Shown: piece by piece, positions 1-64,000 of the stretch
Position numbering within the stretch: the first letter of the stretch is position 1
Layout of the letters: each line of letters begins with the position of its first letter
DNA from: Bacteroidia bacterium
Lineage (GTDB): Bacteria > Bacteroidota > Bacteroidia > Flavobacteriales > Flavobacteriaceae
Length of the DNA: 64,000 bases
Reading direction: 5' to 3'
Assembly (NCBI GenBank): GCA_030425285.1
Contig: JAUIAY010000004.1
Coordinates: forward strand, 1-64,000
Translations under genes and position numbers: made by a program
The notes under the pieces: model-generated
What the model was told of the DNA's origin: nothing
What the model saw: the letters and a program-made list of their open reading frames with translations, nothing else
The model's database searches: none

Positions 1-1
1 T

Positions 2-523
2 AAAGCACTTCAAGATAAAGGCATTGATGTTATAATGCTTACAGGCGATAATCACGATACTGCAAAAGCAGTAGCATCAGAACTTAATCTCGCAGATTTT
101 AAAGCCAGTATGCTACCAGAAGATAAATTAAAAGAAGTCGAGAAACTTCAAAACAATGGTAAAGTGGTTGCTATGGCAGGCGATGGTATCAACGATGCAC
201 CTGCATTGGCAAAAAGTGATGTAGGTATTGCAATGGGTACAGGAACAGATGTCGCTATTGAAAGTGCTATGATTACATTGGTAAAAGGTGATTTACACGG
301 TATAGTTAAAGCTCGTCATTTAAGTAGTGCAGTAATGAAGAACATTAAACAAAACCTATTTTTTGCACTTATCTATAACACATTGGGCGTTCCTATAGCG
401 GCAGGTGTGTTATTTCCATTTTTTGGAATTTTATTATCACCAATGATTGCAGCTTTAGCAATGAGTTTTAGTTCTGTTTCAGTTATAGGTAATGCATTAC
501 GATTAAGAACAATTAAAGTATAA
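2..523 (+). CDS. copA: Copper-translocating P-type ATPase, C-terminal part (gene starts before the window)
   Basis: This is the last 173 codons of a heavy-metal P1B-type ATPase, which pumps Cu(I) out of the cytoplasm using ATP. The frame is open from base 2, so the start lies outside the window. The end of the P domain is visible: TGDN near residue 15 and [10 protein letters not shown] around residue 60. Two membrane helices follow. The first carries the YN pair (LIYNTLG) and the second carries M-x-x-S-S (AMSFSS), the Cu(I)-binding residues of CopA-type pumps. The next gene begins 17 bp after the stop, and the following genes also handle copper, which supports copper rather than zinc or cadmium as substrate. 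The N-terminal metal-binding and CPC regions cannot be seen. Confidence 0.93.
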
Positions 524-540
524 CCATAAAATTAAATAAT

Positions 541-1026
541 ATGGAAAATTCAAAAGAACACTCAAACAAAGGAAACTATAAAACCTTCTTTATAATGTTG
601 GCTTGCTCATTTGTAGCAATGTACATTACAATGTATTTAAATACCTATTCAATAGACCACGTGTATTTTAGTTTAACAAGATTCTATATGACTTGCTTGG
701 GTATTTCAGCAATGGCAGTAATAATGTGGTTTTTTATGCGAAAAATGTATAATGATAGAAAGAAAAATATAGCAATTCTTGCAGGTAGTTTTATTCTGTT
801 TATAGGGGCTTTAGGGTTAGTAAGAGCACAAGCACCAATTATTGGTGATGTCCTTTGGATGAAAGCAATGATTCCTCATCACTCTATCGCTATTTTAACA
901 AGTGAAAGGGCAGATATTCAAGACCCAGAAGTAAAAAAACTGGCAGAAGATATTATTGAAGCACAACGCAAGGAAATAGAAGAAATGAAAGCAATGATAA
1001 AACGATTAGAAAATGAAAACAAATAA
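541..1026 (+). CDS. DUF305 family membrane-anchored protein
   Basis: The protein has 161 residues and three predicted membrane helices in its first 100 residues. A short DUF305-type domain follows, with the conserved MIPHHSIAI motif near residue 110 and a charged helical tail. DUF305 proteins are ferritin-like helical proteins often found in copper and heavy-metal resistance clusters; the paired histidines are thought to bind metal. Here the gene sits between a Cu(I) ATPase and an RND adaptor, and its end overlaps the next gene by 14 bp, so the two are probably translationally coupled. A precise function is not known. Confidence 0.88.
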   Translation: MENSKEHSNKGNYKTFFIMLACSFVAMYITMYLNTYSIDHVYFSLTRFYMTCLGISAMAVIMWFFMRKMYNDRKKNIAILAGSFILFIGALGLVRAQAPIIGDVLWMKAMIPHHSIAILTSERADIQDPEVKKLAEDIIEAQRKEIEEMKAMIKRLENENK

Positions 1027-2788
1027 GATACTAATCTATTTAGGAATATTAGCAGTTGGTTTATTATTAGGTTGGTTGCTATTTGGTGGTTCATCAAAAG
1101 AAGCAGCAGACCATAATCAAAATGAAGTTACACAAACTAATCAATTATGGACGTGCTCTATGCATCCACAAATTATGCAACCAGAACCAGGCGATTGTCC
1201 CATTTGTGGAATGGACTTAATTCCTGCCGAGGCTGGTGCAGATGGATTAACAGCAGACCAGTTTAAATTAACAGCTAATGCAATGGCTTTAGCAAACATT
1301 CAAACTACAATTGTAGGTAATGGTTCAGTCGAAAATGGAATCATAAAACTATCGGGTAAAATAGCTGAAAATGAAGAAGCCAATGCAGTACAAGTGAGTT
1401 ATTTTTCTGGTAGAATTGAACGATTGAATATCAGTTTTACAGGTGAAGAAGTACGTAAAGGTCAATTGTTGGCAACAATCTATTCACCAGAATTATATGC
1501 GGCTCAACAAGAATTGATTACAGCAACTTCTTTAAAAGCATCGCAACCTGCTCTATACAAAGCGGTACGTAATAAATTAAAGCTTTGGAAATTGTCTGAA
1601 ACTCAAATCAACCAAATTGAATCATCTGGCAAAGTCATTGAAAATTTCCCCGTGTATGCTACGGTTTCTGGTACTGTTACCGAAAAATTGGTAGAACAAG
1701 GCGATTACATCAAACAAGGGCAACCGTTGCTTAAAATTGCAAATCTAAATACGGTTTGGGCAAATTTTGATGTGTATGAAAATCAGATTGAACAATTCAA
1801 AAAAGGGCAAGAAGTTAAAATAATCACCAATGCCTATCCTAATAAACAATTTAAAGGAAAAGTAGATTTTATAGATCCAATTTTAAATACCAAAACTCGT
1901 ACTGTAGATTTACGTGTGGTTTTAAATAATAAAGAAGCCATTTTTAAACCAGGAATGTTTGTAACCGCAGCAATTGAAAGCTCTAAAACCAATGCAAATG
2001 AAGTAATAATGATACCATCTTCGGCAGTACTTTGGACAGGCGAACGCTCTGTAGTCTATCTCAAAGCAAATCCAAACGAACCTGTTTTTGAATTGAAAGA
2101 AGTGGCTTTAGGTAATAAAATCGGTGATAATTATGAGGTATTAGAGGGATTATTTACAGGAAATGAAATTGTTACCAACGGAACGTTTACGGTGGATGCT
2201 GCTGCACAACTACAGGGCAAAAAGTCAATGATGAACAAGCAAGGTGGTAAAACAATGACAGGTCACGAAGGTCATTTAGGTATGGATAATAATACATCAA
2301 AAAATGAAAGTGACCATACTAATATGAATGAACGCTTAAAAGTATCAGAGAAATTTCAAGAGCAATTAAAAGAGGTATACAATGATTACATCAATTTAAA
2401 AGATGCATTAGTAAAAGAAGACTCAAAAGGTAGTTCACAAAATGCATCATCTTTACTATCAAATTTGAGTAGGGTAGATATGAAATTGCTTAAAGATGAA
2501 GCGCACAATCATTGGATGCCATTAGTAGATGAAATAAAATCTTCTGCAACTTCAATTTCTGAAACGTCCGATATAAAATCACAAAGAGACCATTTTAAAC
2601 ATTTATCATCACATTTAATAAAAGCGGTTCAAATATTTGGTGTAAATGAAAAGGTATATGTAGAATTTTGCCCTATGGCAGATAACAATAACGGAGCCTA
2701 TTGGTTAAGTAAAGAAGAACAAATCTTGAATCCATATTTTGGTGATGCAATGCTTAAATGTGGTGAGGTTAAACAAACAATAGAATAA
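1013..2788 (+). CDS. RND efflux periplasmic adaptor (CusB/CzcB-like) with heavy-metal-binding and DUF3347 domains
   Basis: A 591-residue membrane fusion protein linking an RND pump to an outer membrane channel for copper/silver-type efflux. In order: one N-terminal membrane helix (residues 6-26); a heavy-metal-binding domain with CSMHP and CPICGMDL (about 47-72); an HlyD-type barrel-sandwich and beta-barrel region (about 110-400); a His/Met-rich linker (MTGHEGHLGMDNN); and a C-terminal DUF3347 domain (about 455-591) with CPMA, GAYWLS and PYFGDAMLKCG. The DUF3347 extension is typical of Bacteroidota adaptors and resembles small copper-binding proteins. The matching RND pump (CusA) is not in the window; it may lie upstream of base 1 or elsewhere. 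Confidence 0.92.
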   Translation: MKTNKILIYLGILAVGLLLGWLLFGGSSKEAADHNQNEVTQTNQLWTCSMHPQIMQPEPGDCPICGMDLIPAEAGADGLTADQFKLTANAMALANIQTTIVGNGSVENGIIKLSGKIAENEEANAVQVSYFSGRIERLNISFTGEEVRKGQLLATIYSPELYAAQQELITATSLKASQPALYKAVRNKLKLWKLSETQINQIESSGKVIENFPVYATVSGTVTEKLVEQGDYIKQGQPLLKIANLNTVWANFDVYENQIEQFKKGQEVKIITNAYPNKQFKGKVDFIDPILNTKTRTVDLRVVLNNKEAIFKPGMFVTAAIESSKTNANEVIMIPSSAVLWTGERSVVYLKANPNEPVFELKEVALGNKIGDNYEVLEGLFTGNEIVTNGTFTVDAAAQLQGKKSMMNKQGGKTMTGHEGHLGMDNNTSKNESDHTNMNERLKVSEKFQEQLKEVYNDYINLKDALVKEDSKGSSQNASSLLSNLSRVDMKLLKDEAHNHWMPLVDEIKSSATSISETSDIKSQRDHFKHLSSHLIKAVQIFGVNEKVYVEFCPMADNNNGAYWLSKEEQILNPYFGDAMLKCGEVKQTIE

Positions 2789-2865
2789 ATAAACACAGAT
2801 AATAATTAAATTTTTAAACAATGAAATCGAAGATTCACGAAAACAAATTAAAAAAAATGGAAATT

Positions 2866-3309
2866 ATGAGTAAAAAAGTAATTTTAAGTGTAGCTGTAAT
2901 AGTAGCTATGGGATTAACAAGTTGTAAAAACGAAACTAAAAAAGTTGAAGAAACTACAACAACGGAAGTATCAAAAGAAATCGCAATGACAGATTTATCT
3001 TTTGGCGTAAGAGGTAATTGTGGGATGTGTAAAACTACCATTGAAAAAGCAGCCAATAGTGTAGAAGGTGTGGCAAGTGCCAATTGGGATGTTGATAAAA
3101 AGAAAATTGATGTTTCTTTTGATGATACCAAAACAGATGTAATGGCAATTCATAATGCAATCGCAGCTTCAGGGTATGATACTGAAAAAGTAGCAGGAAA
3201 TGAAGAAGCCTATAAAAATTTACCTGGTTGTTGCCAATACGATCACGAAATGATGATGAATCAATCTGGTGAAATGAAAAGTGATGTCCATTCAAATCAC
3301 GATCATTAA
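2866..3309 (+). CDS. HMA-domain periplasmic lipoprotein (copper binding)
   Basis: A small lipoprotein with a heavy-metal-associated (CopZ-like) fold. The start at 2866 gives a clean lipoprotein signal (MSKKVILSVAVIVAMGLTSC), so I prefer it to in-frame ATGs at 2821 and 2857. The HMA domain has G-N-C-G-M-C-K near residue 50, a variant of the usual GMTCxxC metal loop that keeps two cysteines. The C-terminal tail is rich in Cys, His and Met (LPGCCQYDHEMMMN, then SNHDH) and may bind more metal. It is the last gene of the copper operon and is followed at once by a terminator. Likely role: capture or delivery of Cu in the periplasm. Confidence 0.86.
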   Translation: MSKKVILSVAVIVAMGLTSCKNETKKVEETTTTEVSKEIAMTDLSFGVRGNCGMCKTTIEKAANSVEGVASANWDVDKKKIDVSFDDTKTDVMAIHNAIAASGYDTEKVAGNEEAYKNLPGCCQYDHEMMMNQSGEMKSDVHSNHDH

Positions 3310-3320
3310 GCAAATAATTT

Positions 3321-3349
3321 AAGAGTCTTTTTCGGAAGGCTCTTTTTTT
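3321..3349 (+). terminator. Rho-independent terminator of the copper operon
   Basis: A stem AAGAGTC/GGCTCTT (one G-T pair) is followed directly by a run of T, 12 bp after the stop codon of the HMA lipoprotein gene. Confidence 0.8.
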
Positions 3350-3550
3350 ACATTTTAATTTTAAAAGGGCAGGTAATAAGGTGTTCGTCAGTTGTTCCAT
3401 TTTGTTTCATAAAGCATAATCACAAATGCGTTGCATTGGTGCTTACCATACATAGCACTACTGCGGTGGCACATCCTCGTTAGCACTATGCATTTGCTTT
3501 ATTTCACACACTACACAACTTCCTCACCCGCAGCTACTCTTGCACCCCAA

Positions 3551-3597
3551 ACCCCAATAAGGTGTGTGCTCGTGGCACACAAAACATAAATTGGGGT
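3551..3597. repeat. Nested inverted repeat (outer 8 bp, inner 7 bp)
   Basis: Outer arms ACCCCAAT (3551-3558) and ATTGGGGT (3590-3597) are perfect complements. They enclose inner arms TGTGTGC (3563-3569) and GCACACA (3575-3581) with a TCGTG loop. Two-stage hairpins of this kind occur at transfer origins and as structured RNA. There is no T-run, so it is not an ordinary terminator. Confidence 0.6.
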
Positions 3598-3710
3598 ACA
3601 ACCGCTGCTTAATAATTTGGCTCGCCTGCTGTTCGCTGCGGGCTAATCAGGGTGTCACAGTTTTTGAAGGCAGCCATTTTGCATATACAATAACCGCTTC
3701 AAGAAATTTG

Positions 3711-3726
3711 AAGTATGCGCATACTT
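3711..3726. repeat. 16-bp perfect palindrome
   Basis: AAGTATGCGCATACTT reads the same on both strands. An 8-bp direct repeat AACCGCTT lies on either side (3692-3699 and 3731-3738). It could be a dimeric protein-binding site in the non-coding stretch. Confidence 0.5.
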
Positions 3727-4074
3727 TTAAAACCGCTTTAATAGCTGATTAAATAGATTTTAAAACCCAAAAGCGGATTATTCTATATTGCAAACGCACA
3801 GCAAGAGTAACGCATTCAGTCAGCTATTTCAGCCACGACACAACCCATTTTTAAATTGGCAATTGCTCGTTAGTAAATTTTATAATCCTCAATTTCCTTA
3901 ATCTACTTAAATCCTTATAATTAAATAGCGTTAAGCACTCACAATTGCTAAAATTTAAAAAAGGTAGCCACCCTTCAATAGCTTCATTCAATTGTTACAC
4001 TTGCTTTCCCACGCTACACCCACGCTAAAGCCACCGGCATCAAAAACCTGCGCCACCCTTGCGTTTTCAACGTA

Positions 4075-4109
4075 GGTGTGGTAGCCCTATCGGGCTATTT
4101 TCCCACACC
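4075..4109. repeat. Bipartite hairpin with TAGCCC/GGGCTA inner stem
   Basis: Outer arms GGTGTGG (4075-4081) and CCACACC (4103-4109) flank inner arms TAGCCC (4082-4087) and GGGCTA (4092-4097) around a TATC loop. One side has a five-base bulge. The fold is strong but has no following T-run in either direction. Confidence 0.6.
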
Positions 4110-4189
4110 ACCCTTGCTCAACTCGCTGGCGGCTCGCTATTATGGCTATCGCCATACGCTACGCGATTACCTGCTAAAGAAACATTGTC

Positions 4190-4216
4190 GAAAAAAGAAA
4201 ACCCTCGAAAAGAGGG
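4190..4216 (-). terminator. Terminator of the YegP-like gene
   Basis: Read on the minus strand, the stem CCCTC/GAGGG (4202-4216, loop TTTTC) is followed by a T-rich tract, about 35 bp after the stop of the gene at 4250-4576. Confidence 0.65.
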
Positions 4217-4249
4217 CTTTACTATTATGGTGTTGATTTTAGTTTAAAC

Positions 4250-4576
4250 TTAAACTTCCACAACAGAAGCATTTGGAGCATTAGTTTTAACAGAAGCTAT
4301 ACCATTTTCCATTCCAGAGGAAGACTCATACATTTCACTGGTCCCAATCACTTGTCCATTACTGGCTTTTAAATTGAAATAATGTTTACCATTACTTGAT
4401 ATTTTTCTATCGAATTTACTATCATCTTGCGAATTTTTCCGAACAGATTCAATACCATTCATACAACCAGCTTTTGCTGAATAACCTTCACTTGCTAAAA
4501 TAGTTTGACCATTGTTAGCTTTTAACCTAAAACGATACTCATTTCGAGCATCTTGGTATACTTCAAATTTTGCCAT
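4250..4576 (-). CDS. YegP-like protein with two DUF1508 repeats
   Basis: A 108-residue protein made of two DUF1508 repeats of about 50 residues. Each holds the pattern F-x-L-K-A-x-N-G-Q followed by S-E-x-Y and a G-I-x-S-V segment (repeat 1 about residues 3-52, repeat 2 about 53-102). The family is small and cytoplasmic; its role is unknown. The start at 4576 (MAKFEVYQD) matches the family's usual N terminus; the longer frame to 4633 adds a hydrophobic stretch that does not belong. It is a lone gene in a non-coding neighbourhood with its own terminator. Confidence 0.85.
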   Translation of the reverse strand: MAKFEVYQDARNEYRFRLKANNGQTILASEGYSAKAGCMNGIESVRKNSQDDSKFDRKISSNGKHYFNLKASNGQVIGTSEMYESSSGMENGIASVKTNAPNASVVEV

Positions 4577-5000
4577 AATACTTTTATTTTTAATTACCCA
4601 TAAATATACGGAAAAGGAAAAAAAAGGTTGCAAAGATAGATGGCTTCTTTCACCCCACGCTCTTCATACTATAAAGTTCAAGCCCTACGGGTTTTGAAAA
4701 AAATCTTGCCCCTTTGGTCAGGCGCAAATTTCAAAACCCTTTCCATCAGCAATATTTTTTCCAAAAAACTTGACAGTATGTCAACGCCATCAAAGAAACG
4801 GCTTTCTTTTTTCTCTTTTTCTTTGTAAAAAAAATATTCATTTTTTTATTTCTGATGCAAAAGGAAGCAATCTAAAGCAACAAAATCCATATCCAACGAA
4901 TAGCATAAAAGTTGCCATATATTTCAACGGAAGGTACAACTTCGTGTCAAGTCCGTACCAAGTCCGAAGAAAAGTAAGTTTCATTTAAATTATTTATGTT
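4577..5000. other. Intergenic region with inverted and short tandem repeats
   Basis: About 420 bp with no gene I can support. It contains an 11-bp inverted repeat (4689-4699 and 4729-4739), T-rich tracts at 4801-4850, and an 11-bp tandem motif at 4948-4969 just before the DUF6266 gene. No clear TAnnTTTG promoter was recognised. Confidence 0.5.
4689..4739. repeat. 11-bp perfect inverted repeat with structured centre
   Basis: GGGTTTTGAAA (4689-4699) pairs with TTTCAAAACCC (4729-4739). The enclosed 29 bases contain TTGC and GCAA arms that can extend the fold. It has no terminator-type T-run. Confidence 0.6.
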
Positions 5001-5642
5001 ATGGGTAAAATTGCTCAAGGAATTTTAGGAGGGCTTTCCGGTAAGGTTGGAAACATTATCGGTGGAAGCTGGAAAGGAATTGACTACATCAGAATTAAAC
5101 CTTCAAGTGTAGCCAATCCAAGAACTGTAGGTCAGGTAAACCAAAGAAACAAGTTTACTGTGACTTTAGAATTTATTCAAGCTGTTAAACCATTTATTCA
5201 AAAAGGGTATAAGTTTTTAGCAGTGAAGAAAACAGCATTTAATGCTGCGATGTCTTATGTGTTAAATAATGCCATCACAGGAGTCGAACCAGACTTTGAG
5301 GTGGATTATGCAACCGCATTAGTAAGTAGGGGAGGTTTATCAGCTGCCTTGAACCCTTCTACAGATCTTGCAACAGCTGGAGAGGTAACTTTTAACTGGG
5401 ATGATAACTCTGCTGAAGGTAACGCCAATGCTACCGATAAAGCAATGTTATTGGTTTACAATCCATCAAAGAAAGAATCTATTTCTTTAACAGATGGAGC
5501 AGACAGAACAGTAGGAACTCAAATTGTTGCAATACCAACAACCTACGCAGGAGATACTGTAGAGCTATTTATGGCATTTATAACTGCCGATGGTAGCCAA
5601 GTATCAAACAGTACTTATTTAGGCTCTGGGATAGCCAATTAA
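5001..5642 (+). CDS. DUF6266 family protein
   Basis: 213 residues. The N terminus has the glycine-rich pattern GKIAQGILGGLSGKVGNIIGG, then a W-K-G-x-x-Y-I-R-x-x-P segment, which is the signature of DUF6266, a family almost confined to Bacteroidota. No signal peptide or membrane helix is obvious. The C-terminal half (about 115-213) looks like a beta-sandwich, with many alternating polar and hydrophobic residues and an F-N-W-D-D-N motif. Function is unknown. It stands alone, with a strong terminator behind it and 11-bp tandem repeats in front. Confidence 0.8.
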   Translation: MGKIAQGILGGLSGKVGNIIGGSWKGIDYIRIKPSSVANPRTVGQVNQRNKFTVTLEFIQAVKPFIQKGYKFLAVKKTAFNAAMSYVLNNAITGVEPDFEVDYATALVSRGGLSAALNPSTDLATAGEVTFNWDDNSAEGNANATDKAMLLVYNPSKKESISLTDGADRTVGTQIVAIPTTYAGDTVELFMAFITADGSQVSNSTYLGSGIAN

Positions 5643-5663
5643 TAGCTTGGTGCTTTTATTTGA

Positions 5664-5691
5664 AAACCGCTCAAATCGAGCGGTTTTTTTA
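5664..5691 (+). terminator. Rho-independent terminator after the DUF6266 gene
   Basis: A stem ACCGCTC/GAGCGGT with an AAATC loop, preceded by AAA and followed by seven or more T. It lies about 25 bp after the stop codon. Confidence 0.9.
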
Positions 5692-5811
5692 TGCTATATT
5701 CGTAAATGAATTTATTAATGATTGCTCTTGTTTTACTCTTTTTATGAGTTTTTTGTATCCTATTTGTTGCCCAAACACGAGAAACCCTTTAATTTAAAGA
5801 AAAGTTAAATA

Positions 5812-5844
5812 TTGTATCGGAAAGTAAGTAATGATTTATATTTG
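5812..5844 (+). promoter_or_regulatory. Bacteroidota-type promoter of the Fic gene
   Basis: A -33 TTG (5812-5814) and a -7 TATATTTG (5837-5844, fitting TAnnTTTG) are 22 bp apart. Transcription would start near 5850, about 20 bp before the ATG, inside the tandem repeat that follows. Confidence 0.65.
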
Positions 5845-5868
5845 TGATACTATCAAATGATACTATCA
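5845..5868 (+). repeat. Two tandem 11-bp copies, putative operator
   Basis: TGATACTATCA occurs at 5845-5855 and again at 5858-5868 (13-bp period). It lies between the -7 box and the start codon of the Fic gene, over the expected transcription start. This is a natural position for a repressor. The Fic protein has a C-terminal winged-helix-like region and could regulate itself. Confidence 0.6.
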
Positions 5869-5871
5869 TAA

Positions 5872-6834
5872 ATGAAGCCACCTTATCAAATTACCGATAC
5901 CATTTTAAAATTAGTTGTAGCCATTTCGGAACGTTTGGGAGAAATTAATGCTACCCACTTATATAAGCCACCAACAGAATTACGAAAAAAGAACCGTATT
6001 ATAACTATCCAATCTTCTTTAGAGATTGAGGGTAATACACTTACAGAAGAGCAGATTACAGCACTTTTAAACCATAAACGAGTTATTGCACCACAAAAGG
6101 ATATTTTAGAGGTTCAGAACGCCATAAAAGTCTATGAGCAATTGCGAGCGTTTAATCCTAATAAGTTAAAGGATTTAGAAAAGGCACATGCAATCCTTAT
6201 GAAAGGATTGATTGATGATGCTGGAAAACTGCGTACTAAAAATGTTGGTATTGTAAAAGGTTCAAAAGTTGAACACGTTGCACCAAGTGGAAGTATGATT
6301 AAAGGTTTGATGAATGATTTATTTGATTATCTAAAAACTAATAAAGATGTATTGCTAATTAAAAGTTGTGTGTTTCATTATGAGTTTGAGTTTATACATC
6401 CTTTTTTAGATGGTAATGGTCGAATTGGCAGACTGTGGCAAACATTAATTTTGATGCAGGAATATCCTGTTTTTGAGTATCTTCCAGTTGAAAGTCTAAT
6501 AAAAGAAAATCAAGATGCTTATTATAAAGCATTGAGTATGTCGGATAAAATGGCGGCTTCTACACCATTTGTAGAGTTTATGCTAAACATAATACTTCAA
6601 GCATTAGAAAACCTCTTAAAAACACAAAACAGAACCCTAACAGCAGAAGATAGGATAGAACTTTACAAAGATATTATTGGAGATAATGATTTTAGTCGTA
6701 AAGATTATTTATTAAAATACAAAGATATTAGTCAAGCCACAGCAAGCCGGGATTTAAAATGGGCTGTCGAACAACAGATTTTAATAAAAACTGGAGATAA
6801 AAGAGTGACAAAATATAAGTTTAATTTAACCTAA
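5872..6834 (+). CDS. Fic domain protein (predicted AMP transferase) with N-terminal inhibitory helix
   Basis: 320 residues. The catalytic motif HPFLDGNGRIGR (about residues 176-187) is complete, including the His base and the GNGR phosphate-binding loop, so it should transfer AMP (or a related group) to a target hydroxyl. Near residue 48 the sequence SSLEIEGN fits the inhibitory motif (S/T)xxxE(G/N), making this a self-inhibited (class II) Fic with no need for a separate antitoxin. The C-terminal 70 residues (about 250-320) resemble a winged-helix DNA-binding domain, with TASRDL in the recognition helix. It has its own promoter and a tandem operator-like repeat, and nothing upstream looks like an antitoxin. 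Target unknown. Confidence 0.93.
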   Translation: MKPPYQITDTILKLVVAISERLGEINATHLYKPPTELRKKNRIITIQSSLEIEGNTLTEEQITALLNHKRVIAPQKDILEVQNAIKVYEQLRAFNPNKLKDLEKAHAILMKGLIDDAGKLRTKNVGIVKGSKVEHVAPSGSMIKGLMNDLFDYLKTNKDVLLIKSCVFHYEFEFIHPFLDGNGRIGRLWQTLILMQEYPVFEYLPVESLIKENQDAYYKALSMSDKMAASTPFVEFMLNIILQALENLLKTQNRTLTAEDRIELYKDIIGDNDFSRKDYLLKYKDISQATASRDLKWAVEQQILIKTGDKRVTKYKFNLT

Positions 6835-6919
6835 AAAAATATGTGTAGTCACTTATTTGTCTCTTAAATCCCATGAAATTATACAAACAGTATACTCTCT
6901 TTTTTTGAATTGTAAATAA

Positions 6920-7480
6920 ATGAAAAGATACTCAATAGTTATTCAACCAAGTAATTCGGTTATTGAAGAAGTAAAGCAGATGAAAGAATTGTTGGCTTCA
7001 AGAATTGGTTGGTATAACAGTAAAAATTCTTTAGCACATATTACTGTAAATGAATTTGAACAAGGCGAAATAGAATTAGTAAATATAAAGAGTAAGTTAA
7101 CAAAGATTACTACTTATTTAAAATCTCAAGAAGTACAGTTTACCAGCTTTGATGTTTTCCCGAATGGAGCTTTCTTTTTAAAACCAAATGTGGCTTCAAG
7201 GCACTATCTAAAAGAAATTATGACTTTGGTTCATCAAAAATTTTCGTATCCTACAAATATTAAAAGTTACGAACCGCATATATCAATCGGTAGAAGAATT
7301 CAACCGGAAAACATTGAAATCGCAAAAAATTTATTATCTAAAAATCCAAACATTAGGTTTCCTTGTGATACAATTGCTTTACGCTGCTTTAATGAACAAC
7401 GAAAACAGTTTGATGTCATTGCTACTTTTTCGTTTTTAGGGGAAGAGTCACAAGATGGAGTACAAGGGCTTCTTTTTTAA
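6920..7480 (+). CDS. 2H phosphoesterase (2'-5' RNA ligase family)
   Basis: 186 residues. It has the two short motifs of the 2H superfamily: HITV (near residue 44) and HISI (near residue 121), each supplying one catalytic His. Members hydrolyse or form 2'-5' phosphodiester or cyclic-phosphate bonds in RNA or nucleotides. The sequence is soluble with no signal peptide. It is 85 bp downstream of the Fic gene on the same strand and might be cotranscribed, but no terminator or promoter decides this. Substrate unknown. Confidence 0.85.
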   Translation: MKRYSIVIQPSNSVIEEVKQMKELLASRIGWYNSKNSLAHITVNEFEQGEIELVNIKSKLTKITTYLKSQEVQFTSFDVFPNGAFFLKPNVASRHYLKEIMTLVHQKFSYPTNIKSYEPHISIGRRIQPENIEIAKNLLSKNPNIRFPCDTIALRCFNEQRKQFDVIATFSFLGEESQDGVQGLLF

Positions 7481-7561
7481 TTGCTTAACGTCAGTTTATA
7501 AGCTGACTAAATATTTGTGCTACCTGCTTTTTCAATGCCTTAAGCCAGCTGCATGATGTGG

Positions 7562-7702
7562 TTAGATGTGTTCCGTTACGTGTTTTTCGGTTTCATTGAT
7601 TGACATCGTATAGAATTTTTTAAATCTATTATTGATATCATTCTGTAAGTGGGCTATGATATTTTTATTTTTGGAAGTTGGCTTAAAACGCTTTTCTAAA
7701 TT
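7562..7702 (-). pseudogene. Possible remnant of a small coding region
   Basis: Directly after the stop codons of the gene at 7706-8164, the same minus-strand frame stays open for about 46 codons (reading NLEKRFKPTSK, then IIAHLQNDINNRFKKFYTM, ending KHVTEHI). It has coding-like composition but only one late Met. It could be the tail of a decayed gene. I do not recognise the family, and it may be chance. Confidence 0.25.
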
Positions 7703-7705
7703 TTA

Positions 7706-8164
7706 TCAAGACTTTATGGTTGGGACAATTTTTTCAACTTTACAATTTTTAAGGATGTAATTGAAATGTTCTACATCATCTGCATTAAGAGACAATATTC
7801 CCTTGACCATTATTAAATCGTCTGTCTGATAGGGTTGTTTTTCCTTAAACTGTAACTCAACGGCTGTTTCTGGCCCACCTACACCACAAAAGAAGCATGA
7901 AGCCATAGGATTTTTGGATAGAATATAGATGTTTTCAGCTGGTGAAATGTTTAGAAAGTACCCAACAATCACAATCTCCTTTCCTTCTAAATCTTTTACA
8001 GCTTGACTAAACTCTGGGTATAAAAAGGTTTCACCTAAAGCGGGAAAGTACTTTTCTGAAAATTTTACTTGTGCGAGATCATCCCAAGTTACTTTTTCTT
8101 GACTGTAACATGAATAGGCACTTAAAACTACAAGTGCTATAAAAAGAGCTATTTTATTTTTCAT
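7706..8164 (-). CDS. Small secreted protein, DUF3299-like, partner of the ABC permease
   Basis: 152 residues with a signal peptide (MKNKIALFIALVVLSAYSCYSQ). The mature part starts V-T-W-D-D-L, contains G-K-E-I-V-I-V-G-Y (an OB-fold-like strand) and two cysteines in SCFFCGVGG. This resembles the DUF3299 group of exported proteins, though the match is by eye only. Its start overlaps the end of the permease gene by 11 bp, so it belongs to the ABC operon 9404-10033/8154-9407. In other bacteria similar small exported proteins accompany FtsX-type permeases in metal-related clusters; here that role is an inference. Confidence 0.65.
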   Translation of the reverse strand: MKNKIALFIALVVLSAYSCYSQEKVTWDDLAQVKFSEKYFPALGETFLYPEFSQAVKDLEGKEIVIVGYFLNISPAENIYILSKNPMASCFFCGVGGPETAVELQFKEKQPYQTDDLIMVKGILSLNADDVEHFNYILKNCKVEKIVPTIKS

Positions 8165-9407
8165 TGCTTAAAATTTTTGAGACGTTCATTGATATGATTG
8201 GGAGTATAGATAATGTGATGGCCACAACAATCATTACAAATACCCATAAACTAGTCTGTAAAATATCAATATAAGATAAATTTTGCAGTATGGTTTGTTT
8301 GTATTCTTCTTTGATCATTCTGTAAACAAAAAACAGGCCAGATTGGGAAATAATTACACCAAGGACTGTTGCCAATAATCCAATTAACAAACCTTCGTAA
8401 GCAACAATTTTTATCAATTGAAAATTACTGGCTCCATAGGTTCTAAGTAAGGCTAAATCAAACGCACGTTCTTTTACCATTTTAAAAAGACTAATAAAAA
8501 TGGTGATGCATGAAATAATTAATATTATATAAGCTATCCATGAGATAACTTTTACGCCAATTCCTGTAAATTGAAAAAGGCGTTCTACTTCATATTTTGG
8601 TAATGCAGCCTGCATGGATGTTTTATCATTGATCTGTCTTGGAATTGTTAATAGTCCCATAGGGCTTTTAAATGCAATTAATAAAGACGTAATTTCTTTG
8701 TCTTCATCTGCATGTTCATTGTGGCTCTTGTGGCTTTCATGGTCTTCGTGCTCTTCATGGTCGTCATGTTCATTGAGACCTTCATGATTCTCATGGTCAT
8801 GTGCTTCCCAAATACTTTCTAAATTGGTTACAATAAGTCTATCAATAACTTTTTGAGTTGGTTTGTAAATGCCCACTACGGTCAATGGGTCGGAATGTAC
8901 ATCCATATCATTATCAACGAATCCATGGGAACTTAAAAAGGTGTCACCAATCTTAAGGTTCAATTGCTGCGCAACGGTATATCCTAAAACAACTTCCATG
9001 GGTTTTTGAACCAATTGACCTTTATCAAGCGCGGCTTCATATAAAGTAGCAAATTGTTCAGTGGTTCCCACAATTCTGTAACCCTTATAATTGTCTCCAT
9101 ACGAAATAGGTACAGCAGTTTTTATCAATGGGTTTTTGCTTATTTTTTTGGCTTCTTGATACGAGATGTTCCCAGTAGGATTGTCTATATGCATGACCGA
9201 TGCCAATACCAACTGTAAAGGACTTCCTTTAGCGCCTATTACCAAGTCAACATTACCTAAGCTATTATCAAACTGTTGTTTTACAGCGGTGTCCAATTGC
9301 CTGATGCCTAAAAGCAACCCAATACTAATAGCCAATGATATGATACTTAATAACGTATATAAGGGTTTATGAAACAGGTTTTTTATGCTGATTTTCCAAA
9401 TGTTCAT
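8154..9407 (-). CDS. FtsX-type ABC transporter permease with His-rich periplasmic loop
   Basis: 417 residues. One membrane helix near the N terminus (about 17-36), a large periplasmic domain (about 40-270), and three C-terminal helices (about 285-310, 335-360, 385-410): the MacB/FtsX topology. Residues 203-232 are packed with His, Glu and Asp (HDHENHEG, HEEHEDHESHKSHNEH), a likely metal-binding insert. The gene overlaps the ATPase gene by 4 bp (ATGA) and the small secreted protein gene by 11 bp. FtsX-type permeases of this group usually move lipoproteins or exert mechanical force rather than import ions, so metal sensing or metal-linked export is the fair inference. Confidence 0.87.
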   Translation of the reverse strand: MNIWKISIKNLFHKPLYTLLSIISLAISIGLLLGIRQLDTAVKQQFDNSLGNVDLVIGAKGSPLQLVLASVMHIDNPTGNISYQEAKKISKNPLIKTAVPISYGDNYKGYRIVGTTEQFATLYEAALDKGQLVQKPMEVVLGYTVAQQLNLKIGDTFLSSHGFVDNDMDVHSDPLTVVGIYKPTQKVIDRLIVTNLESIWEAHDHENHEGLNEHDDHEEHEDHESHKSHNEHADEDKEITSLLIAFKSPMGLLTIPRQINDKTSMQAALPKYEVERLFQFTGIGVKVISWIAYIILIISCITIFISLFKMVKERAFDLALLRTYGASNFQLIKIVAYEGLLIGLLATVLGVIISQSGLFFVYRMIKEEYKQTILQNLSYIDILQTSLWVFVMIVVAITLSILPIISMNVSKILSNEK

Positions 9408-10033
9408 AATTCCAATATATTTTGAAAAAGTGGTTTAACGCGTTGGTCATGTGTAATTACTACAAGATTGGCTATATTTTTCTTAGCTTGATCTAATAAC
9501 AAGCTCATAACGGCTTGACAGTTTTTATCATCAAGACTGGCTGTGGGTTCATCGGCTAAAATTAATTTTGGCTCATGTATTACAGACAGGGCAATGCCCA
9601 ACCGTTGTAATTGACCTTCGCTTAATTCATTAATTTTTTTTGATTTACAGTTTTCTATATTGAGTTGTTGAAGCAGATTTGTGATGGCTGAATTATCAAC
9701 TTTTTTCTTACAGAAGAATAAGCGTGCCTGAATATTTTCCATAACGTTTAAAGACCGAACCGCATAGTTTTTTTGAAATACCAAACCAATATTCTTACCA
9801 GTAAACTTATCTAATTGCTTGCTGTTAAGCGATTGTAAACTAACATCAGCAATGGTTACAGTTCCTGAATTGGGTTTTAACAAGCCAGCCATTAGGTGTA
9901 ATAGGGTTGTCTTTCCAATTCCAGACTTCCCCAGAATAAGCAGGTTTTCACTTTGATTTAAGTCAATATCGGGAAATTGAAAAACCGTTTCCTTTTGATG
10001 GTATTTGAATGTTAGATTTTCCGTATGTATCAT
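9404..10033 (-). CDS. LolD/MacB-type ABC transporter ATP-binding protein
   Basis: 209 residues with all the nucleotide-binding motifs: Walker A GKSGIGKTT (about 34-42), Q-loop in VFQKNYAV, signature LSEGQLQR (about 137-144), Walker B LILADEP, and the switch His in VITHD. It supplies energy to the FtsX-type permease that starts within its last codons. The broken DUF5916 gene ends 20 bp upstream, so the operon promoter probably lies in that decayed sequence. Confidence 0.92.
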   Translation of the reverse strand: MIHTENLTFKYHQKETVFQFPDIDLNQSENLLILGKSGIGKTTLLHLMAGLLKPNSGTVTIADVSLQSLNSKQLDKFTGKNIGLVFQKNYAVRSLNVMENIQARLFFCKKKVDNSAITNLLQQLNIENCKSKKINELSEGQLQRLGIALSVIHEPKLILADEPTASLDDKNCQAVMSLLLDQAKKNIANLVVITHDQRVKPLFQNILEL

Positions 10034-10052
10034 ATGCTTTTTTAAAGGGAAT

Positions 10053-10371
10053 TTAAAACTGCTTTAAAAAGGTTATTTTACTAATAAATTGTTTCTTCTG
10101 TGTCATGGGGTCAAACAGGTCGCTTTGAATTTCATTAAAGACCAAATATATGAATGATAATGGCATATATTCCCAACTTAATCTTAAATTCCATTGGCCA
10201 TGTTTATCAAAACTATTGTTTGATAAAAGGTATTGATTGTATTCCAGGGTTTAAAGCTAGTCTTAAGTTGGCGGAGTATAAATCTGTATCTAAATTTTGA
10301 GCAGGTAGACCAAGCACATTAATGTTGTTGTTTTCGCACAACATGTTCTCATTCAGGTTATGCTGATGCGT
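10053..10371 (-). pseudogene. 3' remnant of a DUF5916 (carbohydrate-binding-9-like) gene, frameshifted
   Basis: Translation of the minus strand gives, in one frame, NVLGLPAQNLDTDLYSANLR followed by LALNPGIQ and a stop. It then continues in a second frame with SFDKHGQWNLRLSWEYMP, SFIYLVFNE and finally ISKITFLKQF before TAA at 10053. This is the typical C terminus of DUF5916 outer-membrane proteins with an N-terminal CBM9-like domain. Only about 105 codons remain. The break is a frameshift near 10225, and the 5' part is gone because the nifJ coding region (stop at 10372) begins right there. It suggests a deletion that joined nifJ to the tail of another gene. Confidence 0.72.
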
Positions 10372-13300
10372 CTACTTGGTGGCGGTTAATTGATCACCTC
10401 TTTTTATAGGTTTAGAAATAGTCATAGCAGTATATTTTTGAAAACGTGCATTGACGGATTTTTGAAGTTGTTGAACATGTTGTTTGTTATCAGTTACTTT
10501 AGCAAACCTACTCTCCAGTTTTAAATAATCTTCAATGGGTATGCTTGGATATGGTGAATCCAATTGTAAGGTGTTTATGTTCTGGCCTTTTCTTCTTGGG
10601 TCATTTCTATATAACAGCCATTGGCCTGAAGCTACTGCTGCTTTATGATACTTGCTAGGACTTTTCATGTCGATACCATGATTGCTACTATGGCAATAGG
10701 CTATTATTATGGATGGTCCATTAAAGCTTTCGGCTTCGTTAAAGGCTTTAAGGGTTTGTTCTTGATCGGCACCAATGGCTACAGACGCCACATATACATT
10801 TTCGTAATTCATGGCTAGCCAACCTAAATCCTTTTTTTGCTTGTGTTTGCCACCAAAAGCAAATTTGGCTTGAGCTCCCAGTGGTGTTGCTTTGGAAGCT
10901 TGGCCTCCTGTATTGTCATATACTTCGTTATCTAGGATGAGGATATTGACGTTTTCACCAGATGCTATAACATGGTCTAATCCGCCAAAACCAATATCGT
11001 AAGCCCAACCGTCGCCACCTAGAATCCACACGCTCTTTTTGACCAAGTTATCAACTATGTTCAGTAGCCTTTTAGCGTCAGGTGAATTTATTTCGTTTAG
11101 CTTTTCTTTTAGAATACCTATGCGTTCACGTTGTTCGTTAATTTCCTTTTCGTTGTTTTGGTTAGCTTTTAATATGTCGTACGCTAAATCGAAATCCAAA
11201 ACTGGCAATAAGGATTCCAATAGATTTTTAGCTTGTTTTTCCAGTTGATTTATAGACATTCTGTAGCCTAGTCCGAATTCGGCATTATCTTCAAAGAGTG
11301 AGTTTGACCAAGCAGGCCCTTGACCCTTACTATTATTTGACCATGGTGTAGTAGGTAGGGCACCACCAAATATGGAGCTGGAACCTGTAGCATTGGCAAT
11401 AAGCATACGATCTCCAAATAGTTGTGACATGACCTTTAGGTATGCCATTTCGCCACAACCTTTATCGCCATTGGCATATTTAAACAGAGGCTCCTGCAGT
11501 TGTTGCTGACTGACTTTTCCTGTATGGATTTTGGATCTGTCAAATTCTGGAATGCTTTTAAAATGGTTCCAGTTTGAAACTTGTTCTTGAATGTCATTTG
11601 TATAGGCTAGGGCATGAGATGGGCAAACATCCAAGCAGTTATTGCAGTTATTGCATTGTTCTGGGTTTACTTGAATGGTATAATTTAGCAAATCAAAATC
11701 AAGTGATGCGGTCTGATTGAATGAATCCGGTTTGCCTTCTAAATATTTATCACCATATACTTTAATGCGTAATGCCGACAATGGGCAAGCCATACTACAA
11801 GCGCCACATTGTGTGCAGGTATTGGCATTCCATGATATGGTCTCTTGGTTATTGGTTGGCGAATTGAATTGCGATGTGTTTGTTGGGTACGTGCCATCTA
11901 TAGGAAGTAGGCTTACCGGTACTTCATTTCCTTTGTTTGATAGTAACTGACCTAAAAGCGTTTGATTGAAAGTTGCGTCAAAATCTGCAGTAATATCGTC
12001 AGGATTGTGATTCGCTGTTTTATCGACTTGGTAGATGAACTCCCTATATTTTGAAAACTCATTTTTAAACGCGTAATCGGATTTTAAAGCCAAGAAGCAT
12101 GCATGTATAGCTGAAATTGCATTGATTTTCTGTATGTTGGAGGCTTGTATTTCTTCCGTATTTACCGTTAGTAGCTCAATGTTTTTTTCAATGATTTGAT
12201 ACTGTTTGTTAGCTGGAAGTATTTGCCAAAGTGCTTTTGTTGAAAGCTGTGTTTTGACCAAAATAGTACCACCTGTTTTGGTTTTTGAAATGATAGCATC
12301 ACTTTGGTTTAGCTGTGAATCGGTACAGCTTATAAAATTGGCTTGCGTGATTATATACGGTAAGTTAATGGAGTTATTACCCATTCTTAAATGTGCCTCA
12401 CAGTATGCATCGGACTTTTTATAACTTCTGGTTATGTAATTCTGAACAAAGTGGTCTTTTTGATACCCTAAAAGTTTGGTTATGGTATTAAAACTGTTGA
12501 TCTCTTCATTTGTTTTTTCTTGGTAGAAGATGGCTTCGTAATGGTTGTTATTCAGTTTAAAGGTTTTAGGGTAATCCAGGTTTAAATGCGTGATATCGTC
12601 ATTGATGCCAACGGTGAAATTATTTTTAGGCTGGTCTTGTTTTAAATTTTGAAAAATGGCGGTCACCATACTTGGTGTGAATTCTTTTGAGGATAGTCCA
12701 TAACGTCCTCCAACTATTTTAGGCATTGTTGTGATTTTGTTTTCTTGATAAGCCTGATTTAAAACTTGAACGATATCTAAATACAAAGGTTCGCCAGTTG
12801 AACCTGGTTCTTTGGTTCTGTCCAAAACAGCGATTGATTTCACTGTGCTTGGTAAGGCTTTTAAAAGGTGTTTGGTACTAAAGGGTCTGAATAAACGTAC
12901 TTTTATCAAGCCTAATTTCTCTCCATTTTCATTTAATTGATTGATGGTCGCTTCAACCGTACTACAAGATGAAGCCATAGATATAATTAGATGTTCGGCT
13001 TCAGGATGGCCTACATAGTCAAAAAGTTTGTATTCCCTGCCTGATAATCGGGCGAAATCATCCATCTTTTTTTGAACTATTTCAGGACATAGCTTGTAAT
13101 GCGTATTCACGGCTTCACGGCTTTGAAAAAATACATCTGGACCTTGCGATGTCCCTCTAATAACAGGATTGTTGGGATTTAAAGCTCTGTTTCTGTGTTG
13201 TTCAATATGCTCATCATTCAGTATGCGTTGAATAGCACTATCAGTGATTAGTGCTATTTTGTTTATTTCATGCGATGTTCTAAAACCATCAAAGAAATGC

Positions 13301-13806
13301 ACAAAAGGCACTCTTGATTCCAAGGTTGCTGCTTGTGTTATCAATGCAAAATCGTGAGCTTCCTGAACCGTTGAACTACCCAGCATAGCATAGCCAGACT
13401 GACGTACAGCCATAATATCGCTATGATCACCAAAAACAGAAAGGGCATGTGTTGCGACGCTTCTGGTTGCCACATGAATGACATTGGGCGTGAGTTCACC
13501 AGCTATTTTGTACATATTGGGAAGCATTAACAATAAGCCTTGTGAGGCTGTAAAAGTTGTTGCCAAAGACCCTGTTTGCAATGCGCCATGCATGGCTCCT
13601 GCTACTCCAGCCTCGCTTTGCATTTGAAATGCAGAGGGAGTATTGTTAAAGGTGTTTGTTTTATTTTCAGTACACCATTGTTCAACCATTTCGCTCATTT
13701 CCGAAGCAGGTGTAATAGGATATATGGGAAATACATCGTTTGTTTTAAAGGCTATTTCAGCTACAGCTTGATTGGCATTTAGTATGGCTTGAGGTGCAGG
13801 TTTCAT
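10372..13806 (-). CDS. nifJ: Pyruvate:ferredoxin (flavodoxin) oxidoreductase, single-chain
   Basis: 1144 residues, the usual length for a homodimeric fused PFOR. It converts pyruvate and CoA to acetyl-CoA and CO2, passing electrons to ferredoxin or flavodoxin. The N-terminal pyrimidine-binding domain has YPITPASEMSE (about 30-40). Domain II follows. Two [4Fe-4S] clusters sit in CTQCGACSMACP (about 663) and CNNCNNCLDVCP (about 722), a third cluster has cysteines near KGCGEM, and the TPP motif GDGWAYDIGFGG lies near 934. It is 84 bp downstream of osmC, with a hairpin between them. Placing it beside a sigma-54 activator suggests control by energy or redox state. Confidence 0.95.
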   Translation of the reverse strand: MKPAPQAILNANQAVAEIAFKTNDVFPIYPITPASEMSEMVEQWCTENKTNTFNNTPSAFQMQSEAGVAGAMHGALQTGSLATTFTASQGLLLMLPNMYKIAGELTPNVIHVATRSVATHALSVFGDHSDIMAVRQSGYAMLGSSTVQEAHDFALITQAATLESRVPFVHFFDGFRTSHEINKIALITDSAIQRILNDEHIEQHRNRALNPNNPVIRGTSQGPDVFFQSREAVNTHYKLCPEIVQKKMDDFARLSGREYKLFDYVGHPEAEHLIISMASSCSTVEATINQLNENGEKLGLIKVRLFRPFSTKHLLKALPSTVKSIAVLDRTKEPGSTGEPLYLDIVQVLNQAYQENKITTMPKIVGGRYGLSSKEFTPSMVTAIFQNLKQDQPKNNFTVGINDDITHLNLDYPKTFKLNNNHYEAIFYQEKTNEEINSFNTITKLLGYQKDHFVQNYITRSYKKSDAYCEAHLRMGNNSINLPYIITQANFISCTDSQLNQSDAIISKTKTGGTILVKTQLSTKALWQILPANKQYQIIEKNIELLTVNTEEIQASNIQKINAISAIHACFLALKSDYAFKNEFSKYREFIYQVDKTANHNPDDITADFDATFNQTLLGQLLSNKGNEVPVSLLPIDGTYPTNTSQFNSPTNNQETISWNANTCTQCGACSMACPLSALRIKVYGDKYLEGKPDSFNQTASLDFDLLNYTIQVNPEQCNNCNNCLDVCPSHALAYTNDIQEQVSNWNHFKSIPEFDRSKIHTGKVSQQQLQEPLFKYANGDKGCGEMAYLKVMSQLFGDRMLIANATGSSSIFGGALPTTPWSNNSKGQGPAWSNSLFEDNAEFGLGYRMSINQLEKQAKNLLESLLPVLDFDLAYDILKANQNNEKEINEQRERIGILKEKLNEINSPDAKRLLNIVDNLVKKSVWILGGDGWAYDIGFGGLDHVIASGENVNILILDNEVYDNTGGQASKATPLGAQAKFAFGGKHKQKKDLGWLAMNYENVYVASVAIGADQEQTLKAFNEAESFNGPSIIIAYCHSSNHGIDMKSPSKYHKAAVASGQWLLYRNDPRRKGQNINTLQLDSPYPSIPIEDYLKLESRFAKVTDNKQHVQQLQKSVNARFQKYTAMTISKPIKRGDQLTATK

Positions 13807-13842
13807 TTTTTTGTGAATGATGTGATAACATAATCTTAAAGC

Positions 13843-13882
13843 AAAAAATGGCTGATCACGTTCTGTGATTCAACCATTTTTT
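13843..13882 (-). terminator. Hairpin terminator or attenuator between osmC and nifJ
   Basis: AAAAATGG with TGAxTCAC arms pairs around a 5-base loop with its complement and is flanked by T or A runs on both sides. On the minus strand it follows the osmC stop and is 40 bp before nifJ, so it could end the osmC message or let some read through. Confidence 0.6.
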
Positions 13883-13890
13883 AAGTTTTA

Positions 13891-14445
13891 CTACTCCTTT
13901 ACAATTTCAATTGAAACTGGAGTAGGATTGGTAATCATGTCGAACACTGGAGAAAATTTGGCTAAATTTTCCAATTGTTCAGCTGAAGCATCGGATTTTA
14001 CCTTTAACTTAAAAGTGATTCCGTTAAACCCTGTACGAACTTCAGGATCTAATCCTAAAAATCCGTGTAAGTCGGCATTACCTTCTAAAGAAGAAGAAGC
14101 ACTCTCAATGTCGATTCCGTTTGCAGCCGCATGGTATACCATAGCGCCCGTTAAACAAGATCCTAAAGCATGTAATAATACTTCTGGTGGTGTAGCTGCT
14201 TCATCTTGGCCTAAAAGGACTTGAGGATGGCTGCATTCCATAGTGAAGGTTTCTTCACGTGATGAATCTTCTGCACCTGCACCGTAAAAGCTTTTGATGC
14301 TCGATACACAATGTCCGCCATCGATCCAGTTGTTTTTAGCTCTAAATTGAAACTTGGCTAATTCTGGTTGTTCTTGAATGTGACTAATTGTTTCTACTAA
14401 TTGGTCAACGTTTACTCCGTTTTTAACATTTGCTGTTGTAATCAT
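13891..14445 (-). CDS. OsmC family peroxiredoxin-like protein
   Basis: 184 residues. The OsmC/Ohr fold is indicated by the two redox cysteines: one in MECSHPQVLLG (about residue 77) and one in LGSCLTGAM (about residue 97). These reduce organic hydroperoxides. I chose the start at 14445 (MITTANVKNG). The upstream ATG at 14484 would lie before the transcription start (about 14480) predicted from the sigma-54 promoter at 14491-14507, and adds a stretch that is not family-like. The neighbours are nifJ downstream and the sigma-54 activator upstream on the same strand. Confidence 0.88.
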   Translation of the reverse strand: MITTANVKNGVNVDQLVETISHIQEQPELAKFQFRAKNNWIDGGHCVSSIKSFYGAGAEDSSREETFTMECSHPQVLLGQDEAATPPEVLLHALGSCLTGAMVYHAAANGIDIESASSSLEGNADLHGFLGLDPEVRTGFNGITFKLKVKSDASAEQLENLAKFSPVFDMITNPTPVSIEIVKE

Positions 14446-14490
14446 TTTTTTAAAATTTAAATTGTTAAACATTTTTGTTGCCAATATATA

Positions 14491-14507
14491 GGCAGTTACT
14501 ATGCCAA
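14491..14507 (-). promoter_or_regulatory. Sigma-54 promoter of osmC
   Basis: Minus-strand TTGGCATAGTAACTGCC has GG (14505-14504) and GC (14493-14492) exactly 10 bases apart, as in TGGCAC-N5-TTGC. Transcription would start near 14480, giving a leader of about 35 bases before the preferred ATG. Confidence 0.72.
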
Positions 14508-14572
14508 ACTTTGCAAATAATTGATAATCAAATGTTTATATAGTATTTTATTGTGTTGATGTATGACGACAT

Positions 14573-14623
14573 TTCGTTTTTTAACGAATTATCGTGAATT
14601 TATTTCCGAGATTTCGTGAATTT
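14573..14623. promoter_or_regulatory. Candidate enhancer (UAS) for the sigma-54 activator
   Basis: The dyad TTCGTT-TTTT-AACGAA (14573-14588) is centred 100 bp upstream of the predicted osmC start. Two direct copies of TCGTGAATTT follow at 14592-14601 and 14614-14623 (22 bp apart, about two helical turns). Spacing and symmetry suit a Fis-type HTH. Confidence 0.5.
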
Positions 14624-14631
14624 TGGGATGT

Positions 14632-16482
14632 TTAAATGGGTCTCTCTATACCTAAAGCTTTTATTCTTGAAGAAAGCGTGGTTGGTGGTAGTTTTAATAG
14701 TTTGGCGGCACCATTTTCGCCAGAGATTTTCCATTTGGTACGTTTAAGTGCACGTTCAATATTGGCTTTTTCAATTTCTATAAGTTCTGGTGCTGTATAT
14801 ATTGTATTGGATGTTTGTAGCGTAGTTGCTTTCTGTTCAATGCCACCTTGAGGGATAATAGATTGCCAAGAAATGGTATTGTTTTGTGAAATAATAATGG
14901 CGCGTTCTATTAAATTTTGAAGTTCACGAACATTACCTGGCCAATTGTAGTTTATTAAGGCAGCTTTATCTTCTTCGGACAATAGGTTAATAGACCTATT
15001 CAATTCACGTGAAAATTCTGAAATCATGTGGTCGGCTATCAAACAAATATCATTGCCACGATCGCGAAGTGGTGGAACCGTAATAGGAAAGACATTCAGT
15101 CTGTAAAACAAATCTTCCCGAAACTTTTTATCCTTAACATGTTGCATTAAATCACGATGTGTAGCCGCTATAATACGTACATCTACCTTTATAGTTTCGG
15201 AGCTACCAACAGGATCAAATTCGCCCTCTTGAATAACACGCAGTAATTTTGGTTGTAACTCTAAAGGTAATTCACCTATCTCATCTAAAAAGATGGTTCC
15301 CTTATCGGCTAACAAAAACCGGCCTTTTCTGGTTGATGTAGCACCTGTAAATGCCCCTTTTTCGTGGCCAAACAGTTCGCTTTCAATTAAATTGGTTGGT
15401 ATAGCACCACAATTAATACGTATAAGTGGTTTGTCTTTTCTATCACTTAATTGATGTATGGCTCGTGCAACAAGCTCTTTTCCTGTACCAGTTTCACCAT
15501 TGATGAGAACCGTAGCGTTTGTGGTTGCCACTTTATTGACCAGTTGCAGTACCTTCTTCATACTTTTATCTTCAGCTATGATTCCATGGTCGCTGGTGAG
15601 TTCCTTAATTTCTTCCTTCAGATACTCTGTCTGTGAGGTTAAAAACTCGATTTTATCTTCTGCTTGAAGTCTGTCTTGTATATTTCTTAAAATTAAGGTG
15701 TAAAAAGATGTTGTGTTATCTCCCCATTTACTTATGGTTCCTTCGTTTAAGGTTTCGGTTTCATGTGATCCAATAACTTTGATGACATCAGGAAGGTAAT
15801 TGCTGCTTAAGGGCTGGTCGTTATTCAAATCGTTTTTTACAAGATTTTGGATACGATCGGCACTGCTTTCGTCTAAAAAGAGTAACAAATTACGTTGGAT
15901 AACATCGTTATTTTCGAACAACACATTGGCAGAAGGGTTAGTCAATAGAATTCTAAATTTTTCGTCAAACATAATGATGGCATCCATGGCGCCATCAATC
16001 AAGCCGCTTAATTTAGAATTGGCTAATTCCAAAGCTTTTTTTGAGGAAGCTAAATTTTCCTGTATGATATCGATGTTACGATGTCTTTTAATAAGCACCG
16101 AAAGAATACCTTGTGAAAAACCAATGTCGTTGGAAATGAGTTCAAAAAAATGCGCTCTGTCAATCTTTAAAACCGTAGTTTCCTCGAGTGTTGTAATGGA
16201 AGCGGATCGTTTGTTATTGTCAATTAAAGCATATTCGCCAAAACATTCACCCGCAAGCATATGACCAAACACATGATTTTTTTCATGTACCTTGACGCTT
16301 CCAGAAACAATTATATACATATATTCGCCAACGCTGTCTTTTTCAAATACCAATTTGTTTTTTCTAAAAGTTTCTTCCTCAAGTACAGTTGATAGGTGCT
16401 TGAGTGAGGCTTTGTTAACTTCAGAAAAGAAAGAGATATTCGATAAAAACTCAATTAGATTTTCAGTAGCTGGTTTAGACAT
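14632..16482 (-). CDS. Sigma-54-dependent activator with cyclic-nucleotide-binding, PAS, AAA+ and Fis domains
   Basis: 616 residues. An N-terminal cyclic-nucleotide-binding beta-roll (about 15-135) has GEYMYIIVSGSVKV and the cassette-like GECFGEYALIDNNKRSAS. A PAS domain follows (about 160-260). The AAA+ domain has Walker A GETGTGKE (about 330), the sigma-54 contact loop GAFTGA (about 377), Walker B GTIFLDEIGELP, and the arginine-finger region. The C terminus (about 570-612) is a Fis HTH with LKLPPTTLSSRIKALG. It lacks a response-regulator receiver, so cNMP and a PAS ligand are the likely inputs. It is divergent from a nucleotidyl cyclase 114 bp away and lies just upstream of the sigma-54-type osmC promoter. 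Confidence 0.93.
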   Translation of the reverse strand: MSKPATENLIEFLSNISFFSEVNKASLKHLSTVLEEETFRKNKLVFEKDSVGEYMYIIVSGSVKVHEKNHVFGHMLAGECFGEYALIDNNKRSASITTLEETTVLKIDRAHFFELISNDIGFSQGILSVLIKRHRNIDIIQENLASSKKALELANSKLSGLIDGAMDAIIMFDEKFRILLTNPSANVLFENNDVIQRNLLLFLDESSADRIQNLVKNDLNNDQPLSSNYLPDVIKVIGSHETETLNEGTISKWGDNTTSFYTLILRNIQDRLQAEDKIEFLTSQTEYLKEEIKELTSDHGIIAEDKSMKKVLQLVNKVATTNATVLINGETGTGKELVARAIHQLSDRKDKPLIRINCGAIPTNLIESELFGHEKGAFTGATSTRKGRFLLADKGTIFLDEIGELPLELQPKLLRVIQEGEFDPVGSSETIKVDVRIIAATHRDLMQHVKDKKFREDLFYRLNVFPITVPPLRDRGNDICLIADHMISEFSRELNRSINLLSEEDKAALINYNWPGNVRELQNLIERAIIISQNNTISWQSIIPQGGIEQKATTLQTSNTIYTAPELIEIEKANIERALKRTKWKISGENGAAKLLKLPPTTLSSRIKALGIERPI

Positions 16483-16568
16483 TTTCTAAAAATTGTCCTA
16501 TAAATATATTAATATTTATCCTACCAACTATTAATTTGAAAGTTTGGTTTAAGAATATTTACTTAAAT

Positions 16569-16580
16569 TTAATCGATTAA
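16569..16580. promoter_or_regulatory. 12-bp palindrome between activator and cyclase genes
   Basis: TTAATCGATTAA is a perfect palindrome 17 bp before the cyclase start, in the 114-bp divergent region. It is AT-rich, so it could be chance or a shared operator. No TAnnTTTG box was found in this gap. Confidence 0.3.
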
Positions 16581-16596
16581 TTAATACTTCATTTAG

Positions 16597-18633
16597 ATGT
16601 CACAACAAAGGTTGCTTGCTGCTATCATGTTTACAGATATAGAAGGCTATACTTCCCTAATGCAGCGTGACGAAGCCGAAACCATATTGATTAGAAATAG
16701 ACATCGCGATGTTTTTAAGGAGATTACAGCAAAACACAACGGTCATATTGTTCAGTATTTTGGTGATGGTACATTAAGCACATTTAAAAGTACTGTTGAA
16801 GCCGTTGATTGTGCCATTGAATTACAGATGGCGTTTTTAAAAGAACCCAAGATTCCTATTAGGATTGGTATTCATGTAGGGGATATTGTATATTCCAAAG
16901 ATGATATTATAGGTGATGCAGTAAATGTGGCGTCGCGTATTGAAGCCTGCGCATTACCAGGCAGCATATTGATTTCTGATAGAGTCCATGACCAAATACG
17001 TAACCATAGCCATATAGAATCCAAGTTTCTTGATGCCTTTGAATTAAAGAATGTTAATGAAACGATACCTATTTTTGCCATAGCCAATAAAGGTTTGGTA
17101 GTTCCCAAAAAGGAAACCATAAAGCAGAAGTTAAAGACTTCTGTTCCTCAAAAAAGGAAGCATTTAGGTTTGAAAATTTTGGTGCCAGTCTTAATACTAT
17201 TGGCTCTTATTTTTGCATTTTACCAATTGGATTTTTTTAAGGGACCTAATTCGGTAATTGAAAAATCCATTGCTGTTTTACCATTTGATAACTTAAGTAA
17301 TGATCATGATGCTGAAATTTTTAGAGATGGTATGACAGATGACATTCTTACCAATTTATCTAAAATAAAAGATTTGCATGTCATTTCCCGAAACTCGGTA
17401 ATGCACTATAAGGACACGGATAAGAACCTTGACAAAATAGCTAGAGAGTTAGGGGTTTCCTATGTTTTGGTGGGAAGTATTTTAAAATACGATAATGATG
17501 TGCGCATCAATACGCAGCTTATTGAAGTGAGTTCAGATAAAATAATAAGCGGCAATAAATATGATGTGGTCTTGACTGATATTTTTAAAGTGCAATCAGA
17601 AGTCTCTCAAAAAATTGTCGAAGCTTTAGACATGAGTATTTCATTTGAAGAGCAAAAGGAGTTATCATCGATACCAGTACGTGACATTGAAGCTTACAAA
17701 CTCTTTTTGACAGGAAGGAAGGAAGCAGACAAACGCAATAGTGAAAGCTTGGCCAAAAGTATTGAGTTATACGAAAAGGCCATTGAGATAGATTCCAATT
17801 ATGCTGAAGCCTATGCCGAAATAGCGAATTCGATTTATCTGGAAACTTACTATTCTTCAAGAGATCCAGAAGAAGCGTCTCGACTCGCAAATGAGTATCT
17901 GGATAAAGCGGAACAAATAAACAATAAAGTCTCTCGAATATATTCGGTTAAAGGATTGATTTATAATATTGAAGGGAAGAAGGAAGAGGCTCAAGCAGCC
18001 TTCGAAAAAGCCATAGCATTATCACCAAATGATTTAACGGCAAGACACCAATACTCTACATTTTTTTATTATAATCAGGAATATGAAAAACAACTGGAAC
18101 AAGCCAAAATAGCCTATAGGTTAGACCCCTTGTCATTTGCTACGGCCAATGGGTATTTTACGGCTTTAATGTCGAATTATAAGTATGATGAAGCTGAACA
18201 GCTTATGAAAAAGCTTCAAAAAGAAGATTCAGGAAATAACGAGTTTGTTATTAACAGGAATTTTTTCAGACTTTATGCAGATCAGGATAAGTATCAACAG
18301 GCTATTGTGCCTTTAACTGAAATGGTTAAAAAACAGAATGTTTTCAATCGCTTTTTGGGTTATTATTACACGAAAGTTGGAGATACCTTGAGTGCATACA
18401 AGATTATTGATTCCATACAAAAAAATGCTCACCCTGATGAGAAAAGCCACCAATTGGCTATGGTTTATTCTAGTTTAAAATTAACAGATAGTGTTTTATT
18501 TTATTTAGATACAGTAAGACACAAGCAAACTAGAACTTTAAGACGAGAGCGTAATGACTTTTTTAGTTATTTAGATGATGACCCTAGATTCATTAAAATC
18601 TTGAAGGATCATGGTATTAAAGTCAGTGAATAA
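16597..18633 (+). CDS. Class III adenylate/guanylate cyclase with FlgO/TolB-like and TPR domains
   Basis: 678 residues. The cyclase domain (about 1-165) has MFTDIEGYT (first metal Asp), QYFGDGTLSTF (second metal Asp) and GDAVNVASRIE (catalytic Asn and Arg). A membrane helix lies at about 190-210 and is followed by an AVLPFDNLS region (about 226-345) typical of TolB/FlgO-like domains in TPR cyclases, then TPR repeats to the end. It should make cyclic nucleotide in the cytoplasm in response to signals on the far side of the membrane. By hand alignment the base-selecting Lys before GDG is Gln, so ATP specificity is uncertain. It is divergent from the CNB/sigma-54 activator, the natural receiver for its product. 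Confidence 0.92.
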   Translation: MSQQRLLAAIMFTDIEGYTSLMQRDEAETILIRNRHRDVFKEITAKHNGHIVQYFGDGTLSTFKSTVEAVDCAIELQMAFLKEPKIPIRIGIHVGDIVYSKDDIIGDAVNVASRIEACALPGSILISDRVHDQIRNHSHIESKFLDAFELKNVNETIPIFAIANKGLVVPKKETIKQKLKTSVPQKRKHLGLKILVPVLILLALIFAFYQLDFFKGPNSVIEKSIAVLPFDNLSNDHDAEIFRDGMTDDILTNLSKIKDLHVISRNSVMHYKDTDKNLDKIARELGVSYVLVGSILKYDNDVRINTQLIEVSSDKIISGNKYDVVLTDIFKVQSEVSQKIVEALDMSISFEEQKELSSIPVRDIEAYKLFLTGRKEADKRNSESLAKSIELYEKAIEIDSNYAEAYAEIANSIYLETYYSSRDPEEASRLANEYLDKAEQINNKVSRIYSVKGLIYNIEGKKEEAQAAFEKAIALSPNDLTARHQYSTFFYYNQEYEKQLEQAKIAYRLDPLSFATANGYFTALMSNYKYDEAEQLMKKLQKEDSGNNEFVINRNFFRLYADQDKYQQAIVPLTEMVKKQNVFNRFLGYYYTKVGDTLSAYKIIDSIQKNAHPDEKSHQLAMVYSSLKLTDSVLFYLDTVRHKQTRTLRRERNDFFSYLDDDPRFIKILKDHGIKVSE

Positions 18634-18704
18634 GATTAAGCAATAATTTTTTTGACGTTTTATAAAACTGTAATTGTCAAAATTGCTAGAATGCATTAAA
18701 AATA

Positions 18705-19265
18705 CTAGCTAATAATCTTATTCTTTTTAAGTGCTTTTATCATGCTTTCAGAAAACTTTTTCATGATTCCCCTTTTATCGGGAGAATCTGTGGCTTTTAG
18801 GACTTTGGTAAATACTGGTCCTGCGTCTTTTTTATTATAGAATTCAGCACTTAATTGAATTTCCTTTTTGGTTTTGGTGCCACCAGCTATTGGTACACTG
18901 CCTCCCAGATTGACTCTAAAAATTCCTAGCTTGACAGGTTTGGTACCAACATTGGCATTAATAGACGGTGTTTTTTTATAGGTGTTGTTGGTTTCAGGGT
19001 TTATAAAAGCTATGAGACCTGTAATACCAAGGTCTGTTATTTTTTGTAAAAACTGTTCTTCATTTTCTAAATCTTTGGCAGCAATGTTGCCTTGTGTGAT
19101 GATGGCTTGGTAGCCTTCTGCTTTTAATTGGTTGACCATTTCGGTTTCCATTTGTTTTGCCAGTTCTTTATCACTAAACTTGGCTAGTACTAAAAACTTT
19201 TGTTCTTGTGCCTGACTGGAAACAATGGCAAATAATAATGACAATAAGGTTACTTTAAATTTCAT
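18705..19265 (-). CDS. Secreted protein of unknown function
   Basis: 186 residues with a signal peptide (MKFKVTLLSLLFAIVSSQAQ). The mature part begins with EQKFLVLAKFSDKELA, which with MVNQLKAEGYQAI suggests an alternating alpha/beta fold. The C terminus is helical and lysine-rich (MKKFSESMIKALKKN). I do not recognise a family. It lies 22 bp downstream of the amidohydrolase on the same strand and could be its operon partner. It converges with the cyclase gene. Confidence 0.7.
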   Translation of the reverse strand: MKFKVTLLSLLFAIVSSQAQEQKFLVLAKFSDKELAKQMETEMVNQLKAEGYQAIITQGNIAAKDLENEEQFLQKITDLGITGLIAFINPETNNTYKKTPSINANVGTKPVKLGIFRVNLGGSVPIAGGTKTKKEIQLSAEFYNKKDAGPVFTKVLKATDSPDKRGIMKKFSESMIKALKKNKIIS

Positions 19266-19287
19266 GAAATTGGTTTTTTAATTGTGT

Positions 19288-20631
19288 TTATTCTTGTTTA
19301 AAAATTGCTAGTGTTGCGGTAATAGCGGCTTTGGTGCCAAATTCAACAGCACTTAAATCTACTTCAAAGTCCCCATTGTGAGCATTAAAAGGTAGCTTGC
19401 CTTCCTTAAAAGCATTTTTGAATCTTTCAGGTTCTGCAACACCTACCTGAATATAACAATACTCTTTTTTGGTGTTATGAATGACCAAATGATGAAAATC
19501 CTCTGAACCCATAATGGAAGGCAGCATTGTTTCATCTAATAAAAAGCTATTGTCTGCCATTAATGGTTTTAAGGAGTTTTGTACTGTTTTAGTCAACTCG
19601 TTACTATTATCAAGTGGGTAAGACCATCCTTTAAACTGTATTGTAGGGTATTTTTCTTTTGGAATATTGTAGGCATGAGCAATCCCTTCGTTGATTCTTT
19701 TGATACCTTCAATCATGGTTTTTCGGTCATTTTCACTAAACCAACGTAGGTTGACCTTCAACAAGGCTGATTCTGGAATTACATTATTATCACTTCCTGC
19801 TTGTATAGAGCCTACCGTAATTACAGCAGAGTTTTTAGGGTCAATTCCACGACTTACTATGGCCTGATATTGCATAATAGCTGCTGCGGCCATTACAATT
19901 GGGTCTTTGGACAGGTTGGGTGTAGAGCCATGACCTCCAACTCCATGAAAGGTAACATCCAGTTGGTCTGTTCCAGCCATACGAACGCCAGCGGCGGCTG
20001 CAATGATGCCAACCCCAAGAGGTGCGCTGTGAATTCCAAATAAATAATCAGGTTCTGGGACATTGAATTTGGTGTAAAGACCATCGTTTACCATAGCTTC
20101 AGCACCTGATATGGGTTCTTCAGCTGGTTGACCAATGAATATTAAAGTACCTTTCCATAAATCTTTATGTTCAGCAAAAAATTTGGCGGTAGCCAGCATC
20201 CAGGTTACATGGATATCATGACCACAAGCATGCATCACAGGAGTTTCTGTGCCATTGTCCAATTTGACAATCTTGGTGCTTTTATAAGGCAGGTCTGTGG
20301 TTTCTTTTACCGCATTACAATCCATATCTGCACGATACATTACAATTGGGCCATCTCCATTTTTTAGAACTCCTGCCACTCCTGTTATTCCAATACCTTC
20401 GGACACATTATAGCCATAGGATTTTAATTCCTTACTAATAATGCCAGCGGTTCTAACTTCCATAAAGCCCAGCTCTGGATTTTGATGAATATCTTTGAAA
20501 ATAGCTATGAATTTATCATTATCCTTGGCAATGGAACTACTGATTATACCTTCTTGACTTTGTGCAACTAGAATAGGGTTGCACAGGAATGCTATGAAAA
20601 GCAAGGTGCAACCTAAAACATTTTGTTTCAT
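19288..20631 (-). CDS. Secreted M20 family amidohydrolase (hippurate hydrolase-like)
   Basis: 447 residues with an N-terminal signal peptide ending near QSQ. Metal-binding motifs of M20D peptidases are present: IHQNPELGF, YRADMDCNAV, MHACGHDIHV, GQPAEEP and, near the end, MGSEDFHHL. They hydrolyse N-acyl amino acids (hippurate, indoleacetyl or acyl-Cys conjugates) with two metal ions. Export to the periplasm is common for this group in Bacteroidota. Its likely operon partner is the unknown secreted protein 22 bp downstream. No TAnnTTTG promoter was found upstream. Confidence 0.9.
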   Translation of the reverse strand: MKQNVLGCTLLFIAFLCNPILVAQSQEGIISSSIAKDNDKFIAIFKDIHQNPELGFMEVRTAGIISKELKSYGYNVSEGIGITGVAGVLKNGDGPIVMYRADMDCNAVKETTDLPYKSTKIVKLDNGTETPVMHACGHDIHVTWMLATAKFFAEHKDLWKGTLIFIGQPAEEPISGAEAMVNDGLYTKFNVPEPDYLFGIHSAPLGVGIIAAAAGVRMAGTDQLDVTFHGVGGHGSTPNLSKDPIVMAAAAIMQYQAIVSRGIDPKNSAVITVGSIQAGSDNNVIPESALLKVNLRWFSENDRKTMIEGIKRINEGIAHAYNIPKEKYPTIQFKGWSYPLDNSNELTKTVQNSLKPLMADNSFLLDETMLPSIMGSEDFHHLVIHNTKKEYCYIQVGVAEPERFKNAFKEGKLPFNAHNGDFEVDLSAVEFGTKAAITATLAIFKQE

Positions 20632-20910
20632 TGGTATGGGATTTTTGGTTAGTGTTGAAATGAATCACTAATGTAAGGTTTTTTTTGACAGAAAAACAGA
20701 GAACTACCTGATTTATTGTATGTTAAATAATGTCTTTGTTAGAACAAGCTTGAATCTGATTCAGATTTTATGGACAATTTTTATGAATGACAGATTTGTA
20801 GGTGTCTATAGACTAGATATAAAACTCTTGCTGTTTTATCATTGCTTGACAATAATTAAAGTTCCTTACTCCAATAATTTGTATCATTGTATAACCAAAA
20901 ATATACTTTT

Positions 20911-23721
20911 GTGAAGTTAAAACCAGCTTATATACTTCTTCTTTGTCTTGTATTGTTGTCCAATAAAATATCAGCTCAAGAATTACCACCTATAGAGGTT
21001 TATAGTCCCAAACAGTATGGTGCTGAAAATCAGAATTGGGGGATTTCGCAATCTTCAAGTAAATATATTTATGTAGCCAATAATAAAGGTCTTCTGGAGT
21101 ACAATGGCGCTGAATGGCAGTTGTATCCTTCACCCAATGAAACTATTATTCGATCGGTAACTGTTGTAGACGATATAATTTATACAGGTTGTTACATGGA
21201 GTTTGGATATTGGAAACGAAATGATTTGGGTATTCTGGTTTATCAGTCCTTATCTGAAAGTTTACAAACGCCTCTAATAGAAGATGAGCAGTTTTGGAGT
21301 ATTAAATCTATCGATAATTGGATTTTATTTCAGTCTTTAAATAGAATATACATTTATCATGTCCTCGATAAAGCTTTTAACGTTATTGAGAGTAAGGTTT
21401 CTTTGACTAAAATGTATAAGGTTGATGAAACTATATATTTTCAGGACATCCAGGAAGGGCTTTTTAAAATAGAAAATGGCAAATCTGTATTGGTGTCGGA
21501 TAATACTATTTTTAAGAATAATATCATTGTTAACATATACAATCACAACAATCAGTTTTTAGTTGAAACACAAGATCTAGGGTTTTATATTTTACAAGAC
21601 TCGGTTGTTAGTCCATGGGAAATTCCTGCTAAAGACTTACTCAATCGTGTAACGGTTTACAGCAGTATCAAGCTAAAGGATAATAGTTTTGCCCTAGGAA
21701 CCATTTCTAATGGTATTATTCACTTAACCGAAAATGGTGAGGCAAATTATAAAATCAATCAAATAAACGGGTTGAGCAATAACACGGTATTGTCATTGTT
21801 TGAGGACTCGGAACAAAATATATGGTTGGGTTTAGATAATGGAATTAACTGTGTTAACATTACGTCTCCTTTTACAATTTATAATGATGATAAAGGTGAA
21901 ATAGGGACTGTATATGCTTCGGCTATTTATAACAATAATTTGTATCTGGGAACCAATCAGGGTTTATTTGTTAAGGGACTTGACAGAGACGAACCATTTC
22001 ACTTTATTGAAGGTACTAAAGGCCAGGTTTGGTGTTTGGTAAAGATTGACAACACCTTGTTTTGTGGGCACAATAATGGAACTTTTATTGTTAAGGATAA
22101 GTCGGCAGATTTAATTTTAAGAATAAATGGTACCTGGAATATCAAAACTATTAAAGGGTATGATGATTTATTACTGCAGGGAAATTATAACGGTCTCAAT
22201 ATTTTAGAGAAAAAAGATGGCAATTGGGTTTTTAGAAACAAAATAGAGGGCTTCAATAACTCTTCAAAATACTTTGAAATGGATGATGCCCAAAACATAT
22301 TTGTCAGTCATGAGTATAAAGGCGTTTTTAAGATTAAGGCGGATGATACCTATAGAAAAGCTCTAAAAGTTGAAAAGGATACATCAATAGGACAAGGACT
22401 AAACTCAAGTTTGCTAAAACATAACAATGACATTATTTACGCCTATAAAAATGGTGTTTTTAAGTATAACCAAGAGATTCAAACTTTTGAAAAGGATAGT
22501 ATTTTAAGTAAGATTTTTGAAAATGATACCTACACGTCTGGTAAACTGATTTCTGAAAAGGAAACCAATACTATTTGGGGTTTCTCTCAGAAGAACTTAA
22601 CTTATGTGACTCCCGGAAAGTTTAGTGGCCATCCTAATGTTAATATGCTAGCCTTCCCAAATTCTCTTCGTAAGGGCATGACAGGTTATGAGAATATTAC
22701 ACATGTTGTGGGTGATAAGTATATTTTTGGGTCTTCTACTGGTTATACAGTTATTAATCTGGATAAGTTTACTGACAAACAGTATGAATTATCTCTTAAT
22801 TCCATTACAAACCATTCACTGGATACGGAACCGCAACTCATATCCAAGAATACTAAAGGCGATTTTACGAATAAGCAAAACAATATTGAATTCACATTTA
22901 GTATTCCAGAATTTGACAAATATCTTGAACCTGAATATCAATATCAACTGGAAGGTTTTTATGATTCTTGGAGTGATTGGTCTAACAATTCAAGCGAATT
23001 GTTCAAGAATTTGCCTTATGGCGATTATACTTTCAAGGTTCGAGGTAAAGTAGGGAATACGTTAACTACTAATACGGCCAGTTATCAATTTACTATAGGC
23101 AAGCCATGGTATTTGTCAACAATAGCTATAGTTGTTTATATTATGTCCGTTCTGCTGTTTTCGTTGTTTATGCATATACTTTATAAGAATTATTATAAAA
23201 AGCAACGCATTAAACTACTTAAGGAAACCGAACGGGAAATTGAATTAAAGGGGTTGGAGAATAAGCAGCAGCTTATGCATTTTGAAAATGAAAAGCTTCA
23301 GCAGGATATTGAAAGCAAAAGCAGGGAACTGGCGATTTCGACTATGAACCTTATAAAGAAGAATGAGTTTTTGAATAATATCAAGGATAGATTAAAGGAA
23401 GCTAAAGAAGATAAAACTATCAAATCGGTAATTAGAATAATTGATAAAAACTTAAACAATAAAGATGATTGGAAGTTCTTTGAAGAGGCCTTTAATAATG
23501 CCGATAAGGATTTTTTAGCTAAAGTAAAAGCAAAGCATCCATCATTAACTCCTAACGATTTAAAACTCTGCGCATATTTACGATTGAATTTATCATCCAA
23601 AGAGATTGCTCCGCTATTAAATATTTCGCCAAAAAGCGTGGAGGTAAAACGATATCGATTGCGAAAAAAAATGAATTTACCGCACGAAGCTAGCTTAACA
23701 AATTACATTCTTGAAATTTAA
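20911..23721 (+). CDS. Sensor-regulator of the laminarin locus (beta-propeller, Y_Y_Y, LuxR-type HTH)
   Basis: About 936 residues. A signal peptide (KLKPAYILLLCLVLLSNKIS) leads into seven-bladed propeller-type repeats (about 30-640, e.g. NNGIWLGLDNGINCVN-like blades), then a Y_Y_Y domain (about 660-735), one membrane helix (about 745-765), a coiled coil, and a C-terminal LuxR-type HTH (LTPNDLKLCAYLRL, SSKEIAPLLNIS, VKRYRLRKK). It has no kinase or receiver, so it is a one-component SusR-like activator that binds glycan fragments outside and DNA inside. I prefer GTG at 20911, because it starts a clean signal peptide; TTG at 20887 also opens this frame. It should control the susC operon 240 bp downstream. 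Confidence 0.86.
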   Translation: MKLKPAYILLLCLVLLSNKISAQELPPIEVYSPKQYGAENQNWGISQSSSKYIYVANNKGLLEYNGAEWQLYPSPNETIIRSVTVVDDIIYTGCYMEFGYWKRNDLGILVYQSLSESLQTPLIEDEQFWSIKSIDNWILFQSLNRIYIYHVLDKAFNVIESKVSLTKMYKVDETIYFQDIQEGLFKIENGKSVLVSDNTIFKNNIIVNIYNHNNQFLVETQDLGFYILQDSVVSPWEIPAKDLLNRVTVYSSIKLKDNSFALGTISNGIIHLTENGEANYKINQINGLSNNTVLSLFEDSEQNIWLGLDNGINCVNITSPFTIYNDDKGEIGTVYASAIYNNNLYLGTNQGLFVKGLDRDEPFHFIEGTKGQVWCLVKIDNTLFCGHNNGTFIVKDKSADLILRINGTWNIKTIKGYDDLLLQGNYNGLNILEKKDGNWVFRNKIEGFNNSSKYFEMDDAQNIFVSHEYKGVFKIKADDTYRKALKVEKDTSIGQGLNSSLLKHNNDIIYAYKNGVFKYNQEIQTFEKDSILSKIFENDTYTSGKLISEKETNTIWGFSQKNLTYVTPGKFSGHPNVNMLAFPNSLRKGMTGYENITHVVGDKYIFGSSTGYTVINLDKFTDKQYELSLNSITNHSLDTEPQLISKNTKGDFTNKQNNIEFTFSIPEFDKYLEPEYQYQLEGFYDSWSDWSNNSSELFKNLPYGDYTFKVRGKVGNTLTTNTASYQFTIGKPWYLSTIAIVVYIMSVLLFSLFMHILYKNYYKKQRIKLLKETEREIELKGLENKQQLMHFENEKLQQDIESKSRELAISTMNLIKKNEFLNNIKDRLKEAKEDKTIKSVIRIIDKNLNNKDDWKFFEEAFNNADKDFLAKVKAKHPSLTPNDLKLCAYLRLNLSSKEIAPLLNISPKSVEVKRYRLRKKMNLPHEASLTNYILEI

Positions 23722-23958
23722 TACCCAAACAAATGCATTTTTAAACTATACATTACCACTACAAAGGGTGTTTTTTGTTTGGATTACAACGTTGTAGTTC
23801 ATTTTATCTATCATTTTCAATTTGACATTATTACTGGTGTTTTGTTATTAAAATCTTAAAAAACCATATCTTTTTTTTAATTGTATACTTTTTGTTGTGG
23901 TGAATTTTAACGATTTCATAACATATTGTGATAAGTTTACACAACTAAAGATTACACT
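23722..23958 (+). promoter_or_regulatory. Control region of the laminarin operon
   Basis: The 237-bp gap between the regulator and susC holds the perfect palindrome TACAACGTTGTA (23785-23796) and a nearby half site CTACAA. A box close to TAnnTTTG (TATACTTTTTG near 23884, one base too long) may be the -7 element. The palindrome is about 100 bp upstream of that box, a typical activator distance. Confidence 0.5.
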
Positions 23959-26900
23959 ATGATATCAAAAAACTTATTAACCACATTATTTCTAATAATG
24001 TCTGCATTTGCATTTTCCCAAAATGTAGATGTTTCCGGGTCGGTCAAAGATTCGGAATCTCAAATACCACTAGTTGGTGTCAATATTATCATAAAGAATA
24101 CCACTCAAGGAGTCATTTCGGATTTTGATGGAAATTTTTCATTTCAGAATATTCCAGTTAATTCTGTTTTGGTTTTTTCTTATTTGGGATATGAGGAAAA
24201 AGAAGTAGTTGTTTCGAGCAGTGAACCTATTACAGTATTTATGGCAGAGTCTGCTGAAGCTTTGGGAGAGGTTGTACTGATTGGATATGGCTCTCAAAAC
24301 AAAAAAGATGTTACAGGAGCGATTTCTTTAGTGACATCAGAAACATTGGATGATTTAAAACCTGTTGATGCGGCAATTGCTCTACAAGGGACAGTGTCAG
24401 GTGTTACTGTTAACTCTGGTTCAGGATCTCCAGGTGGCGGTTTCAATCTTATTATCAGAGGTATAAGCTCCAACCAAAACAATGCACCGTTGGTCATTGT
24501 AGATGGTTACAGAGGTGATTTAAATAGTATAAACCCTAATGACATAGAGTCAATTTCGATATTAAAAGATGCCCAAGCCGCCATTTATGGAATTGAAGGT
24601 GCAAATGGTGTGGTTTTGGTAAAAACTAAAGGTGGTAGGAAGAATACCAAGCCTACATTAAGTTACGATGTGTACACTGGCTTTCAGGAAACTACCAGAA
24701 AGCTTCCTTATTTAAATGCCAGTGAGTATGCGCTGTTGTTAAACGAAAGTTATGCTGCTAATGGTCAGGAAATCCCATTTGAAAATGTAGGTGGTTTGGG
24801 AACAGGAACCGATTGGCAAGATGAAGTTTTTGATACCGCACCAATTATTAACCATAATTTGAGATTAAGCGGAGGTGGTGAAAATGTAACGTATTATTTT
24901 GGAGCAAATAGATTGGAGCAAGATGGTATTGTAGCAAGTGATAAGTCTAATTACATTAGAAATAATATCAAAGTCAGATTAGGAGTCGATATTACAAAGA
25001 AGCTTAAATTTTCTACTAATGCTAATTATTTTGCTAACAAAAGAAAGTCCATTTCAGAAAATGCTCTAGGATCGGTATTGTTCAATGCTCTGAATTATGC
25101 GCCAACTTATAGCCCAAATGAAGATGACATTTCAGGGTTTTTAGGAAATGAAGTCATAAATCCACTATCACAAATTAACAATACCTTCAACGAATATTTA
25201 GGAGAAGGGTTGGAAGGTAATTTTCAATTGGAGTATGATCTATTGGAGGGGTTAACAGTAACCTCACGTTTTGGCTACAAGACTTATAATGACAAAGGCA
25301 AAACTTTTGCGCCCATAGTTGACTATGGTTCTGGAAAGGTATTTAATAATGTCAGAAGTCGCGTTGATCAAAGCAGAACATCTTACAGTTATTACAATTG
25401 GGAAACATTTATTAACTACGATAAAATGTTTGGAAATCACCATGTTACCCTAACATTGGGGACAAGCGCCCAAAAAAGTTCTGGAGATGGCCTTTTTGCT
25501 TCTGGATTTGATGTACCAAACAACTCTTGGGATTTTGCAGATATTAGTTTGACAACTGGCTTAAGCGATGCCATACCAAATGGGTCGTATGTTTTTGATA
25601 ATAGATTGACGTCTTATTTTACTAGATTACAATACGATTTTGCTGGAAAGTATTTATTATCAGCTATGATTCGTAGAGATGGTTCTTCAGATTTTTCACC
25701 TGATAACAGAATAGATTATTTCCCATCCTTTACTGCTGGATGGAAAATATCTGAAGAGAGCTTCTTAAAGGATTCAGAAGTTATCAATTTCTTGAAATTA
25801 AGAGGTAGTTATGGTTTATTGGGTAATAATGTGGGAAGTGACCTTTATAGAACGACCTTAAACGGAGAAGCCACTTATGTCTTTGATGGTGTGTTAGTAA
25901 ATGGTGTAGCTTCAGGTAGGTTGCCAAATCCAGATGCCAAATGGGAAGTAGGCGAGAAACTAGATATAGGTATCGATTTAAAGTTATTTAACAACAAAAT
26001 TGATTTTACAGCTGATGTATTTTCAGAAGATAGAAACGACTTGTTAATTGGAAATTTACCAGTTTCAGGGACTTTGGGAACAGGAGCTCCAGGAGCAGGT
26101 AATCCAACAGTAAACGCTGGTACAACAAGAAACACAGGCTTTGAATTTGCTATTGGGTATACAGGAGATATTTCTGAAAACTTCTCATTTGGAGTCAATT
26201 ATAACTTTACAAGCATAAAAGGTGAAGTCATATCAATTAACGGAGGAGTCATTCAAGAAGGTGGTGCATTTGGAGTAGGTCAATTGGCACCATCGCGTAT
26301 GGAAGTTGGACAACCAATAGGCTATTTTTACGGATTACAAACTGATGGAATCTTTCAAAATCAAGCTGAAGTTGATGCCCATCCATCACAGCTGGCTTTA
26401 GGAGCTGAAGCTGCACCTGGAGATTTCAGGTATGTTGATGTAAATGGTGATGGCGAAATTACCTTTGATGATAGAACCTATCTAGGAAAACCTCAAGCCG
26501 ATTTTTATATGGGTCTGAATTTAAATTTTAAGTATAAAAATATAGACTTTTCAGCTTATTCCTATGCGGAAGTTGGAAAGGAAATGGTTCGTAATTACGA
26601 GCGCGACCAACCTAATGTAAATAGGCTAAACTTATATTTAGACAGATGGACAGGTGAAGGTACTAGTAACTCTGTGCCAAGAACTACCGTGGGAGCTACT
26701 ACAAATAAATTGTTTTCAGATTTCTACGTAGAAGACGCCTCCTTTTTAAGAATTCAAAATATTCAGTTGGGATATTCATTATCACCTCAAGTTTTGGAGA
26801 CTATAGGAATGAGCAAGGTTCGTGTTTATGCAGCTGTAAACAATGCATTTACTTTTACGGAGTATAATGGTTATGATCCTGCTGCAACAACAGGAGAGGC

Positions 26901-26976
26901 CATAGGAGGTGGAATTGATTATGGTTTCTATCCTATTTCAAGACAATATCTTTTAGGATTAAACGTAACTTTTTAA
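23959..26976 (+). CDS. susC: SusC/RagA-type TonB-linked outer membrane transporter
   Basis: 1005 residues: signal peptide (to AFSQ), CarboxypepD_reg-like domain (about 20-95), TonB plug (about 105-215; GYGSQNKKDVTGAIS, then a VIVDGYRG segment), and a long beta barrel ending in the aromatic C terminus LLGLNVTF. It imports glycan fragments across the outer membrane using the TonB-ExbBD system and forms a complex with the next gene product (SusD). The next gene starts 12 bp after its stop. Substrate is inferred from the operon: beta-1,3-glucan. Confidence 0.95.
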   Translation: MISKNLLTTLFLIMSAFAFSQNVDVSGSVKDSESQIPLVGVNIIIKNTTQGVISDFDGNFSFQNIPVNSVLVFSYLGYEEKEVVVSSSEPITVFMAESAEALGEVVLIGYGSQNKKDVTGAISLVTSETLDDLKPVDAAIALQGTVSGVTVNSGSGSPGGGFNLIIRGISSNQNNAPLVIVDGYRGDLNSINPNDIESISILKDAQAAIYGIEGANGVVLVKTKGGRKNTKPTLSYDVYTGFQETTRKLPYLNASEYALLLNESYAANGQEIPFENVGGLGTGTDWQDEVFDTAPIINHNLRLSGGGENVTYYFGANRLEQDGIVASDKSNYIRNNIKVRLGVDITKKLKFSTNANYFANKRKSISENALGSVLFNALNYAPTYSPNEDDISGFLGNEVINPLSQINNTFNEYLGEGLEGNFQLEYDLLEGLTVTSRFGYKTYNDKGKTFAPIVDYGSGKVFNNVRSRVDQSRTSYSYYNWETFINYDKMFGNHHVTLTLGTSAQKSSGDGLFASGFDVPNNSWDFADISLTTGLSDAIPNGSYVFDNRLTSYFTRLQYDFAGKYLLSAMIRRDGSSDFSPDNRIDYFPSFTAGWKISEESFLKDSEVINFLKLRGSYGLLGNNVGSDLYRTTLNGEATYVFDGVLVNGVASGRLPNPDAKWEVGEKLDIGIDLKLFNNKIDFTADVFSEDRNDLLIGNLPVSGTLGTGAPGAGNPTVNAGTTRNTGFEFAIGYTGDISENFSFGVNYNFTSIKGEVISINGGVIQEGGAFGVGQLAPSRMEVGQPIGYFYGLQTDGIFQNQAEVDAHPSQLALGAEAAPGDFRYVDVNGDGEITFDDRTYLGKPQADFYMGLNLNFKYKNIDFSAYSYAEVGKEMVRNYERDQPNVNRLNLYLDRWTGEGTSNSVPRTTVGATTNKLFSDFYVEDASFLRIQNIQLGYSLSPQVLETIGMSKVRVYAAVNNAFTFTEYNGYDPAATTGEAIGGGIDYGFYPISRQYLLGLNVTF

Positions 26977-26988
26977 AAAAACAGCGAT

Positions 26989-28467
26989 ATGAAAAAAAAT
27001 ATAAAAACATTAAAATTTTTAACGTTAATCATGTTAGCTGCATTATTAACGTATGCTTGTTCAGATGATTTTTTAGATGAAACAAAGCGATATAATCAAG
27101 ATTCAGAAAACTATTTCAACTCTGAAACAGATTATTACAATGCCCTTGTGGGAACTTATGATTTGTTACAGTCAACTTATGTCAATGTTTTACTAGGCGA
27201 AATAGCCTCCAATAACACCTTGTGTGGAGGTGAAAGTGCTACAGACGTAGTTGGTTTTCAGCAGATAGATGACATGATTCATACGCCTGTCAACAGTAAT
27301 TTAAGAGATGTTTGGAATTGGATGTATGCAGGTGTCAATCGTGCTAATTATATTATGGAGTTCGAAGATAAAACAGACTTTGAAGGGAAAGAAGTTATTA
27401 TTGGTGAAACCCGTTTTTTAAGAGCATATTATTATTTTGAACTTGTTAAGTGGTTTGGTGCTGTTCCTTTAAAGGAAACAAGATTTCAATTAGGAGACGA
27501 AACTACCATACCAAGATCTCCAGTTGAGGATGTTTATGCTTTAATAGAACGAGACTTACAGTATGCTGTAGATAATCTATCCTACACGGCACCACAAATT
27601 GGTAGAGTAACAAAGGGTTCGGCACAAGCACTTCTAGGAAAAGTCTATTTGTATCAAGAAAAATTTTCTGAAGCTGCAATAATATTAAGCGAATTAATTG
27701 AAGAAGGACCTTATGATTTGGTCACTGACTATGATACCATTTTTGAGAATCAAGGCGAAAATGGCATTGAATCGGTTTTTGAAGTACAATATACTGATGT
27801 TGAAGGAGCTGGTTTTGATTGTTTACAGTGTAGTGAAGGTAACGTAGCTGTAGGTTTTAGTGGTGTGCGAAATTATTCAGGACCGCAATTTACATCAGGT
27901 TTTAGTTTTAACGTGCCTACACAGGAAGTCGTAGATGAGTTTGAAGATGGCGATTTAAGAAAAGACGTTGCTATTTTGGATATAGAAGCATGGGCTTCAC
28001 AAACAGGTGCTACTTATGGTACAGGTTACGAGCATACAGGATATTTTAATAGAAAATATTTACCAAGAACCCGAAGCGGAGAAGCTGCTGGAGACTTAAA
28101 CCTTACAAATCCTAACAACTATAGAGCCATTCGTTTTGCCGATGTCTTATTGATGGCTGCAGAGGCCTATAATAGAGGAGGCTTAAGCGATGAAACCGCT
28201 AAAATGTATTTAAACAGGGTAAGAGCAAGAGCTTTTGGTAATTCTGACAATGATATTACGTCTTCAGGTAATGCATTAACATCTGCTATTTATCATGAAC
28301 GTCGTGTAGAGCTAGTAGGAGAAGGGCATCAGTTTTTTGATTTGGTAAGAACAGGAAGAGGTACTGAAATAGATGGTTTCTCTACTGGTAAAAATGAAGT
28401 ATTCCCTATACCAATAGAGGAAATACAATTCTCTAATGGAAATTGGCAACAAAACCCAGGATATTAA
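26989..28467 (+). CDS. susD: SusD/RagB-type glycan-binding lipoprotein
   Basis: 492 residues. The lipoprotein signal ends LLTYACSDDF, with the lipidated Cys followed by S-D-D, the surface-export signal of Bacteroidota. The SusD fold is TPR-like, with FLRAYYYFELVKWFG (a hallmark helix near residue 145) and a C-terminal region ending in IEEIQFSNG and NPGY. It forms the lid of the SusC transporter. Gaps of 12 bp on both sides place it firmly in the operon. Confidence 0.94.
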   Translation: MKKNIKTLKFLTLIMLAALLTYACSDDFLDETKRYNQDSENYFNSETDYYNALVGTYDLLQSTYVNVLLGEIASNNTLCGGESATDVVGFQQIDDMIHTPVNSNLRDVWNWMYAGVNRANYIMEFEDKTDFEGKEVIIGETRFLRAYYYFELVKWFGAVPLKETRFQLGDETTIPRSPVEDVYALIERDLQYAVDNLSYTAPQIGRVTKGSAQALLGKVYLYQEKFSEAAIILSELIEEGPYDLVTDYDTIFENQGENGIESVFEVQYTDVEGAGFDCLQCSEGNVAVGFSGVRNYSGPQFTSGFSFNVPTQEVVDEFEDGDLRKDVAILDIEAWASQTGATYGTGYEHTGYFNRKYLPRTRSGEAAGDLNLTNPNNYRAIRFADVLLMAAEAYNRGGLSDETAKMYLNRVRARAFGNSDNDITSSGNALTSAIYHERRVELVGEGHQFFDLVRTGRGTEIDGFSTGKNEVFPIPIEEIQFSNGNWQQNPGY

Positions 28468-28479
28468 AAAAACAGAACT

Positions 28480-30579
28480 ATGAAAGTATTATTAAAGTAC
28501 ACATTAAGTTTATCAATTATCATGTTAGCCATTTTAGGTTGCGCATCAGATGATGATAATACAGATTATGTAAATCAAATTAAAGCACCGGCCAATGTTT
28601 CTTTAGAAACAAGGGTTACACAAGATAATACAGGTTTGGTAACTTTGATACCTTTAGGAGAAGGGGTTACTAAATTTGTAATTGGATTTGGAGACGGTTC
28701 AGAACCTTCCGAAGATATACTTCCCGGTGGAAGGGTTAATCATACGTACGAAGAAGGCTCTTATGAAGTCGTACTGACAGCTTACGGATTAAATGGATTG
28801 ACAACAACAATTGTACAGCCTTTGATGGTTTCCTTTCAAGCTCCCCAAAATTTAGAAGTTATTATTGAAAATGATGGAACACTGTCTAAAACGGTAAATG
28901 TTATTGCAACGGCAGATTTCGCTATGTTTTACGAAGTGGATTTTGGCGAAGATCCTTCAATTGATCCATCATCAGCTAATATTGGAGATACTGTTTCATA
29001 CACCTACCAAGAAGCTGGAATATATACTATAACAGTTACTGCCATGGGAGCAGCTATTGAAACAACAACCTATACAGAAGATTTTGAAGTAACTGCTATT
29101 GTTCAGCCTTTAGCTTCTGCTCCAACACCGCCTGCAAGGGCAGACGAGGATGTCATATCCATTTTTAGCAGTGTTTATACAGATGAACCCAGTACAAACT
29201 ATTTCCCAGACTGGGGACAAGGAGGTTGCTGTGGAAGTGGATGGACGATGTTCGATTTGGCCGGTGATGAGATGTTGCAATACACGAATTTAAGTTACCA
29301 AGGAAATGAGTTTGGCGCTCCAGTTGATGTTTCCCAAATGGAATATATCCATTTAGATGTTTGGACAGCCGATGTTCTTCAAACTATTGAAGTATCTTTA
29401 ATTAGTGCTTCAAATGGAGAACGACCAGTTGTTGTTGCATTAAACCAAAACGATTGGACAAGTATTGATATTCCTATTTCAGACTATACAGACCAAACAG
29501 GCTTTACTGTAGCTGATATCTTTCAGTTAAAGTATGTTGGAGACCCATTTGGTGGAGGCGGAACAGCTTTTATTGATAACATTTATTTTTATAGATCACC
29601 TTCTACACCAACATCAATTGTAGGTTCGTGGGTATTGGCACCGGAAGCGGGTGCTTTGGGAGTAGGTCCAGCACCAGGAGATACAAGCTGGTGGAGTTGT
29701 GATGACGTTTGTGTAGGTGATAGAGCTTGCTATTATGATGACCAATTTGTTTTTAATACTGATGGCAGTTTTAATAATATCTTGGGTTCAGAGTCTTGGA
29801 TTGAAGGTTGGCAAGGTGGCAGTGATTCCTGTGGCACTCCAGTTGCACCTCATGATGGATCAAATGCTGCAACTTATATCTATGATGAAGGAGCTGGAAC
29901 GCTTACTCTGAATGGTGTAGGTGCCTATGTAGGAGTACCTAAAGCTGTAAATACAGGAGAATTGACCAATCCTGCAGATGCGCCAGCTTCTGTGACGTAT
30001 AATATAACTTTTGTAGATGCCAACACCATGGAAGTATCTATTGAAGCCGGTTCAGGTGTTTTCTGGCAATATAAACTTATTAGAGATGGCGCTCCAGTTA
30101 CACCTCTAACAGGAACATGGCAAATAGCTCCTGAAGCCGGAGCCTTGGGAGTAGGCCCAGCACCAGGTGATACAAGCTGGTGGAACTGTGATGCAACATG
30201 TGTAGGTGATAGAGCTTGCTATTATGATGACCAATTTGTTTTTAATACTGATGGTAGTTTTAATAATATTTTGGGTTCAGAGACTTGGATCGAAGGTTGG
30301 CAAGGAGGTAGCGATTCCTGCGGTGCTCCAATAGCGCCTCATGATGGATCCAATGCTGCAACCTACACTTATGATGAAGGCGCCGGAACGTTTACACTAA
30401 ACGGTGTAGGAGCCTACGTAGGAGTGCCTAAAGCTGTAAATACAGGAGAATTGACAAGCCCTACTGATGCACCAGCTTCAGTGACATATAATGTAACTTT
30501 TATAGATGCCAATACCATGGAAGTATCTATTGAAGCGGGTTCAGGTGTATTCTGGCAGTATAAACTCATAAAAATTTAA
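28480..30579 (+). CDS. PKD-containing surface glycan-binding lipoprotein with duplicated C-terminal domain
   Basis: 699 residues. Lipoprotein signal to LAILGC followed by ASDDD. Two PKD-like beta domains (about 30-215) include FGDGSEPSEDI and VDFGEDPSI. A jelly-roll-like module follows (about 225-375; DWGQGGCCGSGW). Two near-identical domains of about 151 residues (about 384-534 and 547-697) end the protein. Each carries a W-W-x-C motif, DRACYYDDQFVFN, and NTDGSFNNILGSE. The operon position right after SusD is where surface glycan-binding proteins sit, so it probably holds beta-glucan on the cell surface. The domain also appears, diverged, in the next gene. Confidence 0.84.
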   Translation: MKVLLKYTLSLSIIMLAILGCASDDDNTDYVNQIKAPANVSLETRVTQDNTGLVTLIPLGEGVTKFVIGFGDGSEPSEDILPGGRVNHTYEEGSYEVVLTAYGLNGLTTTIVQPLMVSFQAPQNLEVIIENDGTLSKTVNVIATADFAMFYEVDFGEDPSIDPSSANIGDTVSYTYQEAGIYTITVTAMGAAIETTTYTEDFEVTAIVQPLASAPTPPARADEDVISIFSSVYTDEPSTNYFPDWGQGGCCGSGWTMFDLAGDEMLQYTNLSYQGNEFGAPVDVSQMEYIHLDVWTADVLQTIEVSLISASNGERPVVVALNQNDWTSIDIPISDYTDQTGFTVADIFQLKYVGDPFGGGGTAFIDNIYFYRSPSTPTSIVGSWVLAPEAGALGVGPAPGDTSWWSCDDVCVGDRACYYDDQFVFNTDGSFNNILGSESWIEGWQGGSDSCGTPVAPHDGSNAATYIYDEGAGTLTLNGVGAYVGVPKAVNTGELTNPADAPASVTYNITFVDANTMEVSIEAGSGVFWQYKLIRDGAPVTPLTGTWQIAPEAGALGVGPAPGDTSWWNCDATCVGDRACYYDDQFVFNTDGSFNNILGSETWIEGWQGGSDSCGAPIAPHDGSNAATYTYDEGAGTFTLNGVGAYVGVPKAVNTGELTSPTDAPASVTYNVTFIDANTMEVSIEAGSGVFWQYKLIKI
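29629..30081 (+). repeat. First copy of a 489-bp in-frame tandem duplication
   Basis: Starts at codon TGG 29629 (WVLAPEAG) and ends at the codon series for YKLI. It is repeated almost base for base 489 bp (163 codons) later. The two copies differ mainly at third codon positions. Confidence 0.85.
30118..30570 (+). repeat. Second copy of the 489-bp tandem duplication
   Basis: Starts at TGG 30118 (WQIAPEAG). Very high similarity to 29629-30081 including the motif DRACYYDDQFVFN. It marks a recent duplication that could expand or contract by recombination. Confidence 0.85.
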
Positions 30580-30590
30580 TATAGAAAAAG

Positions 30591-32216
30591 ATGAAAAAAC
30601 TAATATATATATTTACTTCTTTAGTAGCTGTAGCTTTTGTGATAACGGCATGTCAGGATGATGATGCAAGTTTTGGAGATGTTATTGCTCCTTCTAATAT
30701 TGTTGTAACGACAGAAATAGTAGGTCAGGATTCTGCAAACCCTTATGGAGATGGTAGCGGAGTTGTGAACTTTACAGCAATAGCTGATAATGCTATCAAT
30801 TATAAGTTTGTTTATAACAGTGCGGAAGTAAGTTCTCCAATTGGAGAAGCTTCCATGAACTTTTCCAATTTAGGTGTTAACACTTATGATGTTGTAGTCA
30901 TTGCCTATGGTACTGGAGGTACATCAAGTTCAACAGTTGTTTCAGTTGAGGTTTTGGCAACCTATTCGCCACCACAGGATTTATTGGATATTTTGGTAGG
31001 TGATGGCTCTAAAGTTTGGAGACTTAAATCTGAACAAGCCGGACATTTTGGTTTAGGCCCAGTAGGTGGGCAAATCCCTAGTGAATGGTACGGTGCAGGC
31101 CCTGAAGAAAAAGCAGGTGTCGGTATGTATGATGACCGTTTTATTTTTAATGAAGATGGGACATTTACATACATCACTAACAATACTAATGATGATGTTA
31201 CTGAAGACCCTTCGGGAACTGTTTTTGGAAGAGACGGACTTATTAACGAATTGGGTTCTGGATCAGGAACTGTTAATGGTGCTGATGTTGAAAACTTCCC
31301 TTATAATGATTATTCCGAATCATGGGTGTTAATTGCACCTGGTGGTCAAGAAACAATTAGTTTAACAGGCTTGGCTTTTATTAGCTATTACTGTGGTGGA
31401 TCTCATAATTATCAAATTTTTGATAGATCCGTTCCTAACGAGCTATTATTAAAAACTACAGATGGTAACAATGAATTTGACTGGTGGTTCATAATCACTT
31501 CAGAGGAGCCAGGCGGTAACTCATTTACCTCACAGTATAACAATTTGGTTTGGGAAGATGATTTCAACACCAATGGTGCTCCCGATGCTGGAAACTGGAC
31601 TTATGATTTAGGTGCAGGAGGCTGGGGAAATCAAGAACTGCAAACCTATACCGATAATGCAGAAAATGTAATAGTAGAAGATGGATTCTTAAAAATAACC
31701 GCTAAAGCAGATGGAACTAGCTATACTTCCGCCAGACTTAAATCTGAAGGGCTTTATGATTTTACATTCGGACGAGTAGAGGTAAGAGCTAAATTACCAG
31801 TGTCAATTGGAACTTGGCCTGCAATTTGGATGTTGGGTTCTGACTATCAGACAAACACTTGGCCAGCCTGTGGTGAAATCGATATCATGGAACAAACAGG
31901 ACAGGATAAAAATGTTGTTTTAGGAACAGTACATCATCCTGGCGTTTCTCCTGGTGCAGGGGACTCATCAAGTATTAGTGTACCAACATCTACAACCGAA
32001 TTCCATAATTACACAGTTGAATGGACTCCAGATGAAATAATTTTCTTGGTTGACGATACTGTTTTTCATACAGTTGCCAATACTTCAGACTTACCTTTTG
32101 ATAGTGATTTCTTTATAATATTGAACATTGCTATGGGTGGTACGTTAGGTGGGGATGTGGATCCAGCTTTTACGGAAGATACTATGGAAATTGATTACGT
32201 GAGAGTTTATCAATAA
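30591..32216 (+). CDS. GH16 endo-beta-1,3-glucanase (laminarinase-like) lipoprotein with N-terminal binding region
   Basis: 541 residues. Lipoprotein signal to VITACQDDD. A PKD-like domain is at about 35-125. The next region (about 140-300; KVWRLKSEQAG, GPVGGQIPSEWY, YDDRFIFNEDGTF) resembles the duplicated domain of the preceding protein. The GH16 catalytic domain (about 315-541) has the nucleophile/acid motif GEIDIME (Glu near 429 and 434) in WPACGEIDIMEQTG. It cuts internal beta-1,3 bonds of laminarin at the surface. The operon gap is 11 bp in front and 9 bp behind. Confidence 0.93.
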   Translation: MKKLIYIFTSLVAVAFVITACQDDDASFGDVIAPSNIVVTTEIVGQDSANPYGDGSGVVNFTAIADNAINYKFVYNSAEVSSPIGEASMNFSNLGVNTYDVVVIAYGTGGTSSSTVVSVEVLATYSPPQDLLDILVGDGSKVWRLKSEQAGHFGLGPVGGQIPSEWYGAGPEEKAGVGMYDDRFIFNEDGTFTYITNNTNDDVTEDPSGTVFGRDGLINELGSGSGTVNGADVENFPYNDYSESWVLIAPGGQETISLTGLAFISYYCGGSHNYQIFDRSVPNELLLKTTDGNNEFDWWFIITSEEPGGNSFTSQYNNLVWEDDFNTNGAPDAGNWTYDLGAGGWGNQELQTYTDNAENVIVEDGFLKITAKADGTSYTSARLKSEGLYDFTFGRVEVRAKLPVSIGTWPAIWMLGSDYQTNTWPACGEIDIMEQTGQDKNVVLGTVHHPGVSPGAGDSSSISVPTSTTEFHNYTVEWTPDEIIFLVDDTVFHTVANTSDLPFDSDFFIILNIAMGGTLGGDVDPAFTEDTMEIDYVRVYQ

Positions 32217-32225
32217 AAGTGATTT

Positions 32226-34532
32226 ATGAAGATAAACGTATTTAATATAGTAACATTTTTTTCTATTGGTTTATTCATTTTGTCATGTAAAAACAATCAT
32301 GATAATGATTTGGCTATAATTGAGGAATCGTCAGTTAATAGTGCTTCTGAAATAGAGTCTAAAGTCAATAAACTCTTGAGTGAAATGACACTTGAAGAAA
32401 AAATAGGCCAAATGAACCAATATACAGGTTTTTGGGATGTGACAGGGCCAACACCTACGGAAGGTAATCAGGCATTAAAATATGAGCATCTTAAAAAGGG
32501 ATTGGTAGGTTCAATGATTAATGTTACAGGAACAGAAAATGTAAGAGCTATTCAAAAAATAGCTGTTGAAGAAACAAGACTTGGAATTCCGTTAATTATC
32601 GGTTTTGATGTTGTTCATGGTTTTAAGACTTTGAGCCCAATTCCATTGGCTGAATCAGCTAGTTGGGATATGGAAGCCATAGAATTATCTGCCAAAGTAG
32701 CGGCAAAAGAAGCGGCTGCTTCTGGTATTAATTGGACATTTGCACCTATGGTTGATATCTCTCGCGATGCTCGCTGGGGGCGTGTAATGGAAGGAGCTGG
32801 AGAAGACCCTTATTTAGGCTCTAAAATAGCTTATGCACGAGTAAAAGGTTTTCAAGGTGATGATTTGACATCAAAAGAAACAATTGCAGCTTGTGCAAAA
32901 CATTTTGCAGCCTATGGTTTTGCCGAATCAGGAAAAGATTATAATACAGTAGACATTGGGACTTCAACATTGTACAATGTTATTTTTCCACCTTTTATAG
33001 CAGCCAAAAATGCAGGTGTTAGAACTTTTATGAATTCATTTAATGAAATTAACGGCGTACCTGCAACGGGTAGTGCGTTTTTGCAACGTGATATTCTTAA
33101 AAATCAGTGGGATTTTGACGGATTTGTTGTTTCTGATTGGGGTTCTATAACTGAAATGATTGCCCATAGACAGGCAAAGGATGGAACCCAAGCGGCTGAA
33201 ATAGCAGCAAATGCAGGTTCTGATATGGATATGGAATCTCATTTATACGTTGCTGAATTGGCAAATTTAGTACAAGAAGGTAAGGTTAAAGAATCACTTA
33301 TAGACGATGCTGTTAGACGCATATTGCGCGTTAAGTTTGAGTTGGGACTTTTTGAAGATCCTTATAAATATTGTGATGAAGCCTATGAGAAAGACGTTGT
33401 TGGAAGCAAAGAAATACATGATGCCGTATTGGATGTTGCTAAAAAGTCTATTGTGCTTTTAAAAAATGAAAACGGTTTATTGCCATTAAAAAAAGAAGGA
33501 CAAAAAATAGCACTAATTGGTGCATTGGCCAATGATAAAACAAGCCCTTTGGGAAATTGGCGTATTGGAGCAGATGATGAAACAGCTGTTTCGGTTTTAG
33601 AAGGTATGCAAAACTATCAAGGCAATACACTTTTCTTTGAAAAGGGAGCTGATTTTGTAACAGGGCAAACAGTTTTTGCACGGGAATTGGATATTAATAC
33701 AACTGATAAAAGCGGGTTCAATAAAGCCATAGCTGCTGCAACAAAAGCTGATATTGTAGTGATGGTTTTAGGCGAACATGGCTATCAGTCAGGAGAAGGT
33801 AGGAGTCGTTCTGAATTAGGCTTGCCAGGTGTGCAACAGGAATTATTGGAAGCAGTTTATAAAGCAAACCCTAATATTGTTTTAGTACTTAATAACGGAC
33901 GTCCTTTGGCCATTACTTGGGCAGATGAACATATCCCTGCTATTGTTGAAGCGTGGCAATTGGGAACTCAGTCAGGTAATGCTATAGCTCAAGTTTTATA
34001 TGGTGATTACAACCCTAGCGGAAAATTACCTATGACTTTTCCCCGTAGTGTGGGACAAGTTCCTATTTACTACAATACAAAAAGTACGGGAAGACCTAAT
34101 ATTCCATCACCTGGTGAAGTGTTTTGGTCACATTATACAGACATTAGTAATGCGCCATTATATGCTTTTGGGCATGGCTTGAGTTATACAACTTTTAGTT
34201 ATAGCAACCTTAAGGTAAATAAGGTATCACAAGATAAAATTGAAGTGTCAGTTAGTTTAACAAACACTGGTACGGTAAAAGGTAAAGAAGTAGCACAGCT
34301 ATATTTAAGAGATGATTATGCGAGTGTTACTAGACCCGTAAAAGAATTAAAGGGCTTTGAGTTAGTCGAGCTTAACCCTAACGAATCGAAAACAATAACA
34401 TTCTTATTGACAGAAAAGGAGTTAGGGTTTTATAACAATCAAGGAGAATTTGTGGTTGAACCAGGAGATTTCACTGTTTTTGTTGGTGGAAGTTCTCTGG
34501 CTGAACTTGAAGCTAAATTTGAACTAGAATAA
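32226..34532 (+). CDS. GH3 beta-glucosidase (BglX-like)
   Basis: 768 residues with a lipoprotein-like signal (FFSIGLFILSC). The GH3 N-terminal barrel has the nucleophile Asp in FVVSDWGS (about residue 303). The second domain has LGEHGYQSGEGRSRSELG with the acid/base region, and a fibronectin III-like C-terminal domain completes it (VSVSLTNTGTVKGKEVAQLY). It removes glucose from the non-reducing end of oligosaccharides released by the two GH16 enzymes. Its stop overlaps the next ATG by one base (TAATG). Confidence 0.94.
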   Translation: MKINVFNIVTFFSIGLFILSCKNNHDNDLAIIEESSVNSASEIESKVNKLLSEMTLEEKIGQMNQYTGFWDVTGPTPTEGNQALKYEHLKKGLVGSMINVTGTENVRAIQKIAVEETRLGIPLIIGFDVVHGFKTLSPIPLAESASWDMEAIELSAKVAAKEAAASGINWTFAPMVDISRDARWGRVMEGAGEDPYLGSKIAYARVKGFQGDDLTSKETIAACAKHFAAYGFAESGKDYNTVDIGTSTLYNVIFPPFIAAKNAGVRTFMNSFNEINGVPATGSAFLQRDILKNQWDFDGFVVSDWGSITEMIAHRQAKDGTQAAEIAANAGSDMDMESHLYVAELANLVQEGKVKESLIDDAVRRILRVKFELGLFEDPYKYCDEAYEKDVVGSKEIHDAVLDVAKKSIVLLKNENGLLPLKKEGQKIALIGALANDKTSPLGNWRIGADDETAVSVLEGMQNYQGNTLFFEKGADFVTGQTVFARELDINTTDKSGFNKAIAAATKADIVVMVLGEHGYQSGEGRSRSELGLPGVQQELLEAVYKANPNIVLVLNNGRPLAITWADEHIPAIVEAWQLGTQSGNAIAQVLYGDYNPSGKLPMTFPRSVGQVPIYYNTKSTGRPNIPSPGEVFWSHYTDISNAPLYAFGHGLSYTTFSYSNLKVNKVSQDKIEVSVSLTNTGTVKGKEVAQLYLRDDYASVTRPVKELKGFELVELNPNESKTITFLLTEKELGFYNNQGEFVVEPGDFTVFVGGSSLAELEAKFELE

Positions 34533-35290
34533 TGATAAGGATTTGTTGTTTTTTAATGTTGATGGTAGCTCTATCTGCTTGTAAAGATTCGAGAGAGATT
34601 ATTTTTGAGGATAATTTTGATGGCACATCATTAAATGAACTTCATTGGAATTATCAAATTGGTAATGGTTGTCCAGATCTTTGTGGTTGGGGAAATAACG
34701 AACGCCAGTATTATACAAAGGAGAATGTTTTTGTTAAAGATGGGCATTTAATAATTAAAGCAACAAAAGATTCTACAAGATATCAGTCTGGGAGAATTAC
34801 AACAGCTAATAAAGTTGAATTTCAATATGGAACTATAGAGGTCAGAGCAAAATTGGCAACAGGTCATGGATTGTGGCCTGCAATTTGGATGTTGGGGACC
34901 AATATAGGCGAAGTGGGATGGCCAGCTTGTGGTGAGATTGACATAATGGAATATGTTGGTAAGACACCACATGAAATTCATACAACGCTACATACTAATG
35001 ATAGTTTTGGTAAATCAAAGAATACAAAAATTTCTACTATAGAAACAATAGAAGATGGGTTTCATGTCTATAAGGCAAATTGGTCTAAAGAAAGCATTAA
35101 GTTTTTTATAGATGATTCATTGGTCTATACGTTTTCACCGAGCGAAAGAAATGATGATATCTGGCCATTCGATCAACCTTTCTACATTATTCTTAACCTT
35201 GCTGTTGGTGGAAATTTTGGAGGCCCGGAAGTTGATGATTCAGTTTTTCCTCAAGAATTTATTATTGATTATGTAAAAGTATACAAGTAA
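34532..35290 (+). CDS. GH16 endo-beta-1,3-glucanase (compact laminarinase) lipoprotein
   Basis: 252 residues: lipoprotein signal (ICCFLMLMVALSAC) plus one GH16 catalytic domain with no accessory module. The motif GEIDIMEYVG holds the catalytic Glu residues (about 135 and 140), and WPAIWMLG precedes it. The catalytic core closely resembles that of the operon's other GH16 enzyme, suggesting division of labour: one enzyme with binding domains, one simple. Last gene of the operon, followed by a strong terminator. Confidence 0.94.
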   Translation: MIRICCFLMLMVALSACKDSREIIFEDNFDGTSLNELHWNYQIGNGCPDLCGWGNNERQYYTKENVFVKDGHLIIKATKDSTRYQSGRITTANKVEFQYGTIEVRAKLATGHGLWPAIWMLGTNIGEVGWPACGEIDIMEYVGKTPHEIHTTLHTNDSFGKSKNTKISTIETIEDGFHVYKANWSKESIKFFIDDSLVYTFSPSERNDDIWPFDQPFYIILNLAVGGNFGGPEVDDSVFPQEFIIDYVKVYK

Positions 35291-35320
35291 AGTAAATACC
35301 TTTAGATTAATAGCACTATT

Positions 35321-35352
35321 AAAGGCCTATATTTTTATATAGGCTTTTTTTG
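35321..35352 (+). terminator. Terminator of the laminarin operon
   Basis: A stem GCCTATA/TATAGGC with a short T-rich loop is flanked by A and followed by eight T, 30 bp after the last stop. Confidence 0.9.
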
Positions 35353-35408
35353 TAACGTTTTCTGTTTTTTTGCGTCACATAAGTACATCAATCATTTAAA
35401 ACACCATC

Positions 35409-35747
35409 ATGAGACAAGACAATCAACTTTTAGTATTAACCCATTTAAGTCAGTTGCTGACATTCATTACAGGGTTTGGCGGGCTTATAGTTCCGCTGAT
35501 AATTTGGGCTACCCAAAAAGACAATGTATATGCCATGGATGAACAGGGTAAGCGTATTGTTAATTTTCAATTGAGCCTAATTGTCTATGCACTTTTATGT
35601 GTCCCAGCTATTTTGCTTTTAGGGCTCGGCATTATTGGCTTAATAGTTATCGGTTTAATATCTGTAGCATTTCCTATAGTAAATGCAATCAAAGCCAGTC
35701 ATGGCGAGACACCACGATATCCTTTATCTCTTAATTTTATTAGTTAG
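35409..35747 (+). CDS. DUF4870 domain small membrane protein
   Basis: 112 residues with hydrophobic segments at about 12-35, 55-70 and 75-95, and the family pattern of an N-terminal HLSQLL and a VNFQLSL motif in the centre (residue ~58). DUF4870 proteins are small helical membrane proteins of unknown role, widespread in Bacteroidota. It is flanked by terminators on both sides, so it is transcribed alone. Confidence 0.84.
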   Translation: MRQDNQLLVLTHLSQLLTFITGFGGLIVPLIIWATQKDNVYAMDEQGKRIVNFQLSLIVYALLCVPAILLLGLGIIGLIVIGLISVAFPIVNAIKASHGETPRYPLSLNFIS

Positions 35748-35766
35748 TTAGATTAATCGAGATAGT

Positions 35767-35794
35767 AAAAACGCCCACAATTTGTGGGCGTTTT
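35767..35794. terminator. Bidirectional terminator between DUF4870 gene and dnaN
   Basis: AAAACGCCCACAA and TTGTGGGCGTTTT form a near-perfect 27-base palindrome between two converging genes, with T-runs on both strands. Confidence 0.88.
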
Positions 35795-35817
35795 CTATTC
35801 TAATATATTCGATTGTT

Positions 35818-36936
35818 TTAGCTATTTAGCATCACTGGCATCACCAACATGGTCACTTGCTCCCCTTCATCCAATCCATCAACAGGTGTTAAAATACCAG
35901 CACGGTTTGGTAAGCTCATTTCCAGTTGCACATTATCGGATGTGAGGTTATTCAACATTTCAGTTAAGAAACGCGAGTTAAAACCTATTTGCATATCATC
36001 TCCTTGGTAATCACAGGTTAATCGCTCTTCGGCTTTGTTGCTGTAATCAATATCTTCTGCAGAAATATTTAATTCAGCACCAGCAATTTTTAAACGAATT
36101 TGATGCGTAGTTTTATTAGAGAATATGCTCACACGTCTTACAGAGTTTAAAAACTGTGTGCGATCTATAGTTAATTTATTAGGATTCTCTTTCGGAATAA
36201 CCGCTTCATAGTTTGGATACTTTCCATCTATTAAACGACAAATCAATTCCACATTCTCAAATGAAAATTTCGCATTAGAATCGTTGTATTCAATGGTCAC
36301 GTTATCATCACTGGCAGCCAAAATACCTTTCAGTAAGTTCAAAGGCTTTTTTGGCATAATAAATTCGGCAACTTCATTGGCACTTACATCCTCACGAGAA
36401 TATTTTACCAATTTATGGGCATCGGTAGCTACAAACGTTAAACCTTCTGTAGAAAATTGAAAAAATACGCCACTCATCACAGGACGTAAATCATCATTCC
36501 CAGCAGCAAAAATGGTTTTGTTTATAGCGGTTGCCAATATATCACCTGTAATGGTGGTTGTACTGGCATCTTCTAAAGCAACAGCTTTAGGAAACTCATT
36601 ACCATCAGCATAAGCCAAAGCATATTTACCGTGATTAGAACTAATTTCTATGGTATTATTATCTTCAACTACAAAGGTTAAAGGTTGCTCTGGAAAGGTT
36701 TTTAGCGTGTCCAATAACAATCTTGCTGGAACAGCAATACTGCCTTCATTGTCACTTTCAACCTCTAGTTTAGCCGACATAGTAGTTTCTAAATCACTAG
36801 CCGATATAATGAGTTCGGTATTATTTAATTCAAATAAGAAATTATCTAAAATAGGTAAGGTGTTCGAATTATTGATAACACCTCCAAGAACTTGTAATTG
36901 TTTTAGTAAATAGGTACTTGATACTATAAATTTCAT
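35818..36936 (-). CDS. dnaN: DNA polymerase III subunit beta (sliding clamp)
   Basis: 372 residues, the usual clamp length. N terminus MKFIVSSTYLLKQLQVLGG, central NNSNTLPILDNFLFEL and the C terminus ending in VMLVMPVML-type residues (TMLVMPVMLNS) are characteristic. Three repeated clamp domains of about 120 residues can be followed. It encircles DNA and tethers the polymerase. It is 87 bp downstream of the gldF-gldG fusion on the same strand. No dnaA or origin was seen nearby, so this is not an ori region. Confidence 0.96.
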   Translation of the reverse strand: MKFIVSSTYLLKQLQVLGGVINNSNTLPILDNFLFELNNTELIISASDLETTMSAKLEVESDNEGSIAVPARLLLDTLKTFPEQPLTFVVEDNNTIEISSNHGKYALAYADGNEFPKAVALEDASTTTITGDILATAINKTIFAAGNDDLRPVMSGVFFQFSTEGLTFVATDAHKLVKYSREDVSANEVAEFIMPKKPLNLLKGILAASDDNVTIEYNDSNAKFSFENVELICRLIDGKYPNYEAVIPKENPNKLTIDRTQFLNSVRRVSIFSNKTTHQIRLKIAGAELNISAEDIDYSNKAEERLTCDYQGDDMQIGFNSRFLTEMLNNLTSDNVQLEMSLPNRAGILTPVDGLDEGEQVTMLVMPVMLNS

Positions 36937-37023
36937 CTAAATAATATACGTTTTACGATCAATAGTTTAATATTTACAAATATATCCCAAAGCTACTAAT
37001 CTAGGAAACAAACTTATTAACAT

Positions 37024-39414
37024 TTAGCGGGCGTATTTTTTCTTTCTAAAATAATTGAACAGTAATCCAAAAACACCTAATAAGGCTAGTGGTAATGCAA
37101 GGTTTAAAGCTTGCCAAGTGCTTTTTTCTGCAGCTATTTTTTTGGTGTCCAGAAAGGCAATTGCGACTTCTTTGGAGCGAATGTTTATAAGTCCATCATC
37201 GTCCAATAAGTAATTAACGGCATTCAACAAAAACTCTTTGTTACCATAAGTCTGTCCGGTCCAATGATCAAAGCCCAATTCTTGAGGGCCGTTTCTACCT
37301 ACATCATTTTTGGCTACATCGCCATCGGCAATAATTAACATCTTGGTGAAAGGGCTAGTCGATTTATCATCGGCAATATCAAAGGGCTTAACCCGATTGT
37401 TATAAACCGAAGTGAAGGTGCCTTCCAAAAGGACTGCTAAATTCTGATGACCATTAGTATAGGATTGAGGATCTGGCTCCTGACCAGTCATAGCAAGACT
37501 GATTTCACGAGGTGTGCCATCTGTTTTGGACAGAATGGAACTTTGTAACAAGATGGTTTTAGTAACTGAAGTCGGATTTTTTAAAGTATCTATCTGATTG
37601 GCAAAATCAAACTTAACCAAGTTTAAATTATTAACTATTGGGTGATTGGCTGTTGGATTCACCAAAGGAGAATAAAACCAAGGTAGTTGTTGAAACTGCG
37701 ACTGACTACCTTCACCAGTGGCAAGGGTGATTTTAGCAGAATACAAATCGTTCACCAAAACCGGATTGATGCGTGCGCCATACTTAAAAAAGAAATCAGT
37801 TAAGTTTAAATCGCGACTTGTTGCCACAGCTTTTCCTGAAGCATTGTACAGGCTATCCTGTTCCATGGCCACAGCATCCACAAGCCACAAGCTTTTACTA
37901 CCATTCATGGTAAATTGATCCAATACATACTTTTCATTTTCACTAAAAGCCTCTGTGGGCTTGGCCGAGATGATAAGGTCGTAACCTTTCAAGTCGCTTA
38001 ATGTTTTTTGCGGGTTACTGGAAACACTATCTAAAGTGAAAGGTGCAATGTAGTAGTAGTCTTTTATGGTTTTTACAAAATCAAAAAGGTATTGGTCTTT
38101 AAGCTGATTGTTACCTTTTAAAATCGCAATTTTTCTACGTTTAGGATTTACCAACTTGCTAAACCCATCGGCAAAAGCATATTCCAAATGCTGAATAGAA
38201 CTGGATGCTATCTCCTGAACGGTGGCGCCAATTTTATTCTTTACCAATGGAATTTTAACTGTCACATTGTTATAACTTGCCAAAGCCCAAGGGAATATTA
38301 CTTCCTGACTACTAGCACCTGCTTCTTGAACGCTCACTTGCATAGGTGTCAATCCACGATTACTCAACTGCTGGATGTTACTATCTCTTAAGTTTTCGTC
38401 CTCTAGTGGATTAATGAAATTATAGACTATCTGATTATTTGTGGCAACAAATTCATCCAGCAACTGCTTGGTTTCAGTTTGTAATCTTCTAAATTCAGAG
38501 GGTAAATTAGTGCCATCTAAAAACACATCTACTATTATTGGAGAGTCTACTGATTGGATAGTCTGTACAGCAGCTTCACTTAAGGTGTAACGTTTATCAC
38601 TTGTTAAATCAAATCGTTGGTAAATGGATTGGGTGAATATGTTTAAAACCAATAACCCTAATAACAGAACAATAATGGTTGTAAAGGTTTTTCTATCAAA
38701 CTTTTTAGTACTAATATTGGCAGTTGTTAGCATAATGAAAAATAGGGTTACACTTATGAAATACAGAATATCACGTGTATCCAGCACACCACGACTCATG
38801 CTTTTAAAATGGGCATTCATACCCAATTGCTCTAAAAAGTTACTTGAGGTAAAATCAGCAAGGCCTTCAAAGCCCATATAGAAAAAGAAGCAACCAAAAA
38901 CAGCTACTATAAAAGCCACTATTTGATTATCTGTTATACTCGATGCAAAAACTCCAATGGCAGCATAAGCAGTAACCAAAAACAAAAGTCCCAAATACGA
39001 TCCCAAGGTACTTCCAAAATCTAAATTCCCAATGGGATTACCAAGTTGGTATACAGAGTACACGTAAAGTAGGGTAGGTACTAAAGCCAGAATAATCAGA
39101 AGTACAGCGCCTAAATATTTACCCAAAACTATTTGAAACGTACTAATAGGCTTGGTCAGCAATAATTCTAGGGTTCCCTGTTTTTTCTCATCCGAAAAAC
39201 TCCGCATGGTAACAGCGGGTATTAAAAACAGTAAAATCCAAGGCGCCAAAGTGAAAAAACTTGACAGATCTGCAAACCCGTTGTTTAAGATATTGAACTC
39301 ACCATTAAACAACCACAGAAATAGTCCATTTAATATCAAAAAAATAGCCATCACCAAATAGCCTATAGGCGAAGCAAAAAAACTGGTTATTTCTTTTCGT
39401 AATATAGCAAGCAT
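37024..39414 (-). CDS. gldFG: Fused gliding-motility ABC permease GldF and GldG
   Basis: 796 residues. Residues 1-240 are GldF: six membrane helices of an ABC-2-type permease (FASPIGYLVMAIFLILNG; SDEKKQGTLELLLTKPIS). Residues 240-796 match GldG: a membrane helix (about 247-265), then SIYQRFDLTSDKRYTLSEAA, the typical N terminus of mature GldG, a long periplasmic domain and a C-terminal helix before the RKKKYAR tail. In Flavobacterium these are two genes, with GldA as ATPase. Here one continuous frame joins them without stop or internal start, so either a true fusion or an indel. They are needed for gliding and linked to type IX secretion. Confidence 0.88.
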   Translation of the reverse strand: MLAILRKEITSFFASPIGYLVMAIFLILNGLFLWLFNGEFNILNNGFADLSSFFTLAPWILLFLIPAVTMRSFSDEKKQGTLELLLTKPISTFQIVLGKYLGAVLLIILALVPTLLYVYSVYQLGNPIGNLDFGSTLGSYLGLLFLVTAYAAIGVFASSITDNQIVAFIVAVFGCFFFYMGFEGLADFTSSNFLEQLGMNAHFKSMSRGVLDTRDILYFISVTLFFIMLTTANISTKKFDRKTFTTIIVLLLGLLVLNIFTQSIYQRFDLTSDKRYTLSEAAVQTIQSVDSPIIVDVFLDGTNLPSEFRRLQTETKQLLDEFVATNNQIVYNFINPLEDENLRDSNIQQLSNRGLTPMQVSVQEAGASSQEVIFPWALASYNNVTVKIPLVKNKIGATVQEIASSSIQHLEYAFADGFSKLVNPKRRKIAILKGNNQLKDQYLFDFVKTIKDYYYIAPFTLDSVSSNPQKTLSDLKGYDLIISAKPTEAFSENEKYVLDQFTMNGSKSLWLVDAVAMEQDSLYNASGKAVATSRDLNLTDFFFKYGARINPVLVNDLYSAKITLATGEGSQSQFQQLPWFYSPLVNPTANHPIVNNLNLVKFDFANQIDTLKNPTSVTKTILLQSSILSKTDGTPREISLAMTGQEPDPQSYTNGHQNLAVLLEGTFTSVYNNRVKPFDIADDKSTSPFTKMLIIADGDVAKNDVGRNGPQELGFDHWTGQTYGNKEFLLNAVNYLLDDDGLINIRSKEVAIAFLDTKKIAAEKSTWQALNLALPLALLGVFGLLFNYFRKKKYAR

Positions 39415-39451
39415 CTATCTGGTGGTTTATCAGTTGGTTTTTAAATTTAAA

Positions 39452-39754
39452 TTATTTGAGTGAAACTAGTTTATCAACACTCCAGGCTTCGGGTTTCGTA
39501 TTAAAGAGAGGCTTGGTTTTAGACCAAACATCCTTAAACAAATCAGAATGCCTATAGGCTTCCAAATCGGTTTCAGAATCCCAATAGCTATACGTAAAAA
39601 ACACGTTGGTATTGTTCTTGTCACGATATAATTCCAAAAATTTGCAACCATTAAACTGGCGAATCTGGTCTTTTTTTTGATTAAAGTTGTGTAGAAACGT
39701 GTCAATATGTTCGGGTTCAAAACTCATTTTTACTATCCGTACAAACATAGACAT
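39452..39754 (-). CDS. Antibiotic biosynthesis monooxygenase (ABM) domain protein
   Basis: 100 residues forming one ferredoxin-like ABM domain: FVRIVKMSFEPEHIDTFL, then CKFLELYRDKNN, FFTYSYWDSETDLEAYR, and HSDLFKDVW. Small ABM proteins of this type often act as quinol monooxygenases or heme/aldehyde-related enzymes. Its start overlaps the SAM-hydrolase stop by one base, so they are cotranscribed. Substrate unknown. Confidence 0.83.
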   Translation of the reverse strand: MSMFVRIVKMSFEPEHIDTFLHNFNQKKDQIRQFNGCKFLELYRDKNNTNVFFTYSYWDSETDLEAYRHSDLFKDVWSKTKPLFNTKPEAWSVDKLVSLK

Positions 39755-40590
39755 TATATTTTACTAAAGTTAACGGTTACAGTATCCATCAAATTAAGAC
39801 CCATCAAAGTTGAGGCACTACCAACAGTCGCTGGGTTACTTTTATAAACGGCAATTTCCATATAGTTAGAGGCATTAAAAACTACCAATCCACGACCCTC
39901 ATCATGACGTTTATCATGTGGAACACTAAAGTCCACAATATCACTGTATTTTTCAAACGTCTTTTTGAACTTATGGTTTCTGGCTGATATCTCAAACGAA
40001 CGTCCTTTTTGTATGGTCTCAAAGAAGCCTTTTTTAATGTTGGTAATCACATTGCCATAGTTATCAATATAAATAACACTACCAATGATCTGGGTTTTGT
40101 CATCATTCACAAATGGAATGATATTCTTAATGGGCTTAATGTGATCAATCACTTTGCCAATGACCTCCAACGTACCACCACGCGCTATATGGCAAGCTAC
40201 CTTTACAAAAACATCCAGAACTGGAAAACTGGTTTCAATCTTGTCGTGAATGTTTATTTGCACAATCTTTTCTGGAACTATTTCGGCACAAATCATACTC
40301 ATAATACCATTGTTGGCACAAATGAAATAATGCCCATCCAACAATACCGCTATATGCTTGTTTTCAACATTTATTTCGGAGTCAATACCAATAATATGAA
40401 TCGTGCCTTTAGGAAAACTATCATAGGCATTTTGAATAATGTATGCCGCTTCCGGAATGCTGAAAGGCGAAACGGAATGTGAGATATCAACAATTTTAAC
40501 ATCGGGTAATTCGTTGTAAATAGCTCCTTTTGTCGCGCCAGCAAAGTGATCTTTCTCTCCAAAGTCAGTCGTCAAAGTAATAATGGCCAT
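39754..40590 (-). CDS. SAM hydroxide adenosyltransferase (DUF62 / fluorinase-like family)
   Basis: 278 residues. N terminus ITLTTDFGEKDHFAGATKG is the hallmark of the family, with ISHSVSPFSIPEAAYI and a C-terminal beta domain (IGSVIYIDNYGNVITNI; the family's conserved D-N-x-G-N). These enzymes split S-adenosylmethionine with water to adenosine and methionine; halogenating relatives are rarer. It shares a divergent promoter region with phoH. Confidence 0.9.
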   Translation of the reverse strand: MAIITLTTDFGEKDHFAGATKGAIYNELPDVKIVDISHSVSPFSIPEAAYIIQNAYDSFPKGTIHIIGIDSEINVENKHIAVLLDGHYFICANNGIMSMICAEIVPEKIVQINIHDKIETSFPVLDVFVKVACHIARGGTLEVIGKVIDHIKPIKNIIPFVNDDKTQIIGSVIYIDNYGNVITNIKKGFFETIQKGRSFEISARNHKFKKTFEKYSDIVDFSVPHDKRHDEGRGLVVFNASNYMEIAVYKSNPATVGSASTLMGLNLMDTVTVNFSKI

Positions 40591-40701
40591 ATAGGAATTG
40601 TTGATATTTTTTTAACCCAACACGTTTTAAAAATGTGTAGCTTTGTTTAGACACAAATCTAATAAAACTTAATAGATATTTTTAATTAAATCACCCAGCT
40701 T

Positions 40702-41655
40702 TTGAACGAAATCATAATCGAACTTGAAGAGGTGTCACCAAAAGAATTTTTTGGAGCTCAAAACACCAACATTACACTACTAAAAAAGCACTTTCCTAAA
40801 CTTAAAATTGTAGCCAGAGGTACTAAAATAAAAGCCTACGGCGATGAAGACCAACTCGAAGAATTTGATAAACGGTTTACCATGCTCATGGAGCATTATA
40901 TCAAGTACAACAAACTTGATGAAAATGTTATTGAACGCGTGTTGACCAGCAATAGCAAAGAAGATTATACGACCAATGATGCCAGTGGCGAAGTTATTGT
41001 ACATGGTGTTAGTGGCCGATTGATTAAGGCTCAAACTACCAATCAAAGGAAATTGGTAGAAAGTATGCGTAAGAATGATATGGTGTTTGCCATAGGTCCT
41101 GCAGGAACAGGTAAAACCTATACAGGTGTAGCACTGGCTGTTCAGGCGCTTAAAAACAAAGAGGTTAAACGGATTATCTTAACACGTCCAGCTGTAGAAG
41201 CAGGGGAGAACCTTGGTTTTCTACCTGGTGATTTAAAGGAAAAACTGGATCCTTACATGCAACCGCTTTACGATGCCTTACGCGATATGATTGCGCCTGA
41301 AAAACTAGCGCATTATATTGAAAATGGTACCATACAGATAGCACCATTGGCATTTATGAGGGGCCGTACTTTGGACAATGCCTTTGTTATATTGGATGAA
41401 GGACAAAATACCACCCACGCTCAAATGAAAATGTTTTTGACACGTATGGGCAAAAACGCTAAATTTTTGTTGACGGGCGATCCAGGTCAGATAGATTTGC
41501 CAAGACGTACCATTTCTGGATTGAAGGAAGCCTTATTGATACTAAAAAATGTGGAAGGCGTAGGTATGGTCTTTTTGGATGATAAAGACGTTATTCGTCA
41601 CAAACTGGTTAAAAAGGTAATCGAAGCCTATAAAAGTATTGAGAATAGAGAATAG
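40702..41655 (+). CDS. phoH: PhoH family ATPase
   Basis: 317 residues, starting with the unusual codon TTG (MNEIIIELEEVSP; homologues begin in the same way). A KH-like N-terminal part (about 1-100) precedes a P-loop domain with GPAGTGKTYTGVALA (about 133), RPAVEAGENLGFLPGD, and the Walker B motif FVILDEGQNTT. PhoH proteins are RNA-linked ATPases of uncertain role. A -7 box TAGCTTTG (40638-40645, fitting TAnnTTTG) sits 55 bp upstream, though no TTG lies at the right distance. purC begins 6 bp after its stop. Confidence 0.94.
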   Translation: MNEIIIELEEVSPKEFFGAQNTNITLLKKHFPKLKIVARGTKIKAYGDEDQLEEFDKRFTMLMEHYIKYNKLDENVIERVLTSNSKEDYTTNDASGEVIVHGVSGRLIKAQTTNQRKLVESMRKNDMVFAIGPAGTGKTYTGVALAVQALKNKEVKRIILTRPAVEAGENLGFLPGDLKEKLDPYMQPLYDALRDMIAPEKLAHYIENGTIQIAPLAFMRGRTLDNAFVILDEGQNTTHAQMKMFLTRMGKNAKFLLTGDPGQIDLPRRTISGLKEALLILKNVEGVGMVFLDDKDVIRHKLVKKVIEAYKSIENRE

Positions 41656-41661
41656 AGAACA

Positions 41662-42606
41662 ATGAGTAATACCATAATAGATACCAACTTTAAGTTCCCT
41701 GGTCAAAAAAGTGTGTATAAAGGGAAGGTTCGCGAAGTATATAATATTAATGATGACCAATTGGTAATGATAGCAACAGACCGCTTAAGTGCTTTTGATG
41801 TTGTCATGCCAAAGGGTATTCCCTACAAAGGGCAAATACTGAATCAGATAGCAACTAAAATGATGAAAGCTACCGAGGATTTGGTTCCTAACTGGTTAGT
41901 TGCTACACCCGATCCTAATGTGGCTGTAGGACATTTATGTGAGCCTTTTAAAGTGGAGATGGTTATTAGAGGCTATTTGTCGGGACATGCAGCTCGAGAA
42001 TACAAGGCGGGTAAACGCTTGTTGTGTGGCGTTGCTATGCCAGAGGGTATGAAAGAAAACGATAAGTTTCCTGACCCCATTATTACACCAGCCACCAAAG
42101 CCGAAATGGGAGACCATGATGAGGACATCTCCCGTGAGGATATTCTAAAACGCGGCATTGTATCAGAGGAAGATTATGAGATCTTGGAAGATTACACCCG
42201 TAAGTTATTCCAACGCGGTACTGAAATAGCAGCTTCTCGTGGATTGATTTTAGTGGATACCAAATATGAGTTTGGAAAGACTAAAGACGGTAAAATTGTC
42301 TTGATAGACGAAATTCATACACCAGATTCTTCACGCTATTTTTATGCTGATGGGTATCAGGAACGTCAAGATAGAGGCGAGGCTCAAAAACAATTATCCA
42401 AGGAATTTGTACGCCAATGGCTCATCGCCAATGGGTTTCAAGGTTTGGAAGGCCAACAGGTTCCTGAAATGTCTGATGAGTATATCACATCAGTTAGTGA
42501 CCGCTATATTGAATTATACGAAAACATCACCGGAGAGTCTTTCAAGAAGGCTGATGTTTCCAATATTCAAAATAGAATTGAAGAAAACGTATTAAACTAC
42601 CTTTAG
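41662..42606 (+). CDS. purC: Phosphoribosylaminoimidazole-succinocarboxamide (SAICAR) synthase
   Basis: 314 residues, the long form of SAICAR synthase used in de novo purine synthesis (CAIR plus aspartate plus ATP). Motifs: YKGKVREVY (about 19-27), [38 protein letters not shown], and [13 protein letters not shown]. It lies 6 bp downstream of phoH in a probable two-gene operon. Confidence 0.96.
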
Positions 42607-42660
42607 TAAGTCTCTATGTTATTTAGAAGTGTTTCATTTTCTTAAAAGAGAAGGGTCTAA

Positions 42661-42676
42661 AATAGCAAATGCTATT
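42661..42676. terminator. Weak hairpin between converging purC and ygiD-like genes
   Basis: AATAGC-AAAT-GCTATT lies between two converging stop codons. T-rich sequence on either side is short, so function is uncertain. Confidence 0.35.
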
Positions 42677-42678
42677 CT

Positions 42679-43509
42679 TTAACCCATCCCAATACCTACT
42701 GAAGTCATTGTCAAGGAGCCAGCAACGGGTTTATCATTGAAAAGCGATATACTTTCGTTCTTGTCTTTTAAGGCTAAAGTGTAAAGTAATGGTAAATAAT
42801 GTTCAGGAGTTGGAATAGCCAAATCAAAAGCTTTGCCTTGTGATTTAAAGTCAATCAAAGGTTGATAGTTGCCTTCAAGAATATATTGTTTCATTTTCTC
42901 ACTGGCTTCGGCAGCCCAATCAAAAGCATAGACCTCATTGAGCTTGTTCCAGGCTACCATTCGTAAATTATGAACCATGTTACCACTGCCAATAATCAAA
43001 ACACCTTTATGACGAAAACTATGGATTTGTTTAGCTAATTCATAATGATAACGCGCAGGTTGAGTGTAATCAATACTCATTTGAATAACCGGAATATTGG
43101 CATCAGGGTACAAATGTTTAATGACACTCCAAGCACCATGATCCAGGCCCCATTTATCATCCAATCCAACTTCGGTACTCGTAATCAGCTTTTTGGTTTC
43201 TTGGGCCAGTTCCGGACTGCCAGGAGCAGGATATTGCACATCAAATAAGGCTTGTGGAAAACCACCGAAATCATGAATGGTTCTGGGGTGCTGCATAGCT
43301 GTAACAAAGGTGCCTCTTGTTTCCCAATGTGCAGATATACACAATATGGCATTTGGTTTTTGAATTTCTTTGCCAATATTTCTAAAGCCTTGTACAAATT
43401 CGTTTTCTTCAATAGCATTCATGGGACTACCATGACCTAGAAACAATACAGGCATTTTATCTGTATTGCTTAAGTGCGAGGTTATTTTGTTTAAGTCACT
43501 TAAATTCAT
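42679..43509 (-). CDS. ygiD: 4,5-DOPA dioxygenase extradiol-like protein (YgiD family)
   Basis: 276 residues. The LigB-type fold has FLGHGSPMNAI (about 24-34), ISAHWETRGTF, and DHGAWSVIKHLYP, which provide metal-binding His residues. The family opens catechol rings (4,5-DOPA in plants) with Zn/Fe; the bacterial substrate is unsettled. The C terminus carries an S-V-G-I-G-M tail typical of the family. Converges with purC. Confidence 0.92.
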   Translation of the reverse strand: MNLSDLNKITSHLSNTDKMPVLFLGHGSPMNAIEENEFVQGFRNIGKEIQKPNAILCISAHWETRGTFVTAMQHPRTIHDFGGFPQALFDVQYPAPGSPELAQETKKLITSTEVGLDDKWGLDHGAWSVIKHLYPDANIPVIQMSIDYTQPARYHYELAKQIHSFRHKGVLIIGSGNMVHNLRMVAWNKLNEVYAFDWAAEASEKMKQYILEGNYQPLIDFKSQGKAFDLAIPTPEHYLPLLYTLALKDKNESISLFNDKPVAGSLTMTSVGIGMG

Positions 43510-43605
43510 AAAAGGGTCAATGTATATTTTTCTTGGTTTCCAATAGAGTTATTATAGGGATAAGACGAACATAACTAAAATAACTTTCATTACTTTTCAA
43601 ATACA

Positions 43606-43995
43606 CTAGTTCCATTCCTTTAAAACTTCGTCACGTCTATATTTTACCATCCGTTTGATTAACTCTTTTGGCAAGGGTTTATCCAACGGAAACTGAATCG
43701 AACCTTTCCCGGTTTTATAATCCTTAAGTTCATTTTTAAAAGCACTCATAACCGTAGGAAAGGGATAAAACCCAACAAACTTGGCATAACCAGCCATCAT
43801 AATTTGTTGATCGCGTTTTCCTCCTGGAACAAGGGTAAAAGAAGGTACTTTATAGTTTAAAACCTCAATGGCATCGGGTGCAGCATCTTTGATGATTTTC
43901 CGTAATTCCTTTAAAACAACTTGTGCTTGTTTTGGTTGGTACGCAATGTAATCATCGATAGTTTCAAAATTTGGCATAGGTCCTTGCTTTCCCAT
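43606..43995 (-). CDS. DUF1801 (YdhG/iron-chaperone-like) protein
   Basis: 129 residues. The family pattern is clear: TIDDYIAYQPKQAQVVLKEL, then PDAIEVLNYKVPSF and FVGFYPFPTVMSAFKNEL, ending with GSIQFPLDKPLPKELI. The fold resembles frataxin-like iron chaperones, though members act mostly without known function. Neighbouring small genes on the same strand (methyltransferase, SRPBCC, DoxX) may share control but gaps exceed 30 bp. Confidence 0.88.
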   Translation of the reverse strand: MGKQGPMPNFETIDDYIAYQPKQAQVVLKELRKIIKDAAPDAIEVLNYKVPSFTLVPGGKRDQQIMMAGYAKFVGFYPFPTVMSAFKNELKDYKTGKGSIQFPLDKPLPKELIKRMVKYRRDEVLKEWN

Positions 43996-44030
43996 AACAT
44001 TGTATTTAATTTATATGTTTAGTTTTTTTC

Positions 44031-44786
44031 TTAAGGCTTTACGGCTCGGGTTGCCATAAAAGCTGGAAAATAGTCATTTATGTTATTGTCTACATCCCAA
44101 TAGTCTTCAAATATGTGGGTTAAATGAAAACCTACTGCCAACTGACCACCAATTTGATCGTTTAGACTATGACCAAATATTAGTGGCTCCTGATCTTTTT
44201 TCAAGGCTTCCAATTTAGCTTTTGGTAAGGAGTGAATATCGGAATAAGGTTGTTTATAAATAATTTTCATATTCTCTTCGTCAAGCTGAAGAGCTAGAGG
44301 GTTCATTAAACCAGTCATAAGGATGCCATTTGGCTTTAATACGCGATAGCACGAATTCCAAACAGGAAGTACATTATCTACAAAAAGAATGGAACAGGGA
44401 TTAAAAATCAAATCAAAACTGGCATCGGCGAAAACTGATAAATCTCGCATATCACCTTGTATGGTTTTGATGTTGAGGTCAAATTTCTCACTTATGGTTT
44501 GGTCTTGTTGTAATTGCTTATCGGAATTATCAAAGATGGTCACATCGGCTCCTAAAGCAGCAAGAATAGGTCCTTGTTGACCACCACCACAGGCCAGCCC
44601 CAAAACCTTTAAACCTTTTAAATTGGGAAACCAATTATGTGGTACGGGTTTTTTGGGTGTCAAAACAATATCCCATTCACCATTTCTGGCATTGGTTATT
44701 TCCTGTTCCGTGACTGGAATGGTCCATCGGTCGTTTTTATCTACATAACCATTCCAGGCGTTTTGGTTATATTTTATTAAATCCAT
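44031..44786 (-). CDS. Class I SAM-dependent methyltransferase
   Basis: 251 residues. The SAM-binding motif is VLGLACGGGQQGPILAALGA (about 73-92), followed by the acidic ribose-binding residue in TIFDNSDKQL. The N terminus (KYNQNAWNGYVDKNDRWTIP) is typical of small-molecule methyltransferases of the UbiE/YafE type in Bacteroidota. Target unknown. It lies 36 bp upstream of the DUF1801 gene on the same strand. Confidence 0.9.
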   Translation of the reverse strand: MDLIKYNQNAWNGYVDKNDRWTIPVTEQEITNARNGEWDIVLTPKKPVPHNWFPNLKGLKVLGLACGGGQQGPILAALGADVTIFDNSDKQLQQDQTISEKFDLNIKTIQGDMRDLSVFADASFDLIFNPCSILFVDNVLPVWNSCYRVLKPNGILMTGLMNPLALQLDEENMKIIYKQPYSDIHSLPKAKLEALKKDQEPLIFGHSLNDQIGGQLAVGFHLTHIFEDYWDVDNNINDYFPAFMATRAVKP

Positions 44787-44899
44787 TTATTCAAATTTTG
44801 CTTCATGACTATGCTTAAAAATAAACATGAAAAATCCTAAAGTAGTAGAGTACTTGTGTGGGTCAGATTTCGTTTATGCAGCGTTACGTTGAAGTATTA

Positions 44900-45358
44900 T
44901 TAGCCTTCAACAAGCTCCTTGAGAACCTGTAAGGCCTTTGGCCAGGTTTCATCAAAATAACCGGCATAATCATCGGTTGTATCTGTTTCAATTGAAATGG
45001 TTGTTTTACCATTGGTTTCCTTGAAACGGTAGTTTTCCAAACCACCTGCCCAGGCTTCTACTTCAGGGCCTTCGGTAATCTCCGTATCGCCGTTCAAAAT
45101 ACCGTTGTGTTTTATAGATACAAATTCGTTGGGGATGTTTTCGGCAATTTCCGAAACCATTCCACCGCGATTACCGTTTTCATCCGTTCCTACAAAGTAA
45201 ATTTTGGAACCTTTGTCCCAGTTACCTTCATAGGATGAGGTGGGATTAAAAGCAGCCGTCCATTGCTCATAGTTGACTTTTTTGTCTAAACCCAACATAG
45301 TCTCGTAAGCCTTTTTGGCGGGCGCATTAACTGTGATGCTATATAGTAACTGTTTCAT
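44900..45358 (-). CDS. SRPBCC (AHSA1-like) domain protein
   Basis: 152 residues. The START/Bet v1-like fold is suggested by YSITVNAPAKKAYETMLG at the start, GSKIYFVGTDENG, and a long C-terminal helix ending in WPKALQVLKELVEG. Such proteins bind hydrophobic ligands or act as co-chaperones or small ring-modifying enzymes. No operon partner within 100 bp. Confidence 0.85.
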   Translation of the reverse strand: MKQLLYSITVNAPAKKAYETMLGLDKKVNYEQWTAAFNPTSSYEGNWDKGSKIYFVGTDENGNRGGMVSEIAENIPNEFVSIKHNGILNGDTEITEGPEVEAWAGGLENYRFKETNGKTTISIETDTTDDYAGYFDETWPKALQVLKELVEG

Positions 45359-45451
45359 AATTGTACAGATTATTAGATTGATTAAAGTTCTTTAAAGATA
45401 CTATATTTAATCAACACAGAACAGTCAAATATGAATATTGTAACCTAGGTA

Positions 45452-46042
45452 CTAAAGCTTTGCGAAGAGTTCGTCTAGTGATTTAAAATCACGGTTTCTG
45501 TATGTTGACCCATCTCGATTATTGATGTAATTCACTAAATCCTTTTTTGGTCCAGAAGTCCAAAAATCAAAGGTGTTGGTAACTGTATTGTTTTCTTTTA
45601 CATAAACCTTGTCGGTTAGTCTATTTTCAAAGGGTCTAATGGACGAATCATAAACACTAACATCTTCATTCTTTTTATAAACCTCTCGGTATAAAATGGC
45701 ATCTTCTTTAATAACCGTGAATTTGGTTTTATCATCCTGATCGGAATTTAAAACCACATCCTTAATGGTCTTGTTGGGTATATAAACCCAATCATTATCT
45801 TGAACAATAATGGTGTTGTATGTCTTGTTGTTTACATGGTTGAGGCTAATGTCACCAGTGAGAACGGTGCCATCCAAAAGCGTTATGATACCATTATAAA
45901 ATTCAGGTGTATCATTATTGAAAACACCAACCAATTGTAAATTAAGATAATTGGTTGCTTGGTCATTGGCTGTTTGCGCTTGAGAGTTGAATGTAGCAAG
46001 AATGCAGACTAAAAGGTAGAAATGTTTAAGTTTTAAGTTCAT
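45452..46042 (-). CDS. Secreted protein of unknown function
   Basis: 196 residues with a signal peptide (NLKLKHFYLLVCILATFNS). Mature part is rich in short beta strands (YNGIITLLDGTVLTGDISL) and charged residues and may be a periplasmic or surface beta-protein. I recognise no family. The gene is flanked by a DoxX gene and the SRPBCC gene, all on the minus strand and about 70-90 bp apart. Confidence 0.68.
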   Translation of the reverse strand: MNLKLKHFYLLVCILATFNSQAQTANDQATNYLNLQLVGVFNNDTPEFYNGIITLLDGTVLTGDISLNHVNNKTYNTIIVQDNDWVYIPNKTIKDVVLNSDQDDKTKFTVIKEDAILYREVYKKNEDVSVYDSSIRPFENRLTDKVYVKENNTVTNTFDFWTSGPKKDLVNYINNRDGSTYRNRDFKSLDELFAKL

Positions 46043-46115
46043 GATAACTGGTTTTAAGTTTAGCTTAAATGCATCAAATACTATTCCAAATTTTGGTTAA
46101 TTGATTATACTGTAA

Positions 46116-46547
46116 TTAGGATTTGCGGTTAGAAATCAAATTATCTACTTCCAAATACTTGTTGCTCATTACCGATAGGGCAAAAGCACCTGCAGTAGCA
46201 GCAAATACCGAATAATCAAAAGCACTTTTAATGCCTAGCGAAAAGGTCATGGATAGGGCAAATACCAAAAGCAAATAGCCACTTAACTTGGCAAACAGTT
46301 CTGTTTTGAACCCGATGATTAAAAACAGTGCAAAAATAACTTCGGCAGCGGTGGCGACAGCGCCTAGTGTGGGAATGATGGATTCTGGAAACCAGGGATT
46401 GATCATTTGGGTGAATTCCAAAAAGCTGTCCCAGTTGCCCCAAGTTGAATTAGCTGGGCTGTACATTCCAAATCTGTCTGCAACGGCCGATAGAAACCCT
46501 CCGGCCAAAGCTAGGCGTAAAAAGAGTTTAATGATATTTTGAGTCAT
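46116..46547 (-). CDS. DoxX family membrane protein
   Basis: 143 residues with four hydrophobic segments and the DoxX pattern FLRLALAGGFLSAVADRFG, with ATAAEVIFALFLIIGFKTEL later. Members are small four-helix membrane proteins that often pair with thiosulfate or quinone-related functions, but the role here is not determined. Confidence 0.87.
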   Translation of the reverse strand: MTQNIIKLFLRLALAGGFLSAVADRFGMYSPANSTWGNWDSFLEFTQMINPWFPESIIPTLGAVATAAEVIFALFLIIGFKTELFAKLSGYLLLVFALSMTFSLGIKSAFDYSVFAATAGAFALSVMSNKYLEVDNLISNRKS

Positions 46548-46674
46548 ATAGGTTGTTTTGTTTCAGTTCTAAAGGTAGTCTTTTTGTTGATAACAATGTA
46601 AGGGGTTTTGGTTATTGTTGATGGAGGAAGACTGAAGGAGGAAGACAGGTGATAGGAGACGGAAGACGGAAGAT

Positions 46675-46779
46675 GGTCAATCACAACTTTGCGGTGGTCA
46701 ATCACAACTTTGTACTACTCAATCAAAAGTCTGGAACGGTTAATCAAAAGTCTGGAATGGTTAATAAAGAAACTAGAAG
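46675..46779. repeat. 21-bp degenerate minisatellite, about five units
   Basis: Units begin GGTCAATCACAACTTTG (twice), TCAATCAAAAGTCTGGAA (twice) and GTTAATAAAGAAACTAGAAG. The 21-bp period equals seven codons, so units stay in frame on the plus strand. The unit sequence drifts from left to right. Confidence 0.7.
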
Positions 46780-46784
46780 GAGTA

Positions 46785-46813
46785 GCCGTAATTGCGGTTA
46801 TACATTGTTGGAG
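46785..46813. repeat. attC-like half element, downstream of gene 46822-48012
   Basis: The 27 bases from 46785 to 46811 are identical to 49257-49283 in the full element. It contains the arm GTAATTGCGGTTATAC and the core-like GTTGGAG (46807-46813). The gene's stop lies 8 bp away. The other half of the palindrome is missing. Confidence 0.55.
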
Positions 46814-46821
46814 CTAGTTTT

Positions 46822-48012
46822 TTATTCAAAATACTCAATTTTTCTTGTCCAAATAAATAGTTTTTTTCCATTGACACTTTTGGTTTGTTTAATCCAATTA
46901 TTTTTTTCGTCAAATTCGTGTTCAAAGTCTACTTCAGTTCGACTTACTTTTTCTGTGTAAACCAGCTTTATTGGTAAGTCGTGATTACTATATGAGTATT
47001 CTAATGTTCGATTGTTATCAGGATATTTTGGGTTACCCACAGATTCCCTTACTTTTCTTCCATTTTCATCATATTCATATTTTCTGTAGTAGTTGATCGA
47101 GTCATTTTTATCATAAGAAAGATTTTCAATTAGTAAGCTATTGTCATATTTTCTAATTTCTTTTCCGCTATAGTATGATTCATTACTAACATCATTATAC
47201 TGAGAATAAAAATGAGTTTTAATGATTCTATCTTTTTCATCATAAAAAAACTCTTTGCTTATGTAATCTGTTCCGTTATTAGTCCTTTTTTGTCTTCTTC
47301 CCCTTCTTGTTTTTACCCAAATAAAAGGTGAGTGATTTATGATTTTCGCTTTCCTGCCTTTTGCATCATACTCGTAAAGAGTTCCGTAATCAGCTCCATA
47401 TTCATCGAAATTTCTAACTTCAATTAGATTGCCAATCGAATCATAATATTTTTCTGTTCTTCTAATTTCTTTAGGGTAATCAGAGTTGAAGTATTCAAAA
47501 TCTGAAACTAAATTCTTTTTGTTGTATTTATATTTTTCAGTAGAGTAACTATTATCAGCACTTATGGTTTTAACATAAATCAAATTATTATTTATATCGT
47601 AAATATAACTTGAATTGGACTCTTGATACGAAATGTATTTACGATTTTTGACTTTGCCAAAGCTGTTATATTCGTATTCGTTATAATTTACAGTATCTTG
47701 ATTTTTATAAAACCAAACTTCTTTTAAAAGTCTATCATTTTTGTCAAATTCTTTATAATAATTTACATAATGAACCCAATAAGTGTCATACCACCAAATT
47801 TTAAAACGACTTTTGGTAAATTCAGCACTCGAAAATCCATAATGACCATAGTCGCCCTCTGTACTAAATAGTTTTCTGTTCTGAATGCTGTCATTTACAA
47901 ACTTTAGTTCTTCTCTTATGGATTTTACTTTTCCATAAATAGTATCTTTTTCTTGAGCATTGGAAAATGAAAAGAAGAATAACAGAATTACAATTAGGTT
48001 GGTTTTATACAT
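46822..48012 (-). CDS. Secreted YD-repeat-like protein (cassette-like gene)
   Basis: 396 residues: signal peptide (YKTNLIVILLFFFSFSNA), then many short repeats of the form Y-x-Y-D-x-x-G/N-x (IYDINNNLI, YEYDAKGRKAKI, FFYDEKDRIIK, KYEYDENGRKVRES), which is the pattern of RHS/YD-type repeats. It is too short for a full RHS toxin shell and has no obvious C-terminal toxin domain, ending in IWTRKIEYFE. Flanked by attC-like elements, with the stop 8 bp from the element core. Function unknown; it may be a periplasmic or surface beta protein. Confidence 0.72.
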   Translation of the reverse strand: MYKTNLIVILLFFFSFSNAQEKDTIYGKVKSIREELKFVNDSIQNRKLFSTEGDYGHYGFSSAEFTKSRFKIWWYDTYWVHYVNYYKEFDKNDRLLKEVWFYKNQDTVNYNEYEYNSFGKVKNRKYISYQESNSSYIYDINNNLIYVKTISADNSYSTEKYKYNKKNLVSDFEYFNSDYPKEIRRTEKYYDSIGNLIEVRNFDEYGADYGTLYEYDAKGRKAKIINHSPFIWVKTRRGRRQKRTNNGTDYISKEFFYDEKDRIIKTHFYSQYNDVSNESYYSGKEIRKYDNSLLIENLSYDKNDSINYYRKYEYDENGRKVRESVGNPKYPDNNRTLEYSYSNHDLPIKLVYTEKVSRTEVDFEHEFDEKNNWIKQTKSVNGKKLFIWTRKIEYFE

Positions 48013-48116
48013 ATTTTTTTTCGCTAATCTATTCGGTTTAAATTCAGCTCAAAAGTCAAAATAAGTAAATGATTTCTATTGGTTAGTAATTCAGTTAGTT
48101 GGTTTAGGGAAATGTG

Positions 48117-48241
48117 TTACAACGGTCTGTGTATGGTTTCGTTGCGGGAAATCCGCGAGGATTTTGCTTCGCCAGTTCGCACTTTGTGCTCGTGTCAGAA
48201 GTAGGCGAGAACAGCGCCATTACTTATAGCCATTGTTAGGC
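48117..48241. repeat. attC-like element between two cassette-like genes
   Basis: A core GTTAGGC (48235-48241) lies 8 bp from the stop of the gene at 48250. The opposite core is the degenerate TTACAAC (48117-48123). Arms CAACGG and CCATTGTT pair with a wobble, and the centre holds a small GCACTTTGTGC hairpin and GGCGA/TCGCC arms. It shows weaker symmetry than the next element. Confidence 0.5.
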
Positions 48242-48249
48242 AACGTATT

Positions 48250-49146
48250 TTATTCAATTAATTTTTGAGGATAAACTTTTCTGATTTCAGTCATTTCTTC
48301 TTTAGTCAAGCTATCCAATTCTTTGTTATATTTTTCTTTTGCAAGTCGAGTTCTTAATTTTTTGATTTCACCAATGATTGCATTTTGAACATCAATGTAA
48401 GTTTTATACATAGTTTCCCTTTCTGCTTTTAAACTTATTATTGATTCCGATTTATTCTTTTCTTCGTATTTGTTTATTGCAACTTTAAGTTCCTCAATAT
48501 CTACTTTCTTTTTATTTGCAAAAATTTGATTATTACCATCAATGTATATGTTTATAGCTTTACTTAAATCGTATTCGGTATCTTCTTCTTGAATTTCTGG
48601 AAGTTTCCTAATTAATCCATCATCGTTGACATAGGAAATGGTGTCAAATAAGAAAAATACACTCATTTTATAATAGTCAAGCTCAAAGTCCTCGGAATTC
48701 AATACAGTTAAAATTCCTTTTGCTACTGATGAAGGTGAAAAGTTATCTGACTCTTTAAGTGAATCAAATACTTTCTGCAATTCATTACTTTTAATGAACT
48801 CACTTTCTTTCAATTCCGATTGGCATTTAATAAAGGATTCCGATTGTGGCATTCCAATATCAATTATTTTGTCCAAAAATGATTTCGATGGATTATAGTT
48901 AAAATCGTTTTCCTCAACTATTTTCTCAAAAATTGCAACATAGCTTTCGCCACTACTATCTTTTAATATTTTTTCATTTATAAGTAATTGCTCAAATTCA
49001 GTTAGTGCTTTTTTGAATTTCGTTCCATTATCCTCATAATTTTGGTAAATACAATTCATTAATTTGTCTTCAACTCTCAATGTTTGAGAATTGCAGGAAA
49101 TTGTAAAAATTCCAAAAGTCAAATATGTGAATATCAGTTTTTTCAT
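48250..49146 (-). CDS. Lipoprotein with an ExbD-type periplasmic domain (cassette-like gene)
   Basis: 298 residues. Lipoprotein signal (KLIFTYLTFGIFTISC), a helical N-terminal region of unknown type (about 25-175), then a C-terminal region (about 190-298) reading INIYIDGNNQIFANKK, VDIEELKVAINKYEE, IISLKAERETMYKTYIDV, and finally SLTKEEMTEIRKVYPQKLIE. This is the periplasmic domain and tail of flavobacterial ExbD-family proteins. It lacks the ExbD membrane helix and its catalytic Asp, so it cannot itself harvest the proton gradient; it may bind TonB or ExbB partners. The ATG is only 5 bp from an element core (GTTAGGC on the minus strand). Confidence 0.72.
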   Translation of the reverse strand: MKKLIFTYLTFGIFTISCNSQTLRVEDKLMNCIYQNYEDNGTKFKKALTEFEQLLINEKILKDSSGESYVAIFEKIVEENDFNYNPSKSFLDKIIDIGMPQSESFIKCQSELKESEFIKSNELQKVFDSLKESDNFSPSSVAKGILTVLNSEDFELDYYKMSVFFLFDTISYVNDDGLIRKLPEIQEEDTEYDLSKAINIYIDGNNQIFANKKKVDIEELKVAINKYEEKNKSESIISLKAERETMYKTYIDVQNAIIGEIKKLRTRLAKEKYNKELDSLTKEEMTEIRKVYPQKLIE

Positions 49147-49151
49147 ATGTT

Positions 49152-49285
49152 GCCTAACGGTCTCGTATAACCGTCAGTTACGGGTTAAAGTAGGCAAAAT
49201 TTTCGGTTTAGAACTGCCGTTAGCAATTCCGAGTGGATTCGGACGTAGTCGAATCCGCCGTAATTGCGGTTATACATTGTTGGGT
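49152..49285. repeat. Full attC-like element (integron-type recombination site)
   Basis: The outer cores GCCTAAC (49152-49158) and GTTGGGT (49279-49285) fit RYYYAAC/GTTRRRY. GTATAACCG pairs perfectly with CGGTTATAC, then CAGTTACGG pairs with CCGTAATTG with one wobble, leaving one extrahelical T. An unpaired spacer separates cores from arms. A small inner hairpin (GGATTCG/CGAATCC, 49235-49256) lies in the centre. This is the attC arrangement. The orientation agrees with the minus-strand genes: stop 11 bp before, next ATG 5 bp after. Confidence 0.62.
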
Positions 49286-49296
49286 GCAGTTTTTTA

Positions 49297-50418
49297 TTAA
49301 AATGGTAAATCATCTTCTTCACTTGGGTCGTGTCTATCTATTTTGTCAAGTCTTTGCCATAAATTATTTAAAATCACTTTTTGTCTTTCTTTCGATGAGG
49401 AACTTAAGAATTTAGAAAAATCGTAAACTGTATCAACTTTTATTTCTCTATTTTTCCAATACCGAAAATTACCTTTGATAAAACATCTCGCAAGTCGGTT
49501 TTGATTTTGAATGTTGTCTTCTAAAATTGAATTTCTATGAACTTCTTGAATTTCTCTTATAATATTCGAAATGTCTGTAATGTATTCTGCATCAACATCA
49601 ATGTTACTGAATATACTCTCTAAACCATCAGCAAAATTTTGGTATGTTGATTTTTCCTCCTTTGAAAATGAAATTTCGCTTGTCAATTCGGAAATCATTT
49701 TTCTATTTAGGTCAAAAAATGATGAAACTCGATTGTCATAATCCATTACAACCATATTTTTCAAAAGGTCTTTATACCGAAAGTTTTGAAAATCATTTTC
49801 AACGATTATTTCTTCGAACATTTTTCCAATAAAATATAATTCTGTTTTAAAATCATATTTTTTTTCTTCAAAATCATTTGGTGGTGTGTATCTCCAATTT
49901 AAGGAAATGCTCTTATCAAAGTCCGACTCAAAATCTATTTTTTTGCTAAAGCCAAAATCTATAATTTTGACTATACCTTCGTTAGAAATCAGAATGTTAT
50001 CAGGTCGTATGTCTCTGTGTAGAATATTTGAATTTTCTAAATGAACAAAACCGTTTATTGTTTGTCTAAAAATGTCATTTAATTTGTCAGGGTTTTCTTT
50101 TAAAAAGTCAGTTATGTTTTTGCCTTTTATAAATTCCATTAATATATATCCTGTATGTTCTTCTGGATATAAATAGTAATTGAAAACTCTAACAATATTT
50201 TTATGATTTAAAAGATGAAGTAATTTGATTTCATCTTTGAAGTTGTTGAAGAAAATTTTTTGATGCTCTTCGTAGTATGGTGAATACTTTTTGCAAACAA
50301 ATCGCTCATTAATTATTTCATCTTCAAGAAGTACGGTTCTCCCAGTTCCACCTTGACCTATTTCTTCTATGAATTTAAAGTCTTTACTTCTTATAAACTG
50401 AATAATTTTTCCTTTCAT
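49297..50418 (-). CDS. Eukaryote-type Ser/Thr protein kinase (cassette-like gene) with SSB-like tail
   Basis: 373 residues. Kinase domain (about 10-265): glycine loop GQGGTGRTVLL, catalytic Lys in FVCKKY, HRD-like LHRDIRPDNIL and DFG in IIDFGFSKK, so all key residues are present. A helical C-terminal extension (about 265-373) follows and ends DPSEEDDLPF, which mirrors the acidic DDxPF tip by which single-stranded-DNA-binding protein recruits partners. It has no membrane helix, unlike classic PknB. It lies between attC-like elements, with the stop 11 bp from the core; its upstream side has a lone core at 50437-50443. Substrate unknown; recruitment to SSB-binding proteins is a guess. Confidence 0.82.
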   Translation of the reverse strand: MKGKIIQFIRSKDFKFIEEIGQGGTGRTVLLEDEIINERFVCKKYSPYYEEHQKIFFNNFKDEIKLLHLLNHKNIVRVFNYYLYPEEHTGYILMEFIKGKNITDFLKENPDKLNDIFRQTINGFVHLENSNILHRDIRPDNILISNEGIVKIIDFGFSKKIDFESDFDKSISLNWRYTPPNDFEEKKYDFKTELYFIGKMFEEIIVENDFQNFRYKDLLKNMVVMDYDNRVSSFFDLNRKMISELTSEISFSKEEKSTYQNFADGLESIFSNIDVDAEYITDISNIIREIQEVHRNSILEDNIQNQNRLARCFIKGNFRYWKNREIKVDTVYDFSKFLSSSSKERQKVILNNLWQRLDKIDRHDPSEEDDLPF

Positions 50419-50436
50419 CGATTTTGTTCAAATTGC

Positions 50437-50443
50437 ACCCAAC
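50437..50443. repeat. Lone attC-like core upstream of the kinase gene
   Basis: ACCCAAC, read as GTTGGGT on the minus strand, 18 bp before the kinase ATG and followed by CGTTATATGTG, similar to an element arm. It marks the probable upstream boundary of the kinase cassette; the rest of the element is decayed. Confidence 0.4.
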
Positions 50444-50664
50444 TCGTTATATGTGTATAAATATATTTCTTTTTGGGGTTATTTTCGGGATAAGAACACT
50501 TTTTTGTTGTTATTGCTTATTGACTGTGAGGTTGCCTAGATTATTAATCAAGTTCAGGATGACAAGCCAAGTGTCCGATTAGCATGACAAGTTTTTGCCA
50601 TTTTGTGATTTAGAAGTAGGGTAGAGCCTGCTTGGTTATGCCAGCGGCAGGGATTGGTGCAGTT

Positions 50665-53600
50665 TTACTCAAACATGGCTTTAATTTTGTCCTTAAGTTT
50701 ATCATCGCTAACCTTCAAAATCGTTTCTAGTAAATCAGTTGAAGTAGGCTTTGCGTTAGGGTACGCGTGTTGATCTAAAAACATACGTAAAGCCATGTTC
50801 AATCGTTCTTCGCCCAGTAACTCACTCAACTCAACAAAAACAATAGCGCCTTTAGAATAGGAAATAAACGCATTGTTTTTTGTAGCTTTCAATAACGATA
50901 AGTCATCAGTAAACCCTTTTTCAGCTTCATATATTTGTTTATGTATGGCCACACGTTCTAGCATTTTTGCCTTGCCGTACATATTTTTATATAGCATCAT
51001 TTCGGTATACATAGCCAAGCTTTCAGTCAGCATGGCATAACCTTCTCGGTAATCAGGATCAATCTGATTGGTTCCCCACCAAAAATGCGCTACTTCATGC
51101 CCAGCCAATTCATTAATAACATCTTGATTGTGGTTGCCCGCTAGGTTGGCATGAAACGTCATATGCTCTGTCATAAATATAACACCAGGATAAGCGGTGC
51201 CTGCAAAACCTTGTGTAAACGATGACACTTCGGCAAATTGAATAGACGAAAACGGATAAGGCCCAAAATATTTAGTACAATAATCTAATGACAGCTTTGT
51301 GTTCTCAATAAGGTGATCTACATTGTTTTCATGCAAAGGGTGATATAAAACCTCAATAGAAACATCCTTATGTTGTGCTTTTTTAACCTCATAAGCAGCT
51401 GATGAAACCGCAAACCTAAAAGGAATGGAGTCTGCTTTATACTTATAGTAATTTCTATTAGCGTCTTGCCACTGCGATTTTAACGCGCCTGTACCAATAG
51501 CAATTTGATTATTACCTGTTGAAATTTGCATGTCCAAAGAAATAAAGTCGTCTATATGAGTTTTTACCGCATCAAATGGTTTCATGGCTGTGGCTTCGCC
51601 CAAAGCATGTTGTTTTCTAATGGTCTTGTCTGAAATTTCCTGACTAGCATCATACCCAAATTGAGGATAATAACGACTTATTCGCATAAAAGAGCCATCT
51701 TTTACAATCGCATTAAAAGGATTATGACCATTTACGGTCTGCCATTTGTAAGCCAAATGAAATGTAAGTTTTGCCGAGTCTTGGGCTTGTAATGCCTGTT
51801 TTAATGGTATCTCTGAAATAGCCTTGTCTAGCGTTATGGTATCATTTTTATAGCTAAATAAAAGCGCTTGTATCTCAAAGTCTTCAGGCATATGTATTAG
51901 TACAGAATCTATAGCGTGCTTGTGCTGGTTTACCAACCAATACGTGCCTTTTATCTGGTAAGCTTGGTCTTCAGGAAACAAATCTATTTCAGTATTAACT
52001 TTTTTTATGGTTGGCTGCGGAAGGTTTTGGTATGCTCTATAATGCTTTTCGTAAGCAACACGCGCTAATATGTCAGCGTCTTTATCTTTGGAAACATAAC
52101 CATCTAAAAACAAATAGCTACTCACCATACCTATACATACACAACCAACCATAGCAATAATCAAGCGGTGTTTTTTAGCTTTAGTTTTTATCAAACCGTA
52201 TAAAGCACATACAAGTCCTACAAGAGCAAACCCAAAAATCAGTCTGTAAATAAACGGCATTACATAAGCACCGTAACCTATAAAATCGCTATAAGCACCT
52301 TTGTAACCAGATAAAAAACGAAACAACGGATTCGTAATCATGTTTTTTGAAATAGGCGTCACAAACAATAAGAACAACAAGATAGATATACCTAATGCCA
52401 CCGATTTACTCTTACTTATGTTATTAATAAAAAGAAGCAGTAACGAAAAGAGTGTAAGTGGCAACGTATTAAAAACAAACACACCAAAATATGCTTGCCA
52501 ATCAATAAAAGGGTATTTAAAAACAAGCTGAAAGATAATTGCTTCCAAGAGCATTAAACCGGTAAGAAAAATGATTAAAAGCACCATGCTTATACTGTGC
52601 CCTAATAGGCGCTCTTTGGCATAATAAGTCGTATTTTGAATGATTGAAAATCCACTAGCATTGGCACGCCAAAATACATCGTTTGTAAAATAAACCACAA
52701 CAAGTGCACCTATAAAATAAAATGTTTCGTTAATGGTTTTAGCCAGTAAGCCAGAGCTAGCATACTGTTGCGGCAATCTAATACCCATATCTATATCGCC
52801 ATACATTTCTACACCTACATAAAATAACAGTAAAGCAGAAACCGAAATAAGCGGAATACTTTTAAACAAATAAATAAAATCGATTTTCACAAAAGATAGC
52901 AGCGCATGTTGTTTTGTTTTTGAAGTAAACAACGTGCTTACTTTCGCAAACGGAACATCTAGTAGTTTGATTTTTTTAGGCGTTCTTTCAGCCTGTTTTT
53001 TTGTTGACTTTTGTTTGAAAACTGGAAGAAATGAGAACGCATTTATGCCTAATTTCATAATGAATAAAGACAGTAGCACAACACCCAAACGGTTTATCAA
53101 TAGTATGTTACTAAACGACACGATGTTGTGGTTTCTTTCAAAAACACTAAAGTCCTTGGCATCATAGAAATAAGCCGACAACCCAAAAATATCAGTTATA
53201 GCAGATACTTTTTGAGCAAATAAAGACTGCGGTAACGATTGTGCCATAAACGGCGCGTTTGAAAACATGAGTACAATCATATAGGTGATGTACAACATCA
53301 ATCCTGCAATAGCGACCAATAGTTTATTCTGAAATTTTTTAGCAAAGAAAAACAGGATGCTGCATACCAATAAGCTATTTACCACACCAAAAATCAAATA
53401 AGGATATACATAATGCCACAGATGAAAGTCTGCAAGCATTTCAGAATCTGTTTGCACATGCAACCCAATAACATACCCAAGCATTACAATAAAAAAACTG
53501 AATGCAGTAAGTAAAAAGAAGGATAAAAAGCGTGCTAATGCAAAGTCGCGTTTTTTTATAGGTGTGGTAAAAACAATTAAATCAAAGTTAGCGTCACGTT

Positions 53601-53832
53601 CCTTAAACAAGCCAGAAAAGGCGAGTAGTGTAGCAATCAAAATAATAAGTAAGCTCAACAAACCAGTCATAAACCCAACAGCGTAGGGCGCATTGGCTGC
53701 AATGCCATCGCCTACATTAATATGAAACTTATAGCCTGTAAAAAAGCCAAGCACCAAATACGCCAACAAGGCAAATTGAGTTGCTATGTGTTTTAGCGCG
53801 CTATATATATCGTTTAGTAAAACCGTTTTCAT
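50665..53832 (-). CDS. ABC permease fused to an M1 family aminopeptidase
   Basis: 1055 residues. Residues 1-590 hold about 12 membrane helices in two ABC-2-like sets (TGYKFHINVGDGIAANAPYA; further helices about 310-580). Residues 600-1055 form an M1 peptidase: zinc motif AGHEVAHFWWG (HExxH), with downstream Glu in AMLTESLAMYTEM, and a G-F-A-G-T-A exopeptidase loop. Such permease-peptidase fusions are known only in Bacteroidota and relatives. The ATPase gene overlaps its start by 4 bp. It probably exports or processes a peptide; substrate unknown. Confidence 0.9.
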   Translation of the reverse strand: MKTVLLNDIYSALKHIATQFALLAYLVLGFFTGYKFHINVGDGIAANAPYAVGFMTGLLSLLIILIATLLAFSGLFKERDANFDLIVFTTPIKKRDFALARFLSFFLLTAFSFFIVMLGYVIGLHVQTDSEMLADFHLWHYVYPYLIFGVVNSLLVCSILFFFAKKFQNKLLVAIAGLMLYITYMIVLMFSNAPFMAQSLPQSLFAQKVSAITDIFGLSAYFYDAKDFSVFERNHNIVSFSNILLINRLGVVLLSLFIMKLGINAFSFLPVFKQKSTKKQAERTPKKIKLLDVPFAKVSTLFTSKTKQHALLSFVKIDFIYLFKSIPLISVSALLLFYVGVEMYGDIDMGIRLPQQYASSGLLAKTINETFYFIGALVVVYFTNDVFWRANASGFSIIQNTTYYAKERLLGHSISMVLLIIFLTGLMLLEAIIFQLVFKYPFIDWQAYFGVFVFNTLPLTLFSLLLLFINNISKSKSVALGISILLFLLFVTPISKNMITNPLFRFLSGYKGAYSDFIGYGAYVMPFIYRLIFGFALVGLVCALYGLIKTKAKKHRLIIAMVGCVCIGMVSSYLFLDGYVSKDKDADILARVAYEKHYRAYQNLPQPTIKKVNTEIDLFPEDQAYQIKGTYWLVNQHKHAIDSVLIHMPEDFEIQALLFSYKNDTITLDKAISEIPLKQALQAQDSAKLTFHLAYKWQTVNGHNPFNAIVKDGSFMRISRYYPQFGYDASQEISDKTIRKQHALGEATAMKPFDAVKTHIDDFISLDMQISTGNNQIAIGTGALKSQWQDANRNYYKYKADSIPFRFAVSSAAYEVKKAQHKDVSIEVLYHPLHENNVDHLIENTKLSLDYCTKYFGPYPFSSIQFAEVSSFTQGFAGTAYPGVIFMTEHMTFHANLAGNHNQDVINELAGHEVAHFWWGTNQIDPDYREGYAMLTESLAMYTEMMLYKNMYGKAKMLERVAIHKQIYEAEKGFTDDLSLLKATKNNAFISYSKGAIVFVELSELLGEERLNMALRMFLDQHAYPNAKPTSTDLLETILKVSDDKLKDKIKAMFE

Positions 53833-54701
53833 GTTGTGCTGTTTAAATATGTGAAATAAGCGTGCTCTAAATTTGGTATTACAGCTTTAAACCCACTTGG
53901 GCAAGTATCTGCATACACGGTTACATGCATAACCTTTTCAATAAATTGCTTACTGATGATGTTGTGGTTTGGCTCAAGATGAAGTAGCTCGTTTTTGGTT
54001 GTTGCTTTTTGCCATATTTTCCCTTGTAAAGTTTCAATAAATTCATTTGGGCTACCTTTTGCCACAATAGCACCTTGTTTTATAATCGCCATATCGGAAC
54101 ATAGATTTCGTACATCTTCTACCAAATGCGTCGATAACAAAATGATAATATCTTCGCCTATTTCGCTCAACAACGCATTAAATCTATTACGTTCTTCAGG
54201 ATCTAAACCTGCTGTAGGTTCGTCTACAATCACAATTTTAGGATCTCCCAATAACGCTTGTGCTACGCCAAAACGTTGTTTCATACCACCAGAAAACGTA
54301 TGTACTTCTTTATTTTTGGCATCAACTAAATTCACTTTATCCAGAAGATTCATAATCTGATCGTGGCGCTCGTTCTTGTTGTGAATACCTTTTAGTTTAG
54401 CCAAATGTTGTAGTAAATTATAAGCCGAAACTTTAGGATAAACACCAAAATACTGTGGTAAAAAGCCTAACTGTTTTTGTATTTCTAATGGGTTTTTTAC
54501 AATATCTGTATCGTTAAAACTCATGTGTCCTTCGGTTGGTTTTTGTAAGCCTACAATGGTTTTCATAAGCGAAGATTTTCCTGCGCCATTAGGCCCAAGT
54601 AAGCCAAAAATACCGTTTGTTATGTTTAAATTTATGGCATAAAGTGCCTGGTGTCCGTTGTTATACACAAGGGACACATTGTTGATATTCAATGTGTTCA
54701 T
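53829..54701 (-). CDS. ABC transporter ATP-binding protein
   Basis: 290 residues with Walker A LGPNGAGKSSLM (about 34-45), Q-loop FLPQYFGVYP, signature TFSGGMKQRFG, Walker B IVIVDEPTAGLD and switch His in LLSTHLVED. The C-terminal extension (about 225-290) is typical of ABC-2 drug or peptide exporters. It overlaps the permease-peptidase gene by 4 bp and follows the XRE gene by 21 bp. Confidence 0.93.
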   Translation of the reverse strand: MNTLNINNVSLVYNNGHQALYAINLNITNGIFGLLGPNGAGKSSLMKTIVGLQKPTEGHMSFNDTDIVKNPLEIQKQLGFLPQYFGVYPKVSAYNLLQHLAKLKGIHNKNERHDQIMNLLDKVNLVDAKNKEVHTFSGGMKQRFGVAQALLGDPKIVIVDEPTAGLDPEERNRFNALLSEIGEDIIILLSTHLVEDVRNLCSDMAIIKQGAIVAKGSPNEFIETLQGKIWQKATTKNELLHLEPNHNIISKQFIEKVMHVTVYADTCPSGFKAVIPNLEHAYFTYLNSTT

Positions 54702-54722
54702 AAGATAATATTTAAGGGAGTG

Positions 54723-54926
54723 CTAGTCTACATAGTCTATAATGTCTCCAGGTTTACAGTCTAAGGCTTTGCATATTTTTTCTAGAGTTTCAAAGCGAAT
54801 GCCTTTGGCTTTTCCATTTTTTAGTATCGATAAATTTGCAGGTGTAATGCCAATTTCTTTAACCAATTCTTTACTCTTCATTTTTCGTTTGGCAAGCATG
54901 ACGTCTATATTTATTACAATGGGCAT
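54723..54926 (-). CDS. XRE-family helix-turn-helix regulator
   Basis: 67 residues, a single HTH: MKSKELVKEIGITPANLSIL, then KGIRFETLEKICKALDCKPGDIIDYVD. This short Cro/C1-like type regularly follows a DUF2975 gene in Bacteroidota and Firmicutes. It is 3 bp after the DUF2975 stop, so the two are coupled. It probably controls its own operon, which includes the ABC genes. Confidence 0.92.
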   Translation of the reverse strand: MPIVINIDVMLAKRKMKSKELVKEIGITPANLSILKNGKAKGIRFETLEKICKALDCKPGDIIDYVD

Positions 54927-54929
54927 AGT

Positions 54930-55439
54930 TTAAATGTATAAGTCTTGTTCGTTTTGTAAATGCAATCCTTGGTTAAATATTTCTGACATAAAAAACACAA
55001 AAACACCTAAAACAAGATGCAGGATAATAATCAGAAACATTTCGTGTTCTATGGGCATAAAAAACGATGTGAATATGGTGAGTACAGTTGGTAGAAATAT
55101 ATTGACAAGATAAAACCGTCGTAAATGCACAATATTTTCGGCCGTAAATAATTTGTCTTGGTAAAATACCTTAAAGACATTAGATAGTAGCCAAAAAAAC
55201 AAACCATACCCTAAAACAGGAATTAAAAAAGAAAAGATTAGATACGTTGTGTTGCTGTCTAAAATTAAAAAAGATGTTTTTGTAAAAGGGTAGGTGATAA
55301 TTGTTTGCTTATCGTTTATAAGCAAATGGGTGTTTGTTATCCAGCTGAATAACCCATAAACACCAGTAATTAAATACAGACCTCCCAATATCCTTGAGAT
55401 GTAGTATAAAACTTTGGAAATAATAATTGATTTTTGCAT
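54930..55439 (-). CDS. DUF2975 membrane protein
   Basis: 169 residues with four hydrophobic segments (about 10-35, 55-80, 100-125, 135-160) and the family's centre Y-x-x-F-S-F-L-I-P (LIFSFLIPVLGYGLFFWLL). DUF2975 proteins are small membrane proteins of unknown role, nearly always encoded next to an XRE gene like the one here; together they may sense membrane or peptide signals and regulate the downstream ABC transporter. Confidence 0.86.
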   Translation of the reverse strand: MQKSIIISKVLYYISRILGGLYLITGVYGLFSWITNTHLLINDKQTIITYPFTKTSFLILDSNTTYLIFSFLIPVLGYGLFFWLLSNVFKVFYQDKLFTAENIVHLRRFYLVNIFLPTVLTIFTSFFMPIEHEMFLIIILHLVLGVFVFFMSEIFNQGLHLQNEQDLYI

Positions 55440-55463
55440 AAAATAAAAAGTAATTTATTACTG

Positions 55464-55492
55464 CAAATATATAAAAAATTATTGTTTTACAA
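55464..55492 (-). promoter_or_regulatory. Promoter of the DUF2975/XRE/ABC operon
   Basis: On the minus strand TTG (55492-55490) and TATATTTG (55471-55464) are 18 bp apart, a good flavobacterial promoter. Transcription would begin near 55457, 18 bp before the start codon. Confidence 0.75.
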
Positions 55493-55495
55493 TAA
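55479..55495. promoter_or_regulatory. 7-3-7 palindrome over the -33 box, putative XRE operator
   Basis: TTATTGT-TTT-ACAATAA is a perfect dyad that overlaps the -33 TTG of the operon promoter. Binding by the XRE product would block RNA polymerase. Confidence 0.55.
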
Positions 55496-55520
55496 ATAAT
55501 TGTTATTTAAAGTAATTTTT

Positions 55521-55961
55521 TTATTTAGCAATATATTCCAATAACTGTTCAACCTCTATATCGGTAAAATTAAATTGATGTGAGAAATCATAATTATACT
55601 CGTCATTAATGGCTTTGGCATAAGCGTCTTTTTCATCATGTAGTTTTTGTTCGTTTCTCACATACTCATAGAAATATGCTTTTGAAGGGTAGGGCTTGTT
55701 TTGAACCAGTCCTCTTAAGCTAGGGTCAGTCATTTTTTTATCCAATTTATGGCAAGCGGCACAATTAGCATTAAATAAGGCTCTCCCTTCTGTGGCTTTT
55801 TCAGAAAGGAAACTTTGAGTGCCACAAATAGGCGGAGGGATGAAAGTTGCACATCCAGGCTGTTGCATGTTAATTTGGTCAAACGCTAAAAAGACAATAC
55901 CAATGGAAAGCATCAAGAAGATACCTGAAATCAACAGGATTTTGTTAATGATGGTTTTCAT
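55521..55961 (-). CDS. Membrane-anchored cytochrome c
   Basis: 146 residues: an N-terminal membrane anchor (about 8-28), then a single heme motif CAACH (about residue 69) with the axial Met candidate M-T-D-P-S. C-terminal helix ends in VEQLLEYIAK. It is a mono-heme c-type electron carrier facing the periplasm. It precedes nhaA by 25 bp in opposite order on the same strand (nhaA is upstream), so both may share a transcript. Confidence 0.88.
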   Translation of the reverse strand: MKTIINKILLISGIFLMLSIGIVFLAFDQINMQQPGCATFIPPPICGTQSFLSEKATEGRALFNANCAACHKLDKKMTDPSLRGLVQNKPYPSKAYFYEYVRNEQKLHDEKDAYAKAINDEYNYDFSHQFNFTDIEVEQLLEYIAK

Positions 55962-55986
55962 TTATAGATGTCTTTATTTATTGTCA

Positions 55987-57321
55987 TTAATGTAGCCCTT
56001 TAATTCTTATTATTCTTTGGGCTTTTCGCAATGTTAAATATCCACCAATACCACATAAAAGAGAAGCGACAAAAATTCCTATTTTGGCTTGAAGAATATA
56101 ATCTGAATCTTCAAATGCAAGATCTGTTATAAATAATGACATGGTAAAGCCAATACCTGCAAGCATGGCAGCGCCATAAATTTGCCTCCAATTAACACCT
56201 TCCGGAAGTACTGCCAATTTTAGTTTGATTAAGATTTTAGAAAATCCAACAATGCCAATAAACTTACCTAAAACCAGCCCCAATATCACACCCAGGCTAA
56301 TATTACTACTCAAGTTATCAGAAAAGCTTCCAGAAAAAGTTATACCAGCATTAGCAAGAGCAAATATTGGCATAACCACATAACCTACTAATGGGTGCAT
56401 GCCATGTTCAAGACGTTGAAGCGGTGTCATAGCAGCTTTGGAGTAACGTCTTATTTTATCTAAAATATGCAGCTGGTCAGATGTAATTAGAGACACATTG
56501 TTTGGTGTTGTATTTTCAAATTCATTGGTAAGGTCATTCATTTTCTTTACAAACGACTTATCTTCAATCTTAACATTTGCAGGAATTGTAAGAGCTGCTA
56601 TAACGCCCGCAATTGTAGCGTGAATTCCGGAGAGTAAAAATGCCATCCATAGCCCACCAATACCAACTATTCCGTAAAAAACGGTGCTTCTAATTCCTAA
56701 TATGTTTGCTAATAGGAGTACAGCAAAAAAAGCACCACCAACCAACAGGCTAATTGTAGAAATATCTGAAGTGTAGAAAAAGGCAATAACCATTACTGCC
56801 CCTAAATCATCAACAATAGCCAAAGCCGTTAAGAATACCTTGAGTGATATAGGTACTCTATCACCTAATAAGTAGAGTATTCCTAACGCAAATGCAATAT
56901 CTGTTGCCATTGGAATACCCCAGCCATAAGATGCTTCTCCTGTTGTATTCAATAACCAGTATAGTAATGCTGGTATTATCATACCTCCTAGTGCTGCAAA
57001 AATAGGTAGAATAGCATCTTTGGGTTTTGAAAGTTCACCACCCATTATTTCTCTCTTTAACTCTAAACCGACTACAAAAAAGAAAACCGACATCAATCCA
57101 TCATTTATCCAATGATGTAAGGACTTAGACACAGTAAAATCACTAAAACCTATGGTGAAAGTTTGCTCCCAAAAATGATGATAAGCATCTTTAAGAGGCG
57201 AATTTGCAAGTATCAAAGCTATAATAGCAGATGCAAATAATAGAATTCCACTTGTTGTTGAATTACTTATGAACCGGTTCACTGGAATTAACAAATACTT
57301 GTCTATAGGGTCTAGTCTCAT
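55987..57321 (-). CDS. nhaA: Na+/H+ antiporter NhaA
   Basis: 444 residues with about 12 membrane helices. The functional Asp pair is in AIVDDLGAVMVIAFF, the signature in VVGLELKREIMGG. It exchanges Na+ (or Li+) for H+ to control salt and pH, common in marine bacteria. The N-terminal stretch DPIDKYLLIPVNRF is typical of the flavobacterial form. No promoter was recognised. Confidence 0.95.
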   Translation of the reverse strand: MRLDPIDKYLLIPVNRFISNSTTSGILLFASAIIALILANSPLKDAYHHFWEQTFTIGFSDFTVSKSLHHWINDGLMSVFFFVVGLELKREIMGGELSKPKDAILPIFAALGGMIIPALLYWLLNTTGEASYGWGIPMATDIAFALGILYLLGDRVPISLKVFLTALAIVDDLGAVMVIAFFYTSDISTISLLVGGAFFAVLLLANILGIRSTVFYGIVGIGGLWMAFLLSGIHATIAGVIAALTIPANVKIEDKSFVKKMNDLTNEFENTTPNNVSLITSDQLHILDKIRRYSKAAMTPLQRLEHGMHPLVGYVVMPIFALANAGITFSGSFSDNLSSNISLGVILGLVLGKFIGIVGFSKILIKLKLAVLPEGVNWRQIYGAAMLAGIGFTMSLFITDLAFEDSDYILQAKIGIFVASLLCGIGGYLTLRKAQRIIRIKGLH

Positions 57322-57390
57322 TAAGGAAGGTTTTATGATATACTGTTTAATTGCATTAAGTCAGGATTGTCCTAATTTCTTCTTTTTATA

Positions 57391-57531
57391 GGGTTTGGTG
57401 TAACCATTAGTTACGGGATTAAAGGTAATGATTTTCGGTTAAGGACTGGTGAAGCAGATAGAACTTGTGAGATTTATGGGTACTTTAGCATTTATAATCT
57501 TACGAATAAATACGGTTGTATAGTGTTGTAA
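57391..57531. repeat. Diverged attC-like element after gene 57540-58160
   Basis: The core-like GTTGTAA (57525-57531) is 8 bp from the gene's stop. The left part repeats AGTTACGGG and TTAAAG from the full element at 49152-49285, and TTTCGGTT then GGACTG align as well. The palindrome is no longer clean, so this is probably a decayed copy. Confidence 0.4.
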
Positions 57532-57539
57532 GTAGTTTT

Positions 57540-58160
57540 TTATTGTCCATATATAGCAGCTAAAACTAATGGAATTGTTATCAAAACAGATATTATTGCT
57601 GGTTTTACCCAACTCCTTTTTCTATGTTGAAATTCCTTTCCGATAAATTTATTCCAGAAGTATTCTGTCAAAATTCCTCCACCTGCAATATTAAAAATCA
57701 AAGCTATATTGCTTCCAATGTTTAATAAGTTCACAACGACAAGAGTAATAATCGTATATAAAATCCCAAAAATCAAAACTTGAATTCTTCCAGTTTGATT
57801 GTTGGTTTGTTTCAGATTATACATTAATAAAACTGTTCCGAAAATAGTTGAGAATATTCCAGAAAAAACCATAATTACTTTTTTAGAATGAAGTTCAGGT
57901 GCATTTGGGTCGTCCGTTATGTTGTTTTTCCTTTCGTCTTGCTCGATAGTTTTTTTACGAGCAATTTCTTTTTTCTCCTTTTCGATTTTGATTTCGGTTT
58001 CAATAAATTCCAATTTAGGTGATTTTCCGTTACGTTCTTTCAGAATATGAATAGAAGCTACAATAGCTTGTTCGTTGTAGTTTTTTTGGTTTTCTAAAAT
58101 GTATTCTAATTCCGAGTCAGTTTTATGTTGGAATTTTTCAATAAATCTATTATCGCTCAT
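57540..58160 (-). CDS. Membrane protein of unknown function (cassette-like gene)
   Basis: 206 residues from the preferred start (MSDNRFIEKFQHKTDSELEY); an earlier Met at 58187 adds nine residues. A charged, helical N-terminal half (about 1-95; KNYNEQAIVASIHILKERNG) is followed by four membrane segments (about 98-120, 130-150, 155-172, 185-205). N-terminal E-L-E-Y-I-L-E is like the small 'tetratrico' helical units, but I recognise no family. It ends 8 bp from a diverged attC-like element, like the genes at 46.8-50.4 kb. Confidence 0.65.
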   Translation of the reverse strand: MSDNRFIEKFQHKTDSELEYILENQKNYNEQAIVASIHILKERNGKSPKLEFIETEIKIEKEKKEIARKKTIEQDERKNNITDDPNAPELHSKKVIMVFSGIFSTIFGTVLLMYNLKQTNNQTGRIQVLIFGILYTIITLVVVNLLNIGSNIALIFNIAGGGILTEYFWNKFIGKEFQHRKRSWVKPAIISVLITIPLVLAAIYGQ

Positions 58161-58272
58161 TATTTGATTTGGTTCGATTTTTATCAAATTACTGCCTATA
58201 TGCGTAATAAATATAGGTCTATATTTCCAAATAAGTTAGCCAGGCAGAAATTTTATTGACCTGCCAGATACT

Positions 58273-59076
58273 TTAGTTAAAAGGAGATATGGTAATTTCT
58301 CCAAATTCCCAATTGGTGCTAAATCCAACAGCTATAAAAAGTAAAAGCATCATTTCAATAAAAATGAAAGCAAAAAACAGGAGCATTCTATAAGCAAATC
58401 CTATTTTGGTATAATCTTCACTAAAGGCATTAAAATAGCCATAAACTATATACAGGAAAATGAGAGCGGTTATAATAAGACTAATAACATCGGCTATGCT
58501 GCTGCTAAACCCAACAAGAAAGTCTAAATAAAAAATGACATTGCCCAGTGTGGAGAATAGCAGGATACCCAATAAAATCATACCTGCTACTATGAAATGC
58601 TCACTTAAGTTCAGTTTTTTTCGTCTAAAGAGTATAAAGCCGTTTAATGCCGCAAATGGAACAAAAAGAAAGATGACGAACTTACTTTTTTGAGAAAAAA
58701 TAGTGTCCATTTTTTTGCTGGCCTCATTCAATTGGGTGGTATCATTTATATAGCCTCTGCCTTGTTCTATGATGATTTCATTATAATAATGCCTTAAAAA
58801 CAGCATCAGACCAATGGTGAGCAAGATGAGTAAAAAAACATTGTAATAGGGTTTTCGTTTCCCTGAAATATAGTCTAGGGCTGCTTTTCCAGGACGTATT
58901 AAGGCTTGTTTGGCTGTAAATAGGATACCTTTTTCTATATGAAAGGTTCCGTGCAGTACATCGTGAAAGATGAAATTTTTAAAAGTAATGCGGTGGGTAT
59001 CCGATTTTTGACCACAACCCGAACAGTATGTATCGGTTACTGTTTTTCCGCAATTGAGACAATTTTTGTGTTTCAT
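58273..59076 (-). CDS. DUF3667 membrane protein with zinc ribbon
   Basis: 267 residues. N-terminal zinc ribbon: KNCLNCGKTV, then TYCSGCGQKSDTHRITF (two C-x2-C pairs), the hallmark of DUF3667. Then FIFHDVLHGTFHIEKG and GKAALDYISGKRKPYYN, followed by about five membrane helices. The family is common in Bacteroidota, role unknown. It lies 28 bp downstream of the S41 peptidase gene. Confidence 0.88.
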   Translation of the reverse strand: MKHKNCLNCGKTVTDTYCSGCGQKSDTHRITFKNFIFHDVLHGTFHIEKGILFTAKQALIRPGKAALDYISGKRKPYYNVFLLILLTIGLMLFLRHYYNEIIIEQGRGYINDTTQLNEASKKMDTIFSQKSKFVIFLFVPFAALNGFILFRRKKLNLSEHFIVAGMILLGILLFSTLGNVIFYLDFLVGFSSSIADVISLIITALIFLYIVYGYFNAFSEDYTKIGFAYRMLLFFAFIFIEMMLLLFIAVGFSTNWEFGEITISPFN

Positions 59077-59104
59077 CTATTAGTGTCTAGCTGGTTTTTA
59101 GAAG

Positions 59105-60490
59105 TTAGTTTTTCTTAGCGGCTTTTAAGTTCTCTTGAAACAAATCCAAATTCGGATGTTCCTGTGAGGTAGCCAGTGCCACTGCTTTTTCATAATTACT
59201 TAAAGCAGCCTTTTTATCGCCATTAGCCAGCAAGCTTTCGGCATAACTGTCATACACATTGGGCGAGTCTGGATACAACAAGGTATTGGCTCTAAAAATA
59301 CAAGTAGCTATCTGAGGCTTGCCTTTTTCCATTAAATAGATGTAGCCTAAATTATTAATACCGCCTTCATCCATTAGTTTTGCTTCTTGGCATACTTTGA
59401 GTTGGTCGTAAATAGCTGTTTCAGATTTATTGGTGCTATACACTTCCAATTGACTGTTCAGGTCTTGTAATAATTGGGTAAAGTGCGCATCGCGTTTGGC
59501 ACGATAGTTTTTGGCAGCTTCTACAGCGAGATCCAATGTAGTTTGATAAGTGTCTTCTGGAGTGGTTTTTACTTCGGGCACCACACCAACACCTTCCCAG
59601 TTGGTTTGGGTTATCGGGTTTATGGCACGACCACTGGGAATAAACACATTTAGATTGTCATTAATAGGCATGGTACCACCTGGATTGGCACCGCCACCTG
59701 TTGTTTGGCCTACCAAAGTCGCACGTTTTTGGGTTTGCATGTTATAGGAGAATTCTTCGGCACCAGAAAACGTGCGGTTGCTGGTCATAACAAATAAAGG
59801 CACATCGGGTAATTTGGTACCGTTTACCTTATCGAGGGTCCAGAACTCTTCAGTTACATCGCCCTCTCGCCAGTAAAGGCTGTTCAGGTGTCTGTGGTCG
59901 TCAAAGAAATAACTGCATAGGTATTGTACCATTCGGGGACTACCGCCACCGTTTTGAGTCAGGTCTATAATAATGGCATCAGCACGCGAGATAAACTGCA
60001 TAGCGGCATCGGCATGGGCTTGACCATTTTCCAGTCCAGAAAAGCCACGTAAATCCAGATAACCCACATTGCCGGGTATCACTTTCACATCTACAAATCC
60101 CGCATTGTACCAGCGGGTACGGTTCATGCGGTCCAGTTGTTCTTCAATGGCGCGCTCCGGAGAATTGTCGGGCGCAACATACGGCGGATTCGTTCGAATA
60201 CGCATATGTTTGTCTTTATTGATGCTCTGCACACTTTCGGTGAGGGCAGCAGCAAAGGTCTCGTCGGTGGTAAAGGAGTCAAAGTGCCCATTAGCCAATT
60301 GGTTTTTCAAATGGGTTTCAGTGGCTTTGGCAACATCAGGAAACACATAGTGGTCGTTCATAAGTTGCGAGAGCTTGGTGATGACCTCTTGTTTATAGTT
60401 TTTGCTTAAAGGTTTTTCTTGAGCTAAACCTAAATTGAAATTTAAAAAAAGTACTACAAGCAGTACGGATAGGGTGTAAGATGATTTCAT
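59105..60490 (-). CDS. S41 family peptidase with C-terminal TPR-like region
   Basis: 461 residues. A signal peptide (SYTLSVLLVVLFLNFNLG) precedes the S41 domain. The catalytic Ser lies in TSNRTFSGAEEFSYNMQTQ (about 245-263), and GQTTGGGANPGGT follows. The usual PDZ domain seems missing, as in the interphotoreceptor-type group. C-terminal TPR-like helices (about 375-455; LMEKGKPQIATCIFRANTLL) come last. Probably cleaves unstructured peptides in the periplasm. It is divergent from the AGCS symporter. Confidence 0.92.
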   Translation of the reverse strand: MKSSYTLSVLLVVLFLNFNLGLAQEKPLSKNYKQEVITKLSQLMNDHYVFPDVAKATETHLKNQLANGHFDSFTTDETFAAALTESVQSINKDKHMRIRTNPPYVAPDNSPERAIEEQLDRMNRTRWYNAGFVDVKVIPGNVGYLDLRGFSGLENGQAHADAAMQFISRADAIIIDLTQNGGGSPRMVQYLCSYFFDDHRHLNSLYWREGDVTEEFWTLDKVNGTKLPDVPLFVMTSNRTFSGAEEFSYNMQTQKRATLVGQTTGGGANPGGTMPINDNLNVFIPSGRAINPITQTNWEGVGVVPEVKTTPEDTYQTTLDLAVEAAKNYRAKRDAHFTQLLQDLNSQLEVYSTNKSETAIYDQLKVCQEAKLMDEGGINNLGYIYLMEKGKPQIATCIFRANTLLYPDSPNVYDSYAESLLANGDKKAALSNYEKAVALATSQEHPNLDLFQENLKAAKKN

Positions 60491-60655
60491 AATGATATTG
60501 TGATTGATGAATTGTAAAAATCCTAAATATTTTTCTTTTAAACAAACAATGATGGTTTTCCTTGGTGCTCCTTCGGGTCAGCTATCGAAAGTTCCTATAA
60601 AAACCCTGCAAAATGCAACTTATAGGCATAGTTCAAGTTAGGTTCACCCGTGTTT

Positions 60656-60699
60656 AAGTCATAGATAAGCCGTAGATAAGCCCTAGTTAAGTCCTGTGA
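60656..60699. repeat. Four tandem 11-bp units (AAGTC/AAGCC motif)
   Basis: AAGTCATAGAT, AAGCCGTAGAT, AAGCCCTAGTT and AAGTCCTGTGA follow each other directly (60656-60699). A related pair, CAAGTCCGTAC and CAAGTCCGAAG, lies at 4948-4969. The 11-bp period is close to one DNA turn. Confidence 0.55.
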
Positions 60700-60775
60700 A
60701 AGGTATCGAGAACACAACACCCAAACAACAACAATCCAAATAACTTTACTATTTTTAGTCCTACTAAATCACCCT

Positions 60776-62146
60776 ATGGAAACCACTAACCATCTAATAG
60801 AACGTTTCGCCTCCGCAGCTTGGGGCTTACCTTTACTCATCCTACTCATTGGTGGCGGACTTTATTTGCTTATTCTGTCACGCTTTTTACCATTCCGTAT
60901 GTTTGGGCATGCTTTACAGGTTCTCCGCGGTAAATATGATAATCCCAATGACCCAGGTGAAATCAACCATTTTCAGGCTTTAACAACCGCTTTATCGTCC
61001 ACCATTGGTATGGGCAATATTGCTGGTGTGGCTGTGGCGATATCCATAGGTGGTCCTGGAGCTGTTTTCTGGATGTGGGTTAGTGCCATTATTGGGATGT
61101 CTACCAAGTTTTTTACGTCCTCTTTGGCTATCATGTATCGTGGTAAGGATAGTAATGGCGACATTCAAGGTGGTCCCATGTACTTCATTACGGAAGGTTT
61201 GGGGAAAAACTGGAAACCCTTGGCGGCTTTTTTTAGTGTTTGCGGATTGGTTGGTGCTTTACCGGTATTTAATGTGAACCAATTGACGCAGGCCATCAAC
61301 GACATTCTTTTGGCACCCAATGGTGTGGCTACCGGTTTTACCACCAATTTGATTATTGGTTTGGTATTAGTGGCTATAACTGCAGTGGTAATCTTGGGCG
61401 GACTCAACCGTATTAGTAAAACGGCAGCACGTTTGGTTCCTGGCATGGTATTATTGTACTTTGTATTAGTGCTTATTATATTGATTGTCAATATCCATGA
61501 AGTGCCACATTATCTAGCTCTCATTTTCACCGATGCCTTTGCGGCGAAGAATTATACAGGCGATGCCTTTTTGGGTGGTGTGGTAGGTGGTTTGATATTA
61601 TTGGGAATCCGTCGTGGAGCCTTTTCTAACGAAGCGGGAATTGGTACAGCACCCATGGCGCATGGTGCTGCCAAAACCTCTGAACCTGTTCGCGAGGGTT
61701 TGGTCGCTATGTTGGGTCCCTTTATTGATACCATTGTCATTTGCACATTAACGGCATTAGCTATTTTGGTTACAGGAGTTTGGCAAACGACTGATGCCAA
61801 TGGGGTGAGTTTAACAGCTTCGGCTTTTGGACAAGCATTCTCTGGTGTGGGTAAATATTTGTTGTTGCTATGTATTGTGGTTTTTAGTGTATCTTCCTTG
61901 TTTTCCTATTCTTATTATGGTAGTAAGTGTCTGTCTTTTTTAATAGGAGCTAACAATAAGCATTACTACAACTATATCTACATAACAAGTATTATTTTGG
62001 GAGCTACCACGTCTTTAAGTATGATGATTAACCTGATAGATGGTTTCTTTGCCTTAATGGCATTTCCAACAATGTTGTCAACATTGATTCTGGCGCCACG
62101 GGTGGTAAAAGAGATAAAAGGGTATAAAGAAAGAATTAAGAAATAG
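60776..62146 (+). CDS. AGCS family sodium/alanine symporter
   Basis: 456 residues, about 11 membrane helices. Family signature: GIGNIAGVAVAI-type (TIGMGNIAGVAVAISIGGPG), GGPMYFITEGLGKNWK, and RRGAFSNEAGIGTAPMAHGA. It moves alanine or glycine with Na+. The gene overlaps the convergent AraC gene by 11 bp (62136-62146). A set of four 11-bp repeats lies 77 bp before its start codon. Confidence 0.94.
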   Translation: METTNHLIERFASAAWGLPLLILLIGGGLYLLILSRFLPFRMFGHALQVLRGKYDNPNDPGEINHFQALTTALSSTIGMGNIAGVAVAISIGGPGAVFWMWVSAIIGMSTKFFTSSLAIMYRGKDSNGDIQGGPMYFITEGLGKNWKPLAAFFSVCGLVGALPVFNVNQLTQAINDILLAPNGVATGFTTNLIIGLVLVAITAVVILGGLNRISKTAARLVPGMVLLYFVLVLIILIVNIHEVPHYLALIFTDAFAAKNYTGDAFLGGVVGGLILLGIRRGAFSNEAGIGTAPMAHGAAKTSEPVREGLVAMLGPFIDTIVICTLTALAILVTGVWQTTDANGVSLTASAFGQAFSGVGKYLLLLCIVVFSVSSLFSYSYYGSKCLSFLIGANNKHYYNYIYITSIILGATTSLSMMINLIDGFFALMAFPTMLSTLILAPRVVKEIKGYKERIKK

Positions 62147-63056
62147 ACAGTTTAAACTGCTGTGGCGTCATCAATTCCATTTTTTTAAACTGTCTGTTAA
62201 AATAACTGGTATTATTAAACCCAGACTTAAAGGCAATTTCAGACATGCGTAAATCTTTGGTTTCCTTAATCAGCTTTTTGGAAAACTTAATCTTTTCAGA
62301 ATTGATATAATCTATCGGTGAAACACCCAAGGTGTTCTTGAACTTCTTGTGGAAATGTGAGGTACTCATGCAGGCTTTTTCGGCCAACAAATCGACAGTA
62401 ATATCTTTATTGGTCAGGTTTTGTTTAATATACTTAATCACCATCCCGATACGCGTATCGTTAAAAATACCTTCAGGGTCGTTCAGTAAAAAGGCTTTGG
62501 CCTTGGTTTGTAAAAGGCGCACAATAAGTTCTTGAATCATCAGATCTAGTAAGACGTCTTTAGATTTGGTATTGTTGGTAAAGGTGTATACCAAGCGCTC
62601 TACTAAATGGTTCACATCGGTATTATTGATGAGGTGTGAAGCATTGTCATCCAATTGCCAGTTGTTGTTTTCACGTTCAATGGTTACATGGTGATTAAAC
62701 TTTTCAACCACTTCATCAATCTTACCACTATCTATACCTAGCGCTAGGCATTGGGTAGGGTCATTCGCTTTTGCCAGCGGAAAATCAATAACCATCTCCT
62801 TGTTGGTTGGCATCACCACAGATTCGCCTGGAAAAAAATCAAAGGAGGGCAGACCGTCAATATGCATGACCTTCTTACCTGTAAGCATACTCGCAATCAC
62901 AGGAAAGTCGAAGGTCAAGGAAACTTTCTCGGCATGCTCATGGGTTTCATAAATATTCAATTCAGCATAATCGGCATTATATGTTGTACGATTCTCTACT
63001 AAAGTAGTGAGCTTTCTAAGACTTTTATGATGATTTAACAGGTGATTCATACTCAA
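62136..63056 (-). CDS. AraC family transcriptional regulator
   Basis: 306 residues. N-terminal effector domain (about 1-190; AraC_N-like with GLPSFDFFPGESVVMP). C-terminal double HTH (about 205-300): VDLLAEKACMSTSHFHKKFK, LGVSPIDYINSEKIKFSK, and MSEIAFKSGFNNTSYFNRQF. It lies divergent to an aldehyde dehydrogenase gene, and two 12-bp direct repeats lie between them. It likely activates the dehydrogenase in response to an aldehyde or alcohol. Confidence 0.92.
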   Translation of the reverse strand: MSMNHLLNHHKSLRKLTTLVENRTTYNADYAELNIYETHEHAEKVSLTFDFPVIASMLTGKKVMHIDGLPSFDFFPGESVVMPTNKEMVIDFPLAKANDPTQCLALGIDSGKIDEVVEKFNHHVTIERENNNWQLDDNASHLINNTDVNHLVERLVYTFTNNTKSKDVLLDLMIQELIVRLLQTKAKAFLLNDPEGIFNDTRIGMVIKYIKQNLTNKDITVDLLAEKACMSTSHFHKKFKNTLGVSPIDYINSEKIKFSKKLIKETKDLRMSEIAFKSGFNNTSYFNRQFKKMELMTPQQFKLSIS

Positions 63057-63096
63057 TAATACAAAAAAATGAACAAGTCTATTTCGTGATGATAGA

Positions 63097-63129
63097 TATG
63101 TTCAACAATTTAATAATTATGTTCAAGAA
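63097..63129. promoter_or_regulatory. Two direct repeats, putative AraC regulator sites
   Basis: TATGTTCAACAA (63097-63108) and TATGTTCAAGAA (63118-63129) are 21 bp apart, start to start, i.e. two helical turns. An inverted TGAACA lies at 63070-63075. Spacing suits the two HTH motifs of an AraC protein. Confidence 0.55.
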
Positions 63130-63277
63130 AATCAGAATATCATAAAATAACTTTATCAAAATTATTAATAACCCAATTATTTGATTCTAAAATTGAAAAA
63201 TTGTTAAAATAATTAACAGTTTATTAAAATATTTAAGCTTTTGATTTTAAGGGTCGTATAATCTAAATTAAACATGT

Positions 63278-64000
63278 ATGAGTTATTCAAAACCAAAGTT
63301 TAAGGAATCCTATAACAATTTTATAAACGGTAAGTTTGTAGCACCAATAGGAGGTGAATATTTTGAAAACCGCTCACCTGTAGATAACAGTGTGATTGCA
63401 AAATATCCAAGATCGCAAAAAGAAGATGTAGAATTGGCATTAGATGCTGCCAATGCCGCCAAAGAAAGTTGGGGAAATACCTCGGCAACCGAACGTGCCG
63501 CCTTATTGAATAAAGTAGCCGATATTATTGAAGCCAATTTAGAAGAGTTTGCATTGGTTGAAACTTGCGATAACGGAAAAGCTATTAGGGAAACCCTAAA
63601 TGCCGATGTGCCACTGTCTGTTGACCACTGGCGTTACTTTGCTGCATGTATTCGTTCTGAAGAAGGTAGCGCAACCGAATTGGATGCCAATACCTTATCT
63701 ATGAATATTAAAGAGCCACTAGGTGTGGTTGGACAAATTATTCCGTGGAACTTCCCATTGCTTATGCTATCATGGAAATTACCTCCAGCATTGGCAACAG
63801 GTAACTGTGTGGTATTAAAACCAGCTGAACAAACACCATCATCAGCTACGTTATTAATGGAAAAAATAGCAGACGTTTTTCCGCCAGGTGTAGTAAATGT
63901 AGTACATGGTTTCGGACCAGAAGCAGGAAAACCTTTAGCATCAAGTTCTAAAGTAGATAAAGTCGCTTTTACTGGTGAAACAACCACAGGACAATTGATT
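63278..64000 (+). CDS. Aldehyde dehydrogenase, N-terminal part (continues beyond the window)
   Basis: The first 241 residues are visible; the frame is open to the last base. MSYSKPKFKESYNNFINGKF is the usual start for flavobacterial acetaldehyde-type dehydrogenases, and PWNFPLLMLSWKLPPALATG, NCVVLKPAEQTP and FTGETTTGQ are the NAD-binding landmarks. It oxidises an aldehyde with NAD(P)+. The catalytic Cys and Glu lie beyond the window. The ATG at 63278 is chosen over 63274, whose frame is short. Divergent from the AraC gene. Confidence 0.92.
   Translation, partial: MSYSKPKFKESYNNFINGKFVAPIGGEYFENRSPVDNSVIAKYPRSQKEDVELALDAANAAKESWGNTSATERAALLNKVADIIEANLEEFALVETCDNGKAIRETLNADVPLSVDHWRYFAACIRSEEGSATELDANTLSMNIKEPLGVVGQIIPWNFPLLMLSWKLPPALATGNCVVLKPAEQTPSSATLLMEKIADVFPPGVVNVVHGFGPEAGKPLASSSKVDKVAFTGETTTGQLI

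Follow-up and report, generated by a model that had tools for sequence, protein, structure and literature searches.

A gene cassette array in a flavobacterium as a very probable platform of an integron-type system with a recombinase outside the IntI family

At positions 46785..50443 of the window (the 64,000-nucleotide stretch of DNA analysed here), three minus-strand genes are flanked by palindromic elements, forming a partly decayed three-gene cassette array. On the strength of sequence comparisons, we consider it very probable that this array serves an integron-type gene-capture system of Bacteroidia as a platform that has no recombinase of its own, with a mechanism in outline as follows. 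The enzyme would be a tyrosine recombinase that is encoded on a different contig and lacks the insertion specific to IntI. It would use attC-like sites as folded bottom strands and exchange them, at G|TT, with either an attI-like site or a second attC, so that gene cassettes are inserted or excised. Other attI copies, the window's among them, may act as further platforms in trans; we hold this idea, and that of a role for wobble pairs (see below), with less confidence than the rest. The original prediction was of a cluster of attC sites without an integrase. The integron-type cassettes, the attC-like sites and the lack of an integrase in view all stand, but the sites are not canonical attC (their cores are rarely GTTRRRY) and the array is not simply orphaned: this genome also encodes a recombinase, though not IntI, next to the same type of attI. 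The integron idea was largely right, but understated.

Cassette 1 (49279..50443, minus strand) starts with GTTGGGTGCA and ends with its reverse complement, and cassette 2 (48235..49158, minus strand) does the same with GTTAGGCAAC; that is, both intact cassettes begin with the exact reverse complement of their own end. Cassette 1 carries a gene for a Ser/Thr-type protein kinase of 373 aa (49297..50418, minus strand; Pfam Pkinase, 114.6 bits), which also matches the PADLOC models mad6 (131 bits) and PD-T4-6 (107 bits) and is a possible anti-phage gene. Cassette 2 carries a gene for a 298-aa protein with an ExbD-like part (48250..49146, minus strand; Pfam ExbD, 38.1 bits). The attC-like site where the two meet (49152..49285, with its bottom strand on the plus strand) is intact, matching the covariance model R1 described below at 92.8 bits (E 1.8e-17), and its bottom strand folds better than its top strand (-23.6 vs -21.2 kcal/mol). 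The next site (48117..48241, plus strand; R1 32.8 bits, E 5e-5) has ill-matching arms and is graded as chimeric or decayed. Since the third gene (46822..48012, minus strand; 396 aa, weak RHS repeat) also lies between two cassette ends that do not match each other, and is followed by only half an attC-like site (46785..46813, plus strand), the array end near 46785 has decayed. Immediately beyond this end, at 46619-46715, there are short direct repeats, TGGTCAATCACAACTTTG and TGATGGAGGAAGAC. An empty-site comparison was sought through the peptidase flanking the array, which was matched in 2/24 relatives at 28% identity. Rfam gave 0 matches in the window at gathering scores.

Most of the anatomy initially described bears recounting. 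The half site is indeed identical to the intact one over 27 bases (46785-46811 vs 49257-49283), stop codons do lie 8, 8 and 11 bp from an element core, one ATG lies 5 bp beyond a core, and the three genes between the elements are all on the minus strand. The proposed boundaries of both full elements were recovered exactly (49152-49285 and 48117-48241) by a model that contains no window sequence. The claim that the cores fit GTTRRRY/RYYYAAC holds for 4/6 window cores, but not for CTCCAAC in the half element or GTTGTAA in the element at 48117-48241. A further lead at 57300-58200 came to only one weak R1 match, a possible decayed attC-like site (57386..57531, plus strand; 13.4 bits, E 0.51).

What had been taken for a core-only element at 50437-50443 is the junction of an attI, not an attC. 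The attI-like site (50441..50493, minus strand) consists of TATCCCG, TATATTTA, ATATAACGAG and then GTT, in the same order as 3' of recombinase genes in relatives. It is preceded by a probable remnant of a recombinase 3' end (50479..50526, minus strand), QSISNNNKKVFLSRK followed by a stop; this is short, and its upstream-only alignment score is 19, where the best of 300 shuffles reached 17. The window array begins at its own attI-like site, and what precedes this site looks like the final ~15 codons of a gene for a recombinase.

In relatives, attI lies just 3' of the recombinase stop codon and includes a TANNTTTR box that resembles a promoter element; at many loci the attI overlaps the final codons of the gene. 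Using the second form of our attI pattern, an anchor was found 3' of the stop in 31/41 loci (10/41 were missed), so that in these loci, as in integrons, an attI beside the recombinase gene forms the start of the array. TATCC stands exactly 50 nt ahead of GTT in 20 of these 31 loci, with 4 more off by one base, and a TANNTT box is found at -22 in 19 of them. This box resembles the flavobacterial -7 promoter element, and may have promoter activity. The first form of the pattern had given anchors in 33/41 loci, with 8/41 missed and three anchors wrong; for the first cassette, a reverse complement of at least 8 bases was found downstream in 24/33 of these anchored loci (10 bases in 16 of the 24). 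The genome that holds the window has five attI-like sites with R1 matches downstream, four of them without a recombinase. Four of the nine pattern matches in this genome have no TATCC box and look like chance.

The model R1 was built from 42 sites at other loci, including one from elsewhere in the same genome, three from a complete chromosome (G014) and none from the window. A few of the sites scored were also used in training (the one from the same genome and the three from G014), and one scored locus (L151) is apparently from the same organism as a training locus (L118). The sites are ~120-135 nt long, and their cores are not the RYYYAAC/GTTRRRY of canonical attC: in the wider family, GTTRRRY fits 12/228 R' boxes and RYYYAAC 13/233 R'' boxes. 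Instead, the core consists of GTTR (223/228) and some six bases complementary to the other end of the same cassette. Chaining by end complementarity gave 118 cassettes with 81 attC at 41 loci; because this set was selected by the very same rule, we retested complementarity on R1 matches. The two ends of one cassette there match at a mean of 5.9/7 positions (at least 6/7 in 75/89), compared to 3.0/7 for the two ends of one site (at least 6/7 in 13/128) and 2.5/7 for shuffled partners. R1 gave 0 matches on eight short IntI loci.

As in integron attC sites, the two arms pair with each other and folding favours the bottom strand. The bottom strand is the more stable in 67/70 attC vs 46/123 control segments, and this better-folding strand is the strand used by integrons; it presumably also folds as a single strand in vivo. 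The arm helix is 92.7% paired, falling to 28-49% on sliding, and its bottom strand shows covariation: 13/16 pairs have changed on both sides. Bottom-strand mismatches in 59 sites are mostly G.T (154, against 13 A.C and 54 others), and one G.T pair is kept in 40/42 sequences. In canonical attC, unpaired bases guide strand choice. The idea that wobbles have replaced the unpaired bases is not clean, since extra bases occur here too, mostly on the L' side as in canonical attC (56, against 20 on the L'' side; a bottom-strand G is the commonest, at 33).

On contig C6 of the same genome, a gene for a tyrosine recombinase of ~403 aa is followed directly by attI and then by two cassettes, one for cation efflux and one AbiU-like. 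The AbiU-like protein (264 bits; L017 11447-13135) is itself a possible anti-phage gene. The recombinase aligns to both halves of the IntI model TIGR02249, but not to positions 181-241, and the IntI-specific insertion region is 20 residues long, compared to 63 in IntI4 (2a3v). This absence of the additional domain is widespread among its relatives: the spacing from KGxKDR to HxLRHS is 57-60 aa in 68/92 recombinases (the other 24 did not fit the motif pattern) and 100 aa in all nine IntI measured (no reading frame was obtained at a tenth IntI locus). Six residues, which we take to be catalytic (R239, K264, H328, R331, H354 and Y363), are invariant in 40 and in 52 recombinase sequences. The best-scoring NCBIfam model is NF040815, "site-specific tyrosine recombinase/integron integrase", which passes its cut-off in 1/4 recombinases scanned, and the closest solved structures by sequence are XerA-type. 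In a tree of these recombinases, IntI and two Xer proteins, IntI forms a long branch whose sister group is not settled. Because two defining features, the IntI domain and the canonical core, were looked for and found missing, the system does not belong to the IntI family as defined; by its sequences, it appears to work like an integron, with this recombinase as the candidate for performing the exchange.

A 282-aa protein encoded directly upstream of the recombinase (L017 8281-9126) has no family match. It occurs in only 3/128 loci compared, itself included, the two others being distant, and is hence not part of the system. A second clade of recombinases (~35% identical; L122, L124, L125, L127, L187 and L193) has a dyad, e.g. 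ATATAGATCATATGATCTATAT, before the first GTT, replacing the ATATAACNAG motif.

Much longer arrays are found in the chromosome G014, which has two of them: 55 sites spanning 59 kb beside its recombinase gene, and 44 sites spanning 41 kb at a second attI that has no such gene next to it. The ~100 bp preceding the two attI are nearly identical, while the sequence beyond is unrelated. Own-end complementarity reaches at least 5/6 in 95/97 of these cassettes, compared to 13/97 for the two ends of one site. There are 28 equal-length pairs of duplicate cassettes at least 97% identical, of which 13 are between the two arrays, ~470 kb apart, and four of the 13 are 100% identical. The shared sequence is bounded at G|TT, with at most 3 further matching bases in 22/28 pairs on each side; beyond the unit, matching continues for 2 bases on the upstream side in 16/28 and for 2 bases on the downstream side in 15/28, and the longest run is 98 upstream and 6 downstream. 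This footprint is the one expected if cassettes are exchanged as units bounded by G|TT, as in integrons. One cassette without an ORF longer than 44 aa (array A, offset 22493, 557 bp, in script coordinates) has 13 copies across both arrays, the printed pairs being 97-100% alike. The longest ORF is forward in 76/97 cassettes; where a forward ORF reaches at least 60 aa (74 cassettes), the stop lies a median of 15 nt before the R'' end, and cassettes have a median of 24 nt ahead of the ORF. No cassettes common to different genomes were found among the 183 compared (>80% coverage), all repeats being within G014, and the window's genome shared none with a congener (G201; recombinase 87% identical) in the stretches compared.

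This gene-capture system looks common in flavobacteria. The recombinase is found at E<=1e-60 in 80/199 family genomes and R1 sites in 55/60, and genomes with the recombinase have more sites (median 31 in 26 genomes vs 10.5 in 34 without, p 4.8e-5; all per-genome counts are lower bounds). However, 29 of the 34 genomes without the recombinase at this threshold still have sites, so another enzyme could act there. The closest named relatives, taken as the best 80 of at least 573 loci, include Bizionia argentinensis, Zunongwangia mangrovi, Mesonia, Winogradskyella, Lutibacter, Algibacter onchidii, Polaribacter vadi, Algoriphagus and Rufibacter, supporting the flavobacterial host first proposed. R1 matches 33 of these best 80 loci; the 104 sites there are all oriented like the recombinase gene, and 100 of them lie downstream of it. 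Chains of at least two cassettes in the same set comprise 41 cassettes in 300,495 bp downstream vs 2 in 674,096 bp upstream. Of the 47 loci without an R1 match, 14 have at least 2 kb downstream; these are mostly distant relatives, but one (L132) is 47% identical. Distant relatives without a match may use other sites or have none.

Could a known system account for the array? It resembles a CALIN, defined as two or more attC within 4 kb without IntI: the window has two attC-like sites 0.9 kb apart and no integrase. However, these sites are not canonical attC, the window array includes an attI, and elsewhere in the genome there is a candidate recombinase that falls outside the usual IntI definition. 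An ordinary CALIN, with canonical attC cassettes left behind by an IntI integrase or served by one in trans, is decidedly unlikely. The anatomy does resemble attC, and IntI1 is reported to have recombined one of two attC of Polaribacter phage P12002L (PMC9892861), a phage that has R1 matches. Yet the IntI-type integrase that had been sought gave partial matches and was over the TIGR02249 cut-off in 0/60 family genomes, and the 105/395 phylum genomes over the cut-off are, in all but one case, from other classes than that of the window; the arrays adjoin a different recombinase with its own attI, and their cores rarely fit GTTRRRY. In the lytic phage itself (L244), there are 7 R1 matches at E<=0.003 (30005-32928 and 14499-14628), the six at 30-33 kb surrounding methyltransferase genes in the opposite orientation to them.

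It is also improbable, though somewhat less so, that a housekeeping Xer or another tyrosine recombinase works the sites while the array-linked recombinase merely travels along. The closeness to XerA-type structures and the many site-bearing genomes without a close copy of the recombinase would suit such an arrangement, whereas the linkage of the recombinase to arrays across many genera, with attI at its 3' end, and the higher site counts where it is present argue against it. Repeats of MITE or REP type, the alternative raised originally, or terminator-like ones, in each case spread through homologous recombination, can be given almost no credence. The elements are palindromic, repeated and intergenic, but the genome has 36 sites at E<=0.01 rather than thousands, their ends are cassette-specific, and the duplicated units include the gene and end at GTT, whereas such repeats would be expected to have a high copy number and to move without a gene.

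The recombinase-linked system that we favour is most like integrons, especially sedentary chromosomal ones: the recombinase gene adjoins attI, the cassette array runs one way and includes gene-less cassettes, the sites have R and L boxes with a bottom strand that folds better, and their sequences point to exchange within GTT. Unlike IntI, the recombinase is without ~42 residues of the insertion and has an N-terminal part of ~100 aa. The cores (GTTR plus ~six cassette-specific bases), the position of attI at the gene's 3' end, the attI copies without recombinase and the frequent bottom-strand G.T wobbles beside unpaired bases also set it apart from integrons. Although XerA, XerC and XerD offer the nearest comparison among Xer proteins, its sequence being closest to XerA-type structures, the recombinase differs in being tied to cassette arrays, with an extra N-terminal part and many palindromic partner sites. 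The IntI insertion is described in PMC8138268 as essential, but not fully conserved in the integron-like subgroup. IntegronFinder 2.0 found very few integrons in Bacteroidetes (PMC9024848): at first there was only In0, and later one complete integron, that of Salinibacter ruber; we also drew on PMC9668308, PMC8352920 and PMC2426708. Among the matches listed in the open-access literature without preprints, we found no description of such a system; subscription papers or preprints could hold one.

In Riemerella anatipestifer, homology is not needed for aph(3')-IVb to enter by transformation, the gene being flanked by 27 bp of 5' and 140 bp of 3' sequence that folds like attC; the section on this gene in PMC13148043 mentions neither a recombinase nor an attI and commits itself to no mechanism. 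These lengths resemble those of the cassettes and sites here (24 nt before the ORF and ~120-135 nt), and a link between this insertion and the present system is a lead that may be worth following. If our reading is true, most of the 60 family genomes sampled (the 55 with sites) carry a gene-capture system probably missed by searches based on the IntI domain. It would then also provide a direct test of why IntI needs its domain, as well as a new attC x attI pair, and would explain gene turnover in marine bacteria, including that of defence genes. We give about even chances to a broader proposal: that this is a separate, overlooked class of integron in Bacteroidia, with arrays of >50 cassettes, in which folded single-stranded attC are exchanged without the IntI domain, conserved G.T wobbles aid strand choice, one enzyme serves several attI platforms copied round the chromosome, and the system may be the missing agent of homology-free gene uptake in Riemerella.

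A Chryseobacterium plasmid (L243, NZ_CP041688.1) encodes a 35%-identical recombinase with 4 R1 matches downstream at E<=0.005. The genes downstream on this plasmid are Crp/Fnr, RidA, metallophosphoesterase and GLPGLI, together with an IS110 element and a group II intron.
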